Assembly: GCA_025352325.1 (NCBI GenBank)
Contig: JANXTR010000033.1
Location: 62,001-126,000 of the forward strand
DNA from: Microbacteriaceae bacterium
GTDB lineage: Bacteria > Actinomycetota > Actinomycetes > Actinomycetales > Microbacteriaceae
Length of the DNA stretch: 64,000 nucleotides
Direction: 5' to 3'
Part shown: positions 1 through 64,000 of the stretch, in pieces
Layout: each line of letters opens with the position of its first letter
Position numbering within the stretch: the stretch's first letter is position 1
Made by a program: the position numbers and the translations under genes
The notes under the pieces: model-generated
Database searches by the model: none
What the model was told of the DNA's origin: nothing
The model's input: only the letters and a program-made list of their open reading frames with translations

Positions 1-61
1 CACGCTCGGGTGGAAGCCCGTCGTGATCACGAACTATCAGCCGATGGAGAGGAAGTACTGA
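1..61 (+). CDS. sdhA: Succinate dehydrogenase flavoprotein subunit, C-terminal end (partial)
   Basis: Frame 2 reads TLGWKPVVITNYQPMERKY*, a typical SdhA C-terminus; its TGA overlaps the ATG of sdhB (TGATG). Confidence 0.75.
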   Translation, partial: TLGWKPVVITNYQPMERKY

Positions 62-864
62 TGTCGGAGGTTGCAGTCGTCGAGGAATCCGCAGGGGTTC
101 CCGGAGGGCCGATCCAGGCCTTCACCGTCACCCTCATCATCCGGCGCTTCGACCCCGAGGTGGATGCCGAGCCACACTGGCAAGACTTCGACGTCGAGAT
201 GTATCCGACCGACCGCGTGCTCGACGCGCTGCACAAGATCAAGTGGGAGCAGGACGGCTCGCTCACATTCCGTCGCAGCTGCGCCCACGGCATCTGCGGC
301 TCGGATGCCATGCGCATCAACGGCCGCAACCGGCTGGCGTGCAAGACCCTGATCAAGGATCTCGACATCAGCCAGCCGATCTACGTCGAGGCGATCAAGG
401 GCCTGCCCCTCGAGAAGGACCTCATCGTCGACATGGAGCCGTTCTTCGAGTCGTACCGCGCGATCCAGCCCTTCCTCATCGCGAGCGACAAGCCAGACAA
501 GGAGCGCATCCAGTCGGTCGCCCAGCGCGCCGTCTTCGACGACACGACCAAGTGCATCCTCTGCGCCGCGTGCACCTCGAGCTGCCCGGTGTTCTGGACC
601 GACGGTCAATACTTCGGCCCGGCCGCCATCGTCAACGCGCACCGCTTCATCTTCGACAGCCGCGACGAGGGCAGCCAGGTGCGCCTCGACATCCTGAACG
701 ACAAGGAGGGGGTGTGGCGCTGCCGCACCACCTTCAACTGCTCCGAAGCCTGCCCGCGAGGCATCGAGGTCACGAAGGCGATCTCCGAGGTCAAGGCCGC
801 GATCCTGCGCGGCAACCCGGGGCTCCCGTCGTCTGACCTCGTGCTGACGCCAGTCGGCGCCTGA
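61..864 (+). CDS. sdhB: Succinate dehydrogenase iron-sulfur subunit
   Basis: RSCAHGICGSDAMRINGRNRLACKTL 2Fe-2S motif and CILCAACTSSCPVFW / CSEACPRGI cluster motifs; start at ATG 61. Confidence 0.95.
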   Translation: MSEVAVVEESAGVPGGPIQAFTVTLIIRRFDPEVDAEPHWQDFDVEMYPTDRVLDALHKIKWEQDGSLTFRRSCAHGICGSDAMRINGRNRLACKTLIKDLDISQPIYVEAIKGLPLEKDLIVDMEPFFESYRAIQPFLIASDKPDKERIQSVAQRAVFDDTTKCILCAACTSSCPVFWTDGQYFGPAAIVNAHRFIFDSRDEGSQVRLDILNDKEGVWRCRTTFNCSEACPRGIEVTKAISEVKAAILRGNPGLPSSDLVLTPVGA

Positions 865-872
865 CCACATGA

Positions 873-914
873 CCGAAGGCCGCCTGCCACTTTTCTAAGT
901 GGGGCGGCCTTCGG
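873..914 (+). terminator. Hairpin terminator after sdhB
   Basis: CCGAAGGCCGCC(873-884) pairs with GGCGGCCTTCGG(903-914), with an inner CCACTT/AAGTGG stem; just after the sdhB stop. Confidence 0.75.
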
Positions 915-1118
915 CGTTCTCCCGATCTGTCGCAACCGAGCGCAAACGTGTGCGACATGTCCATGTGGGTCGGTGCTCGCTCGGGCTGGGATCCTGGCGA
1001 GCGCCGACCCTCCACCCCCCACTGGGACGAAAGGGAGAGTGGAGTCTGTGTGAAGTCACCTTCACGAGAAGAGACGGGGTTCTGCGGCGGTTATGACGCG
1101 GATCCCCGAAAAAGGTTC

Positions 1119-2657
1119 TCAGTTCAGCAGCGAGAGGTGCAGACCAAGCGAGTTCGAGTTGATCGAGAGCGGCGCCAGGAGTGCGCCGAAGATGCCGGCG
1201 GGCAGCGGAGCCTTCTGGCTCACCGCTCCGTCGGCGCCCATGACCGTCTTCGGCAGGCCGTTGACCGTGATCGACCAACCGCCGTTGGACGCCACCACCG
1301 TCGTGTACACCGAGCCGGCGACCTGCGCCGAGACGGTGGCCCCGGGCGTCCCCGTGCCGGCGAGATGCAGGTTCACAGTGGCGTTCACGGCCGGAGCATC
1401 CCCGGTGACCGGCGCGAGCACCGGCGCGGTGACGCCGGTCACCCCGCCGCCGCCGCCGTTCACCGCGGTGCTGCCGACGCCATCCACCGCGGTGCCGAGG
1501 CCGTTGGCCACATCGCCCACGGTTCGGCCGGTCGAGCCGAGCACGGAGGTGTCCGCGCGATCGACGGCGCTCAACGTCGGGGTGGGGATCGACACCTGAG
1601 GCGGATCCACCGAGCCGGAAGCCGATACATGCTGCGCGGTCTCCGGCAGGGCAAGCGGTGAGCCGGGTGCGGCCACCCCGAGGATGACGCCCCCGCCGAC
1701 CGCCACGATGATCGCGAGGCTGCCGACGAGGGCTCCCGCACCGGATGCCGCGCCCATCGAGATTCCGCCGAGCACCGGTGCCGCCGTCACGCTGCTACTG
1801 CCCGCGGCGGCATGGATCGCGGCCGGGAGGGCTGGGATGATCTCGGATGCCAGGGCCACCGTCGGATGGGCCAGCGAGGCGAGCAGCGCGCCGCCGGCGA
1901 CACCGCCCAGCAGCAGCGGGAGCATGACCACGGCGAGGTGCGAGCCGACCTCCTCGACCTCGTCGGAGATCACCGAGCACTTGGTGCAGCCGAGTAGGTG
2001 GAGTTCGACCTTCTCCTTCTCGCGGGCGGTGAGCCCGTTGCGCGTGCGGTCGCCGAGCCGGGACATCGTCCAGCGGCAGTCCACCGAGGTCCCGTCGTTC
2101 GAGATGTGGGCCTGCAACCAGGCGGCGCGGAGTCCCTCACGCGCGCGGTACGACAGCGCGGCGACCCCGTTGGCCGTGAGACCCATGATCGGCGCGACCT
2201 CGTGAGGATCCATCCCCTCGACCTCGGTGTACCAGAGCACGGTCTGCCAGCGCTCCGGGAGGGCGCGGAACGCCTTCGCGGTGAGGGTGCGGTCCAGAGC
2301 CCATGCGGCGGGGTCATCCGGGATGCGGTCGTCCTCGAACTCCTCGATGACATCCACCTGGACGTCTTTCGCGGCGGCGGCACCCCAGGTGCTCGCGAGG
2401 TTGCGGATCGTGGTGTACAGGTAGGGGCGGAAGGCTCCGGTGGGGCCGCCGCCCGCCCGAACACGTTGGAAGATGCGTGCGTACGCCTCACTGACGAGGT
2501 CGTCTGCATCGATCGACGATGTGAACTGGCGGGCGACGCGAACAGCGGAGCGGTAGTGGCGTCGCCACAACTCGGCAAAAGCGCTCGTATCCCCCGATCG
2601 AGCGCTTTCGATCAACTCCTGATCCGAAGCGGTTGGCTTCGAGTCCTGACCGCTCAT
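1119..2657 (-). CDS. ECF-type sigma-70 factor with C-terminal ZAS-like motif, transmembrane segments and extracellular Ig-like domain
   Basis: Sigma region 2 (DADDLVSEAYARIFQRV) and region 4 (LPERWQTVLWYTEVEGMDPHEVAPIMGLT); HLLGCTKC zinc-binding motif; hydrophobic segments; C-terminal GTGTPGATVSAQVAGSVYTTVVASNGGWSITVNGLP Ig-like stretch. Confidence 0.85.
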   Translation of the reverse strand: MSGQDSKPTASDQELIESARSGDTSAFAELWRRHYRSAVRVARQFTSSIDADDLVSEAYARIFQRVRAGGGPTGAFRPYLYTTIRNLASTWGAAAAKDVQVDVIEEFEDDRIPDDPAAWALDRTLTAKAFRALPERWQTVLWYTEVEGMDPHEVAPIMGLTANGVAALSYRAREGLRAAWLQAHISNDGTSVDCRWTMSRLGDRTRNGLTAREKEKVELHLLGCTKCSVISDEVEEVGSHLAVVMLPLLLGGVAGGALLASLAHPTVALASEIIPALPAAIHAAAGSSSVTAAPVLGGISMGAASGAGALVGSLAIIVAVGGGVILGVAAPGSPLALPETAQHVSASGSVDPPQVSIPTPTLSAVDRADTSVLGSTGRTVGDVANGLGTAVDGVGSTAVNGGGGGVTGVTAPVLAPVTGDAPAVNATVNLHLAGTGTPGATVSAQVAGSVYTTVVASNGGWSITVNGLPKTVMGADGAVSQKAPLPAGIFGALLAPLSINSNSLGLHLSLLN

Positions 2658-2890
2658 CCCCCTGATCCTTTTCCGGGCCTCTCAGGTCCCTGTCGAGGTG
2701 CGTCTGTGGAAGATCCACAATCCGACGTCCTCACAGAGAGAGACAGCCCATTGACCCCACTATGACGTGGCTTTTCGAGAGTACTTCACCCCCCTTCCGG
2801 GGGACCAGAGGGCCAGTTCAGGGGCGAGGCGGCACCGGGGGTTCGGAGCAGGTAGCGTCGAAGTCAGGGAATTCGGGGCAAGGAGGCACC

Positions 2891-2986
2891 GTGCAGATCG
2901 TGGCGAGCGGCAGCGCTCTGTGGCAGATCATCGTCGTCGCCGGCGAGCAGGTCATCGACGAACTGACAGAAGGGTCCGTTTCATGA
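2891..2986 (+). CDS. Putative 31-aa microprotein or leader, translationally coupled to the downstream SDR
   Basis: GTG start preceded by AAGGAGG; VQIVASGSALWQIIVVAGEQVIDELTEGSVS*; ATGA overlap with the next start. Confidence 0.45.
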   Translation: MQIVASGSALWQIIVVAGEQVIDELTEGSVS

Positions 2987-3738
2987 CACCTCCCCGTACC
3001 GCCATCGTGACGGGTGCGGCCCGCGGCATCGGCGCCGCGATCGCCGTGCGTCTCGCCGCGGATGGCTATGCCGTCGGCGTGATCGACCTCGAGGAGTCCG
3101 CGACCGCCGACACCGTCGGCGGGATCACCGAGGCCGGCGGCTGGGCGGTCGGCGTCGGAGCCGACGTGTCCGACGCCGACGCCGTGAAGGCGGCAGTCGC
3201 GACGGTGGCCAAGGCGTTCGGAGCCCCGACAGTGCTCGTCAACAATGCCGGCATCCTGCGCGACAACCTGCTCTTCAAGATGAGCGACAGCGACTGGGAT
3301 GCCGTGATGAACGTGCATCTGCGTGGCGCGTTCCTGATGAGCCGCGAGGTGCAGGCGCACCAGGTCGACGCGGGCTGGGGCCGGATCGTCAACCTCTCAA
3401 GCACCTCGGCTCTCGGCAACCGCGGCCAGGCCAACTACGCCGCCGCGAAGGCCGGGCTTCAGGGCTTCACGAAGACGCTCGCCATCGAGCTGGGTCGCTA
3501 CAACGTCACGGTCAACGCGATCGCGCCTGGCTTCATCGCGACCGACATGCTGCGCGCCACGGCCGAACGCATGCGGATCCCCTTCGAGGACTTCCTCGCC
3601 GGTGCGGCGAAAGAGATCCCGGTCGGTCGGGTGGGCTACCCGGAAGACGTGGCCGCCGCCGCCTCCTTCTTCTGCTCCGAGGGGGCCGCCTTCGTCAGCG
3701 GCCAGGTGCTCTACGTGGCGGGCGGGCCGAAGGCATGA
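2983..3738 (+). CDS. SDR-family oxidoreductase (3-oxoacyl-ACP/CoA reductase-like)
   Basis: TGAARGIG cofactor motif, NNAG, YAAAKAG active site. Confidence 0.88.
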   Translation: MTPPRTAIVTGAARGIGAAIAVRLAADGYAVGVIDLEESATADTVGGITEAGGWAVGVGADVSDADAVKAAVATVAKAFGAPTVLVNNAGILRDNLLFKMSDSDWDAVMNVHLRGAFLMSREVQAHQVDAGWGRIVNLSSTSALGNRGQANYAAAKAGLQGFTKTLAIELGRYNVTVNAIAPGFIATDMLRATAERMRIPFEDFLAGAAKEIPVGRVGYPEDVAAAASFFCSEGAAFVSGQVLYVAGGPKA

Positions 3739-4208
3739 GCGGGCGCTCTGGCGCCAGGGCTGTCGCCACTCCCGCCGAGCTGTCGAATCTCGTCGGCACG
3801 GAGTCGGTCGGCCAGGACTGGCTTACCATCGACCAGGGGCGCATCGACGCGTTCGCCGGGGCGACCGGTGACTTCCAGTGGATCCACGTGGAGCCGGAGC
3901 GCGCAGCATCCGGCCCCTTCGGCGCGACCATCGCCCACGGCTACCTCACCCTCGCGCTGCTGCCAACTCTCACCGAGGGGCTGCTCGAGGTGAGCGGCAT
4001 CCGGATGGCGGTGAACTACGGCCTCGACAAAGTGCGCTTCCTGCAGCCGGTGCTGGTGGGGTCTCGGCTGCGAGCGCGGAGCGAAGTCATGTCGGTGGAC
4101 GAGAGCCGGCAGGGCTACCGCGTCGGACTGCAGGTGACCGTCGAGATCGAGGGCTCCGACCGGCCGGCACTGATCGCCGACACCATCGTGCTGTTCATGA
4201 CCGCATGA
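3735..4208 (+). CDS. MaoC-like (R)-specific enoyl-CoA hydratase
   Basis: DFQWIHVEPERAASGPFGATIAHGYLTLALLP hot-dog MaoC motif. Confidence 0.88.
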   Translation: MSGRSGARAVATPAELSNLVGTESVGQDWLTIDQGRIDAFAGATGDFQWIHVEPERAASGPFGATIAHGYLTLALLPTLTEGLLEVSGIRMAVNYGLDKVRFLQPVLVGSRLRARSEVMSVDESRQGYRVGLQVTVEIEGSDRPALIADTIVLFMTA

Positions 4209-5266
4209 GCGCGCCCGGGATCGATGCCGCGCGCTTCTCTGTGTGGCTGGCGGGGGCACATCCGGAGCTGTCGACGGGCGCGGAGCTCACGGCCACCCGC
4301 CTGGCCGGCGGGCTCTCGAACCTCACATACCGCATCGACGGCGCGGGCCAGCCGCTCGTGGTGCGTCGCCCTCCGCTCAGCCACGTGCTCACTACCGCGC
4401 ACGACATGCAGCGCGAGTTCACGATCATCTCGGCGCTGGCCGACAGCGCGGTCCCGGTGCCGCGCGTGATCGCATACCTCGACGACACCGACGACGTCGA
4501 GGCCGGGATCGGCACGCCCTTCTATCTGATGGATTTCGTGGCGGGGCCGATCCTGTCGTCGCGTCGCGACAACCTCGGCCACTCGCCCGAGGCGCTGCGC
4601 GCGACGAGCCTGGAGCTCGCCCGAGTGCTCGGCGAGCTGCACCGCATCCCGCCGGGCGAAGTCGGGCTCGCCGAGTTCGGACGCCCGGCTGGGTTCGTCG
4701 CGCGACAGCTGCGCCGGTGGAGCACGCAGTACAACGCGTCGCGCAGTCGTGAGCTGCCCGCCCTCGATGCGCTGCATGACGCCCTCGGTCCGGCGATGCC
4801 CGCGACGACGCGCGATTCGCTGCTGCACGGGGACTTCCGGCTCGACAACGCGATCGTCGCGCCAGAAGCTGCCGACGGTGCCCGCGTCGCGGCGGTGCTC
4901 GACTGGGAGATGTCGACGATCGGCGACTCGCTGCTCGACCTCGGCACATTCAGCATGTACTGGGATCTGCGCGAGGTCACGGGCGGAACGGGTGTCGGCG
5001 GGAGCGCGATCGATCCCGCGGTCGGGTATCCGGCCTTCGACGAGCTGCTCGACGCCTACTCGTCGGTCGTCAGGGTCTCGGTGCCACCGCTCGCCTGGTA
5101 TCGGGCGTTCGCGGCCTACAAGCTCGCGGTCATCCTGGAGGGCATCCACACCAGGTTCAGCGCCGGGCAGACGGTCGGGCCCGGGTTCGAGCAGGTCGGG
5201 GCGCTGGTCTCGCCGCTGGCGGCCTGGGGTTGCGCGCAGCTGTCGTCGCGGCCCGGAAGGGCCTGA
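4205..5266 (+). CDS. Phosphotransferase-family protein (APH fold; ACAD10/11 kinase domain/LvaA-like)
   Basis: LLHGDFRLDNAIV catalytic loop, AVLDWEMSTIGDSLLDLGTF; start ATG 4205. Confidence 0.85.
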   Translation: MSAPGIDAARFSVWLAGAHPELSTGAELTATRLAGGLSNLTYRIDGAGQPLVVRRPPLSHVLTTAHDMQREFTIISALADSAVPVPRVIAYLDDTDDVEAGIGTPFYLMDFVAGPILSSRRDNLGHSPEALRATSLELARVLGELHRIPPGEVGLAEFGRPAGFVARQLRRWSTQYNASRSRELPALDALHDALGPAMPATTRDSLLHGDFRLDNAIVAPEAADGARVAAVLDWEMSTIGDSLLDLGTFSMYWDLREVTGGTGVGGSAIDPAVGYPAFDELLDAYSSVVRVSVPPLAWYRAFAAYKLAVILEGIHTRFSAGQTVGPGFEQVGALVSPLAAWGCAQLSSRPGRA

Positions 5267-5267
5267 G

Positions 5268-6470
5268 ATGGATTTCGCCCACGATTCGCGCACCGTCGAG
5301 CTGATCGCTGTCGTGCAGGCCTTCCTCGACGAGGAGGTGTATCCGGCGGAACCGGTGCTGCGTGCCGAACTCGCGGCCACGCCGGGCGTGTGGAGCGAGC
5401 CGGCGGTGGTGCAGCGGCTGCGGGTCTCCGCGCGCGAGCGCGGGCTGTGGAACTTGTTCCTGCCGGGCGCGGGCGGAGCCGGCCTGAGCAACCTGCAGTA
5501 CGCGCCGCTCGCCGAGCTGTCGGGACGCAGCATCCGCCTCGCGCCGGCCGCCATGAACTGCGCCGCCCCCGACACCGGCAACATGGAGTTGCTGGCCGAG
5601 TTCGCGACCGAGGCCCAGAAGGCGGAGTGGCTCGTGCCGCTGCTGGCGGCCGAGATCCGCAGCTCGTTCTGCATGACGGAACCGGATGTCGCCTCCTCCG
5701 ACGCGACGAACATCGCCACGAGCATCGTCCGCGAGGGCGACGAGTACGTGGTCACGGGCCGCAAGTGGTGGTCGACGGGCGCGATGAATCCGGATGCCGC
5801 GCTCCTCATCATCATGGGCAAGACCGACCCCTGCGCGGAGCGGCACCGCCAGCAGAGCATGATCCTCGTGCCGCGGAACACCCCCGGAGTCACGGTCGTG
5901 CGGCCCCTCACGGTGTTCGGCTACGACGACCGGGAACACGGCGGCCACGCCGAGATCGTCTTCGACCACGTCCGCGTGCCGCTCGCGAACCTGCTCGGTG
6001 CCGAGGGCGCGGGCTTCGCGATGGCGCAGGCGCGGCTCGGCCCGGGGCGCATCCACCACTGCATGCGGGCGATCGGGATGGCGGAGCGCGCGCTCGAGCT
6101 CATGCGCACGCGGGCTGCGTCGCGGGTGGCGTTCGGGCGGCCGCTGGCGGAGCAGGGCGTCGTGCGCGAGTGGGCGGCCGACGCCCGCGTGCAGCTCGAG
6201 TCGCTGCGACTGCTGGTGCTCAAGACCGCGTGGCTCATGGATTCCGTCGGCAACCGCGCCGCGATGACCGAGATCCAGGCGATTAAGATCACGGTGCCGA
6301 CCGCGGTAGAGCGGATCCTCGACCACGCCATCCAGCTCTTCGGCGGCGCAGGCGTCTCGGACGACACCCCCCTCGCCGAGATGTTCGCCGCCGCCCGCAC
6401 CCTGCGCCTGGCCGACGGTCCCGACGAGGTGCACCGGATGTCGCTGGGGCGCGCCGAGCTGTCGCGCTGA
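5268..6470 (+). CDS. Acyl-CoA dehydrogenase
   Basis: FCMTEPDVASSDATNI, GRKWWSTGA, IQLFGGAGVSDDTPLAEMFAAARTLRLADGPDEVH. Confidence 0.93.
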   Translation: MDFAHDSRTVELIAVVQAFLDEEVYPAEPVLRAELAATPGVWSEPAVVQRLRVSARERGLWNLFLPGAGGAGLSNLQYAPLAELSGRSIRLAPAAMNCAAPDTGNMELLAEFATEAQKAEWLVPLLAAEIRSSFCMTEPDVASSDATNIATSIVREGDEYVVTGRKWWSTGAMNPDAALLIIMGKTDPCAERHRQQSMILVPRNTPGVTVVRPLTVFGYDDREHGGHAEIVFDHVRVPLANLLGAEGAGFAMAQARLGPGRIHHCMRAIGMAERALELMRTRAASRVAFGRPLAEQGVVREWAADARVQLESLRLLVLKTAWLMDSVGNRAAMTEIQAIKITVPTAVERILDHAIQLFGGAGVSDDTPLAEMFAAARTLRLADGPDEVHRMSLGRAELSR

Positions 6471-6508
6471 GCGGGCGGCATCCGCGACCCGTTCGCTCCG
6501 CCGCTCCT

Positions 6509-6593
6509 TCCGAAATGCAGGAGAAACTCGCCGAAAGGGCAGCCGTCCCCAAGAATCGCGGGCAACCGGATGTCGCAACTCCTGCATTTCGGA
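6509..6593. repeat. Inverted-repeat element, perfect 15-bp arms
   Basis: TCCGAAATGCAGGAG (6509-6523) and CTCCTGCATTTCGGA (6579-6593), 55-nt spacer. Confidence 0.8.
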
Positions 6594-6642
6594 GGGACGC
6601 GACGACCGACGGCCTCGGTGCAGGCGAGCGAGCCCGTTCGAA

Positions 6643-7401
6643 CTAGAGGATCGACCCCAGCGTCGCCCCGCCGTCGATCACGATGGTCTGGCCGGTGATC
6701 CAGGCTGCGTCTTCCGAGAGCAGGAACGCGACCGGGCCAGCCACATCGGCGGACTCGCCAAGACGCTGGAGCGGATACTGCGCCGCGGCCTCGGCCTCGC
6801 GCCCCTCGTACAGCGCCCTCGCGAAATCCGTCTTGATCACGGCGGGGGCGACCGCATTGACCCGGATGCCGGGGGCGAACTCCGCGGCCTGCTGCAGCGT
6901 GAGGGTGATGAGCGCACCCTTGCTCACTCCGTAGAAGCCGATGCCGGGTGCGGCGGCGATCCCGGAGATCGACGAGATGTTCACGATGGAGCCGCCGGGA
7001 TGGTCGGGGCTACCGAGCAAGCCGGACGACACGGCCTCGCGCGCCCACTCGAGCGTCGCGATCACATTCACCTCGAGGGTCTTGCGCATCACGTCGACGC
7101 CGACGTCCGCGAGCGGACCGTAGGCCGGGTTGATGCCGGCGTTGTTGACGAGGTGATCGAGGTGGCCGAACTCCTTCGTGATCAACTCGTAGACCGCGGC
7201 GCGGTGCTCGGTGTCGTCGGCACGACCGGCCACGCCGACAGCCCGCTCGCCCAGGGCTGCGACCGCGGCATCCAGGGCCTCCGTTTTGCGCGCCGTGATG
7301 ACGACCGATCCGCCCTCGGCGACAATGCGCTCCGCGATGGCGTATCCGATGCCGCGGCTCGCGCCCGTGATCAGGGCGACCTTGCCCTCGAAACGGTTCA
7401 T
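6643..7401 (-). CDS. SDR-family oxidoreductase
   Basis: TGASRGIG, NNAGINPAYG, YGVSKGAL, WITGQTIVIDGG. Confidence 0.9.
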   Translation of the reverse strand: MNRFEGKVALITGASRGIGYAIAERIVAEGGSVVITARKTEALDAAVAALGERAVGVAGRADDTEHRAAVYELITKEFGHLDHLVNNAGINPAYGPLADVGVDVMRKTLEVNVIATLEWAREAVSSGLLGSPDHPGGSIVNISSISGIAAAPGIGFYGVSKGALITLTLQQAAEFAPGIRVNAVAPAVIKTDFARALYEGREAEAAAQYPLQRLGESADVAGPVAFLLSEDAAWITGQTIVIDGGATLGSIL

Positions 7402-7427
7402 GCCGTCCAGCCTAGGCAGCCAGCAGA

Positions 7428-9104
7428 CTATGCAACTGCAGCGGCAGCCGCCCGCGCGCCCGCGGCCGACTCGGCCGCGATCGCCGCGATCGCCTTGGCG
7501 CGCGCCTGCTCCAGGGTGACTCCGGCCAGCTCGGTGCGCACGTCGGCGAGCGCCGCGGGCGTCATCGAGAGCGTGGTGGCCCCGAGTCCGACGAGCACGA
7601 CGGCGAGCTGCGGGTCGGCCGCGGCCTCACCGCAGATCCCGACCGGCTTGCCGGCGGCTGCGCCCGCGTCTCCGAGCATCTTCACGAGACGCAGGACGGC
7701 CGGATGCCACGGGTCCTGGTACGAGGCGACAGTGCCCAGCATCCGGTCCGCGGCGAGCGTGTACTGGGTGAGGTCGTTCGTGCCGATGCTCACGAAGTCG
7801 GCAATCTGGGCGACCTGCTCGGCGACGAGGGCGAGCGACGGCACCTCGGCCATCACGCCGACGGTCTTCAGCCCGAGCTGCTTGCCGTACTCGACGAAGT
7901 AGCGGGTCTCGCCGGCATCCGCGACCATCGGGGCCATGACCCAGAGGTCCGCCGGCGCTCCAGAAGCGGCGGTCTCGTCCTGCGCGTTCTTGAGCGCCTC
8001 GAGCTGATCGGTGAGGATCTGCAGCTTCGCGCGCAGGGCACGCAAGCCCCGCACGCCGAGCGCCGGGTTCTCCTCGTGCGCGTCGTTGAGGAACGCGAGC
8101 GGCTTGTCGGCGCCAGCGTCGAGCGCGCGCACGACGACCTTCTTGCCAGGGAAGTGCGACAGCAGCTCGGTGTACTGCTGCTGCTGGTCGGCGACCGTCG
8201 GCGCGGTCTGCGCGTCGAGGAAGAGGAACTCGGTACGGAAGAGTCCGACGCCCTCGGCGCCGAGCGCCACGGCGTCGGCGGCGTCCTTCGGCGAGCCGAG
8301 GTTGGCGAGCAGCGGGATCTTTGTCCCGTCTGCCAGCGCGCCGTCGGTGATCGGGGCGGCGGCCTGGGCGGCGCGGTCCGCGATGCGTTTCCGGGCGTCC
8401 GCGACCTGCTCGTCGCTCGGGTCGACGGTGACGACACCGGATGCCGCATCCAGCACGACGCGCGTTCCGTCGGCGATCGCGGCATCCGCTCCGACCCCGA
8501 CGATGGCCGGGATCGACTTGGCGCGGGCCAGGATCGCGGTGTGGCTGGTCGGACCGCCGTCGCGGGTGATGAGGCCACGTACCTGGTTGAGGTCGAGCAG
8601 CGCGGTGTCGGCGGGAGCCAGATCGCGCGCGATCAGGATGAACGGAGTGTCGGACTCCGGAACCCCGGGCACCGGCACGCCGCGCAGCTGCGCGATGATC
8701 CGCTGGGCGACATCGCCGAGGTCGGTCGAGCGCTCGGCCATGTAACCGCCGAGGGCGATGAGCTGCTCCTGGAACGAGCGGAAGGCCTCGAAGACCGCGC
8801 GCTCGCCCGTGGTGCCGGCGTCGATGCGCGCAGTGACGTCGTCGGCCAGCATCGGGTCCTGCGCCATCTGGATCGCGGCCTCGATGACCTCCTTGCCCGC
8901 CCCATCCGCCTTCTCGGCGCGGGCCTGCAGCTCGGCCGCCGCGGCGGTCACGGCAGTCGACACTGCGGCCTTCTCGGCGGCGGCATCTCCCCCGTGCTTC
9001 TGCTCGGCGGGTTCCGGAAGGGGCTCCGGCATGGTCAGAACCAGACCGACGGCGACGCCGCGGCCCACGCCGACTCCCTGCACCTGGACGGTGTTGTGCT
9101 CCAT
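7428..9104 (-). CDS. ptsI: Phosphoenolpyruvate-protein phosphotransferase (enzyme I)
   Basis: DGGPTSHTAILAR phospho-His site, EGVGLFRTEFLF, FVSIGTNDLTQYTLAADR, PVGICGEAAAD. Confidence 0.95.
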   Translation of the reverse strand: MEHNTVQVQGVGVGRGVAVGLVLTMPEPLPEPAEQKHGGDAAAEKAAVSTAVTAAAAELQARAEKADGAGKEVIEAAIQMAQDPMLADDVTARIDAGTTGERAVFEAFRSFQEQLIALGGYMAERSTDLGDVAQRIIAQLRGVPVPGVPESDTPFILIARDLAPADTALLDLNQVRGLITRDGGPTSHTAILARAKSIPAIVGVGADAAIADGTRVVLDAASGVVTVDPSDEQVADARKRIADRAAQAAAPITDGALADGTKIPLLANLGSPKDAADAVALGAEGVGLFRTEFLFLDAQTAPTVADQQQQYTELLSHFPGKKVVVRALDAGADKPLAFLNDAHEENPALGVRGLRALRAKLQILTDQLEALKNAQDETAASGAPADLWVMAPMVADAGETRYFVEYGKQLGLKTVGVMAEVPSLALVAEQVAQIADFVSIGTNDLTQYTLAADRMLGTVASYQDPWHPAVLRLVKMLGDAGAAAGKPVGICGEAAADPQLAVVLVGLGATTLSMTPAALADVRTELAGVTLEQARAKAIAAIAAESAAGARAAAAAVA

Positions 9105-9197
9105 CGCGCGCCATCCCTCCGGGTAAGGCCTCGGGTCAGCCTAGTGCGTCGCCTGTGAGCCCGTTCGGGACCTGCGAGCGGCCCCTAGGGTTGAGCT

Positions 9198-10271
9198 ATG
9201 GCCGTCCCCGAGAAGGCTCCCAACCCGCTGATCGAGCGCATAAGCGCGCTCGTCGCATGGGTGCTGCTGCTGAAGCCGGTGCGAGTGTTCACGCGCTACG
9301 GGCTGGTCCGCGGTCCGATCCTCGCCAGTGGACTCGCCTTCCAGGCCCTCTTCGCCGTGTTCGCCGCCCTCTGGGTGGCTTTCTCCATCGCCGGACTCGT
9401 CGTCAGCCGCGATCCGAACCTGCAGGACGCCATCATTGCGACGCTCAACAACACCATTCCGGGGCTCATCGACACCGGCGATGGAGGAGGCGGAGCGATC
9501 GACGCGAAGACGCTGCTCTCGGCCGGGATCTTCGGCTGGACCGGTGCGATCGCGCTCGTCGGATTGTTCGTCACGGCGCTCGGATGGCTGGGGTCTGCGC
9601 GGGATGCCGTGCGCATCATGTTCGAGCTGCCTGCGCCCCACACCAACTTCGTCCTGCTGAAACTGCGCGACTTGGCGATCGGTCTCGGACTCGGCGTGCT
9701 GCTCGTGATCTCGTCACTGCTGTCGGTGGTCGGGACCGGCGCGACCGGCTATCTGCTGGCGCTGATCGGCATCCACGCGTCGTCCACGATCGGGGTCGTC
9801 GTCGGCCGGATCGTGACCCTGGCCATCATGTTCGCGCTCGATGCCGTTGCTCTCGCGACGCTCTATCACCTGCTCGCCGGCATCAAGATCCCGACGAAAC
9901 GACTCTGGGCGGGAGCGCTGCTCGGCGCCGTGGGGCTCGGGGCACTCAAGGCTCTCGGCTCGGCACTGCTGGGTGGTGCCACGAACAACCCGCTCATCGC
10001 CTCGTTCGCGGTGCTGGCAGGACTGCTGATCTTCTTCAACTTCGTCTGCCAGGTCATCCTCATCGCGGCATCCTGGATCCACACCGGCATGCTGGACGCC
10101 GGCATCGACCCCGAGCCCCGCGTCGCCCAGCAGCGTCTCGCGGACGCGCGCGAGCTGGTCGCCGCGCACGCGAAGCCGGAACCCGAGTCACACCGGATCG
10201 CACGCCAGCGTGCTCGCTGTGAGCGCCGAGCCCGCCGCCGCGCCCACAAGGACGACAGCGGTCGCCCGTAG
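9198..10271 (+). CDS. YihY/virulence factor BrkB family membrane protein
   Basis: Multi-TM; RGPILASGLAFQALFAVFAALWVAFS and related segments. Confidence 0.8.
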   Translation: MAVPEKAPNPLIERISALVAWVLLLKPVRVFTRYGLVRGPILASGLAFQALFAVFAALWVAFSIAGLVVSRDPNLQDAIIATLNNTIPGLIDTGDGGGGAIDAKTLLSAGIFGWTGAIALVGLFVTALGWLGSARDAVRIMFELPAPHTNFVLLKLRDLAIGLGLGVLLVISSLLSVVGTGATGYLLALIGIHASSTIGVVVGRIVTLAIMFALDAVALATLYHLLAGIKIPTKRLWAGALLGAVGLGALKALGSALLGGATNNPLIASFAVLAGLLIFFNFVCQVILIAASWIHTGMLDAGIDPEPRVAQQRLADARELVAAHAKPEPESHRIARQRARCERRARRRAHKDDSGRP

Positions 10272-10280
10272 AATCGAGCC

Positions 10281-11114
10281 ATGCCCCGCCTCCTGCGCAT
10301 CGCCTCCGTGAACGTGAACGGCGTGCGCGCCGCGTATCGCAAGGGCATGAGCGACTGGCTGGCCGCGCGCGACGTCGACATCCTCTGCCTGCAGGAGGTG
10401 CGTGCCGAGACCGACGACCTCACCAGGCTGCTCGGTGGGGAGTGGAGCGTGCTGCACGATGCCGCCACCGCGAAGGGGCGTGCGGGCGTCGCGATCGCCT
10501 CGCGGCGCCGTGCCGACATCAACCGTGTCGAGTTCGGCGCACCCGACTTCGACAGCGCGGGTCGCTGGCTCGAAGCAGACTTCGACGTGGACGGCACGAT
10601 CGTCACCGTCGTGTCTGTCTACGTGCACTCCGGCGAGGTTGACACCCCGAAGCAGGTGGAGAAGTACAAGTTCCTCGACGCGATGGTCGATCGGCTGCCG
10701 GAGCTCGAGAAGCACAACCCGCTCGCCGTGATCATGGGCGACCTGAACGTCGGCCACCGCACGCTCGACATCAAGAACTGGAAGGGCAACGTGAAGCGCG
10801 CCGGCTTCCTGCCCACCGAGCGCGCGTACTTCGACCGCATCCTCGGCGCGGAAGGCGACGACCTGTACAACGCGGGCGGCGGCCTCGGCTGGGTCGACCT
10901 CGGCCGCAGGTTCGCCGGCAAAACGCCCGGACCGTACACCTGGTGGTCGAACATGGGCAAGGCCTTCGACAACGACACAGGATGGCGCATCGACTACCAG
11001 CTCGCCACCTCGGCCCTCGCGGCTCGCGCCCGGTCATACACCGTGGACCGCGCCCCGAGCTACGCCGAGCGATGGTCTGACCACGCTCCCGTCGTCGTCG
11101 ACTACGACATCTAG
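10281..11114 (+). CDS. xth: Exodeoxyribonuclease III
   Basis: RIASVNVNGVRAA, LCLQEVRAE, VIMGDLNVGHR, RIDYQLATSAL, WSDHAPVVVDYD. Confidence 0.93.
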   Translation: MPRLLRIASVNVNGVRAAYRKGMSDWLAARDVDILCLQEVRAETDDLTRLLGGEWSVLHDAATAKGRAGVAIASRRRADINRVEFGAPDFDSAGRWLEADFDVDGTIVTVVSVYVHSGEVDTPKQVEKYKFLDAMVDRLPELEKHNPLAVIMGDLNVGHRTLDIKNWKGNVKRAGFLPTERAYFDRILGAEGDDLYNAGGGLGWVDLGRRFAGKTPGPYTWWSNMGKAFDNDTGWRIDYQLATSALAARARSYTVDRAPSYAERWSDHAPVVVDYDI

Positions 11115-12167
<1,053 letters not shown>

Positions 12168-12184
12168 CCGGGCCCTCTTCGATC

Positions 12185-12751
12185 GTGGAACCCGTTGAAC
12201 TGCGCAGCGAGAGGCTGCTGCTGTCGATGCCGGCGGGCGACTCTGATGTCGACGCGATCGCGCACTACTGCCGGGACCCGCTATTCGAGCGGTACCTGAC
12301 CACCCCGTGGCCGTACACACGGGACGCTGCCGTGGCGTTCGTCGACCGCTTCGTGCCGCAGCGCTGGGCTGACGACAGCGAGTACAACTGGGCGATCCGC
12401 TCGGAGCAGGGTGCGCTGCTCGGCATGGTCGGCTGGCGCACCCGAGGCGATCTGGGCTTCTGGATGGGCGCCGAGCACCGCGGCAACGGCTACATGGTCG
12501 AGGCGCTGGCTGCCGTCGTTGAGTGGGTGTTCGCCGAGCCGATGATCGACGGGCACGCGGTCGAGCGGATCGACTGGGAGACGCTCCCCGGCAACTACGC
12601 CTCGGCCCGCGTCGCGCGGGCGGCCGGCTTCCACTTCGCCGGGATCGCGCCCGTGCGCATTCCCGCACGTGACGGCTCGCATCCAGACAGTTGGCGCGGG
12701 ATGCTGCTGCGCGACGACGATCGCCGCATCAAGGATGGCTGGCCGCTGTAG
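12185..12751 (+). CDS. GNAT-family N-acetyltransferase (RimJ/RimL-like)
   Basis: RSERLLLSMP, GFWMGAEHRGNGYMVEAL, NYASARVARAAGF; GTG start. Confidence 0.85.
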   Translation: MEPVELRSERLLLSMPAGDSDVDAIAHYCRDPLFERYLTTPWPYTRDAAVAFVDRFVPQRWADDSEYNWAIRSEQGALLGMVGWRTRGDLGFWMGAEHRGNGYMVEALAAVVEWVFAEPMIDGHAVERIDWETLPGNYASARVARAAGFHFAGIAPVRIPARDGSHPDSWRGMLLRDDDRRIKDGWPL

Positions 12752-12784
12752 CCGCTGCCGCTGATCCTGGCCACCGTGTCCCGT

Positions 12785-12859
12785 GTTCGCAATTCAGGTC
12801 GACCACAGGTTCGGCATCCGAGCGAGGGCACGGGCAGCCTTCGAACCTGAATTACGAAC
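12785..12859. repeat. Inverted-repeat element at the 3' end of the DUF559 gene
   Basis: GTTCGCAATTCAGGT (12785-12799) versus ACCTGAATTACGAAC (12845-12859), 14/15 complementary, 45-nt spacer. Confidence 0.75.
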
Positions 12860-13695
12860 GTTGCGGTGGGATCGGACCGCCCCGACGATCGCCAAAGCGA
12901 CCGCACGTTCGTCGAACACGACCTGCGCGTAGCGGAAACGAAGCGGCGTTCGGCCGGATGCGGCGACCACGGCATCGCGGCGCCGGTCCTTCGGGGAGGT
13001 CGCCGCGTCGTGAAACTCATCACCGTCGGTCTCGACGACGATCCAGTCCTCGATCAGTACATCGACCGGTCCCGCACCCTTGATCCAGACCTGGGTTCGC
13101 ACCCTGAATCCGAGTTCCTGAGCAAGAAACCTGACGATGGACTCGAGACCGGACTCCGCCGATGAATCGAGTCGGCCAAGAAGCCACCGCCGGTGCTGCG
13201 GGACGGCCACGGAGATCGCACCCAGGTCCCGCGGATGAATCTTCCGCTGGTGGAGGGCACTGTCGAGTGCGGCAATCGCGGCCCGCGGCGGGAGGCACCC
13301 GATTGCCTGGATGAGCGCATCGACCAGCGATATTCGATCGTTCGTCGCGCCATCGGGCTCCCGCAGCGGCGCCCAGTGCACGACGCAGCTCGAATCGGCT
13401 CGGCGCGCACCCGTCCAGCGGGGTCACGGAGTCGTGCCGCATGTGCCGCGACGTGCACGTGAACGACTTCGCGATCCGTCAAGGTCCAGATCCCGCGCAG
13501 GTCGAGCTCGGAGGCGCACGCCAGTCGCCCACCGACCCGGACAGCCGCCTGAACGTGGTGATCGAGTTCGGGCAGGCAGTAGTGCCCGCGTCGCAGTCGG
13601 ACGAGGTCGCCGCGGTGCACGGCGGCGGCGATCCCGCGAACTGTCATCCCGGAAGCGAGAAGCTCAGCGCGCGGCGTGGTCGAGGAGGAATGCAT
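12794..13695 (-). pseudogene. AbiEi-like HTH plus DUF559 (Vsr-like nuclease) protein, split by an apparent frameshift
   Basis: N-terminal part MTVRGIAAAVHRGDLVRLRRGHYCLP (frame of 13695); C-terminal part ALIQAIGCLPPRAAIAALDSALHQRKI...ESIVRFLAQELGFRVRTQVWIKGAGPVDVLIEDWIVVETDGDEFH (frame of 13381); the frames switch near 13381-13425. Confidence 0.75.
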
Positions 13696-13764
13696 GTCGG
13701 CGAGGGTCGCGTCACCGTGGGCTGCTCCGGGCCCGACGATCGAGATCGGTGGATGCGAGATCCG

Positions 13765-13838
13765 GTTCGCAACTCAGGAGGGATCGACGAATCACGTGCG
13801 AAATGCGTTGATCGCGGCATCCAACCTGAATTGCGCAC
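13765..13838. repeat. Inverted-repeat element upstream of the DUF559 gene
   Basis: GTTCGCAACTCAGG (13765-13778) versus CCTGAATTGCGCAC (13825-13838), 12/14 complementary. Confidence 0.65.
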
Positions 13839-13861
13839 CTGGGCGGCGAGCCGGACCGGAC

Positions 13862-13900
13862 GCGAAGCGGGCGGCGCATCATGGGCGCCGCCCGCTTCGC
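13862..13900. terminator. Strong GC hairpin between the DUF559 gene and the rib operon
   Basis: GCGAAGCGGGCGGCGC (13862-13877) / GCGCCGCCCGCTTCGC (13885-13900), perfect 16-bp stem with 7-nt loop; no clear U-tract. Confidence 0.55.
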
Positions 13901-13971
13901 CAGCACCCCCAGCACCCGCACAGCCCGGGAATAGCTCCCCGACAGGCCCGGTTGTACACTCTGGAATGAAG

Positions 13972-14103
13972 CACGTGCTCCGGGGTCGGTGAAAATCCGA
14001 GCCGGCGGTGATAGTCCGCGAACTTCTCGTTGCAACTCGACGAGAGGCCGATCCGGTGAAAATCCGGAACCGACGGTTAAAGTCCGGATGGGAGGATGCA
14101 CGC
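13972..14103 (+). promoter_or_regulatory. FMN riboswitch (RFN element)
   Basis: GCTCCGGGGTCGGTGAAAATCCGAGCCGGCGGTGATAGTCCGCGA ... AACCGACGGTTAAAGTCCGGATGGGAGGATGCACG upstream of ribD. Confidence 0.97.
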
Positions 14104-14192
14104 GTTTCCGCAGGTCTCCTCGTGGAGCGCGCGGAAACGAGCAGCACGCTCTGCACCCCGGAACCGTCTCGCAACGAGACCCGAGGACCGGA

Positions 14193-15295
14193 ATGAGCAC
14201 CACCACTGCGGAGGCCACCGCGCAGTACGAGCGGGCAACGCGCCGCGCGCTCGAGCTCGCCGCGCAAGGTCCAGTCACCGGCGGCAACCCGCAGGTCGGC
14301 TGCGTGCTCCTGAACGCCGCGGGCGAGATCGTTGCCGAGGGCTGGCACCACGGGGCGGGCGCTCCGCATGCCGAGGTCGACGCCCTCTCCAAGCTCCCCG
14401 TGACCGCCGACGGTCGACCGGATGCCGCGGGCCTGACCGCCGTCGTGACCCTCGAGCCATGCAATCACACCGGGCGCACGGGTCCGTGTTCCGTCGCCTT
14501 GCTGAACGCCGGAGTCGCGCGCGTGGTGTTCGCGCTCCCCGACCCGGGCGCAGCGTCCGGCGGAGGCGCCGAGCGCCTGCGTGCCGGCGGCGTCGAGGTC
14601 GTCGAGGGGGTGCTCGCCGAGGAGGCGCAGACGTTCCTGCATCGGTGGCTCACCGCGGTCGCGCGCAACCGGCCGTGGGTCACCGTGAAGTGGGCCTCGA
14701 CGCTCGACGGGCGCGCCGCGGCATCCGACGGAACCAGCCAGTGGATCACCGGCACCGCCTCACGCCAGCGCGTGCACGAGGAGCGCGCGGCGAGCGACGC
14801 GATCCTGGTCGGCACGGGCACGGTGTTGGCCGACGACCCGTCCCTCACGGCTCGCGGCGATGGCGGCGAGCTGATGCCGCACCAGCCGATCCCCGTGGTG
14901 GTCGGCGAGCGCGAAATCCCCGCGGATGCCGTGCTCCGGCGGCATCCGGCCGGCCTGATCGAGACCCGCAACCTGGTGGGGCACAGCCGCGACCTCGCTG
15001 CCATCCTCAGCGACCTCGACACCCGCGGAATCCGTCGCGTCTACGTCGAGGGCGGCTCCACCCTGGTCAGCGCCCTCGTCGCCGCCGGCTTCGCCGATGA
15101 GTTCTCGATCTACCTCGCGCCGGCGCTGCTGGGTGGCGACAAGCTCGCCCTCGGCGACCTCGGCATCACGACCATCGGTGAGGCCCTCCGCCTGCGCCTC
15201 ACCGCGGTCGAGCAGCTCGGCGACGACCTGCACGTCACCGCCGTTCCCGCGGCGCCGCCGCATCCAGCACCGCCCGCCCCAGCGAAGGAGAACTG

Positions 15296-15296
<1 letters not shown>
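14193..15296 (+). CDS. ribD: Bifunctional diaminohydroxyphosphoribosylaminopyrimidine deaminase / 5-amino-6-(5-phosphoribosylamino)uracil reductase
   Basis: GAPHAEVDAL, TLEPCNHTGRTGPC deaminase motif; reductase domain WASTLDGRAAASDGTSQWITG. Confidence 0.96.
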
Positions 15297-15936
<640 letters not shown>

Positions 15937-15940
<4 letters not shown>

Positions 15941-17229
15941 GCCTGTCCAGCATCCCCGAGGCACTGACTGCGCTGCAGCAGGGTCGCCCGATCATCGTGG
16001 CCGACGACGAGGGCCGCGAGAACGAGGGCGACGTCATCATCGCCGCCGAGTCGGCGTCCCAGGAGTGGGTGGCCTGGATGGTCAAGCACTCCTCGGGCTT
16101 CATCTGCGCGCCGATGACGAACGAGATCGCCGACCGCCTCGAGCTGCCGGCCATGGTCGAGCACAACGAGGACCCGCGCGGCACCGCGTACACGGTGTCG
16201 GTGGATGCCGCGGACCGTCTCAGCACCGGCATCAGCGCCTCCGATCGGGCCCACACCCTCCGCGTGCTGGCCGACCCGACGTCGACGCCGGCCCGGCTGC
16301 ATCGCCCGGGCCACATCCTGCCGCTGCGCGCGGTGGACGGCGGCGTGCGCGAGCGCGACGGCCACACCGAGGCCGCCGTCGACCTGATGAAGCTGGCGGG
16401 CCTCATGCCGGTGGGCGCGATCTCCGAGGTCGTCGCCGACGACGGAGAGATGATGCGTCTTCCCGGGCTCATCGCCCTGGGCGAGGCCGAGAACGTGCCG
16501 GTCATCACGATCGAGTCGCTGATCCGTTTCATGGCCGCCATCGACTGCGAGGCCGACCCGCAGGCGATCGTCGACATCTCGGAGTCCTCCCGCGTGAGCT
16601 TCGAGGTCGAGACCAACGTGCCGACCGAGCACGGCGCGTTTCGCGTGCGCGCATATCGCGACCGCTCGACGGGTGCCGACCATGTCGCCTGGATCGCTGA
16701 CCGTCCGAATGGCTCTGCTCCCGTCGACGGAACTCTCGTTCGCGTACACTCCGAGTGCCTGACCGGCGAGGCCTTCGGCTCGCTCAAATGCGAGTGCGGC
16801 TCGCAGCTGCATGCGGCCCTCGACACCGTTGAGAAGCAGGGTGGCGTCGTCATCTACCTGCGCGGCCACGAGGGGCGCGGCATCGGGCTCATCAACAAGC
16901 TCCGCGCCTACAAGCTGCAGGAGGAGGGGTTCGACACCCTCGATGCGAACATCGCGCTCGGCTTCCCGGCCGACGCCCGCGATTACGGAGCGGCCACCGC
17001 CATCCTGAAGGATCTCGGCGTCTCCTCGGTCCGCCTGCTCAGCAATAACCCGGAGAAAGCGCGCCAGCTGCGCGAGCGCGGCATCGAGGTGACCGAGCTG
17101 GTGCCGCTGGTTGTCGGGGTCGGCGAGTTCAACGAGGGCTACCTCGAAACCAAGCGCGACAAGATGGGGCACGCGCTCCCCACGGACGAGGTCTTGGACT
17201 TCAAAGTCGCGGAAGGACGCACAGCATGA
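15937..17229 (+). CDS. ribBA: Bifunctional 3,4-dihydroxy-2-butanone-4-phosphate synthase / GTP cyclohydrolase II
   Basis: DDEGRENEGDVIIAAE, RPGHILPLRA; VHSECLTGEAFGSLKCECGSQL, LRGHEGRGIGL. Confidence 0.96.
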
Positions 17230-17708
17230 GCGGCAACGGACAGCCCACCCTCGAGACTGACGGCACGGGTCTGAACATCACGATCGTGTCGGGCCTCTGG
17301 CACAACCGGATCGCCGACGGCCTGTTCGCCGGCGCGCGCGCGGTACTCGACGCCTCGGGCGCCACGGTGACCATCGTGCAGGTGCCCGGCAGCTTCGAAC
17401 TGCCGGTCGCCGCGAAGGTCGCGCTCGAATCGGGCGCTGACGCCGTGGTCGCCCTCGGCGTGATCGTGCGCGGCGAGACCCCGCACTTCGAGTACGTAAG
17501 CGCCGCCGCGACCAACGGACTCACCCGCGTCGCCCTCGACAGCGGCAAGCCGGTCGGCTTCGGCGTGCTCACGGTCGACGACGAGCAGCAGGGCCTCGAT
17601 CGTGCCGGGCTGCCGGAGTCGAAGGAGGATGTCGGCGGCCGCGCCGCCGAGGCCGCGATCGCCATGGTGCACGTGCTGCGCGCCGCACGCGCGGGAGCCT
17701 CGCGCTAG
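17226..17708 (+). CDS. ribH: 6,7-dimethyl-8-ribityllumazine synthase
   Basis: VPGSFELPVAAK, ALGVIVRGETPHFEYV, GFGVLTVDDEQQ. Confidence 0.96.
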   Translation: MSGNGQPTLETDGTGLNITIVSGLWHNRIADGLFAGARAVLDASGATVTIVQVPGSFELPVAAKVALESGADAVVALGVIVRGETPHFEYVSAAATNGLTRVALDSGKPVGFGVLTVDDEQQGLDRAGLPESKEDVGGRAAEAAIAMVHVLRAARAGASR

Positions 17709-17717
17709 CCTCGTTCC

Positions 17718-18140
17718 ATGCTCAAAGGAATCGACCCGCTGCTGAGTGGCGCCCTGCTGAAGATGCTCGACGAACTCGGCCACGGTGACCAGCTCGTCAT
17801 CGCCGACCGCAATTTCCCGAGTTTCACGCAGGGGTCGCCGGTCGTGCATCTCGCCGTGGACGACGTGCTCCGGGTGTTCGACGCGGTGCTCTCGGTCTTC
17901 CCGCTCGACACCTTCGTCGACCAGCCGCTGGAACGGATCTCCCCGGCCGACGACCTGAGCCCCAACGCCGTGCAGACCGCCGTGCTCGAGCTGGCCCGCC
18001 GTCACGATGGACGCCCCCTCGAGTTCAACGTGCTGCCGCGCTTTGACTTCTACGGCCGCGCCGGCCGCGCGCACGCGGTGATCCACACGCTGGAGGCCGT
18101 TCCGTACTGCTGCTTCATCCTGACGAAGGGTGTTGTTTAG
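17718..18140 (+). CDS. RbsD/FucU family sugar mutarotase
   Basis: MLKGIDPLLSGALLKMLDELGHGDQLVIADRNFPS. Confidence 0.85.
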   Translation: MLKGIDPLLSGALLKMLDELGHGDQLVIADRNFPSFTQGSPVVHLAVDDVLRVFDAVLSVFPLDTFVDQPLERISPADDLSPNAVQTAVLELARRHDGRPLEFNVLPRFDFYGRAGRAHAVIHTLEAVPYCCFILTKGVV

Positions 18141-18217
18141 ACGCTCGTCGCCTCCCCGCCGCGTGCGCAGGTGAGCCTCTTCGCCACCACGCCCGTGGTC
18201 GCGAGAGACGAGACTCC

Positions 18218-18910
18218 ATGCATCCCAGCTTCGAGCAGTTCGACGCCGCACTGCGGACGCCCGAACGTCGGGCCGCGATCCGGTTGACGATCACGGATGC
18301 GGACGCCACCAGCCTCCTGACGCGGGACGACTGGGCACACGAGTACTACTCGCAGTGGATCGGGATGTTCCCGCCGGCGGTCGACCCCACCGCCGGCCCG
18401 GCGACGTCCGTGGCACAGCAGGGGGGCCTCGGCATCGGAGCCCGCCTGCTGCTCGCTGGCCTCGTCGTCGCCTGCATCGGTGTTGCGACCACCGCGTTGA
18501 TCATTCCCACCCTGACGGGAGCGAATAGGGTGACGAACGCCAGTGCCGAATCCCACTCGAGCACCATTCCCTCCGCCGTCGCAACCGACACGAATGGACT
18601 GACCGCCGTTCAGACCGAGTTCGTGGACGCCGAACTCGCGATCTCCGCCACCTCCATCGCTCAGCTCGTCGCGGGCGGGATGACACCGGCGAAGTTGCAC
18701 GACGCCGTCGACGTCTACACCGGGCTCGCCGACATCGAGTGCAAGCTGGTGGCCAAGTCCCCTGCCGGGTTCGACAACCCGGCAGCGAAGGAGAAGTTCG
18801 TCTCCGGCTTCACCCAGGGCATGACCGTGCTGGGCAAGACCGTCACTCCCACGACCGCGCAGGCCGAGCGCGTCTGGGCGGCGACGGCCGCCTACTGCGC
18901 GGCCAAGTGA
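18218..18910 (+). CDS. Hypothetical single-TM protein
   Basis: Central TM segment LLLAGLVVACIGVATTALIIPTL; no family recognised. Confidence 0.6.
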   Translation: MHPSFEQFDAALRTPERRAAIRLTITDADATSLLTRDDWAHEYYSQWIGMFPPAVDPTAGPATSVAQQGGLGIGARLLLAGLVVACIGVATTALIIPTLTGANRVTNASAESHSSTIPSAVATDTNGLTAVQTEFVDAELAISATSIAQLVAGGMTPAKLHDAVDVYTGLADIECKLVAKSPAGFDNPAAKEKFVSGFTQGMTVLGKTVTPTTAQAERVWAATAAYCAAK

Positions 18911-18916
18911 CGCAGC

Positions 18917-19750
18917 TCAGTCCAGAAATAGGCTCCTCAGCCGGCGCGTCGTGAACACGAGGCCGAGCGTGATCATCACCGCGAAGTACAGCACGTGGAT
19001 GAGCAGCCCCCAGCTCAGCACGCCCGTTGTCAGCCCGCGGACGAGGTCGACGGCCTGCCAGAGCGGGAGCGCCTGGATGACCCACTGCACCGGCACCGGG
19101 TAGACGCTGAGCGGGTAGAACGTCGCCGAGAGCAGGAACATCGGCAGCAGGGCGAAGTTGATCCAGTCCATGTGCTGGAAGGTCTTCATGTAGCTCGTGA
19201 TGCCCATGCCGAGGCTCGCGAAGCCGAAGGCGATCAGCAGCACGGCCGGCAGAGCCAGCATGGCCGTCCACGCGAGGTTCAGACCGAGCGCCTGCATGAC
19301 GATCATGAAGGTGATCGCGTACACGCCGCCGCGGATGAGCGCGTAGACGATCTCGCCGAGTGCCACGTCGAGGGGGCCGAGCGTCGTGGCCAGCATTCCC
19401 TGATAGAGCTTGCCGAAGTGCATCTTGAAGAAGACGTTCCAGGTGGAGTCGTAGATCGCGCCGTTCATCGCCGAGACCGCGAGCAGCCCGGGTGCGATGA
19501 AGGCGGCATAGGGAATCGGATGCCCACCCACGTCGACCGAGCCGATGTACGATCCGAGGCCGAGGCCCAGTGACAGCAGGTAGAAGATCGGCTCGAAGAA
19601 TCCGGTCAGCACGACGATGTAGTTCGTGCTCTTGGTGGCCATGAACCCGCGCGCGATCACCGACTGCGGGTTGCCGGAGTAGAGGGCCCCAACTCCGCCG
19701 CCGCGACGGAGGGCGCCCCGGGTGGGCGCGGGAGTCGTCGACGCGGTCAT
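18917..19750 (-). CDS. ABC-2 type transporter permease
   Basis: Six-TM ABC-2 pattern; overlaps the next permease by 4 bp. Confidence 0.85.
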   Translation of the reverse strand: MTASTTPAPTRGALRRGGGVGALYSGNPQSVIARGFMATKSTNYIVVLTGFFEPIFYLLSLGLGLGSYIGSVDVGGHPIPYAAFIAPGLLAVSAMNGAIYDSTWNVFFKMHFGKLYQGMLATTLGPLDVALGEIVYALIRGGVYAITFMIVMQALGLNLAWTAMLALPAVLLIAFGFASLGMGITSYMKTFQHMDWINFALLPMFLLSATFYPLSVYPVPVQWVIQALPLWQAVDLVRGLTTGVLSWGLLIHVLYFAVMITLGLVFTTRRLRSLFLD

Positions 19751-20589
19751 CGGTTCAGCCGTTTCGTCGTGTTGCGGGTGAAGATCGCCCAGCCGATCGC
19801 GAACTCCGCGGCGAGCACGACCACGTGGACGAGGATCAACCAACCCGGCTCCACCTGGCCGTAGGAGGCGTCACGGGCCAGCTGCGTGCTGTGCCAGAGC
19901 GGCGAGATCCAGCCGATCCACTGCAGCCAGATCGGCAGCTGGGTCAGCGGGAAGACGGTGCCCGAGAAGAGCGTCATCGGGAGCACGACGGAGCGGCCGA
20001 TGACCGCGAACTGGCCGCGATCCTCTCGGATCGTCGCCGAGTACGCGGCGATCGGGACACCGAAGGCGAGCCCGCCGAGCAGCGCGATGGGCAGGACCAG
20101 CAGTCCCGCCGGCAGATGGATTGCGCCGAACGCCAGAGCGATTGCGAGGAAGATGCCCGAGGTCACCGCCATCCGGATCACCGTGTACAGGATGTGGCCG
20201 CTCGCGATCTGCCGCGGCGAGATCGGGGCCGCGTTCATCCCGATGTAGACCTCGTTCCACTTGAAGCCCATCATCACGCCGAAGGTGAACTCCTCGGTCG
20301 CGGTGCCGACGGCTCCGGCGCAGAGGAACGCGGGGATCACGAACTCGACGTACGAGACGCCGCCGATCCCGCTCGTTCCGCCGGTCTTGATCAGCGAGGC
20401 GAGCCCGACGCCGAATGCCAACAGATAGAGCAGGGGTGAGCCGATCGCGGTGGCCAGGGCGGGGACGATGAAGGTCGGAACGCGGCGCAGCTCGTGCTCG
20501 GCGACGTACCAGGCGCCCCACCTCTTCGGGTCGCCCGGCCTGGACGCGTCACCGCTCGCCTGGACACGCGGCTCGGACACGGCGGTCAT
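19747..20589 (-). CDS. ABC-2 type transporter permease
   Basis: ABC-2 membrane protein; same operon as the ATPase. Confidence 0.85.
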   Translation of the reverse strand: MTAVSEPRVQASGDASRPGDPKRWGAWYVAEHELRRVPTFIVPALATAIGSPLLYLLAFGVGLASLIKTGGTSGIGGVSYVEFVIPAFLCAGAVGTATEEFTFGVMMGFKWNEVYIGMNAAPISPRQIASGHILYTVIRMAVTSGIFLAIALAFGAIHLPAGLLVLPIALLGGLAFGVPIAAYSATIREDRGQFAVIGRSVVLPMTLFSGTVFPLTQLPIWLQWIGWISPLWHSTQLARDASYGQVEPGWLILVHVVVLAAEFAIGWAIFTRNTTKRLNR

Positions 20590-21512
20590 TCGATCAGGCT
20601 CCGCCCGGTGAGACGCAGGAACACGTCCTCGAGGCTCGAGCGCCGCACCAGGCTCGTGATCGGATGCAAGCCGCGGCGGACCGCCTCCGACAGCGCCGCC
20701 TCGCCGTCATCCGCGTAGATCAGAATGCGGTCGGGCAGCACCTCGACGCGATCCCCGACTCCGGCGAGCGTGACGGCGGCATCCGCATTGCGCTCGGAGC
20801 CGAACCGCAGCTCGACCACCTCGCGCGTGGAGTACTCCGTGATGAGGGCGGCCGGGGCGCCCTCGGCCATGATCATGCCCTTGTCGACCACGACGAGCCG
20901 ATCGCAAAGCTGCTCCGCCTCGTCCATATAGTGCGTGGTCACGACGAGGGTGGTGCCCTGCTCCTTGAGTCGGAACAGGCGATCCCACAGGATATGCCGC
21001 GCCTGCGGATCGAGCCCGGTCGTCGGCTCGTCGAGCAGCAGGATGCGCGGATTGTTGATCAGCGACCGCGCGATCGTGAGCCGCCGCTTCATGCCACCGG
21101 AGAGATCATCGACCTTCGCCTTTGCCCGATCGCTGAGCTGCGCGAAGTCGAGCAGCTCGTCGGCGCGCTGCGCGACCACCGCGCGCGACAGGCCGAAGTA
21201 CCGTCCGTAGACGAGCAGGTTCTCGCGGACGCGGAGCTCGGCATCCAGGTTGTCGGTCTGCGGCACCACCCCGAGCTGGGCCCGGATGTCCGGCCCGTTC
21301 TCGTTCGGATCCATCCCCAGGATGCTGAGCTCGCCGCTCGTACGCGTCGACACGGCGCCGACCATCCGCATGGTCGTCGACTTGCCCGCCCCGTTGGGGC
21401 CGAGCAGCCCGAACGACTCCCCCGGCGCGACCTCGAACGAGAGACTGTCGACGGCGGCCGTCTCTTTGTAGAGCTTGCGGAGGTCGCGGGCTTCGATGAC
21501 AGGACTCGGCAC
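20586..21512 (-). CDS. ABC transporter ATP-binding protein (DrrA/NodI-like)
   Basis: GPNGAGKST Walker A, LSGGMKRR signature, LLLDEPTTGLDP Walker B. Confidence 0.93.
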   Translation of the reverse strand: MPSPVIEARDLRKLYKETAAVDSLSFEVAPGESFGLLGPNGAGKSTTMRMVGAVSTRTSGELSILGMDPNENGPDIRAQLGVVPQTDNLDAELRVRENLLVYGRYFGLSRAVVAQRADELLDFAQLSDRAKAKVDDLSGGMKRRLTIARSLINNPRILLLDEPTTGLDPQARHILWDRLFRLKEQGTTLVVTTHYMDEAEQLCDRLVVVDKGMIMAEGAPAALITEYSTREVVELRFGSERNADAAVTLAGVGDRVEVLPDRILIYADDGEAALSEAVRRGLHPITSLVRRSSLEDVFLRLTGRSLIE

Positions 21513-21598
21513 CCTTCGACCCTAGGCGAGACCCCCGACGATCATGGAGCATCCGTCAGGAGTACGACGCAGTGGCGCGCGCGACGTAGCGTGGAGCC

Positions 21599-23470
21599 AT
21601 GAGCTCCACCGGTACAACCTCCCCGCCCGCGAATCCGGGCCGCCGCGGCATGTTCGGTCGCCGTCCGGACGACGACGGACCCCGCGCGAGCTTTCGCCAA
21701 CTGCTGCCGTACCTCACGGAGCACCGCGGCATTCTGATCGTCGTCGTCGGCCTCAGCCTGGTCGGCGCAGCCACCTCGCTCGTGCAGCCGCTGCTTGTCA
21801 GCCAGGTGATCGGGTACGTGCAGAAGGGGCTCGCACTCGGCACGCTGGTCTGGGTGCTGGTCGCGCTGGTCATCGTCTCAGCGCTCATCAGCGGCATCCA
21901 GCACTACCTGCTGCAACGCACCGGCACCTCGGTCGTGCTCTCGGCCCGTCGCCAGTTGGTGCAGCGGATGCTGCGGCTCCCGATCGCGGAATTCGACCAG
22001 CGACGTACGGGCGATCTCGTCTCGCGGGTCGGCAGCGACACCACCCTGCTCTACGCGGTGATCACGCAGGGGCTGATCGACGCCATCGGCGGAGCCGTGC
22101 TCTTCCTCGGTGCGCTGATCGCGATGCTCATCATCGATCCGGTGCTGCTCGGGCTCACCGTGCTGGTGGTCGCGGTGTCGGTGGTCGGGGTCGTCCTGCT
22201 CTCGGGTCGGGTGCGGGTGGCGTCACGCCAACAGCAGGAGAAGGTCGGTGACCTCGCCGCCGCCGTGGAGCGCTCGATCAGCGCCATCCGCACGGTCCGC
22301 GCCTCGAACGCGACCGCGCGCGAGACGGCCGCGGTCGAACTGGATGCCGTGGGCGCATACGAGGCCGGCGTTCGCGTCGCGAAGATCTCGTCGCTGATCG
22401 TGCCGGTCGGGGCGATCGCGCTGCAGGTATCGCTGCTGGTGGTGCTCGGTGTCGGCGGATTCCGGGTGGCGAGCGGCGCCCTGACGATCGCCAATCTGGT
22501 GGCGTTCATCCTGTTCCTGTTCATGATGATCATGCCGCTCGGGCAGGCGTTCGGCGCCCTCACCTCGGTGAATCAGGCGCTCGGGGCGCTGGGCCGTATC
22601 CAGGAGATCATCGCGATTCCGAGCGAGGACGAGAACGACGCCGCCCTCGAGCCGGCCGCGCCCATCGAGACGGATGCCGCCATCACCTTCGACGAGGTGC
22701 GCTTCGGGTACCCCGAGTCGGCCCACAAGACCGAGCGCGACAAGGCGATCGCGGCCGTCGTCGGAGAGGACGCGCTCCCGCCACGTGACAAAGAGGTGCT
22801 GCACGGCGTCTCGTTCGAGGTGCCGCGGGGTTCGCGGGTCGCGTTGGTCGGGCCGAGCGGCGCCGGTAAGAGCACGATCCTCTCGCTCATCGAGCGCTTC
22901 TACGACCCGACCGGCGGGGTTGTGCGCCTCGGCGGCGTGGACGTGCGCGGCATCCCCCGGGATGCGCTTCGCGCCCAGATCGGCTACGTCGAGCAGGAGG
23001 CCCCCGTGCTCGCTGGCACCCTGCGCGACAACCTGAAACTCAGTTCACCGGATGCCACCGACGCGGCCTGCATCGAGGTGCTGCACGCGGTGAACCTCGA
23101 CGAGGTGCTGGAGCGCAGCGAACTCGGGCTCGACGCTCCCGTCGGCGAGTCGGGCGTGATGCTCTCGGGCGGCGAACGTCAGCGCCTCGCGATCGCGCGT
23201 GCGCTGCTGGCGGCCCCACCGATCCTGTTGCTGGATGAAGCGACCGCCTCCCTCGACGGACTCAACGAGCAGCTCCTGCGCGAGGCGATCGACGCGGTCG
23301 CCGCGGATCGCACCCTGCTGGTCATCGCGCACCGGCTTTCGACGGTGGTCGACTCTGACGTCATCGTGGTGCTCGATCACGGTCGCGTCGTTGGCGTCGG
23401 CACCCACTCCGAGCTCGTGGCGTCGACCCCCCTCTACAAGGATCTCGCGAAGCACCAGCTGCTGGTGTAA
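21599..23470 (+). CDS. ABC exporter, fused permease/ATPase
   Basis: N-terminal TM domain; GPSGAGKST, LSGGERQRLAIARALL, LLLDEATASLD. Confidence 0.93.
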   Translation: MSSTGTTSPPANPGRRGMFGRRPDDDGPRASFRQLLPYLTEHRGILIVVVGLSLVGAATSLVQPLLVSQVIGYVQKGLALGTLVWVLVALVIVSALISGIQHYLLQRTGTSVVLSARRQLVQRMLRLPIAEFDQRRTGDLVSRVGSDTTLLYAVITQGLIDAIGGAVLFLGALIAMLIIDPVLLGLTVLVVAVSVVGVVLLSGRVRVASRQQQEKVGDLAAAVERSISAIRTVRASNATARETAAVELDAVGAYEAGVRVAKISSLIVPVGAIALQVSLLVVLGVGGFRVASGALTIANLVAFILFLFMMIMPLGQAFGALTSVNQALGALGRIQEIIAIPSEDENDAALEPAAPIETDAAITFDEVRFGYPESAHKTERDKAIAAVVGEDALPPRDKEVLHGVSFEVPRGSRVALVGPSGAGKSTILSLIERFYDPTGGVVRLGGVDVRGIPRDALRAQIGYVEQEAPVLAGTLRDNLKLSSPDATDAACIEVLHAVNLDEVLERSELGLDAPVGESGVMLSGGERQRLAIARALLAAPPILLLDEATASLDGLNEQLLREAIDAVAADRTLLVIAHRLSTVVDSDVIVVLDHGRVVGVGTHSELVASTPLYKDLAKHQLLV

Positions 23471-23560
23471 CGCGCTCGCTGGTCGAGCCGCAGTCGCGGA
23501 GCGCGGCGGCGTGTACGTCGCACGAAGCGGGTGCGCCGCAGAAGTGGCGGCGCACAGGAC

Positions 23561-23650
23561 TTAGAAGACCCCGGTGACCTTCAGGATCAGGCCCACAAAA
23601 GCGGCCACCGCGATCAGGGCGCAGCTGACGAGGATGGCACGGGCGATCAT
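23561..23650 (-). CDS. Putative 29-aa transmembrane microprotein, coupled to the aldehyde dehydrogenase
   Basis: ATGA overlap with the upstream gene stop; [29 protein letters not shown]. Confidence 0.5.
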   Translation of the reverse strand: MIARAILVSCALIAVAAFVGLILKVTGVF

Positions 23651-25113
23651 GCGAAAGGGTCCGGGGTCATGACGTACTTGGTCTCCAGGTATTCGTGGAT
23701 GCCCTCGAGCCCGCCTTCGCGTCCGAGGCCGGACTGCTTGACGCCCCCGAAGGGCGCCGCCGCGTTCGAGATGACACCGGCGTTCAGTCCCATCATGCCG
23801 GTTTCGAGTGACTCGATCATGCGCTGGCCGCGCGCCAGGTCGCGCGTGTAGACGTACGACACCAGGCCGTACTCGGTGTCGTTGGCCGCGGCCACGGCAT
23901 CCGCCTCGTCGGTGAAGGTCGAGATCGCGAGCACCGGCCCGAAGATCTCTTCGCGCAGGATGTCGCTGCCAGCGACCACGCCGGTGACGACGGTCGGCTG
24001 GTAGAAGGTGCCCGGGCCGTCGAGCGCGGAGCCCCCAGTCGTGACGGTCGCCCCTCGCTGCACGGCATCCGCGACCAACGACGACGCCTTCGCCACGGCC
24101 TTCCCGTCGATCAGCGGGCCGATGGTGACGCCCTCCTCCGTGCCGCGCCCGATCTTCAGCGCGGCGACGCGCGCGGTCACCCGAGCGGCGAACTCCTCGG
24201 CGACCGATTCGTGCACGAGGAAGCGGTTCGCCGCCGTGCAGGCCTCGCCGATGTTGCGGAACTTGGCGAGCATGGCGCCATCGACCGCCTTGTCGAGGTC
24301 GGCATCCTCGAAGACCAGGAACGGGGCGTTGCCGCCCAGCTCCATCGAGGTGCGCAGCACGGTGTCCGCCGCCTGCTTGAGCAGCTGGATGCCGACCGGC
24401 GTCGATCCGGTGAACGAGAGTTTGCGAAGTCGCGGGTCGGCGATGATCGGGTCGGAGACGGCGCCGCTCGTGGACGTGGTGATCACGTTGAGCACCCCCT
24501 TCGGCAGCCCGACCTCCTCGAAGATCTTCGCCAGGTAAATGGTGGTGAGCGGGGTGAGCGCGGCGGGCTTGACGACGACCGTGCAGCCCGCGGCGAGCGC
24601 CGGCGCGATCTTGCGGGTGGCCATGGCGAGCGGGAAGTTCCACGGAGTGATGAAGAAGCATGGGCCCACGGGACGCTGCGTGACGATCATCCGTCCGGTG
24701 CCCTCGGGGTTCGAGCCGTAGCGGCCGGCGATCCGCGGCGCTTCCTCGGCGAACCAGCGCAGGAACTCGCTCCCGTACGCGACTTCGCCGCGGGCCTCCG
24801 ACAGGGGCTTGCCCATCTCGAGGGTCATGAGCAGGGCGAACTCGTCCGCGCGGTCCTGCACGAGCTGCCAGGCCGCGCGCAGGATCTCGCCGCGCACGCG
24901 AGCCGGGGTGGATGCCCAGCCCGACTGAGCCGCAACGGCCGCATCCAGCGCGGCGGCGCCATCCGCCACCGAGGCATCGGCGATTGTGGCGATCGTCGTG
25001 CCGGTGGACGGGTCCTGCACGTCGATCGTGCGGCCCGAGGTGGAGCCGACCCAGTCGCCGCCGATGAACAGCTGTGCGGGTACTTTCGCGAGCAGGGCGC
25101 TTTCCGAGATCAC
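23647..25113 (-). CDS. gabD: NAD(P)-dependent succinate-semialdehyde dehydrogenase
   Basis: [39 protein letters not shown]. Confidence 0.9.
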
Positions 25114-25721
25114 GCGAGGTCCTTTCCTGTTGATGCTTCGATGTCGGCGCCGGCGTCCGCGACCTCACGCAGCGCCGCGACGCTGGAACCCGGGGCGACC
25201 CCGGCGATCAGGTCGTCGATGACGCGCACGTAGCGGCCGGAGGCGAGCGCGTCGAGCGCGGACGCCCGGACGCAGTAGTCGGTGGCGATGCCCACCACGT
25301 CGACGTCCGACACCCCGAGCTTGTCGAGCACGAGGGGGAAGTGGTCGCCCTCCTCGGTGGTGCCCTCGAAGATCGAGTACGCGGGCACGCCCTGGCCCTT
25401 GCGGATGTGCACGTCGATCAGCTCCACGTCGAGCGCGGGGTCGTACTGCGCGCCCACCGTGCCGGCCACGCAGTGCACCGGCCAGGTGTCGACGAAGTCG
25501 GGGGCGGCATCCAGAGCGAAGTGGCCGCCGTTGTCGCTCGCACCGTTCTCGTCCGGGCCGTCATGCCAGTCGCGCGAGGCGAACACGACGTCGTAGCGCT
25601 CGGGATGCGCGCGCAGGTACGCGGTGATGCCCGCGGCGACCGCGTCCCCGCCCGCGACCCCGAGCGCGCCGCCCTCGGTGAAGTCGTTCTGGACGTCGAT
25701 GATGAACAGGGCTCGCGACAT
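25110..25721 (-). CDS. pncA: Nicotinamidase (isochorismatase family)
   Basis: MSRALFIIDVQNDFTEGGAL, VGIATDYCVRASALDA. Confidence 0.92.
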   Translation of the reverse strand: MSRALFIIDVQNDFTEGGALGVAGGDAVAAGITAYLRAHPERYDVVFASRDWHDGPDENGASDNGGHFALDAAPDFVDTWPVHCVAGTVGAQYDPALDVELIDVHIRKGQGVPAYSIFEGTTEEGDHFPLVLDKLGVSDVDVVGIATDYCVRASALDALASGRYVRVIDDLIAGVAPGSSVAALREVADAGADIEASTGKDLA

Positions 25722-25732
25722 GGATCCTCCGG

Positions 25733-27205
25733 CTAGTTGTTCGAGAGATTGTCGCCGCAGCTGAAGGCCGCGGTGGTGAGGGTGTCGAGCGCGGCCTTGG
25801 CGGTCGACGGGATGCCGGGGCGGATGGCGTAGAAGGTGAAGACAAGGGGCGTACCGTCCGCCGCGGCGATCGTGCCCGCCAGGCTGTATTCGATGTCAGT
25901 CCAGCCCGTCTTGGCTGCCACGTGGCCGCGAGCGACGGCGTTGGCTCCCGTGAACCGACTGGCGACGCTGCCGCTCGTTCCGGCGACGCCCAGACCGGCG
26001 CGCACGACATCCAGTCCCTGGGTGCCCGCAGAGATCTGCCGCAGCAGCGCCGTCATGGTCGCCGGCGGCACGAGGCTCCGGTAGCTCTCGCCCGAGCCGT
26101 CGGCGATCGTCATGCCGGTCGGCGAGATCTTGAACGCGCTCGAGAGCGCGCTCGGGATGGCCTGATTCAGCGAGGCCAGCGAACCGTCGAGGCCCGACAC
26201 CTTCGACGTGACGCGGCCGAGCATCTCGCCGAGCGTGTTGTCGCTGGGCAGGAGCATCTGCGAGATGAGGGTGCGCAGCGGCTGCGATTTCACTTCGGCG
26301 AGCTGGGTCGAGTTCGGGATGGCGGTGCCCAGGCTGGTCGCGACCGAGCCGCTCACGAGCCCGCCGCTGTCTGCATCGCGCAGGGCGGCGATGAACGCGG
26401 CACCGGCACGCCCGATCGGATCGGTGCTGCGGTAGCTCGTCGAGGCCTGCGGGTTGGCTCGGTCGCCGTCCACCTGCAGGGCCGTGGTCTCGGACTGGTA
26501 TCCCTGCGTCTGCTCGCTGCGCTTCACGTCCGGGGTCCACCGGTCGGCGGTGCTCCAGTAGCTGGCGTCGAGCACAACCTGGGTGATCGGGACGCCCGGA
26601 TGCTTCGCCCCGTACCCCGCGAGGGTCTGGGCCGCGAGGTCCGACAACTTGGGCGCGCCGGCGTAGAAGCTCTCCTGCCCTGCGGGAAGGGCGCTCAGGG
26701 TGGGGTCACCGTGACCGACGAACACGATCGTGCCGGGGCCGCTGCCGTCGACGACATCGGTCGCGATCTGGTAGTCCGGCGTGAGCACGGCGACGGCGGC
26801 CGACGCGATCAGCAGCTTCAGCGTGCTCGCCGTCGTGGCGGGCGTGGACGCCCCGTGATCCCAGAGAACCTCGCCGGTGTCGGAGCGCACGACGCTGCCG
26901 GTGAGGGTCGCCAGCCGGGGGTCGGCGGCGGGGCCGGCGACCGAGCAGGTGCGCACGCGGCTGGCTGCAGGGCTGGCGCTCGGCGTCGGACGCGGCGGCG
27001 CGGTCGAGGGCTTCGGCGTCGGAGTGGCGACCGGCTGCTTCGGAGAGGCGGCGGCCATCCCGGCAAAGACGGCTCCCGTGCCCAGAAGCACAAATACGAG
27101 CCCCAGCGCAGCGGTCAGCCAGGCGACCGGATGCCGACGCAACGCGGTGAGCGTGCCCGACGTCGAGCGCGCGCCGCGACGGGTCTCCGGCTGATCGTCA
27201 CTCAC
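25733..27205 (-). CDS. dacB: D-alanyl-D-alanine carboxypeptidase/endopeptidase (PBP4 type)
   Basis: STLK (SxxK), SDN and KTG penicillin-binding motifs; N-terminal TM. Confidence 0.9.
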   Translation of the reverse strand: MSDDQPETRRGARSTSGTLTALRRHPVAWLTAALGLVFVLLGTGAVFAGMAAASPKQPVATPTPKPSTAPPRPTPSASPAASRVRTCSVAGPAADPRLATLTGSVVRSDTGEVLWDHGASTPATTASTLKLLIASAAVAVLTPDYQIATDVVDGSGPGTIVFVGHGDPTLSALPAGQESFYAGAPKLSDLAAQTLAGYGAKHPGVPITQVVLDASYWSTADRWTPDVKRSEQTQGYQSETTALQVDGDRANPQASTSYRSTDPIGRAGAAFIAALRDADSGGLVSGSVATSLGTAIPNSTQLAEVKSQPLRTLISQMLLPSDNTLGEMLGRVTSKVSGLDGSLASLNQAIPSALSSAFKISPTGMTIADGSGESYRSLVPPATMTALLRQISAGTQGLDVVRAGLGVAGTSGSVASRFTGANAVARGHVAAKTGWTDIEYSLAGTIAAADGTPLVFTFYAIRPGIPSTAKAALDTLTTAAFSCGDNLSNN

Positions 27206-27214
27206 CCCGCCAGA

Positions 27215-28198
27215 TTACTCGCCCGGGTAGCGGAGCCCGATCTGACGACGGATCTCGTCGAGCGTTCCGATGATCGCGACCGACTCCTCGGGGGGCAGCA
27301 CCGTTCCGGCGATCTCACCGGAGTGGATGATCCGCTCGATCTCGGCGGCCTGGTACTGCATTCCGCGCCCCTCGACAGTGCCGTCGAAGTGCTCGATCAC
27401 GACGTCATCCGGTCCGATCAGGTCGAACGAGACCGCGAAGTACCAGACCGGTTCGATCTCGATGCGAGCCTCGGTGCCGATGATCGACGCGGTCGACGGG
27501 CCGCGGGCATCGAGGGTCGTGTGGAGCAGGGCCTGCCCGCCCTCTGGATAGCCGAGCACGATCGCCGTGTTCTGGTCGACACCGGTGGGTGTCGGGCTCG
27601 AGATCGCGTAGACAGACGACGGCTCGCCGAAGACGTCCCAGGCGAAGGAGACCGGGTAGATGCCGAGGTCGAGCAGGGCGCCGCCGCCGAGCGCGGGATC
27701 CTGCAGCCGGTGGGTGGGGTCTGTCGAGATCTTCTGGTCGTGATCGGCGATCACGACGCGAACCTCACCGAGTGCGCCCGCCGCGAGCAGCTCTCGAATG
27801 CGCACCATGTGCGGCAGGAAGCGCGTCCACATGGCCTCGAGCACCACAAGCTTCTTCTCTGTCGCGAGGTCGACGACCGCCTGCGCCTGCGCGCGGTTCA
27901 CGGTGAACGCCTTCTCGACGAGCACGTGCTTACCAGCGTTGAGCGCGAGGATCGCCTGCTCGGCGTGGAATGGATGCGGGGTCGCGACGTAGACGATGTC
28001 AACTTCGGGGTCGGCAACGAGGCTCTCGTAGCTGCCGTGGACGTTCGGGATCCCATGCGCGGCAGCGAAGGCCTGAGCGGATTCCAGCGAACGCGATCCC
28101 ACCGCCGCGACCCGATGACCGCCGGTGGCGAGGTCTTTCGTAAAGGTGTCGGCGATTCCGCCCGGCCCGAGGATGCCCCAGCGCAGTTGTTCAGTCAT
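27215..28198 (-). CDS. Gfo/Idh/MocA family oxidoreductase
   Basis: WGILGPGGIADTFTKDL, GKHVLVEKAFTVNRAQA. Confidence 0.92.
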   Translation of the reverse strand: MTEQLRWGILGPGGIADTFTKDLATGGHRVAAVGSRSLESAQAFAAAHGIPNVHGSYESLVADPEVDIVYVATPHPFHAEQAILALNAGKHVLVEKAFTVNRAQAQAVVDLATEKKLVVLEAMWTRFLPHMVRIRELLAAGALGEVRVVIADHDQKISTDPTHRLQDPALGGGALLDLGIYPVSFAWDVFGEPSSVYAISSPTPTGVDQNTAIVLGYPEGGQALLHTTLDARGPSTASIIGTEARIEIEPVWYFAVSFDLIGPDDVVIEHFDGTVEGRGMQYQAAEIERIIHSGEIAGTVLPPEESVAIIGTLDEIRRQIGLRYPGE

Positions 28199-28303
28199 GC
28201 TGTGCACGTTACCGGAATCCGCCGAACGCCACGGACGCGGGAAGACCGGACAGGGCGCGAGGGCTGAGAACCGCGCGCCCCATCCGGGGTCAGGTGGCCG
28301 GCG

Positions 28304-29209
28304 TCAGCAGGATCCCCAGCGCGCAGCCGCGCGGGTGAAGCTCGAGGGCTCGTTCGGAACACCGCCGTGGCTCATGGCGAAGTAGATGCAGACCCCGCCG
28401 GTGCTGCCGGCGTAGCTAGGGCGGTAGAGCGAGAGTCGGTGCTCGAGCGAGGCCCACCACTTGCTCGCGACGGTGGCGCCGGAGTTGCCTGAACCGCCGG
28501 CCAGGTTGCCGTCGCAGCCGCGGGATGGCACGCCATCGCTGCGGACCGAACCCATGTGGCCCCAGGCGCTGCTCGGGTCGGTGCTCGGGTCTTCGGCCAT
28601 CCAGAACAGGCGCTGCTCCATGCAGGAGTCGTAGCGGAAGTTTCCGGACGGAATCGGGTCGAGGCAGTTCTGGGCGCGGATCGCATTCATCGTCGCCGAG
28701 AACGACTGGATGTCGTCGCTGGTCGTCCCCGTGATCATGCCCTGGCCCTGGTCGTCGGAGATGCCGGGCGCGCTTCCGCCGCCGCCGCCCTGGGCGGGGC
28801 AGCCCTGGCCTGCGGCCTGGAGTGCGGCGCGGCGGATCGTTCCGGCGTTGGCCGAGGCGGCCTTCCCCGCCGTGCCCGTTGCGGGCGCAACGACGACCGG
28901 GATCGGCACGGGCTTCTGGGCCAGATGCTCGGAGTCGGTGGTGAGAGCAGCGGTCGCCACGGATGACGCGGGCGCGACGGTGATGGTCGTGGCGGTCGGC
29001 TTGCTGACGGCGGCGATCGCGGCGGCGGCATCCACGTGGGTGACGGCCCCGCTGGCGACGGGCGAGGTCGCGGCGACCGGCAGACCGACGAATGATGCCT
29101 CGGCTGCCTGTGCGGGCGTCAGGAATGACGGCCCCCCACCTCCGACAAACGGGAGTGCGAGCACGAGCACCGTGGCGAAAACGGTGCCCAGAATGACGGT
29201 CTTCTTCAC
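28304..29209 (-). CDS. Secreted protein with CAP/SCP1-like C-terminal domain
   Basis: GTG start giving VKKTVILGTVFATVLVLALPF signal; C-terminal MNAIRAQNCLDPI...WGHMGS...CDGNLAGG...WWASLEHRLSL pattern. Confidence 0.6.
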   Translation of the reverse strand: MKKTVILGTVFATVLVLALPFVGGGGPSFLTPAQAAEASFVGLPVAATSPVASGAVTHVDAAAAIAAVSKPTATTITVAPASSVATAALTTDSEHLAQKPVPIPVVVAPATGTAGKAASANAGTIRRAALQAAGQGCPAQGGGGGSAPGISDDQGQGMITGTTSDDIQSFSATMNAIRAQNCLDPIPSGNFRYDSCMEQRLFWMAEDPSTDPSSAWGHMGSVRSDGVPSRGCDGNLAGGSGNSGATVASKWWASLEHRLSLYRPSYAGSTGGVCIYFAMSHGGVPNEPSSFTRAAARWGSC

Positions 29210-29454
29210 GGTCAAGTCCCCCCGGACCAATCTCAGCTCGACGCCCCTCCCCCCGGAGCGGTGCCGTGCTCGAAAGTTACGCCCTGAAAGGACATGAAGC
29301 AAGCCAAAGCGGCTCGAAAACCCCGGAAACAGGCCGTTCCGCCCCCGGAATGGGGGCGATGCGGCCCCGGATCCGCCTCCGAAAGCGAGAATGCCGCTCT
29401 CGCGGCCCGTTCCCAGGCCCTTTGGTACTCTGCAAGCTAAGGAATGCATCGCCT

Positions 29455-30081
29455 ATGACTTTTCATCCCACTCGCGTCGTGGTCGGCGCCGCCCTCACGG
29501 CGTTCTCGCTGACCGCAATTCTCGCCGTCGCTCCGCCGAAGGCTCCGACGGAGCGGAATCAGCTCACCGCCTACATCTCCGCGCACGCGCAGCAGTTGAA
29601 GGTCACGGGGAGCCCGTCGCCGACTCCCCTCGAGCGCGACGACTACACGACGACCGCCGGCTTCGAGACCTACCTGCAGGGCGGGACGAACTACGACTGG
29701 GCCAAGCTCGTGCTGCTCGACGGCGGCTTCCCGGTCACCGATGCCAACGTCACCGTCTTCACGCGCTGGATGCGCCAGGAGAATGGCGCCGACGACTGGT
29801 GGAACCGCAACAACCCGCTCAACAACGGCCTCGGCTCGGGAGGCGGCGGCGGAACCGGCTCCTACGTCAACCTGCAGGAGGCGGCCAAGTACCTGGCCGC
29901 GAACCTGCGCAGGCCGATCTTCTCCGACATCGCGGGGGCGTTCGACGCCAACGAACCGACCGCCGACATCGAGGCCACGATCTGGGCCTCCCGGTGGGCG
30001 ACCGGTCACTACGCGAACGGCGGCCACTGGCACTACACGCCGGTCGCGGTCGTGAAGGCGCCGGTCGGCGCCTGGGGCTGA
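29455..30081 (+). CDS. Secreted protein, possible peptidoglycan-hydrolase-like
   Basis: Signal peptide; FTRWMRQENGADDWWNRNNPLNNGLGSGGGGG is lysozyme/glucosaminidase-like. Confidence 0.55.
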   Translation: MTFHPTRVVVGAALTAFSLTAILAVAPPKAPTERNQLTAYISAHAQQLKVTGSPSPTPLERDDYTTTAGFETYLQGGTNYDWAKLVLLDGGFPVTDANVTVFTRWMRQENGADDWWNRNNPLNNGLGSGGGGGTGSYVNLQEAAKYLAANLRRPIFSDIAGAFDANEPTADIEATIWASRWATGHYANGGHWHYTPVAVVKAPVGAWG

Positions 30082-30104
30082 GCCCCCTCCGCTAACCTCT
30101 GTGC

Positions 30105-30149
30105 ATGCAACAGAGGGGCATGCAACAGAGGGGTATGCAACAGAGCACC
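30105..30149 (+). repeat. 15-bp tandem repeat containing three in-frame ATGs
   Basis: ATGCAACAGAGGGGC / ATGCAACAGAGGGGT / ATGCAACAGAGCACC. Confidence 0.85.
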
Positions 30150-31037
30150 GCCCTCGTGATCGGCGAAGCGCTCATCGACATAGTCGCGACGGCCGAGGGT
30201 GAGCAGGATCATCCGGGCGGCTCCCCCTACAACGTGGCCATCACCCTGGGTCGGCTTGGCGACACGGTCTCGCTACTGACCGCGATCGGCGATGACGCCC
30301 GCGGCGCCGAGATCACGGCGCGCCTCGAGGAGTCGTCGGTCGAGCTCCTCCCCGCCTCGCGACGCTCCGGTCCGACATCGACCGCCCTCGCCGTGCTGCA
30401 GCCCGACGGTTCGGCGCGCTACGTGTTCGACATCGACTGGAGTCTCCCCGCGCGGCTCGCGCTCGCCCCGTCAACCGTCACCCACGCGGGGTCGATCGCG
30501 CTCTCCCTCGAACCCGGCGCGAGCCGCGTGGCCGAGTTGCTGCGCGAGCGCAGCGGCGACTCGCTCATCACCTTGGACCCCAACATCCGGCCCGCCCTCG
30601 TCGGCGACCACGACCACGAGGTCGCGCGCTTCGAGGCACTGCTGGAGGTCGTCGATCTGGTCAAACTCAGCGACGAGGATGCCGCCTGGCTCTACCCCGG
30701 CCTCGCCCCGGCCAAGGTGCTCTCGCGTCTGGTCGCGCGCGGGCCGGGTCTCGCGGTGATGACTCTCGGAGGCGCGGGCTCGCTGCTCGCCAGCTCCGCG
30801 GCCGTGATCGAGGTGCCGGCTCCCGCGACCATCGTCGCCGACACGATCGGCGCGGGAGATTCCTATATGGGAGCGCTCATCCACCAGGTGCTCACCACCT
30901 CGCTCGGGATGCAGCTGCGGCGGCGTTCCGAGCTGTGGGGCGAGGAGCTGGGCGCGATCGGCGCATTTGCCTCGAAGGTGGCGGCGATCACGGTGTCGCG
31001 ACGCGGGGCGAATCCGCCGCGGCTCGCGGAGCTCTGA
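30105..31037 (+). CDS. PfkB-family carbohydrate kinase (fructokinase-like)
   Basis: GGSPYNVAITLGRLG and DTIGAGDSYMGALI; triplicated start. Confidence 0.9.
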   Translation: MQQRGMQQRGMQQSTALVIGEALIDIVATAEGEQDHPGGSPYNVAITLGRLGDTVSLLTAIGDDARGAEITARLEESSVELLPASRRSGPTSTALAVLQPDGSARYVFDIDWSLPARLALAPSTVTHAGSIALSLEPGASRVAELLRERSGDSLITLDPNIRPALVGDHDHEVARFEALLEVVDLVKLSDEDAAWLYPGLAPAKVLSRLVARGPGLAVMTLGGAGSLLASSAAVIEVPAPATIVADTIGAGDSYMGALIHQVLTTSLGMQLRRRSELWGEELGAIGAFASKVAAITVSRRGANPPRLAEL

Positions 31038-31101
31038 GTCCGCGGAACGCGGAGTTCGCCGCCTCGGGAAGGTCGACCGGCGCTCGACGGTTGCACCTCG
31101 C

Positions 31102-32133
31102 ATGAGATCGATCATCTACACCGAGTCCGGTGACGCCTCCGTGCTGAAGCTCGTCGAGCGCGACATCCCGGCTCCGGACGCCGGCGAGGTGCGCGTGCGC
31201 ATCATCGTCTCGGGCGTGAACCCGACCGACTGGAAGTCGCGGCGCGGCAGCGGGTCGGGCGCCGGCTCGGGCAGCGAGTTCGTGCCCAACCAGGATGGCG
31301 CCGGTATCGTCGACGCCATCGGCCCGGGCGTCGAGGGGGTCGCGGTCGGCGATCGGGTGTGGATCTCGCTGGCCGCCTGGCAGCGTCCGCTCGGCGGCAC
31401 CGCGCAGGAGTTCACCCTGCTGCCCGCCGAGCGCGTGTTCCCGCTGCCGGCCTCCGCGAGTTTCGCGCTCGGCGCCGCGCTGGGCGTGCCCGCCATGACG
31501 GCGCACCGGGCGCTGACGGTGTTCGAGGGCGGCCCCTCGCGCCTCTCCCCCGGAGCGCTCGCCGGTCGCGTGGTGCTCATCGCGGGCGGAGCGGGCGCGG
31601 TCGGCCACGCCGCCATCCAGCTCGCTCGCTGGGCCGGGGCGACCGTGATCGCGACGGTTTCGACGCCGGCCAAGGCCTCGCTCGCGGCGGCCGCGGGTGC
31701 CCAGTACGTGGTGCTCTACACCGAGCCGGATGCCGCCAAGCAGATCCGCGCGATCGCCCCCGACGGCGTCGATCAGATCGTCGAGGTCGCTGTGGCCGTC
31801 AACCAGGAGCTGGATGCCGCGGTCGCCCACTCTCGCACGTCCATCGCCGTCTACGCGAACGATCGCGGCACGCCGTTCACTCTCGATGTCGCCCGCGCGA
31901 TGCGCCTCAACCTGCGCTACCAGTTTGTGCTGCTCTACACGATGGGCGACGAGGCCTTCGCGGCGGCGGGCGCCGACATCGTCGCGGCCCTCGAAGACGG
32001 CGCGCTCCCGATCGGTGAGGATGCGGGCCTGCCGCTGCACCGATATCCGCTCGATCGGACCGCCGACGCACACGAGGCTGTCGAGGATGACGCGGTCGGC
32101 AAGGTGCTGATCGACGTGAGCGACGCAGAGTAG
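31102..32133 (+). CDS. NADPH:quinone reductase-like zinc-type alcohol dehydrogenase (MDR family)
   Basis: MRSIIYTESGDASVLKLVERDIP, AGGAGAVGHAAIQLARWAGATVIAT. Confidence 0.9.
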   Translation: MRSIIYTESGDASVLKLVERDIPAPDAGEVRVRIIVSGVNPTDWKSRRGSGSGAGSGSEFVPNQDGAGIVDAIGPGVEGVAVGDRVWISLAAWQRPLGGTAQEFTLLPAERVFPLPASASFALGAALGVPAMTAHRALTVFEGGPSRLSPGALAGRVVLIAGGAGAVGHAAIQLARWAGATVIATVSTPAKASLAAAAGAQYVVLYTEPDAAKQIRAIAPDGVDQIVEVAVAVNQELDAAVAHSRTSIAVYANDRGTPFTLDVARAMRLNLRYQFVLLYTMGDEAFAAAGADIVAALEDGALPIGEDAGLPLHRYPLDRTADAHEAVEDDAVGKVLIDVSDAE

Positions 32134-32158
32134 TTTCATATCTGCAGTTGACGCAGAC

Positions 32159-32180
32159 ATGCAATCGTATAACATTGCAT
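32159..32180. promoter_or_regulatory. Candidate TetR operator upstream of the MFS gene
   Basis: ATGCAAT-N8-ATTGCAT inverted repeat in the MFS leader. Confidence 0.5.
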
Positions 32181-32272
32181 TGGCTGCAATAAACTATCGC
32201 CACCGCCGGCGCCCGACCGCCGACCTGCCACGGCCCGTCGAGCGCGCACCTCATCGCTTTCGAAGGATTCAC

Positions 32273-34243
32273 GTGTCAACTGCAACCGCGTCCGTCACGA
32301 CGCCCGCTGCTTCCGCCCCACATGCGTCGAAGCCGATCATGAGCCACCGGCAGATCCTGCTGGTGATCTACGGCCTGATGGCCGGCATGTTCCTCTCTTC
32401 GCTCGACCAGACCGTGGTCGGCACGGCGATCCGCACGATCGGTGACGACCTGCACGGTCTCGACCAGCAGGCGTGGGTCACCACCGCCTACCTGATCACC
32501 TCGACGATCGCGGTGCCGATCTACGGCAAGCTCTCCGACATCTTCGGTCGCCGTCCACTCTTCATCTTCGGCATCGTGGTGTTCCTGCTCGGATCGCTCG
32601 CCTCGTCGTTCTCGACGACCATGCTCATGCTGGCCGGCTTCCGCGCCCTGCAGGGCCTCGGTGCGGGCGCGCTGATGTCGCTCCCGCTGGCGATCATGGG
32701 CGACATCCTCGCCCCGCGCGAGCGCGCCAAGTACCAGGGCTACTTCTTCGCCGTGTTCGGCATCTCGAGCGTCATCGGCCCGCTGATCGGCGGCCTGTTC
32801 GCCGGCGCAGACCAGATCCTGTTCATCTCCGGGTGGCGCTGGGTCTTCCTGATCAACGTGCCGATCGGCATCGCCGCACTGCTCATGGTGATCGCGTTCC
32901 TGCACCTGCCGAAGTTCGCCAGCGCCGACAAGCCGCGCATCGACTGGTGGGGTGCCACCGCCGTGATCGTCGCGCTCGTCCCGCTGCTGCTGATCGCGGA
33001 GCAGGGCCGCACCTGGGGCTGGAGCTCGCCCGGCGCGTTCGCCTGCTACATCATCGGCGGCGTCGGCATCATCGCCTTCATCGTGATCGAGAAGCTGATG
33101 GGCGCCGACGCGATCATCCCACTCAGCCTCTTCAGCTCACGCGTCTTCTCGATGGCCACCGTGCTCGGGGTGCTCGTCGGATTCGGGATGTTCGGGGCCA
33201 TGCTGACGCTCCCGCTCTACCTGCAGATCGTGACCGGACTGACGCCGACGGTCTCCGGGTTCGCCATGCTGCCGATGATCCTCGGCCTCATGATCGCCGC
33301 CATCGGCTCCGGCCAGATCCTGGCGCGCACCGGCCACTACCGGATCTTCCCGATCACCGGCACCTTCTCGACCGCGCTCGGCTTCCTGACCCTGACCTTC
33401 GTCACGGTCGACAAGCCGCTGTGGTTCCTGATGATCGCGATGTTCCTGATCGGGCTCGGCCTCGGCCAGCTGATGCAGACGCTCACCCTGGCCAGCCAGG
33501 GCTCGGTCCAGCCTCACCAGATGGGTGTCGCCACCAGCGCGGCCACCTTCTTCCGTCAGATTGGTGGAACGCTGGGTGTCGCCATCCTGCTGTCCGTGCT
33601 CTTCTCGGCGCTGCCGGGCAACATCACGACCTCCCTGCAGGACGAGAAGACGCTGACCTCGGGGCTCAGCGCGGCTCTCGACCCCGCCGTCTCGGGCACG
33701 AGCGAGAACGCGGCCATCATGAAGCAGATCTGGACGCCGATCGTCACGCCGATCCAGAAGAACATCCAAGCCCAGCTGGATGCCGCCGCCGCCGCCGCGG
33801 TCGCCGCCGCCCCGCCAGCAGCCAAGGACCAGGTGCTCGCCGCGGTCGCCGACAAGGCGCACGCCACGGTCACCGGCGACACGGTCGCGGTGGACTGGTC
33901 GAACGACGCGCAGCGCACGTACTGGGTCGACCAGGTGGCTCCGACCATCTCCAAGGAGATCGCGAAGGGCAGCTCGTCCACCTCGAACTCCGCGAGCAGC
34001 TCGACGAGTGACACCTCGTTCCTGAACGGGGCGGACAAGCGGCTGAGCGCGCCGTTCCTGATCGGCTTCAACAGCTCGGTCGTGACGGTCTACTGGATCG
34101 CGCTCGGCGTCATGCTGCTGGCTTTCATCCTGACCTGGTTCTTCAAGGTGCCACCGCTGCGGAAGGTCTCAGCCCTCCAAGAGCGTGCCGACACCGAAGA
34201 CGCCGCCGAGGCGGCCGGTCTGCTCGAGCCCCAGAAGGCGTAG
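32273..34243 (+). CDS. MFS drug transporter, DHA2/EmrB-QacA type
   Basis: LDQTVVGTAIRTIGDDL, YGKLSDIFGRRPLF, 14-TM pattern; GTG start. Confidence 0.92.
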   Translation: MSTATASVTTPAASAPHASKPIMSHRQILLVIYGLMAGMFLSSLDQTVVGTAIRTIGDDLHGLDQQAWVTTAYLITSTIAVPIYGKLSDIFGRRPLFIFGIVVFLLGSLASSFSTTMLMLAGFRALQGLGAGALMSLPLAIMGDILAPRERAKYQGYFFAVFGISSVIGPLIGGLFAGADQILFISGWRWVFLINVPIGIAALLMVIAFLHLPKFASADKPRIDWWGATAVIVALVPLLLIAEQGRTWGWSSPGAFACYIIGGVGIIAFIVIEKLMGADAIIPLSLFSSRVFSMATVLGVLVGFGMFGAMLTLPLYLQIVTGLTPTVSGFAMLPMILGLMIAAIGSGQILARTGHYRIFPITGTFSTALGFLTLTFVTVDKPLWFLMIAMFLIGLGLGQLMQTLTLASQGSVQPHQMGVATSAATFFRQIGGTLGVAILLSVLFSALPGNITTSLQDEKTLTSGLSAALDPAVSGTSENAAIMKQIWTPIVTPIQKNIQAQLDAAAAAAVAAAPPAAKDQVLAAVADKAHATVTGDTVAVDWSNDAQRTYWVDQVAPTISKEIAKGSSSTSNSASSSTSDTSFLNGADKRLSAPFLIGFNSSVVTVYWIALGVMLLAFILTWFFKVPPLRKVSALQERADTEDAAEAAGLLEPQKA

Positions 34244-34257
34244 CGGGGAAGGACACC

Positions 34258-34860
34258 TTGAGTACTCTCGTCACGCTGGACGCCGGCGACGGCCTCCGCG
34301 AACGCAAGAAGCAGCAGACCCGCCGCGCGATTCACGAGGCGGCCTACCGGCTGGTGGACGAGCACGGTCTCGAGGGGACGACGATCGACCAGATCTGCCG
34401 CGAGGCCGAGGTCTCGTCCCGCACCTTCTTCAACTATTTCCCTTCGAAGATGGCCGCTGCCCTGGGCATACCTGAGGAGCCGGTCGACGATGAGGCGGCG
34501 GCGCGCTTCCGCGCGGCGACCGGTTCTCTGGTCGACGCGCTCTGCGACATGATCGTGGGCGGCGGTCAGTTCGCCGCTCGGCAGGCACGACTCAAGGGAC
34601 TGGTCACGCGGCATCCGGAACTCATCAGGACCCTCAGCGGCATGATGACGGCGACCCGCGGCCGCTTCATCGAGCTCGCGACGGAGCGCGCATCCAGCGC
34701 CGCCGAGGCCGAGCTCGCGGTCACGCTCGTTCTGGCTGCGGTGTCGCTGACCGTGCACAACGGAGGCGACGGCCAGGTGCCGACGGCCGAGCTGCTGATG
34801 TCAACGATCGACTCGTTGGAGAGGGTGCGGAGCGCGCCACTGGTCGACGGACGGGGCTAG
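34258..34860 (+). CDS. TetR-family regulator
   Basis: RERKKQQTRRAIHEAAYRLVDEHGLEGTTIDQICREAEVSSRTFFNYFPSK; TTG start. Confidence 0.9.
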   Translation: MSTLVTLDAGDGLRERKKQQTRRAIHEAAYRLVDEHGLEGTTIDQICREAEVSSRTFFNYFPSKMAAALGIPEEPVDDEAAARFRAATGSLVDALCDMIVGGGQFAARQARLKGLVTRHPELIRTLSGMMTATRGRFIELATERASSAAEAELAVTLVLAAVSLTVHNGGDGQVPTAELLMSTIDSLERVRSAPLVDGRG

Positions 34861-34896
34861 TGGATCGTCGATGTGATCGACCCAAGCCGCTTCGGG

Positions 34897-34923
34897 GAGC
34901 CTGAGAGAATCGACCTCTCGACC
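34897..34923. repeat. Partial copy of the tRNA-Thr 3' end
   Basis: CCTGAGAGAATCGACCTCTCGACC matches 34997-35020 with one mismatch over 24 nt. Confidence 0.65.
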
Positions 34924-34991
34924 AGCAAGGTCTCAGACGTCACACATCAACTGACGTCCCTGGGCAAGACACTCTCGGGTCTCTTTGAGGG

Positions 34992-35064
34992 AGCCACCTG
35001 AGAGAATCGAACTCTCGACCTATTCATTACGAGTGAATCGCTCTACCAACTGAGCTAAGGCGGC
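34992..35064 (-). tRNA. tRNA-Thr(CGT)
   Basis: Reverse strand GCCGCCTTAGCTCAGTTGGTAGAGCGATTCACTCGTAATGAATAGGTCGAGAGTTCGATTCTCTCAGGTGGCT folds as a cloverleaf with anticodon CGT. Confidence 0.93.
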
Positions 35065-35194
35065 GGGCGGCCGATTTTGCTCTGTCGTGCGGGCTCGGCG
35101 CCGGGGAAAAGCATAACCGATCGAGCGGGTGCCTCGGGCAGCCCACAAATGCGGGGCGGTGATCTGGATGCGCTACTCGATGCGTGGCTCGCGG

Positions 35195-35833
35195 TCAGCG
35201 CCGCGCGAGGATGCCAAGTGCGTGATCGAGTTCGGCGAAGGATTCACCCAGCCGATCGGCGAGGGTCTCGGGGGACTCAGGGCCAGCGGCCCAGCTTTTC
35301 CAGGCGTGGTGCATCGCGGCGACAGCGACCAAGGTCACGAGTTGCGCGCGGCTGTCGAGCCGGGCAGGGTCTTCGGCGAGGACGGGATCCTGCACCGCCA
35401 GCCGACGCGCGACGATCGATGAGAGCTCGCCTTCGAACTGGCGGAAGCTCTGCATCCGCAGTACCGTCAGGTGCGGGTACTCCGTCGCCAGCGCCTTGCG
35501 CAGCTGGATGATTTCGCGGTCGTGCAGGGACTCGCTGGCGGTGTCGATAAGCAGGCGACCGATGCCGGGAAGCAACTGGCCGGTGTCGTACACGAAGGCG
35601 TCGACCGCGGCATCCGAGGGCAGGTGCAGGCCGTCGCCGACCAGCGCCTCCTCCTTCGAAGTGAAATAGTTGAAGAAGGTCCGCGGCGAGACGTCAGCCA
35701 GTCGGCTGATCTCATCAACCGTGACGCTGTCGAGCGCGCGCTCGTGGACGAGTTTCAGGGCCGCGACCTGAATGGCGCGACGAGTCGCTAAGCGCTTGCG
35801 CTCGCGCAGGCCCGGTTCCGCGACGTCTGTCAT
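35195..35833 (-). CDS. TetR-family regulator
   Basis: [52 protein letters not shown]. Confidence 0.9.
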
Positions 35834-35843
35834 GCTGCCATCG

Positions 35844-35858
35844 TTGCACAGACTGCAA
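35844..35858. promoter_or_regulatory. Candidate TetR operator upstream of the second TetR gene
   Basis: TTGCA-CAGAC-TGCAA perfect inverted repeat about 10 bp upstream of the start codon. Confidence 0.5.
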
Positions 35859-35888
35859 GTTTGCGCTCGGGACCAAGGACCCGCGGCC

Positions 35889-37448
35889 CTAGCAGTCCGG
35901 ATCCTTCGCCGGGACCGTGCCCCTCACGAAGTAGTTGTCGACCGCGTTGTTCACACACGAGTTCGATTTGTTGTACGCCGTATGGCCCTCGCCGTGGTAG
36001 GTGATGAGGTGCCCTTTCGCGAGCTGCGCCGACAGGTTCTTCGCCCACACGTAGGGAGTGGCCGGGTCGTTCGTGGTACCCACGACGAGGATATCGCCTG
36101 AGCCCTTCGCCGCGATCGGCCCGCGATCGCGGGTCGAGGCAAACGGCCATTTCGCGCAGCTCGTGCCGCCGTACGCCATCTGCGGTCCGAAGGTCGGAGC
36201 GTCGGCCGCCAGCTGCGCGGCCTCCGTGCGCATCTGCGCGACCGAATCCTGGCTCTTGTAGTCGAGGCAGTTGATCGAGACGAAAGCCTCGGTCGAGTTG
36301 GAGTTGTACGTGCCGTTCTTCGCGCGATCGTTGTAGCTGTCGGCGAGTACGAAGGCCGTCTTCGTCGAGCCCTGCAGCACCTCGGCGAAGAGGGTGTTCA
36401 GGTATGTCCAGTTGTCCTTGTTATAGAGAGGAAGGATGATCGCCGTGAACATCGTGTTCGCCCCGAGCGCGCGTCCGTCGGAGTTCTGCAGCGGGCTGGC
36501 CTGCAGCCGGTCGAGGATCTTGCGGGTCTCGAGCATCGCCTCGTCGACGGTGCCCGTGAACGGGCAGTCCTTCGTGCCGATGCAGCTCTTCAGGTAGGCC
36601 CGGAACGCGCTCTCGAAACCCTTCGCCTGGATATCGGTGACCTCGAACTCGGTCGTGGCCGGATCCAGTGCGCCGTCGAGCACGAGGCGGCCAACCTTCT
36701 TCGGGTAGAGGTCGGCGTATGTCGCGCCGAGGAAGGTGCCGTAGGAGTAGCCGAGGTAGTTGAGCTTCGTGTCACCGAGCAACGCGCGAGTGAGGTCGAG
36801 GTCGCGGGCGGCGCTCACCGTGTCCACGAACTGCAGCAGGGGCCCGCTGCTCTTCAGGCAGTCGGCGCCAAACTGGGCGTTCTCCTTCTCGAGGTCGGCG
36901 AGCCAGGGATCCGTTCCCGGAGTGCCCGGGATGATCGAGTAGTTGAAGTTGTCGAGCACGCTCGCGCCGCCGCAGCTCACGGCCGAGGAGTGGCCGACGC
37001 CGCGCGGGTCGAAGCCGACGATGTCGTAGTTCTTTTGCAGCGTCGAGTCCACCGCATAGCTGAGGCTGTCGCGGATGAAGTCGTAGCCGGAGGCACCGGG
37101 GCCGCCCGGATTGACGAGCAGCGATCCGAGCTTCGTGCCGGTCGCCTGCTTGCGGATGAGGGCGAGCTTGATGGATGCCTGCGACGGGTCCTGCCAGTTC
37201 ATCGGCGCGGTGACCGTGGTGCACTGGAAGCCGTTCGAGCAGCTCTTCCAGGTGAGCGACTGCGAGTAGAACGACTGCAGGTTCGCGGCTACCTTCTCCC
37301 GCGTCGGCTTCGACGTCGAGCCGCCGGTGGCCGGGCGGAACCACGACACGCAGCCGGCGAGCAGCAAGGAGACGACAGCGACTCCCGCGACGGCGGCGAA
37401 CAGTCGGCCTCGGCGAGCAGGAGCAGAGGCAGGAGCAGGTCGGATCAC
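35889..37448 (-). CDS. Secreted alpha/beta hydrolase (TAP-like/tripeptidyl aminopeptidase family), putative lipoprotein
   Basis: Lipobox-like [22 protein letters not shown] nucleophile elbow; C-terminal [13 protein letters not shown] / YHGEGHTAY. Confidence 0.9.
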
Positions 37449-38602
37449 AGGTGGTTCCTCTCAGGAGCGACAGAGTTCTGCGGCGAGCGCACGGCGCTCA
37501 CCAGCACGGCTTCGAGGGCGAGGGCGGGGGCGACGTTGCCCTCGATCCGGATGCGTGCCTCGGCGATCGCGTCGAGGGTCGCGAGGGTGCGGGCCGGCGT
37601 GGCCAGCGTGGCGGCCGCGGCCAACTCGGAGTAGATGGCGAGATTCACCGGCTCAACCTCGACGCCGAGCTGGAGCAGCAGGATGTCGCGATACAGCGAG
37701 AGCAGGTCGACCAGGATACGGTCCAGCCCGTCGCGCAGGCTGCGGGTGGCGCGGCGCTTCTGATCCTCCTCGAGGCTCTTCAGCTGGGCGCGGAGCGCCG
37801 GCGGAATCGTGCCGCCCGCCTCGATGCCAAGCGAGCGCAGGGCGCTCTCGCGCTCCTGGGCATCCCGCTCCTCGGTGATGGCCTTCGCGTCATCGCCCGC
37901 CACCTCGATCAGCTCGGCCGCCGCAATCACCGCGCCCGAGACGCTCCGGATGCCGAGCGCGAGCTGCAGCGTGCGAGCCCGGCGGGTGCGGGCCTGCTCG
38001 TTCGTCGCGAGCCGGTGCGCCATCCCGATGTGGGACTGCGCCTCACGAGCGGCCCGGGTGGCCTCGGGCAGGCTCACGTCGTCGCGCCGCGAGATGAGCT
38101 GCGCGACGTCGTCGACGCTCGGGACGCGCAGTCGTACGCTGCGCACGCGGGAGCGGATGGTCGGGATGAGGTCCGCCTCGGAGGGGGCGCAGAGGATCCA
38201 CACCGTGCGCGGCGGCGGTTCTTCGAGGGCCTTGAGGAGCACGTTCGAGGTGCGCTCCGTCATCCGGTCGGCGTCTTCGATGACCATCACGCGGTAGCGG
38301 CCGACGCTCGGCGAGAACTGGCTCGAGGCCACAAGCGCGCGCACCTCGTCGATCGAGATGAGCACGCGCTCTGTGCTGAGGACGCCGAGATCCGGATGCG
38401 TGCGGGCCGTGACCTGGGATTCAGTCGCGTCTTCGGTGCCCGGGCGGGCCAGCAGCGCCGCGGCAAAGGCGTACGCCAGCGTGGAGCGGCCGGATCCGGG
38501 GGGGCCGGTGATGAGCCAGGAATGGGTGAGACCATCGCCGGCAGCCGCGGCGCGCATCGTGGCGATGGCGTCGGCCTGCCCGATCAGATCGTCCCAGCCC
38601 AT
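37445..38602 (-). CDS. holB: DNA polymerase III subunit delta'
   Basis: GWDDLIGQADAIATMRAAA, GPPGSGRSTLAYAFA, ALEEPPPRTVWILCAPS. Confidence 0.92.
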   Translation of the reverse strand: MGWDDLIGQADAIATMRAAAAGDGLTHSWLITGPPGSGRSTLAYAFAAALLARPGTEDATESQVTARTHPDLGVLSTERVLISIDEVRALVASSQFSPSVGRYRVMVIEDADRMTERTSNVLLKALEEPPPRTVWILCAPSEADLIPTIRSRVRSVRLRVPSVDDVAQLISRRDDVSLPEATRAAREAQSHIGMAHRLATNEQARTRRARTLQLALGIRSVSGAVIAAAELIEVAGDDAKAITEERDAQERESALRSLGIEAGGTIPPALRAQLKSLEEDQKRRATRSLRDGLDRILVDLLSLYRDILLLQLGVEVEPVNLAIYSELAAAATLATPARTLATLDAIAEARIRIEGNVAPALALEAVLVSAVRSPQNSVAPERNHL

Positions 38603-38611
38603 GCACTCAGA

Positions 38612-39244
38612 CTAAGCGAGGGCCGCTGACACTCGCGCCCGGACGAGCGCCGCCAGCTCCTCGACGGGGAGGGCCGCGTCGAGCACGAGGAAGCGCGCCG
38701 GCTCGGCGGCGGCGAGCGCGAGGTACGCGTCGCGCACCCGACTGTGGAACTCGGCGGCCTCGGACTCGAGCCGGTCGTAGCGGGTGCGGGCGTCGTCAAG
38801 GCGGCTGCGGCCGATGCTCACATCGAGGTCGAGCAGCACGGTCACGTCGGGGAGCAGTCCCTCGGCGGCCCAGAGCGAGAGTCGGCGGATCTCGTCGGCC
38901 TCGAGCTCGCGGCCGACGCCCTGGTACGCGACCGAAGAGTCGAGGTAGCGGTCTTGCAGCACGATCTCGCCGCGCTCCAGCGCCGGGCGCACGACGTGGC
39001 TCACGTGTTGCGCGCGGTCCGCCGCGTAGAGCAGGGCTTCGGCACGCGGGGCGATGTGGCCGCGTCGGTGCAGCACGATCTCGCGGATCTCGTTGCCGAC
39101 ATCCGTTCCGCCCGGCTCGCGTGTGCGCACGACGGTGCGACCCTGGCTCAGAAGCCACTCCTCGAGGAGGGCGGCCTGGGTCGACTTTCCCGAGCCGTCG
39201 CCCCCCTCGAAGGTCAGGAAGAGGCCAGGAAGCTGCGCGCTCAT
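38612..39244 (-). CDS. tmk: Thymidylate kinase
   Basis: FLTFEGGDGSGKSTQAALLEEWL, TREPGGTDVGNEIR, RYLDSSVAYQG. Confidence 0.96.
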   Translation of the reverse strand: MSAQLPGLFLTFEGGDGSGKSTQAALLEEWLLSQGRTVVRTREPGGTDVGNEIREIVLHRRGHIAPRAEALLYAADRAQHVSHVVRPALERGEIVLQDRYLDSSVAYQGVGRELEADEIRRLSLWAAEGLLPDVTVLLDLDVSIGRSRLDDARTRYDRLESEAAEFHSRVRDAYLALAAAEPARFLVLDAALPVEELAALVRARVSAALA

Positions 39245-39251
39245 GCCGCGC

Positions 39252-42047
39252 TCAGCGCTTCTTGGCGGGCGCGCGCTTCGTCGCCGCGGCGCGCGTCTTG
39301 GGCTTCGGCTTGGCCGGACCCTTGGCGCGCTTGTCGGCGAGCAACTGCACGGCGCGCTCGAAGTCGAGACCCTCGACGTCCTCGCCGCGCGGGATCGTCG
39401 CGTTGGTGTCGCCGTCGGTCACGTAGGCGCCGAAACGGCCGTCGCGCACCTTGATGAGCTTGCCGCTGACCGGGTCTGCCTCGAACTCCTTCAGCGAGCT
39501 TGACGGACGGCGGGCGCCGTACTTCGGCTGCGCGAAGATCTCGAGCACAGCGGGCATCTCGATCTCGAAGATCTGGTCCTCGGAGTCGATGGAGCGGCTG
39601 TCTGTGCCCTTCTTCAGGTACGGGCCATAGCGGCCGTTCTGCGCGGTGATGTCGACGCCGGTCTCCGGGTCTTGGCCGACGACCCGCGGGAGGTCGAGCA
39701 GCTTGAGCGCGGTCGCCAGGTCGACGGTCGCGGGATCCATCGTCTTGAAGAGGGATGCCGTGCGCGGCTTCGGCGGGGCGGCGGCCTTCTTCTTGGCCGG
39801 GGCCTTCTTCTTCGGCGCGGGCTTCTCGGTGGTCGAGACCACTTCGCCGGTATCGGGATCAACGGCGTGCACAGTCTCGGCGACCGCCTCGATGGCTGCT
39901 GCCGCCTCGGCCGGCGCCTCGGGTTCAGGGTCGAGCTCGGTGACGTACGGGCCGTAGCGTCCGTCCTTGCTCACGACGAGCTTGCCGTTAGCGGGGTTGA
40001 TACCGAGCTCACGGTCGGTGTTGACCGGTGCGTCGATCAGTTCGCGGGCCTTGGCGGGCGTGAGCTCGTCGGGAGCCAACTCCTCAGGCACGTTCACGCG
40101 ACGCGGAGCCTCGCCCTCGGGCGCGCCCTCCGGCGGCGGCACCTCGAGGTACGGGCCGTACTTGCCGATCCGCAGCGTGATGTCGGGGGCGATCTCGATC
40201 GAGTTGATGGCGCGCGCGTCGATGTCGCCGAGGTTGTCGATGACCGTGCGCAGGCCGCGGTGCTTGTCGCTGCCGAAGTAGAAGCCGTTCAGCCACTCGA
40301 CGCGGTCGGCAGTGCCATCGGCGATGAGGTCGAGATCGTCTTCCATCTCAGCGGTGAACTGGTACTCGACCAGGTCGCCGAAGAACTCCTCGAGCAGCCG
40401 GACCACGCTGAACGCGATCCAGTTCGGCACGAGTGCGGTGCCGCGCGGCGTGACGTAACCCCGGTCGATGATCGTGGAGATAATGCTCGCGTACGTCGAC
40501 GGGCGCCCGATCCCCAGCTCTTCGAGCGACTTCACGAGGCTGGCCTCGGTGTAGCGGGGCGGCGGGCTGGTCTCGTGGCCCTTGGACTCGAGCTGCGCGA
40601 GCGCGAGGGTCTGCCCCTCGGTGAGCGGCGGCAGGCTCGCGTCAGCGTCGTCGCGCTTGTCGTCGTTGCGGGATTCGTCCTGGCCCTCCTCATAGGCGAA
40701 CAGGAAGCCGCGGAAGGTGATGACGGTTCCGGATGCCGTGAAATCGGCGGTGCCGGCATCCTTCGTCTTTCCGGCGATCGTCACCGACGCGGTGGACCCG
40801 CGGGCGTCGGCCATCTGCGAGGCGACGGTGCGCTTCCAGATCAGGTCGTAGAGCTTGAAGTCGTTGCCGCGGAGCACGCTCGACAGCTCGGAGGGCGTCT
40901 TGAAGACATCGCCCGCCGGGCGGACGGCCTCGTGGGCCTCCTGCGCGTTCTTCGACTTGCTCGCGTAGACGCGCGGCTTCTCGGGCACGGTCTCGCGTCC
41001 GTAGAGCTTGGCGGCCTGGTTGCGCGCCGCGTCGATCGCCTGCTGCGAGAGCGTCGACGAGTCGGTGCGCATATAGGTGATGTACCCGTTCTCGTACAGC
41101 CCCTGCGCGACGCTCATGGTCTGGCGGGCCGAGAAGCGCAGCTTGCGCGCGGCCTCCTGCTGCAGCGTCGAGGTGGTGAACGGCGCGGCCGGACGACGCG
41201 TGTACGGCTTCGACTCGACGCTCGTCACGGTGAAGCTCGTGGAGTCCAGACGCAGCGCGGCGGCCAGCGTCTCGGCCGCTGCCTCGTCGAGGGCGACGGC
41301 TTCGCCGCCGAGCACTCCGCGGTCGTCGAAGTCGCGACCTGATGCCACGCGCTTGCCGTCGAGGCGGGCGAGCTTGGCATCGAAGCTCTGGGTGGTCGAG
41401 CCAGCGGATCCAGCGAGCGTTGCGATGAGATCCCAGTACGACGCCGAGACGAAGGCGAGCCGCTCGCGTTCGCGGTCGACGACGAGCCGGGTCGCGGCGG
41501 ACTGCACGCGGCCGGCGGAGAGCCCCGGTCCGACCTTGCGCCAGAGCACCGGCGAGACCTCGAAACCGTAGAGGCGGTCGAGGATGCGGCGGGTCTCCTG
41601 CGCATCGACGAGAGCCGTGTCGAGGTCGCGGAAGTTCTCCTGCGCGCGCTGGATCGCCTCCTTTGTGATCTCGTGGAAGACCATCCGCTTCACGGGGACC
41701 TTCGGCTTGAGCACCTCAAGGAGGTGCCACGCAATGGCCTCGCCTTCGCGGTCCTCATCCGTTGCGAGGTAGAGCTCGTCGGCGTCTTTGAGCGCGCGTT
41801 TGAGATCGGCCACGGTCTTCTTCTTCGCGTCGCTCACCACGTAATAGGGAGTAAACCCGTTTTCGACGTCGATCGAGAACTTGCCGATGGAACCCTTCTT
41901 CAGCTCCGGCGGGAGGTTCTTCGGCTCGATGAGATCGCGGATGTGCCCGACCGAGGCCTGCACCTCGTACCCCTCGCCCAGGAACTGGCCGATGGTCTTG
42001 GCTTTCGCCGGTGACTCGACGATTACCAGCTTCTTGGTCGACGGCAC
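39252..42047 (-). CDS. topA: DNA topoisomerase I
   Basis: KLVIVESPAKAKTIGQFLG, ATDEDREGEAIAWHL, YITYMRTDSSTLS; Lys-rich tail. Confidence 0.97.
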   Translation of the reverse strand: MPSTKKLVIVESPAKAKTIGQFLGEGYEVQASVGHIRDLIEPKNLPPELKKGSIGKFSIDVENGFTPYYVVSDAKKKTVADLKRALKDADELYLATDEDREGEAIAWHLLEVLKPKVPVKRMVFHEITKEAIQRAQENFRDLDTALVDAQETRRILDRLYGFEVSPVLWRKVGPGLSAGRVQSAATRLVVDRERERLAFVSASYWDLIATLAGSAGSTTQSFDAKLARLDGKRVASGRDFDDRGVLGGEAVALDEAAAETLAAALRLDSTSFTVTSVESKPYTRRPAAPFTTSTLQQEAARKLRFSARQTMSVAQGLYENGYITYMRTDSSTLSQQAIDAARNQAAKLYGRETVPEKPRVYASKSKNAQEAHEAVRPAGDVFKTPSELSSVLRGNDFKLYDLIWKRTVASQMADARGSTASVTIAGKTKDAGTADFTASGTVITFRGFLFAYEEGQDESRNDDKRDDADASLPPLTEGQTLALAQLESKGHETSPPPRYTEASLVKSLEELGIGRPSTYASIISTIIDRGYVTPRGTALVPNWIAFSVVRLLEEFFGDLVEYQFTAEMEDDLDLIADGTADRVEWLNGFYFGSDKHRGLRTVIDNLGDIDARAINSIEIAPDITLRIGKYGPYLEVPPPEGAPEGEAPRRVNVPEELAPDELTPAKARELIDAPVNTDRELGINPANGKLVVSKDGRYGPYVTELDPEPEAPAEAAAAIEAVAETVHAVDPDTGEVVSTTEKPAPKKKAPAKKKAAAPPKPRTASLFKTMDPATVDLATALKLLDLPRVVGQDPETGVDITAQNGRYGPYLKKGTDSRSIDSEDQIFEIEMPAVLEIFAQPKYGARRPSSSLKEFEADPVSGKLIKVRDGRFGAYVTDGDTNATIPRGEDVEGLDFERAVQLLADKRAKGPAKPKPKTRAAATKRAPAKKR

Positions 42048-42149
42048 GTCTCCCCTTCCATTCGTGGGCCACCATACACAGGCGCGGCTGAAGTCTGCTC
42101 GGACCCGCCCGGGCCGTTCGCTGCGGGCTCAGGGCGCGATCTCGCCGCC

Positions 42150-42180
42150 ATCACGGCACGATCACGGCACGATCACGGTG
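42150..42180. repeat. 11-bp tandem repeat, about 2.8 copies
   Basis: ATCACGGCACG ATCACGGCACG ATCACGGTG. Confidence 0.8.
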
Positions 42181-42553
42181 GCGGTCCCGCCCGGGAGTGC
42201 GCCTGGAGGGCGATGCCCGAGAAGCTCGCGGCCACCGTCACGTCGACCACGAGACCGTCGACGCGACAGCTCGCGAGCTGCCCTCCTCCCGCCGCGGCGA
42301 CCCGCGACGCCACCTCGCACGGGGCACCCGCGACCGCACCGGATGCCGCATCCGCGCCCGCCAGCGCGGCCAGGTCGCTCGCCCCGATCACCCGTTGCCG
42401 AGCCGCCAGCCCGCCGGCGAGACCGACCGCGGCGAGACCGAGCACCACGACGGCCGCGACGATCGCGAGAGCGAGGACGGCGCCCGCACCGCGGTCGTCG
42501 CCCCTGCTCCACCGCACCCGGACCCGGGCCAGCACCCGGACGATGCCGTTCAC
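42173..42553 (-). CDS. Rv3654c/TadG-like helicase-secretion-neighbourhood (pilus) protein
   Basis: DDRGAGAVLALAIVAAVVVLGLAAVGLAGGLAARQRVIGASDLAALAGADA. Confidence 0.7.
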   Translation of the reverse strand: MNGIVRVLARVRVRWSRGDDRGAGAVLALAIVAAVVVLGLAAVGLAGGLAARQRVIGASDLAALAGADAASGAVAGAPCEVASRVAAAGGGQLASCRVDGLVVDVTVAASFSGIALQAHSRAGPPP

Positions 42554-42915
42554 GGGATCGCCGAGCTCTCGTCGAGCGCGCAGCTCGTCGCTGCGACCGA
42601 CAGCCCGAGCAGCCCGGCCGGCGGAGCCACCGACGCGGTGAGGTGCACGCAGACGAGACCGGCAGGACGCGTCACGCTCCAGCCCGCACTCGGCGTCTGC
42701 CGGGCCATTCGGGTCGCGACGGCCTGCGCCGAGTCGCCGCGGCCGAGCGAGCGCGCGGCGTCGGCCGCGGCATCCTGCAGTCGCAGCTGCAGCGTGCCCA
42801 GTTGCACCCCGCCGAGCACGGTCGCCAGCACGAGCAGCACGGCGGGGAGGGCGACCGCGAACTCCGCGACCGCGCTGCCCCGATCGTCGCCCGCAAGGGC
42901 GGCTCGCTCGCTCAA
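42550..42915 (-). CDS. TadE-like pilus assembly protein
   Basis: DDRGSAVAEFAVALPAVLLVLATVLGGVQLGTLQLRLQDAAADAAR; TTG start. Confidence 0.75.
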   Translation of the reverse strand: MSERAALAGDDRGSAVAEFAVALPAVLLVLATVLGGVQLGTLQLRLQDAAADAARSLGRGDSAQAVATRMARQTPSAGWSVTRPAGLVCVHLTASVAPPAGLLGLSVAATSCALDESSAIP

Positions 42916-43085
42916 CCCGCCACGGTCAACGCGCGATGCACGAGATCGGTCAGAACGCCCTGCACCTCGCCCGAGCGCAGGATCACGACCAGAACGCCGG
43001 CAAAGCCCACCGCGGCCATGATGGTGATCGCGTATTCGGCGGTCGCCGCACCGTCGTCGCGGCGCAGCAGTCGGATGATTCGCAT
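42912..43085 (-). CDS. Small Flp-pilin-like protein (DUF4244 type)
   Basis: MRIIRLLRRDDGAATAEYAITIMAAVGFAGVLVVILRSGEVQGVLTDLVHRALTVAG. Confidence 0.75.
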   Translation of the reverse strand: MRIIRLLRRDDGAATAEYAITIMAAVGFAGVLVVILRSGEVQGVLTDLVHRALTVAG

Positions 43086-43213
43086 CGTGCCTCCTTGCCC
43101 GCCGAAGCGGGGATCGCGGCACGAGCACGTCGAGTCTGGAACCTCGCCGTCACCATGACGGACGGAGCGTCGGACCCGGTGGAGAACGCCCGCGGATCCG
43201 GCCGGGGAAGGCC

Positions 43214-44164
43214 TCAAAGATGGCCGAGCGCGAACGCTCCCACGGTCGAGCTCAGGATCGCGATCACGATCGGGGCGACCCCGAGCGCGACGAACGCGGG
43301 GAGGATGCACACGCCCAGCGGCAGCAGCAGACGCGTACCGAGTTCGGCAGCACGCAACTGCGCCCGGGTTCGGCTGCGTCGCCGGAGTTCCTGCGCCTCC
43401 GCGTGCAGGAGGGCGGCGGCCGGGACGCCCGCGGCGCGGGCGAACGCGAGCACGGCATCCGCGTCGTCGCCCAGCTGCGGCAGGCCCGACTCTCGCAGTG
43501 CCGTATCGACGAGGGCACGCGAGCGATCGAGGGATGCTCCGCCCGACACCGCGATGGCGAGCAGCTCGAGCCCGAGCCCCGGTACCGGATCGCTCCGCCG
43601 GGCTCGGCGGATGAGAGCGCCGTTCCAGCGCACACCGCCGATGATGAGGAGACCCCCGATCGCCAGGCAGGCCCAGCCCGCGGGGGTCGTGGCCAGGATG
43701 CGCGGCGCATCGAAGCCGAGGAGCGCCCCGAACAGCAGCCCAACCGCGGGCAGCGCGAGCACGATCCGGCTCGTCGCGAGCGGACCGGCGAGCGCGACCT
43801 CCACATCCCGCAACGACTGCGCGAGTTCGCGGAGCGAGGCCGCGAAGCGGTGCAGGGTGGGGGCGAGCGGCGAGCCCGATTCCACCGCCACCCACCAGGC
43901 CGCGGCAAGCGCCGACCAGGCGAGTCGCTCCGACGGGGGCGCCAACTCGCGGGCATCCAGCAGCTGACTCGCTAGCTCGAGCCCGACCCCTCCGCGCGCC
44001 ACCACCTCCATCGGGACAGGTGATGCCGAGCGAGATTCCGTGCGCGACAACTCTGCGGCTGCCACGTGCCGCCACGCGGAGACCGGCGCGATGCCGGCCT
44101 CGAGCAGCACCGCGAGTCGCTGGACGACCGCCGCGACGGTCTCGAAGTCCGGAGCGTCTATCAC
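43214..44164 (-). CDS. Type II secretion F-domain (TadB/TadC-like) protein
   Basis: TM-rich, in a Tad operon next to TadA; ALVDTALRESGLPQLGDDADAVLAFARAAGVPAAALLHAEA. Confidence 0.75.
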   Translation of the reverse strand: MIDAPDFETVAAVVQRLAVLLEAGIAPVSAWRHVAAAELSRTESRSASPVPMEVVARGGVGLELASQLLDARELAPPSERLAWSALAAAWWVAVESGSPLAPTLHRFAASLRELAQSLRDVEVALAGPLATSRIVLALPAVGLLFGALLGFDAPRILATTPAGWACLAIGGLLIIGGVRWNGALIRRARRSDPVPGLGLELLAIAVSGGASLDRSRALVDTALRESGLPQLGDDADAVLAFARAAGVPAAALLHAEAQELRRRSRTRAQLRAAELGTRLLLPLGVCILPAFVALGVAPIVIAILSSTVGAFALGHL

Positions 44165-45183
44165 GTCGCCACCTCGAGCCGCCCGCGCCGATCAAGTTCC
44201 AACCGCCCGATGGCCGCAAGTCGACGCCCCTCCGGCGTGCGCTCCACGTGCAGCACCGCATCGAACGCACTCACCGCCTGCCGGGCCATGGCCTCCACCG
44301 AGAGTCCGGCAAGCCCGGCCAGCGCCTCCAACCGAGCGGGCACGTCGGCCAGCGAGTTGGCGTGCAGCGTGCCCGCTCCCCCGTCGTGACCGGTGTTCAG
44401 AGCCGAGAGCAGTTCGCGCACCTCCGCCCCGCGGCACTCGCCGATCACCAGTCGGTCTGGCCGCATCCGCAGCGCCTCGCGCACGAGCCGGTCCAAGGCG
44501 ATGGCGCCCGCTCCGTCGAGGTTCGCCTGCCGGGCCTCCAGGGCGACGACATGCGGATGCGCGACGCGGAGTTCTGCGACATCCTCGAGCACCACGATCC
44601 GTTCGCCCGGCGCCGCACGGGCCAGGAGCGCGCCGAGCAGCGTCGTCTTGCCGCTGCCGCCCGCTCCCGTGATGAGCAGGTTCGCCCGTCGCTGTACGAG
44701 GGCCAGCACTTCGGCGAGCGGAACGACGCTGAAGAAGGAGCGTGCCGCCAACTCGTCGAGCCCGAACGGCTCCGGGCGCTGCAGGCGGATCGAGATCGCC
44801 GCCCCGCCCGACGCGATCGGGGGCAGCGCGACGTGCACCCGCACCCCGTCGGGCAGTCGCACGTCAACCAGAGGAGAGGCCTCGTCGGCGTGCCGGCCTC
44901 CGACCGCGATCAGCCGCACGGCCAACTCGCGCGACTCCTCAGCAGGGATCCGGATGCCGCCCGCCTGCGCCGCGCCGTCGCCCCGGTCGCACCACACGAG
45001 TCCGTCCGGGTTGACGAACACGTCGGTCATCCCCGTCTCGGACACGAGAGGCCCGAGCACCCCGAACACCCCGACGTCGCGGCCTTGTACCCCGGTATGC
45101 ACCGGCACGCTCCGCCCGTCGCCGAAGGACCCCGGCTCGCCGAGGGCGGCCCCCCGAGCAACGAAACCCCGCGAAGAACTCAC
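44161..45183 (-). CDS. TadA/CpaF family secretion ATPase
   Basis: ITGAGGSGKTTLLGALLARAAPGERIVVLED, RMRPDRLVIGECRGAE, GTLHANS. Confidence 0.93.
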   Translation of the reverse strand: MSSSRGFVARGAALGEPGSFGDGRSVPVHTGVQGRDVGVFGVLGPLVSETGMTDVFVNPDGLVWCDRGDGAAQAGGIRIPAEESRELAVRLIAVGGRHADEASPLVDVRLPDGVRVHVALPPIASGGAAISIRLQRPEPFGLDELAARSFFSVVPLAEVLALVQRRANLLITGAGGSGKTTLLGALLARAAPGERIVVLEDVAELRVAHPHVVALEARQANLDGAGAIALDRLVREALRMRPDRLVIGECRGAEVRELLSALNTGHDGGAGTLHANSLADVPARLEALAGLAGLSVEAMARQAVSAFDAVLHVERTPEGRRLAAIGRLELDRRGRLEVAT

Positions 45184-45365
45184 GCCTGAGCGTCGCCCCC
45201 CGGGGCACCCCGCACCACGACCGAAGGCCGATCGGGGTACGAGTCACTCATCGAACGCCTGGGAAGGACCGGATCCGCCGCCCGTGCAGACGACAACCAC
45301 GCTGCCCAATCCCAGCGCTCACATCGCACCCACAGCAGGTGCGGAAGGGGGCTGAGAAGGAGAGG

Positions 45366-45397
45366 GGCGGCGCCCATTGGGGGGAACGGGCGCCGCC
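45366..45397. terminator. GC-rich hairpin in the tad/acs divergent intergenic region
   Basis: GGCGGCGCCC (45366-45375) / GGGCGCCGCC (45388-45397). Confidence 0.4.
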
Positions 45398-45723
45398 ACA
45401 GCAATGCTGGATTGGGGGGAATCACTCGCATTGCAAGCCGAGATTGCGCTCGGATTCCCTCACTGTACTCCAAAAGGAGGACACTGCAACCGAGGAAAAG
45501 CGGCGCGCCGTCCCACTATTTCACTCGAGTCACACGCGCCTCACGACTGACGATTCTGTCCCCCGAAATGCGGACATTTTCACCCAAACGTCACCCGATC
45601 CGAATTTGATGTGAACTCCGGTGACGTCGACGGTTTCGACCCCCGCTCGACCCGGCGATAGGATCGCAAGCGTCCACCGACAACCCCGCGCGACCCCCAG
45701 GCACGGTCGCGAATCGACTGAGG

Positions 45724-47712
<1,989 letters not shown>

Positions 47713-47776
47713 CGTCCGATCTTCCGCTCGCGGGGGCCCGGTGCCATCATGGGCGCATCGAGAAAGGTGGCAGACG

Positions 47777-48196
47777 ATGACCCAGAACCTGAACCCCTAT
47801 CTGAACTTCCGTGGCACCACGCGTGACGCCATGACCTTTTACCAATCGGTGTTCGGCGGTGACCTCACGATCAGCTCCTTCGCCGACTTCGGGATGCCGG
47901 TCGGCGAGGGCGAGGAGGGTCTGGTGATGCACTCGCAGCTCAGCACGCCAGCCGGATTCCTTCTGATGGGTGCCGACGTACCCAGCCACATGGACTACAC
48001 CAAGGGAACGAACGACGGCACCGTCTCGCTCAGCGGCGACGACGAGGGCGCTCTCGGCGGCTACTTCGCGGGGTTGAGCGAGGGCGGCACCGTCACGCAG
48101 CCGCTCGAGAAGGCGCCATGGGGCGACAGCTTCGGGATGTTGATCGACCGGTTCGGCGTGGGCTGGCTCGTGAACATCAGCGGATCGGCGGGTTGA
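47777..48196 (+). CDS. VOC-family protein (PhnB-like)
   Basis: NPYLNFRGTTRDAMTFYQSVFGGDL, PWGDSFGMLIDRFGVGWLVNI. Confidence 0.92.
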   Translation: MTQNLNPYLNFRGTTRDAMTFYQSVFGGDLTISSFADFGMPVGEGEEGLVMHSQLSTPAGFLLMGADVPSHMDYTKGTNDGTVSLSGDDEGALGGYFAGLSEGGTVTQPLEKAPWGDSFGMLIDRFGVGWLVNISGSAG

Positions 48197-48203
48197 TGCG
48201 CTG

Positions 48204-48482
48204 ATGCCCCGAAGGAAGGCTGGCGCACTAACAGACCTCGAAGTTCAGATCATTGAGATCGCCAGGGAGGCACCGGGCGAGGGGTGGTTCTACGGCTATC
48301 AAGCCGCGCGCAAGCTAAGGATGACTCGCACGTCGGACTCTGCTCAGAGCGGAGCCATCTACAAGGCGATGGCCCGCCTGGTCGCTGCGGATGTTCTCCA
48401 AACTCGATGGGAGGCACCGGATGACAGTCGGCCCCGCCGCCGGATGTACAGGTTCGTCGGGGGTGAAGATGCTGCAACTTAG
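48204..48482 (+). CDS. PadR-like winged-helix regulator
   Basis: LTDLEVQIIEIAREAPGEGWFYGYQAARKL...SGAIYKAMARLVAADVLQTRWE. Confidence 0.75.
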   Translation: MPRRKAGALTDLEVQIIEIAREAPGEGWFYGYQAARKLRMTRTSDSAQSGAIYKAMARLVAADVLQTRWEAPDDSRPRRRMYRFVGGEDAAT

Positions 48483-48583
48483 CTCTAGTGGGGGCAGCGG
48501 AGGATGATCAGCTCCGGCAGAGCGATCAACCTGAACCGCTATCATGCCGACTCGCAAGCGAGACCAACAGCGCAACGGTAGTA

Positions 48584-49702
48584 CTAATCGATCAGCGCCC
48601 GCAGGTTGGCCGTACTCCGCGTCTTGACAGTGGCATCACCCGGCAACGCGAAGGTGACGAGACCGAGCATCAGGTCTCTGACGTCTTGTGCCCGCACGTC
48701 CAGGAAACGCGCCAACTCCAAGAATCCTTCATCTCGGGCGCGCAGGTCGGTCATGAGTTGCGTGAGGAGGCTCGAACTCTCCGGTGTCAAGGCCGAGCCG
48801 GGCTCGCTTCTCCTGAATCCGGCAGAGGCGAGTTGCTGCGCGAGGGTTCGATAAACCCACTCGCTGATGAGGCCAAGCCGGTTGGCTCGCATTGTGAGAG
48901 CCATCGCGCTCACACCCCAGCGCTCCTTGAGGTGCAGGATGTCCTCGAGCAACAGTCCACGACGGACGCTCCCTAGTACGTCCTGGCGAGGCATGAGGAA
49001 TGCCGAGGCGAAGTCGTTCGCTTCCTGTTCCTTCTGTTTGCCGTTTTCGAAGTTTAGAGATCCGCTGTGTAACAGGAGATGGCCGAGCTCGTGCGCCAGA
49101 TCGAACCGTAAACGCTCAGCTGTCTTGTGGACATTGATGAAGATGACGGGAGTCTCACCGTCACGGAACGAGTAGGCGTCAATGGCTTTCAAAGGGCCAC
49201 CGGCAGAGAAGATGCGGGCTCCCTTAGACTCGATAAGGACCGTCAAATTTCGGATCGGCGCGTAGCCCAGGCCCCAGGAAAGACGTAGCGCCTCCGCCGC
49301 GCGCTCTGCGTCGAGGGAGAGGTCGCCGTCGACGAGGTCCTGGATCTCTGGGATGGCCGGCGCCGGCAGCCGGTAGGTGTCGTCCATCCACGAAGACAGC
49401 TCCATGGCCACCGTTGACAGTGCGCGTGCCGTCTCTTCATCTTTCTTGAGCAGGCGTGAGGACGCTCGGAAATGGAACGCGTCAACGGGGGGACGAGCGG
49501 GCACCGGTCGATAGAAGAAGCCGACCGGAAACTCGAGTGCTCGCGCGAGATCACGAATGACAGACTCGGTCGGGATCTGGTGGCACCCCTCGATCTTTGA
49601 GTACCACTCCGCGGAGAGGTCGACTGACTTTGCCACAGCGGTACCAGTCATGCCTCGAATGCGACGAGCCATCTCGAGACGGGCGGGCACAAAATCGTTC
49701 AC
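48584..49702 (-). CDS. XRE HTH plus ImmA/IrrE metallopeptidase-domain protein
   Basis: HTH MTGTAVAKSVDLSAEWYSKIEGCHQIP; RFDLAHELGHLLLHSGS HExxH motif followed by EQEANDFASAFLMP; GTG start. Confidence 0.88.
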   Translation of the reverse strand: MNDFVPARLEMARRIRGMTGTAVAKSVDLSAEWYSKIEGCHQIPTESVIRDLARALEFPVGFFYRPVPARPPVDAFHFRASSRLLKKDEETARALSTVAMELSSWMDDTYRLPAPAIPEIQDLVDGDLSLDAERAAEALRLSWGLGYAPIRNLTVLIESKGARIFSAGGPLKAIDAYSFRDGETPVIFINVHKTAERLRFDLAHELGHLLLHSGSLNFENGKQKEQEANDFASAFLMPRQDVLGSVRRGLLLEDILHLKERWGVSAMALTMRANRLGLISEWVYRTLAQQLASAGFRRSEPGSALTPESSSLLTQLMTDLRARDEGFLELARFLDVRAQDVRDLMLGLVTFALPGDATVKTRSTANLRALID

Positions 49703-49742
49703 GCGATCCTCGCGGACCACAGGGAGATTACGATCATTCGAG

Positions 49743-50378
49743 CTAGCGACGCGCAATCGTGAAGGCGAAGTCGTCCTGGTCCTGATCATCTTCGGTCGTG
49801 ATGAGTCGGCTTGACGCGACGTCATAGGTAGGGAAGATGATGCGATCCCGCCAATCGCGCACATGACCCTTCGGCATGGAAACTGGCAAGGACAGTTCAG
49901 CGTGGACGACATCACCTCTCTCCTGGTACAGCATGACCCATGTCTCCTTTGCATCCACTCCACTGCCGTCCTGGGTGACAGTACCGAAGAATGACATCTG
50001 GCCGTTGTCGTCAACAAGCCGTCCGAACGAAACACCCTTCGGATTCCGATTGGAGGGATTCGCGTATGTCACACCCGTGAACTGGTTGCCGCTACTGACG
50101 AGGAGACCGAGGTTCGATCCAGGGAGCAAGAAAAATGGCAAGTTCTTGGGATCGAAGCGTTGCCAATCAAACTCAGATGTCATGAGGCCGCCGTGGAGGG
50201 CCTCTATGGTGCGCGCCCACCTGTTGTATTCGGGGGCCGCCTTCGGCGCGCCCGGACCGTAGGTGCGACTCTCGGCCGCGCCGATACCGAGCGCAGTTTC
50301 AACGATTTCTGGAGTGAGGCCCCGCGGTCGTAAGAGATCGGCGAATGCCCGCCGAGATTTCGGTGCGTGGATCGTCAA
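49743..50378 (-). CDS. Hypothetical protein, operon partner of the XRE-ImmA gene
   Basis: TTG start at 50378 with GGAGG 6 nt upstream; 40-bp gap to the ImmA gene; no recognised family. Confidence 0.7.
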   Translation of the reverse strand: MTIHAPKSRRAFADLLRPRGLTPEIVETALGIGAAESRTYGPGAPKAAPEYNRWARTIEALHGGLMTSEFDWQRFDPKNLPFFLLPGSNLGLLVSSGNQFTGVTYANPSNRNPKGVSFGRLVDDNGQMSFFGTVTQDGSGVDAKETWVMLYQERGDVVHAELSLPVSMPKGHVRDWRDRIIFPTYDVASSRLITTEDDQDQDDFAFTIARR

Positions 50379-50605
50379 GCGAAACCTCCGTCGGGTGAGC
50401 GACAACGAAACGGGTATGTGCTGAAGTATTGCAGCTAACTTCAAGTTTCGCTACATGAACTGAGGACAGTCGATCTCCTTCCGAGTGTCCCAATTCAGAG
50501 GCTTACCCGTGCTCGCTCAGGCCCGTTCAGGTTGAACCCGTCCAAGCCGACGCCTCCGACTCGGTCACCCCTTCAACCTGTCGCATCCCACGAAATCGCG
50601 CCACG

Positions 50606-51694
50606 CTAGCCTGGAGCACTCTCCGTAGTCGGGAGCTCTGGAACACGCCAGGCCGATTTGGCGGCGGCGACCACATGGCTCACAAAGGCACCTGACGCCA
50701 GGACCCATGGACGATCTACTCGGCGGAGAAAGAAGCTAGTCGGCCAGACACAATCCGTTGAATCGGTAAACAGCAGCAGCATGGTGTCCCAGGTTCGCGC
50801 ACCTTGCGCAGCACGTTCGACGCTAACCGCGATGACTGCGTCAGCATCAAGCCGCCACAAGACCTGTGGTGAAGCTCCCCCCCAAAGCCGAAGACCGCCC
50901 GTGTCGACCGTTAGATAGAGCAAATACGGTAGGACCGTGCCGGGGTGGAGAACGCCGACCACCGCCTGCAGTTCGATCGTCCGCAGTGTTCCAATGACCT
51001 TCACGCCTCGTGCCTCAGCGTGGATCACCTTCACTTGACTCCATGCTCGGTTACTGATAAAGGCCGCGGCGGCGAGAGCTACAGCGACTAGGCCACCAAC
51101 AATCAGAAGGACATCTAGCAAGGCCGCTGGTCCCCCTTCAAGAGAGAGACCTCCGGCCGCACGCGCCAAGAAGAACGCGGCTGAAGCGCAAAGTGCAACT
51201 AGCGAAATCGCGGAGCGGATGCGAATCCCTCGCCGCAAAGATGGCCCATCAGTCTGCCAACGGAGATCGGCCTCGGGCCGGGAACCGACGTGTCCCTCTA
51301 GAGCCTGACGAGACCTCGCGATCTGTTCCTTTCTCGAGGAGGTCATCTTTGGGCGAACAATCCGTGGGCGCAGCACCACCCCGTCGCGCGAACGGCGGAG
51401 CTCCAGCCCCACTGCGGCCAGGCCAGGCAGGGTTGTATAACCGACAGACGCCTCCCGAATTGCTCGCGCTGCCTGGGCGGCCGCGGCGCCAGATCCGACA
51501 AGAATGCCGACAAACAGCAAGGCGATCACCGACGCAGAACCGGCTGGGTTGGACGCGAAATTGGCTGCCCCTGGAAACGCCACGACTCCTACGACGGTCA
51601 ACGCCAGCGCTACAAAAAACGCGGCGATACCCGCGAAGCAAATGCGTTGCCAAGTTAGGGCTGAAGTTCCCGGGAGATTTGTGCCAACCATCAC
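50606..51694 (-). CDS. Multi-TM hypothetical protein, candidate RHS-linked immunity protein
   Basis: Four predicted TM segments; immediately downstream of the RHS C-terminus on the same strand. Confidence 0.6.
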   Translation of the reverse strand: MMVGTNLPGTSALTWQRICFAGIAAFFVALALTVVGVVAFPGAANFASNPAGSASVIALLFVGILVGSGAAAAQAARAIREASVGYTTLPGLAAVGLELRRSRDGVVLRPRIVRPKMTSSRKEQIARSRQALEGHVGSRPEADLRWQTDGPSLRRGIRIRSAISLVALCASAAFFLARAAGGLSLEGGPAALLDVLLIVGGLVAVALAAAAFISNRAWSQVKVIHAEARGVKVIGTLRTIELQAVVGVLHPGTVLPYLLYLTVDTGGLRLWGGASPQVLWRLDADAVIAVSVERAAQGARTWDTMLLLFTDSTDCVWPTSFFLRRVDRPWVLASGAFVSHVVAAAKSAWRVPELPTTESAPG

Positions 51695-51700
51695 CGAAAC

Positions 51701-53016
51701 CTATCCCAGAGAGCGGCAGTAGGCGGCTTGCTCGTGCAGAGCGCTAATCGTCCCGAGCAATGTCCCGTATCCGCCGTACATCACCCCGACGACATCGACG
51801 CCGATGAGCTTGCTCTTTGCGAGCATGCTCGCGGTCTTCGCGCTGTTCAGCGCTGCGCGAGCTGCCTTCACCCCGGTCCCCGCAGCCTGGGCGGCCTTGA
51901 GACTCTCTTCGGCGGCCTTCGCGCCCTTTTCGGCAATGCTCGCTGCGCGGCCGGCAACCAGCCCCACCCCGCCCGTGACTTCACCGGCGACATCGAAGCC
52001 GCAACCAATTGCATCCCGTTCACCAAATGCTCCACCGCAGTCCGCCGCAATCGCTACGCCGCCGGCTGCTAGGGAGAGAACTTCGAGTACCGCCCCCACC
52101 GGGGCCGCAACACCGGTCGCATCGAGCACAAGGCCAGCGATTCCCAGAGCTGACCCGATGGTTCCGGCCCACCATCCGATACCGAAGAGACCGAGTGGAT
52201 CGAACATGTCAAGTGGGTTGTTCGAGGCGTAGACAAAAGCGAAGGCAGTAGAAGCGAGAGCCGGGTCACTAGAAAGGAACAGCGCTGTGCCCGGGTCGTA
52301 GTACCTTGCGCGAAGGTACACAAAGCCGGTCTCAGCGTCAGCGTATTCACCAGCGAACTCGATCGGGGACGAGGCGCTGCCGGAGTGAGTCGCTATCGCG
52401 CCATGGATCGTGTAGCTATAAGTCCCAACGATGGCTCCGGTGAGATCCGTAAGCGCCGCGGTCGATCGTTGGGCGTCGGCGAAGTACCACTGTGGGCTAG
52501 CTCCAGCCGCCCCTGTCTGCTCCACAGGCGCGCCAGTAGGTCCATAGATGTAGTTCTCGGTACCGTCGCTCAGCAACAGCGGTGTCGAGGCTCCCGGTGT
52601 CCAGGTAAACGGCGTCGTTGTGCCGCCGACGGTCTTGCTCGTGCGCAAGCCATCTCCGTCGTAGACGTAGCTGGCAGTAGTGGCGCCAGATATCGCTGAC
52701 AGCTCTCCGGCGCCATTCCACGAGTATGTACTTGCGGTTCCGGCATTCGGAGTCCTGCCCGTTCGCTGGCCGTCCGAATTGGTCGCATATGTCGTCGAGC
52801 CACTCGCCGGGCTTGAACAAGTTGGGCTTGTCACTGACGTTGTCGTCGACCAGCAAAGGCGATCCGCCGAATCGAAAACTTCAGTCGCTGCTCCTACAGT
52901 CGTGGGGTTTCCGGCCGAGTCGTAGGAAGTGGGAGTAGCCACACCCGACGACGTCGACGACACAACCTGCTCGTTCGTGTCGTACCCGTACGTTGTTGAT
53001 ACGCCCGCTGCGCCGG
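51701..53016 (-). pseudogene. RHS-repeat protein C-terminal fragment with polymorphic C-terminal domain, 5' truncated at the IS
   Basis: YD-repeat units; RHS core end EYADAETGFVYLRARYYDPGTALFLSSDPALA...NNPLDMFDPLGL; frame stays open (GAAGVSTTYGYDTNEQV) to the IS boundary. Confidence 0.88.
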
Positions 53017-54424
53017 AAGGGTCTGTAAGAAATCTTGTGTAAGTGGTTCGGCGTGATGTCGCGGCCTGAGGGTTGCGGCGTGGAGATGATCACGTATGAC
53101 GAAGGAACTTCGCAAGCATCTGCAGTTTGATCCAGACACGGGTGAGGTGTTGGCGGCGGAGAACGATTTCGCGGCGATCGCTGACGAGCTCGTGGCCGCG
53201 GCTCGGGGTCAGGGGATCGAGCTGACGGGCCCGAACGGTTTGCTCACTGGGCTGACGAGGCAGGTGTTGCAGACCGCGTTGGAAGTCGAGATGGCGGACC
53301 ATCTCGGCTATGACAAACACGACCCCCTGGGCCGTAACGGCGGTAACTCGAGGAACGGGTCGACGCCGAAAACAGTGCGGACCGAGGTGGGTGAGGTCAC
53401 CGTTCAGATTCCGCGGGACCGGGCTGGGACGTTCGCGCCAGCGGTGGTGCCCAAGTATGCGCGACGCCTGGCCGGTTTCGACGAGGCGGTCATCTCGCTC
53501 TATGCCAAGGGCATGACCACGGGCGACATCGTGAACCATCTCGCGGATGTGTATGGCGATGAGGTGTCCAGGGATCTGGTGTCGAAAGTCACCGACCAGA
53601 TCGTGAACGACATGGTCGATTGGCAGTCCCGGCCCCTGGATGCGGTGTATCCGGTGATCCTGATCGATGCGATCGTGCTCAAGGTCCGCGCCGGCCAGGT
53701 CGGGAACAGGCCCGTGTATGTGGCGATGGGCATCACCGTGGAGGGCCACCGCGACGTCCTCGGGATGTGGGTCGGACCCACCGGTGGTGAGGGTGCGAAG
53801 CAGTGGATGAACATGCTCACCGAGCTGCGTAACCGCGGAATCCAGGACGTGATCATCGTCTGCTGCGACGGGCTCAAAGGCCTCCCCGAATCGATCACCG
53901 CGACCTGGCCGCTGGCGACGGTGCAAACCTGCGTTGTGCATCTGGTTCGCAACAGTCTGCGGTTCGCGTCGAAGAAGTACTGGAAGGAGATCACGGCCGG
54001 GCTGAAAGAGATCTACCAAGCCAAAACTGTTGCCGAAGCCGAGGCCCGATTCGAGGACTTCGCGACCGAGTGGGAGGGCACCTACCCGGCGATGATCCAG
54101 TCGTGGCGCAACAGCTGGGCCGAGTTCGTTCCGTTCCTCGATTTCCCGATCGAGATCAGGAAGCTGATCTATACGACGAACGCGATCGAGTCGCTGAACG
54201 CGAGATTCAGGGCCGCGACCCGACGCCGCGGCCACTTCCCCAACGAGCAATCCGCACTGAAAGTGCTCTACCTCGCCGTCATCGAAAGACGCCACAACCG
54301 GGCGAACCCGACCGGAGAGATCGCCGGCTGGAAAGCTATCCTGAACACACTCGCAATGACCTACGGCGACCGCCTAGGACTCAACTAGCCAAAGCCAGTT
54401 ACACAAGAAAACAGACAGACCCTT
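53017..54424 (+). mobile_element. IS256-family insertion sequence
   Basis: Terminal inverted repeats AAGGGTCTGTAAGAAATCTTGTGTAAGTGG (53017-53046) and the reverse complement of 54395-54424, 24/30 identical; encodes a Mutator-type transposase. Confidence 0.88.
53096..54388 (+). CDS. IS256-family (Mutator) transposase
   Basis: YPVILIDAIVLKVRAGQVGNRPVYVAMGI, CCDGLKGLPESI, RKLIYTTNAIESLNARFR. Confidence 0.97.
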   Translation: MTKELRKHLQFDPDTGEVLAAENDFAAIADELVAAARGQGIELTGPNGLLTGLTRQVLQTALEVEMADHLGYDKHDPLGRNGGNSRNGSTPKTVRTEVGEVTVQIPRDRAGTFAPAVVPKYARRLAGFDEAVISLYAKGMTTGDIVNHLADVYGDEVSRDLVSKVTDQIVNDMVDWQSRPLDAVYPVILIDAIVLKVRAGQVGNRPVYVAMGITVEGHRDVLGMWVGPTGGEGAKQWMNMLTELRNRGIQDVIIVCCDGLKGLPESITATWPLATVQTCVVHLVRNSLRFASKKYWKEITAGLKEIYQAKTVAEAEARFEDFATEWEGTYPAMIQSWRNSWAEFVPFLDFPIEIRKLIYTTNAIESLNARFRAATRRRGHFPNEQSALKVLYLAVIERRHNRANPTGEIAGWKAILNTLAMTYGDRLGLN

Positions 54425-54461
54425 TCGTGAGCTGGCCCCAAGTAGAGCCCGAGCTGTCACA

Positions 54462-56246
54462 TCACCGTCCGAGGCTGGACGGCGCCCACGGCGAGAGCCG
54501 GGGCGCCAGTCGAGTGCTGAGTTGGAGGATGACTACCGAGATCACCGTGATGTAGACCACGGGCACAAACATGTCCGCCGTGCGGTACTGGTCGCCATAC
54601 GACGTGATAAGACCACCCAGGCCTTGCTGGCTCGAGAGCACCTCCGAGACGATTACGGCGATCCACGACACTGAGAACGCGAGACGTATGCCGGTGGTGA
54701 TGTAGGGGATCGAATGCGGCCAGATGATCGTCCGCGTCGTCTGCCAACGGGAGGCGTTGAAGCTTCGCGCCAGGTCCGGATACTCCTGCTTCATCGTGCG
54801 GACGCTCTGCAGGGCGTTGATCATGACGGGGAAGATCGCCGAGATCACGACGTAGCCGAGTCCGAACGTGAACCCGAATCCGAGCCAAACCACGAGCACG
54901 GGAATGAAGACCGCGTGCGGAAGCGCATAGAGGAACGAGACGTACGGGTCGAGGAGGTTGTTGAGCCAGCGGAATTGACCCATGGCCAGACCGAGGATAA
55001 CGCCTAGAACCACCGCGACAGCAAAGCCTGTGACGAGCAGAAGGAGGCTGTCCCCCAGCGGACCGAAGATCGACCCGGTGACGAAAGTCTGATCAATCAC
55101 AGCCGCGACAACCGCAAACGGCGACGGCAGGACCGCGCGACTCACTGTCGTGGAGGCCAGGTTCCAGAGGGCGAGCAGGATCAGCAGGACGACGATCTGC
55201 ACCGTGATCGATCCCCAGCGATTTTTCACGAGGTCAGTGAGGCCGTGACCGAACGCTTCGAGACCGTGCACCATCGGCCGGGCAGGCCGCAAGGGTCCCG
55301 GTCCGCTGGCGGTCGAGGATGAAGTCTTGGTGATTGCAGGGAAGGTGAACGGAGCCCGGACCGCAGCAACCGGTTCGGTCGCCTGCCGCATCCAGCGCGG
55401 CCGCGACCAGGGCTCGGTTACCGAGCGCTCCGTGCTTCGCATGATGACGCCCGCCAGGATACTGAAGATCCCGAGCACCACCACCACCACGAAGAATCGG
55501 TCCAGCCGCAACTCGCGGGCGTCGTTCGACAGCTGGAAACCGACTCCGATAGCAGAAGCCTCAAGTTCGATGACCACGGCGCCGATCATTCCATGCCCGA
55601 ACGCGATGCGGATACCCGCGAAGATGTAATGCAGGCTCGCTGGAAGAATGACCGTCGTGAGCCGTTTCCAGGGAGACGCGACGAAGACCTTGGCGGTGTC
55701 CTCGAGTGCCGGGTCAATGCTGGACGCGCCAATGTACGTGTTCACGATAACCGAGAAGATGCCGAAGAGCACGGTGGCGGCGACGCGGAGGCCGAACCCG
55801 ATGCCGAACGCCAGCAGAAGTATCGGGAAGAGAGACACCATGGGCAGCGAGTAGAGGGTGTTGACGTAGGGCTCGAGGATCGTCCTGACGACCCTGATTC
55901 TTGCCATGGCCAACCCGATTGGAACGCCGGCAATGATGCAGATGGCGAAGCCAGTTCCGAAGGTCGCGAGCGTCTGGCCGAATGCCGGAAGCACATCCGT
56001 GACGAAGCCGTCGCCGAAAGCATGGAATAGAGCGGTCGGCGAGGATGTCGAATACGGGTTGTTCGCCCCGACCAATTGCCACGCGATCAGAACAACGATG
56101 ACCGACAGGATGCGCTGCACCCACGGATCACGGATTATCGAGGAAAAACGGCCTGACAGGGTTGTCGGGGGTAGGTACAGTCCGACCGTCCGGTCGAGTG
56201 CGACCTCATCGGCCGCCGCGCCAACGCTGGTCGCGGAGGGCGCCAT
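54462..56246 (-). CDS. NitT/TauT-type ABC importer permease, two permease domains fused in one chain
   Basis: Two BPD-transport halves, each with an EAA-like loop (DTAKVFVASPWKRLTTVILPASLHYIFAGIRIAF and DLARSFNASRWQTTRTIIWPHSIPYITTGIRLAF). Confidence 0.9.
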   Translation of the reverse strand: MAPSATSVGAAADEVALDRTVGLYLPPTTLSGRFSSIIRDPWVQRILSVIVVLIAWQLVGANNPYSTSSPTALFHAFGDGFVTDVLPAFGQTLATFGTGFAICIIAGVPIGLAMARIRVVRTILEPYVNTLYSLPMVSLFPILLLAFGIGFGLRVAATVLFGIFSVIVNTYIGASSIDPALEDTAKVFVASPWKRLTTVILPASLHYIFAGIRIAFGHGMIGAVVIELEASAIGVGFQLSNDARELRLDRFFVVVVVLGIFSILAGVIMRSTERSVTEPWSRPRWMRQATEPVAAVRAPFTFPAITKTSSSTASGPGPLRPARPMVHGLEAFGHGLTDLVKNRWGSITVQIVVLLILLALWNLASTTVSRAVLPSPFAVVAAVIDQTFVTGSIFGPLGDSLLLLVTGFAVAVVLGVILGLAMGQFRWLNNLLDPYVSFLYALPHAVFIPVLVVWLGFGFTFGLGYVVISAIFPVMINALQSVRTMKQEYPDLARSFNASRWQTTRTIIWPHSIPYITTGIRLAFSVSWIAVIVSEVLSSQQGLGGLITSYGDQYRTADMFVPVVYITVISVVILQLSTRLAPRLSPWAPSSLGR

Positions 56247-56248
56247 GA

Positions 56249-57133
56249 TCAGTGCGCCGTCTCTGTCTGCAGCGCGGACTCGTGCTCGAGCACGCTCCAA
56301 ATGTCCGAACGGAGCGATCGGTACTCGTCGGTGTCGCGCCAGTCGTACTCTGACCGCGGCTTGGGAAGGTTGACAGTTGCTTCCTTGATGACGTGGCCCG
56401 GCGTGGTCATGACCAGGATGCGGTCAGACAGGAAGATTGCCTCGTCGATCGAGTGCGTCACGAAGAGAACCGCGATCTCTGTCTGGTCGCAGATCTTCTG
56501 AAGCATGATCTGCAGGCTCTCGCGGGTGAGCGCATCCAGGGCACCGAACGGCTCATCCATCAGCATGAGCTTGGGCTGAATAGCTAGGGCGCGGGCCAGA
56601 CCGAGTCTCTGGTTCTGACCACCGGACATCTGCGAGGGGTACTTGTCGGCGTGGGCGTTCAGCCCGACGAGGTTCAGGTATTCCGCGGCGATCAACAGCC
56701 GCTGCCTCTTACGGACGCCCTGCAACTCAAGCCCGTAGGCGACGTTGTTCAGAGCGGTGCGCCACGGAAGCAGGTTGAAGTGCTGGAAGACCATGGCTTT
56801 GTTGCGCGACGGGCCAGTGCTGAGCGTTCCGTCAACATATACTTCGCCCTCCACTTGCTGGAGGAGACCCCCGACAATGCGCAGGGCGGTGGTTTTGCCA
56901 CATCCGCTCGCGCCCAGCAGGCTCACGAACTCGCCCGTGGCGAGTTCGAGGTTGAAGTCATCCAGGGCGGGGAGCCCCGCCGTGGGGTACTTCATGGTGA
57001 GGTTTTTGACGCTGAGCAAGGTGGGAACTGCCTTTCCGGGGTTGTCGCCGGGCCCGAGGATGGCCTCGGACCCGGCGCTGGTGTGGTGCTTCTGGGCGTC
57101 CTGACTAGCAGAAGCCGTCTTTGTCCTTGCCAT
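56249..57133 (-). CDS. NitT/TauT-type ABC importer ATP-binding protein
   Basis: GASGCGKTTALRIVGGL, MSGGQNQRLGLARALA, LMLMDEPFGALDALT. Confidence 0.93.
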   Translation of the reverse strand: MARTKTASASQDAQKHHTSAGSEAILGPGDNPGKAVPTLLSVKNLTMKYPTAGLPALDDFNLELATGEFVSLLGASGCGKTTALRIVGGLLQQVEGEVYVDGTLSTGPSRNKAMVFQHFNLLPWRTALNNVAYGLELQGVRKRQRLLIAAEYLNLVGLNAHADKYPSQMSGGQNQRLGLARALAIQPKLMLMDEPFGALDALTRESLQIMLQKICDQTEIAVLFVTHSIDEAIFLSDRILVMTTPGHVIKEATVNLPKPRSEYDWRDTDEYRSLRSDIWSVLEHESALQTETAH

Positions 57134-58154
57134 TCACCTTGAGATAGGCGTTGACGAAGGTCGGGTCGACCCACTTGTTGTAAGCGGGTGTCGTGGCTTT
57201 CGTCAGACCGCCCTTGACTTGGTAGTCGTGGTTGAGCGTGTCGTTGACGGACGCCTGGCAGATCGCGCCGTTGGTGGCGAAGATCTTGCCGTCCTTCAGC
57301 TGCTGGTATGCAGTTGTCGCCTCCGCCGGCGTGAGGCTACCGAGAAGCTTGTTCGACGTAGCCGTTGCGATGTACTGCGCGCCGTTACCCGATGCCCAGC
57401 GCTGTGAGTCGATGAACGCGTTGACGACGGCTTGCGCCGTCGCCTTGTCTCGGATGAATGTGTCGCTCGCGATCATGCCTTGCTGCAGGTAGCTGCCAAG
57501 CACCTTGCCCGTGTTGAGCAGGATCTTGACTTTGCCCGTCGCGACCGCGGGAACCGCGTCTGCGGCGTGTACCGGAGCCAGGTCAACCTGGCCGGACAGG
57601 ATTGCAGTAACCCGAGCGGTCGTGCCACCAACCGTCACCTTCTGGACCTTGGTCATGTCGACCTTCGACTCGGCGAGTGCGGCCGAGGCGATTACGTCGC
57701 CCGCCGTACCGGCACCGGCGGTAGCGAAAGTGGCGCCGCTGAGGTCTTTCAGGGTGTACTTGGGCAAAGATAGCACCACGTAATCTGTCGTCTGCGACAG
57801 GCTGCCGATGTACTTCACCGGAGCGTCGCCGTTGGCGACTGCCTTGATCGCCTCGACCGGGTCGAGCAGCGCGACGTCCGCCTGGCCGGCTATGACGGCG
57901 CGGAGAGCCGTGGCCGGGTCGGCGACGGTCGAAGTGGTCACCTGGACACCCTCGGCATCCAGCAGGGCGGTCGCGTGATGAACAGCCGCGTCGGAGAAGC
58001 TCTCGCTTCCGCCCGAGATGATTCGAACGGTCAAGGCCAGCTTGCCGGGTGTTGCGGAGCCCGTCGCGGCCGGGGTGCTTCCAGAACTGCACGCGCTCAG
58101 CGTCAAGGCTACGGTTGCGGTCAGCGCGAGCAGCGCCGCAGTGGTTCGTCTCAT
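57105..58154 (-). CDS. NitT/TauT-type ABC importer substrate-binding lipoprotein
   Basis: ATG with GGAGGACC just upstream; LTLSACSSGS lipobox; SsuA/NMT1-like fold pattern. Confidence 0.88.
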   Translation of the reverse strand: MRRTTAALLALTATVALTLSACSSGSTPAATGSATPGKLALTVRIISGGSESFSDAAVHHATALLDAEGVQVTTSTVADPATALRAVIAGQADVALLDPVEAIKAVANGDAPVKYIGSLSQTTDYVVLSLPKYTLKDLSGATFATAGAGTAGDVIASAALAESKVDMTKVQKVTVGGTTARVTAILSGQVDLAPVHAADAVPAVATGKVKILLNTGKVLGSYLQQGMIASDTFIRDKATAQAVVNAFIDSQRWASGNGAQYIATATSNKLLGSLTPAEATTAYQQLKDGKIFATNGAICQASVNDTLNHDYQVKGGLTKATTPAYNKWVDPTFVNAYLKVNGKDKDGFC

Positions 58155-58305
58155 TGGTCCTCCAGATGTCGTCATTGATCTTCCAGATGGCTGCGGCCCC
58201 GCCGGGGGATGGTGTGAATCCGCGCTTGCGAAGTTACATTTGCACGAAAAAATGTTTCCGTCAAGAGAGAGTGGTGCAAAGACTCTGTCTTTCTCGGCAC
58301 CGCTT

Positions 58306-59064
58306 TCACCGCCCCTCAAACCGGGGCGGACGCTTTTCCCGGAAAGCATTGCGACCCTCTTCCCGGTCCCAGGTAGTCGCCAACTGACTCCAGAGAGACC
58401 GCTCCAGCTCAAGTCCCGCCCCGTCCCCGTCGCGAGCCGCTCGTGCCGCCTTCTTCGCGGCGACTAGCGAAAGCGGAGCGTGCGACGCGATCCGAGCGGC
58501 GAGCTCGGCGACCGCGTCCATGAACTCCGCCGTCGGGTAGACCTGACTGACAAGCCCGTACGACAGCGCGCCCTCGGCCGAAACGATTCCGCCGGCGAAG
58601 AGCACCTCGCTGGCGACAGCCGATGGCAACGCCGAGAAGATCCGCTGGGTGCCGCCGCTTCCGGGGAGGCTGCCGATCGAGACCTCAGGGAGCAGGAACT
58701 TCGCGTGCGAGTTGGCGACCCGAAGGTCAGCAGCGAGTGCGAGCTCGAAACCTCCGCCTGCTGCGGCCCCGTTCACTGCGGCGATCAGTGGTTTGCTGAA
58801 GTCGTCGAGCGGCTGAGCGAGGCGCTCGGGACGAACGACGAGGGGATGCTCCGGGTCCTGCCACCCCGAGAGGTCGGTGCCGGAGCAGAACGCCGTCCCT
58901 GCTCCAGTCAGCACGGCGACCCGGACACCAGGGTCAGCATCCAGTGCATGGAGTGCGGCTGCGAGCTCCAGCCGCGCGTCGAGATCCAGCGCATTGCGAT
59001 GTTCCGGCCGGTCGAGGGTGATCCACCCGACGGCTCCCGACAGCTCGAACCGCACCCCAGACAT
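58306..59064 (-). CDS. Enoyl-CoA hydratase/isomerase family
   Basis: GWITLDRPEHRNALD, AAVNGAAAGGGFELALAADLRVA. Confidence 0.93.
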   Translation of the reverse strand: MSGVRFELSGAVGWITLDRPEHRNALDLDARLELAAALHALDADPGVRVAVLTGAGTAFCSGTDLSGWQDPEHPLVVRPERLAQPLDDFSKPLIAAVNGAAAGGGFELALAADLRVANSHAKFLLPEVSIGSLPGSGGTQRIFSALPSAVASEVLFAGGIVSAEGALSYGLVSQVYPTAEFMDAVAELAARIASHAPLSLVAAKKAARAARDGDGAGLELERSLWSQLATTWDREEGRNAFREKRPPRFEGR

Positions 59065-60266
59065 CAGTACAGCACCTGCTCGTCAACCAGCTGGTCGTAG
59101 GCGCCACGCGTCATCCCGAGTTCCTTATGCAGCACATCGAAGGTGTGCTCGCCGAGCAGCGGCGGTCTGATGACATCGGGCTGGGGACCGTCGACCAGCC
59201 GGAATGGGCTTCGGGAGATCGGGATGTGGCCGATGACAGGGTGCTCGATGTCGCGCCAGAATCCGCGCTCCCACAATCCGGGGTCCTCGACGATGTCCCG
59301 CGAGGAGTTGACCGGAGCATTCGGCACAGCCGCGTCATCCAACAGCGCAATCGCCGGGCTCCGATCGAGACGCGCCAGGGCGGCGCGCAACTCTGCCTCG
59401 ATGGTGTCCTCGTCTGCCTTGCGGCCGGCCAACGTTATCCGGCTCTCATGGTGAGCGAGCTCGAGCGTCCGCTCCAAGGACGCCCATTGCTCGTCGGTAT
59501 TGCACGACAGCACCATCCACTGCATGTCTCGACAGAGGAATGCGGCGTGCGGAGCAGTCGATGGCGTGCGATTGCCACTCGCGATCGGCGCTCTGCCGAG
59601 CCCGGCCGCCACGATGGCCGGACCGATGACGTTGACCGTCGATTCGAACTGCGCTAGTTCGATCTGCTGTCCTTCTCCCGTCCGCCTTCGGTGCCGGATG
59701 GCAGCGAGCACGGCCACCAGTGCGTGACCAGGATTGGGCACGTGATCGGGGTAGTGCGTCCCGGTGCCGACGGGCGAGCGTCCCTGGATCCCCGAGAGAT
59801 CGACGATTCCCGCGAGCGCGGAGATGGTCGATCCGAATCCCACGTACCGGGAGTGCGGCCCGGTCTCGCCCTGCATCGGCATTGTCATATAGATCGCCGA
59901 TGGGTTGATCTCGCGCACGGCGTCGTACCCGAGTCCCCAACGGTCCATAATCCCCGGCCGGAAATTGCTGGTGACCATGTCTACCTTGCCGACCAGTTCT
60001 CGGGCGAGTTCCCGTCCCTTCCCCGTCGTCATGTTGAGTGCGATCGACTGCTTTGTCGAGTTACGAGAGGCGAAGTAGCCAGAGGCTTCAAGCCCTTCCG
60101 TCCCAGGACGGAAAGGCGGAGAGAGGCGGAGATTGTCTGGATGGCTCCGCGACTCGATCCGATAGACCGACGCGCCCAACTCCGCCAGAGTTTTCGTGAC
60201 CAGGGCGCCGGCGCCGATCCAGCAGAAGTCTAGGACGCGGATCCCGGCGAGTGGGGTCCCGCTCAT
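59064..60266 (-). CDS. CaiB/BaiF class III CoA-transferase
   Basis: GIRVLDFCWIGAGALVTKTLAELGASVYRIE, NMTTGKGRELARELVGKVDMVTSNFRPGIMDRWGLGYD. Confidence 0.93.
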   Translation of the reverse strand: MSGTPLAGIRVLDFCWIGAGALVTKTLAELGASVYRIESRSHPDNLRLSPPFRPGTEGLEASGYFASRNSTKQSIALNMTTGKGRELARELVGKVDMVTSNFRPGIMDRWGLGYDAVREINPSAIYMTMPMQGETGPHSRYVGFGSTISALAGIVDLSGIQGRSPVGTGTHYPDHVPNPGHALVAVLAAIRHRRRTGEGQQIELAQFESTVNVIGPAIVAAGLGRAPIASGNRTPSTAPHAAFLCRDMQWMVLSCNTDEQWASLERTLELAHHESRITLAGRKADEDTIEAELRAALARLDRSPAIALLDDAAVPNAPVNSSRDIVEDPGLWERGFWRDIEHPVIGHIPISRSPFRLVDGPQPDVIRPPLLGEHTFDVLHKELGMTRGAYDQLVDEQVLY

Positions 60267-61465
60267 GCGGTACCTCGCGCCACGAGGTCCTGCCCCAACA
60301 ATGCTGCGTCGTCGGCGCCGGCCTCTGGAGCTGGTCCCGGATCCCCGACGGGAGTTCCCGACATCCGGTACGGAGCCCGCGGAAACCTGACGATTCCCAC
60401 CCGCTCCTGCACCTCAACAAAGAATTTGCGGGCACGCAGCTGCGGGTCGTTCAGGATGTCCGCGACGGTACTGACCGGGGAGAGGGCGATCATCCTGGCT
60501 TGAGCCTCGGCGTACAGCTCGAGCTTGTCGCGAGTGGCGGTGAAGGCGGTGAAGATCCGGCCGAAATCGTCGATCGCAATATCGGAGCGGCGAAAGTCGA
60601 ACGTGTTCCACTGGGGTTCCAAGAGCTGGGCGGCGCCGTCCGCGCCCTCCTCGTTGAGCCACCCGACGAGGGCCGACCATGCTCGTGCGGTGCCAAGTCG
60701 TCCGGCCACCATCGACACGTAGCCGTCACGGCAGGGGTATACCCCGCTTCCCGCTTCGCGCGGGCGATCACCTTGCCGTTCGCGGACGCGGCCGGTCAGC
60801 GCATAGGTCGCAGCTGAGTCCTCGAGCGCCTGGACGATGCATTCCTGCGCAGACACGTCGTATGTGGAGCCCGAGCCGTCCAGGTCTCGTTGTAGTAGTC
60901 CCGACAATGCGGCGACGGCGCCGAAGATGGACGCGGCGAAGTGGCTTTGGCCCCCGTAAGCCGCCACTGGGCCGACGTCTGGGTAGCCGCCGAGGTGCAA
61001 GAGTCCGCCGGACGCCAGTAGGAGCAGGTCGTCGGTAGGAGACCATGCGGGCCGCCGGTCGAGGCCGTACGGCGTGATGATGACGCGGCACAGGTCCGGC
61101 TTGAGGGTCCTGAGACGCGTGGCGTCAATACCTGCACTAGTTAGCACCGCAATGGGACTTTCGATGACCACATCAGAGGTCGAGACGAGTTCCTCGAGTT
61201 GCTCTCGCCCCAACGGACTGGTCGCGTCAATCACCACCGACCGCTTGCCGGCGTTGACGAACAGCTCGAATGCACTGACGGTGACGCCATCGACGTCGAC
61301 GAGGGGCTCCATCTGACGGGTCGACGAACCCTGCGGCGGCTCTACCCGAATTACCTCGGCTCCAAGGTCGGCGAGTAGGCGCCCGGCGTATGCACCGAGC
61401 TCGTCGGTCAGGTCGAGGACCCGCACCCCGGTGAGGGCGGCCGAAGCCGAGACGTCTTGTGCCAT
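60263..61465 (-). CDS. CaiB/BaiF class III CoA-transferase
   Basis: GVRVLDLTDELGAYAGRLLADLGAEVIRVEPPQGSSTR; overlaps the next gene by 4 bp. Confidence 0.92.
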   Translation of the reverse strand: MAQDVSASAALTGVRVLDLTDELGAYAGRLLADLGAEVIRVEPPQGSSTRQMEPLVDVDGVTVSAFELFVNAGKRSVVIDATSPLGREQLEELVSTSDVVIESPIAVLTSAGIDATRLRTLKPDLCRVIITPYGLDRRPAWSPTDDLLLLASGGLLHLGGYPDVGPVAAYGGQSHFAASIFGAVAALSGLLQRDLDGSGSTYDVSAQECIVQALEDSAATYALTGRVRERQGDRPREAGSGVYPCRDGYVSMVAGRLGTARAWSALVGWLNEEGADGAAQLLEPQWNTFDFRRSDIAIDDFGRIFTAFTATRDKLELYAEAQARMIALSPVSTVADILNDPQLRARKFFVEVQERVGIVRFPRAPYRMSGTPVGDPGPAPEAGADDAALLGQDLVARGTA

Positions 61466-61466
61466 G

Positions 61467-62894
61467 TCAGGATTCCGGGCTGATCACGAGTGTGCGCAGC
61501 TCGGTCATGTGCTCGATGGCGTACTTGACTCCCTCGCGGCCAAGCCCGGAGTCCTTGACGCCGCCATACGGCATATGGTCAATTCGGTAGCCCGGGACGT
61601 CGTTGATGATCACGGCGCCGACGTCTAGTCCTTCGAACGCGGCCCAGATCGTGCGCAAGTCGCGGGTGAACACACCGGCCTGGAGGCCGAAGTCGCTGTC
61701 GTTTACCCGCGCGATCGCCTCAGTCAGGTTGTCGAAGACGTCGAAGGTCGCGACCGGGGCGAAGGCCTCCTCGCGCATCAGCCGGGCTTCCGCCGGGACC
61801 CCCTCGAGTAGCGTTGGGCGCATGTAGGCGCCATTGCGCGACCCCCCAGCCAGCAGAGTGCCGCCCATCGAAATCGCCTCGTCCACAAGGGTTTTGGTCT
61901 TCTCGGCAGCCTGCTCCGAGATCATTGGGCCAAGGTCGACGCCGAGGTTGAGTGCGTCGCCGACAAGTAGCGCCTCCGCCCCTGCCACCATGCGCATGCG
62001 CAGTTCGTCGGCGAGCGACGAATGGACCAGGATCCGCTGTGTCGAGATACAGATCTGCCCCGCGTACTTGAATGCACCCTGGACGAGGCGTTTCATCACG
62101 ACATCCAGATCGGCGTCCTCGGCAACGATTGCGGCTGCGTTCCCGCCCAGCTCGAGTACGACTTGTTTGCGGCCTGCGCGCGCCTTCATGTCCCAGCCGA
62201 CCCGTGCTGAGCCCGTGAACGACAAGAGTTTAAACCGGTCGTCGGTCACCATCGCGTCAGCTACGTCGATCGCCATCGGGAGCATGCTGAGGGCACCCTC
62301 GGGGACGCCCGCGTCGACCATCACTTCGGCCAGCTTGAGTAGCGTGAGCGCGACGCGGGAGTCCGGCTTCAGGACGATGGGGTTGCCGGCGGCGATGGCT
62401 GGGGCAAGCTTGTGAGCGGACAGGCTGAGGGGGACGTTGAACGGGCTGATGCCGGCGACCGGACCGATCGGGATACGTCGAGTGATCGCCCACTTACCGG
62501 CGGACGACGCCACCAAGTCAAGCGGCAGAAGTTCGCCGCCCATACGCTCGGCCTCTCCCGCTGCGTAGTGGAAGAGGAATGCAGTGCGTTCGGTCTCGAC
62601 CAGAGAATCGCCGAGCGGCTTGCCGATCTCCTGCGCCATCGACCGGGCGATCTCGTCCTTTCGAGCCAGGATTCCGCCGGCGATGCGCTGCAAGATGGCC
62701 GCACGCTCGAACGACGGCATCCGCTTCGTCACGTCGAACGCGACCACAGCCGCAGCGGTGGCACGGTCGAGCTGCTCGGCAGTTGCGAGAAACGTGCGAC
62801 CTAACACGTCACCAGTGCCGGCGGCGCGGGCGACGAGGTCATCCCCAGATGACTCCCACACGCCCCCGACCAGGATCGGCTGCGCGTTGGTCAC
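61467..62894 (-). CDS. Aldehyde dehydrogenase family protein
   Basis: GPVAGISPFNVPL, SFTGSARVGWDMKARAGRKQVVLELGGNAAAIV, YAGQICISTQRILVH; GTG start. Confidence 0.93.
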   Translation of the reverse strand: MTNAQPILVGGVWESSGDDLVARAAGTGDVLGRTFLATAEQLDRATAAAVVAFDVTKRMPSFERAAILQRIAGGILARKDEIARSMAQEIGKPLGDSLVETERTAFLFHYAAGEAERMGGELLPLDLVASSAGKWAITRRIPIGPVAGISPFNVPLSLSAHKLAPAIAAGNPIVLKPDSRVALTLLKLAEVMVDAGVPEGALSMLPMAIDVADAMVTDDRFKLLSFTGSARVGWDMKARAGRKQVVLELGGNAAAIVAEDADLDVVMKRLVQGAFKYAGQICISTQRILVHSSLADELRMRMVAGAEALLVGDALNLGVDLGPMISEQAAEKTKTLVDEAISMGGTLLAGGSRNGAYMRPTLLEGVPAEARLMREEAFAPVATFDVFDNLTEAIARVNDSDFGLQAGVFTRDLRTIWAAFEGLDVGAVIINDVPGYRIDHMPYGGVKDSGLGREGVKYAIEHMTELRTLVISPES

Positions 62895-64000
62895 GGCATG
62901 TCCAGCTGACCCTGTGCCCCATAGCTCTTGCCCCACTGATCGGGGTAGGCGCGGTCGAGGCCTTGAGTGAAGTAGCTGGGCACATCTGGATCGGTTTCGA
63001 CGTCGAGAATGTAGGGCTTCCCGGACGTGATAGCTCGGTCGAGTGCACCCGCGAGGTCATCAGCATTCTCAACCCGCTCGCCATCGCCGCCGAACGATTT
63101 GGCGAGCGCTACGAAGTCCGGGTTGTATGGTTCGCCGTCCGGGGTGCGGAAGAAGATCCATGGGTGATTGCGTCCAAACGCGCGTCCCGCACCCTTCTTC
63201 TCGATCCCGAGCTCCTTGTTGTTGATGATGACCCACACACCTGGGGTGCCGTACTCCACCGCTGTCGCCAGCACCTGGGGGCCCATCAGGAATGCCCCGT
63301 CTCCAGTGAGCGCGATCGGGACGACCTCGGGCTTGGCGATGTTGGCGCCGGGGATACCTTCGCTCGCCCAGCCCATCTCGGCCATGCCCGAGCTGATGTG
63401 CCAGGTGTGGGGCACGGTGACCTTCATGTAGGGCTCGGCGTACTGGTCGATGTCCCCGATGTCGACGAAGAGGTGCGCCTGCGGGTTTCGCCGCATCGCC
63501 TCGCCGATCTCGAACGAAAGGCGTCCGGGGTGGATGCGCGCACCCTGGTCGTTCGCGACCCGGTCGAACTCGACCTTCCAGTCCGCCTGGTAGCCGGCGA
63601 TCTGGTCGCGCCAGGGCTGAATGTCCAGTTCGATGTCGCCGAGTTCGACGCCGAGATCTTCAAGGAAGCTGCCCGCATCGGCCATCAGCCCCAGGGCAAC
63701 GTCGTAGTTTCGCCCGATCTCCTCGACAGCGAGATCGACCTGGATGATCTTGGTCTCGTCGTGGTCGTAGATCGCGTTCTTGCGCCAGTTGCCCGCGTTG
63801 TTGTCGCTGAACCGCGCGCCGAGGGCGATGATCACGTCAGCATTGCGGGAGGCGTTAGAGGCGGCCCACGTTCCGGAGCGGCCCGTCGGTCCGACGGCGA
63901 GGGGGTGGGTCTCATCGAGCATCCCTTTGGCCGGTACGGTCGTCGCCACCGGGATCTGGAACTTGTCGACGAACGCCTTGAGGATTTTCTCGCCGTCGCG
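62891..64000 (-). CDS. Thiamine-pyrophosphate enzyme (acetolactate synthase-like), 5' part outside window
   Basis: ATTVPAKGMLDETHPLAVGPTGRSGT, ADVIIALGARFSD, LTGDGAFLMGPQVLATAVEYGTPGVWVIINN TPP-binding motif. Confidence 0.9.
   Translation of the reverse strand, partial: RDGEKILKAFVDKFQIPVATTVPAKGMLDETHPLAVGPTGRSGTWAASNASRNADVIIALGARFSDNNAGNWRKNAIYDHDETKIIQVDLAVEEIGRNYDVALGLMADAGSFLEDLGVELGDIELDIQPWRDQIAGYQADWKVEFDRVANDQGARIHPGRLSFEIGEAMRRNPQAHLFVDIGDIDQYAEPYMKVTVPHTWHISSGMAEMGWASEGIPGANIAKPEVVPIALTGDGAFLMGPQVLATAVEYGTPGVWVIINNKELGIEKKGAGRAFGRNHPWIFFRTPDGEPYNPDFVALAKSFGGDGERVENADDLAGALDRAITSGKPYILDVETDPDVPSYFTQGLDRAYPDQWGKSYGAQGQLDMP

Follow-up and report, generated by a model that had tools for sequence, protein, structure and literature searches.

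DUF559 proteins are common in actinobacteria, where they have no assigned role. The locus described here raises the question of what such a gene is doing between two copies of one inverted repeat; it lies in a window of 64,000 nucleotides, the whole stretch of DNA that was analysed (positions 62,001 to 126,000 of contig JANXTR010000033.1 from a Microbacteriaceae bacterium). The original prediction was that the gene and its repeats might be a REP/RAYT-like unit, whose protein recognises or mobilises the palindromes. The two inverted-repeat pairs it had placed at 12785-12859 and 13765-13838 were confirmed and are above chance: the window contains four arm matches with at most two mismatches, where 0.22 are expected, and 100 shuffles never gave as many. 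The downstream dyad (12785-12859, unstranded, 75 bp) has the arms GTTCGCAATTCAGG and CCTGAATTACGAAC around a 47-nt interior, and the upstream dyad (13765-13838, unstranded, 74 bp) the arms GTTCGCAACTCAGG and CCTGAATTGCGCAC around 46 nt, close to the spacers of about 45 nt first proposed. Both window copies have the architecture that defines family 1, two inverted 14-bp arms, GTTCGCAAYTCAGG, flanking an interior of 46-47 nt.

The gene between the dyads is read from the minus strand. The downstream dyad overlaps the 3' end of its DUF559 frame and the stop codon (12794-12796), which does fall in the left arm, and the upstream dyad lies 70 bp from the ATG (13695) of the N-terminal frame, as had been estimated. 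The idea of a single gene bracketed by repeats holds for the bracketing but not for an intact gene, which a frameshift divides in this assembly. Its N-terminal frame (13054-13695, minus strand) encodes an AbiEi_4-type winged helix (PF13338, E 1.3e-4), with real homology up to about residue 100 that then continues out of frame; the C-terminal frame (12794-13381, minus strand) encodes the DUF559/Vsr-like nuclease domain (PF04480, E 9e-6) and is 39-49% identical to homologues in relatives. A second DUF559 gene of the same genome (C3:46937-47789) is likewise split across two frames, through either decay or assembly error, and because both genes are found in this state the system may be decaying in its own genome. 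An FMN riboswitch (RF00050; 13972-14104, plus strand) of the ribD operon lies outside the element and marks the chromosomal site, trpS ... ribD.

The encoded protein is predicted to be an AbiEi-type winged helix fused to an EDxHD/Vsr-like, PD-(D/E)XK-like endonuclease. Pfam, profiles and fold matches all support this reading, an AbiEi-type helix-turn-helix with a Vsr-like DUF559 domain, which had been put forward from the start. For the Microcella pacifica homologue, the AlphaFold model (pLDDT 86.6) finds its best PDB folds in the AbiEi antitoxin 6y8q and in the catalytic domain of the homing endonuclease I-Bth0305I (3r3p), the latter being the best nuclease match (E 6e-4, TM 0.78 by target length), and sequence profiles (Pfam AbiEi_4 and DUF559/MTES_1575) agree with the model. 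PADLOC gave weak AbiEi and homing-endonuclease similarity only, and NCBIfam added nothing of use. In an alignment of about 70 homologues one glutamate and two aspartate positions are invariant, another glutamate is 94% conserved and arginines are strongly conserved; as far as sequence can tell, the acidic residues are consistent with a working nuclease.

Further copies of the element were found both in the genome and in its relatives, and the family recurs across Microbacteriaceae. The 2.83 Mb draft genome contains nine complete family-1 copies, all of 74-75 bp, and one half copy, and its reversed-pattern control gives none. The exact two-arm pattern matches 17 of 400 Microbacteriaceae genomes, with a control of zero in all of them. 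When about 85,000 species were scanned, each represented by one genome, 54 family-1 stretches were obtained, whose hosts are Microbacterium, Microcella, Plantibacter, Cryobacterium MAGs, Homoserinibacter, Agromyces, Planctomonas and related MAGs; the dyads and the DUF559 genes are a feature of soil and water actinobacteria. One family-1 element is carried by a contig labelled as a Planctomycetaceae MAG (JAHBXU010000411.1), probably a mis-binned actinobacterial contig. The viral contigs searched for the family-1 element gave no match, and a phage origin was rejected on that ground. The half copy (L061:5362, that is G000:C8:185361) consists of one perfect arm followed by IS-end-like sequence, with no close second arm, and an IS-like gene lies near it at 6965-8362 in L061. 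In another genome, G269, the solo elements (L069-L075) mostly form tandem pairs 8-20 bp apart, with unrelated interiors and gaps.

A third element of the window, at 6509-6593, had been described as related to the bracketing pair. It is a real dyad, solo and unstranded, mapped here to 6510-6592, with arms CCGAAATGCAGGAG and CTCCTGCATTTCGG and about 59 nt between their CAGG cores, but it does not belong to the same family, the only link being a AATNCAGG-type core. Its family, family 2, with arms GAAATGCAGGAG and a 58-nt spacing, numbers 35, 34, 18, 14 and 14 copies across five genomes from a single genus and three in the own genome, with reversed-pattern controls of zero in all of them. An element beside the DUF559 gene C3:46955 of this genome, CTTCCGAAGTGCAG ... 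CTGCATTTCGGAAG, resembles the arms at 6509-6593, and judging from this resemblance C3:46955 is the likely cognate gene, located elsewhere in the same genome. A congener, G060 (L260, L269), has 14 family-2 elements with perfect arms and no detectable DUF559 homologue, which means that arms can persist without the protein. This is the strongest contrary fact, which could be explained by recent gene loss or by a function of the sites in the host.

The association with DUF559 genes was scored by taking the best upstream inverted-repeat pair and looking for its recurrence downstream, de novo and with no assumed arm sequence. Bracketing on both sides was found for 37 of 63 DUF559 genes from 28 genomes and for none of 261 control genes comparable in size (Fisher p 5e-32, in a set where related genes are not independent), while the bracket is below threshold in the other 26; control genes served as the null because window swaps between DUF559 genes are contaminated by shared arms. 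The enrichment next to DUF559 genes, which the original prediction had proposed to test, is thus present, and the arms are subfamily-specific, for example AGAAATGCAGG, CCCAAATCAAGG, GTTGTGCAGG and GAGGCAATTCGTC. In other Micrococcales families, 5 of 16 DUF559 genes score at least 38 of 42. Wherever two family-1 elements lie about 1-1.2 kb apart, a DUF559 gene is located between them; solo elements, which are most of the dispersed copies, have no DUF559 gene nearby. The nearest protein relatives mostly have the same or a similar arm, the arm labels being our own assignment; since gene and adjacent elements are also co-inherited, this match alone is weak evidence of recognition. At some DUF559 genes (L087:661-900; L107; L108) the arm is repeated directly every 15-22 bp on both sides, which gives nested dyads of 58/80/99 and 57/79/101.

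The spacing of the arms increases in steps of about 11 bp (47, 58, 69, 79). Among 122 unique family-1 pairs, with interiors of 10-140 nt allowed, 66 have an interior of 46-48 nt, 25 of 56-60 and 15 of 67-70, with nothing between these classes, and most of the larger values arise from combining tandem copies. Other families have spacings of 57-59, 69, 77-80 and 99-101, and their nested arms follow one another at 15-22 bp. Steps of this size put the arms on the same face of the helix. The interiors are much less constrained: orthologous elements differ at 3.1% of arm positions against 17.5% of interior positions (the pairs compared overlap), which indicates that the arms are maintained. The 64 family-2 copies have weak dyad-symmetric preferences in their interiors (CCCG, central C/G) and no base-pair covariation between mirrored interior positions (0.358 against 0.376 expected), and the dyad elements have no match in Rfam; an RNA or single-stranded DNA hairpin was rejected on these two grounds. 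Taken together, the ladder of about 11 bp, the unrelated interiors and the absent mirror covariation argue for a phased multi-protomer complex on duplex DNA and not for a hairpin, and we picture the dyads, from their sequences, as candidate sites for such a complex.

Interior similarity was found only between tandem or orthologous copies, and among 16 copies of one genome none exceeds shuffles. Whole-element copying within that genome was rejected on this evidence, and recent copy-and-paste of whole elements is thus not seen directly; unrelated interiors can mean that the copies are old and only the arms have been kept, or that the process involved does not copy the interior. No target-site duplication was found in the element flanks. 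Many solo and cassette sites are in fact old, common to several species, and they look more resident than mobile.

Cassettes of element, gene and element occupy recurrent chromosomal sites. The trpS/ribD site is occupied in two congeners of the own genome as well, by bracketed DUF559 genes whose arms differ. At two sites in one genus, the flanks keep 90-97% identity until some 40 bp or less from the elements' outer edges, and the cassettes inside them are distant homologues, about 72-76% over 250-290 nt; near-identical flanks around distant cassettes indicate that the element-gene-element unit has been exchanged. The comparison of empty with filled sites suggested by the original prediction revealed both among congeners, in addition to these whole-cassette swaps. 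The site of the G269 cassette, for example, holds only a short spacer in four congeners and elements of other families in two; the congeners with the empty site have no dyad there, and a solo pair of G269 is missing from four congeners. One neighbourhood, found in several genera at nine loci, contains DUF559 genes with quite different arms, as if it had been repeatedly re-occupied.

Solo elements are mostly extragenic, their median distance to a facing stop codon being 33 bp, and are over-represented in convergent gaps (23 convergent against 15 divergent). Two solo sites of congeners have alternative arm types, GTTCGCAAYTCAGG or TTCCCYAACTCAGG, within conserved flanks. The solo arm type is that of the arms around the genome's own DUF559 gene in five of seven genomes, with TTCACAACTCAGG counted together with GTTCGCAAYTCAGG; one of the remaining two disagrees, and the cassette arms of the other were not identified. 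At two solo sites (L321, L322 and L335 compared with L027 and L029), a GTTCGCAAYTCAGG element directly follows an apparent remnant (CCCCAACT, TTTCCCGTCTC) of the alternative element's left arm, which hints that replacement took place inside the arm. The intergenic site of one G269 element (L074) has other, unrelated palindromic repeats in congeners (L248, L249, L250), including TTGAGTAGC repeats and a perfect GGTGCGGTTTCGGCTGGATGGC palindrome.

Several known systems share part of this organisation. I-Bth0305I, an EDxHD homing endonuclease reported to act as a dimer on a target nearly 60 bp long (PMC3943268), has the same Vsr-like catalytic fold with conserved acidic residues; here, however, there is no intron or intein, the DNA-binding domain is of AbiEi type, the sites are many and dispersed, and the gene lies between two complete dyads instead of interrupting its own cleavage site. 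The AbiEi antitoxin (6y8q) also begins with a winged helix; it binds inverted repeats cooperatively and bends DNA, and in its known operators the gap between repeats differs by about 10 bp, 3 against 13 (PMC7319586). Upstream of the gene there is an inverted dyad. The DUF559 proteins differ in their fused nuclease domain, in arms that are much farther apart and in dispersed copies. By eye, none of the neighbours of the window gene read from the open reading frames (GNAT-like, trpS, riboswitch, ribD) resembles a toxin such as AbiEii (DUF1814). The MTES_1575/DUF559 Vsr-type REase domains (Pfam; PMC3710099) are of the same nuclease family; that account describes conflict-system fusions with HEPN, transglutaminase, helicase and wHTH domains, in passages that do not mention palindromes. 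The shared internal sequence of an insertion sequence or MITE is absent from the 16 copies of one genome, and no target duplication was found.

The closest parallel is the REPtron (PMC8266576), in which a nuclease gene, usually single copy, adjoins copies of a dispersed extragenic palindrome present many times, made of two inverted units with a linker, with tandem pairs and co-variation of protein and palindrome. All these features have their likeness here, and dispersed extragenic palindromes with a gene flanked by cognate copies are what a canonical REP/RAYT (TnpA-REP) system would also display. Nevertheless, such a system is extremely improbable: its nuclease is a HuH/Y1 tyrosine enzyme related to IS200/IS605 transposases, whereas the DUF559 proteins have an EDxHD/Vsr-like domain with a winged helix, a fold that contradicts it; the arms appear to form phased duplex dyads with a free interior, without the GTAG tag of a hairpin acting as folded single-stranded DNA; and whole cassettes are swapped between congeners here, whereas no evidence for mobility of tnpA-REP is reported (PMC8266576). 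For these reasons of nuclease type and duplex behaviour, the REP/RAYT reading in its strict sense was abandoned. Equally hard to sustain are chance inverted repeats or RNA hairpins such as terminators. GC-rich genomes abound in inverted repeats, and compared with base-shuffled sequences the interiors fold somewhat better (mean z -1.8), but the empty reversed-pattern controls in every genome contradict this explanation, and the unbracketed control genes, the lack of an Rfam match and the lack of pair covariation also oppose it. The dyad system fails one defining test each for REP/RAYT systems, homing endonuclease genes and IS/MITE elements; by analogy, it may work like a REPtron or a homing cassette.

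Two other explanations deserve more weight. The protein might be an AbiEi-like autoregulator or transcription factor, the solo dyads being selected operators of a small regulon and the nuclease having another or a vestigial role. The fold, the known cooperativity of AbiEi on inverted repeats (PMC7319586), the promoter-like position of the upstream dyad, the conservation of arms over drifting interiors and the occurrence of solo dyads at sites orthologous between several species would all suit a regulator, which we consider rather unlikely since there is a second dyad downstream of the gene, solo dyads lie mostly at gene 3' ends, where an operator would be poorly placed, the acidic residues of the nuclease are invariant and cassettes are exchanged as units. 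Alternatively, the dyads could be sites useful to the host (terminators, nucleoid or domain sites, REP-like sequences), merely exploited or resembled by DUF559 genes. Their extragenic location near stop codons, the convergent-gap enrichment and the family-2 copies in G060 speak for this, but arm sequence tracks the DUF559 subfamily, some congeners have empty sites, copies are tens at most and very uneven among species, and the bracketing of the gene itself is left unexplained; its probability seems lower still.

The explanation that best accounts for the whole, with a probability of about one half, is that the AbiEi-EDxHD nuclease gene belongs to a selfish element, homing-like or REPtron-like, that uses the dyads as its addresses, and that the window holds a decayed copy of its element-gene-element cassette. 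Two protomers would bind the arms from the same helical face, in the manner of AbiEi at an inverted-repeat operator; the upstream dyad copy would autoregulate the gene, the nuclease would cut at or near dyads, and repair after cutting would let cassettes and solo dyads spread and be replaced. Binding, cleavage and mobilisation by the protein are what we infer from this pattern. A bolder version, which we consider less probable than this, would make it a new class of selfish element in bacteria: a homing-type nuclease with phased operator pairs, one on each side of the gene, would seed or overwrite solo operators, gene and sites would switch specificity together, and rival families would replace each other at fixed addresses.

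The dyad-bracketed gene appears to represent a small element, selfish or regulatory, of a kind not described before, and a search of the open-access literature found no paper tying DUF559 to palindromes or inverted repeats. What is new is the combination: its operating logic parallels that of the REPtron and the homing cassette, and its sites resemble AbiEi operators. For each DUF559 subfamily the DNA partner can now be predicted from sequence, which makes binding and cutting directly testable. If our reading holds, these actinobacteria would provide a second, unrelated answer to the problem posed by REP/RAYT systems, the spread of short palindromes, built on a homing-endonuclease fold, and also a natural series of protein-site pairs in which changes of specificity could be studied.
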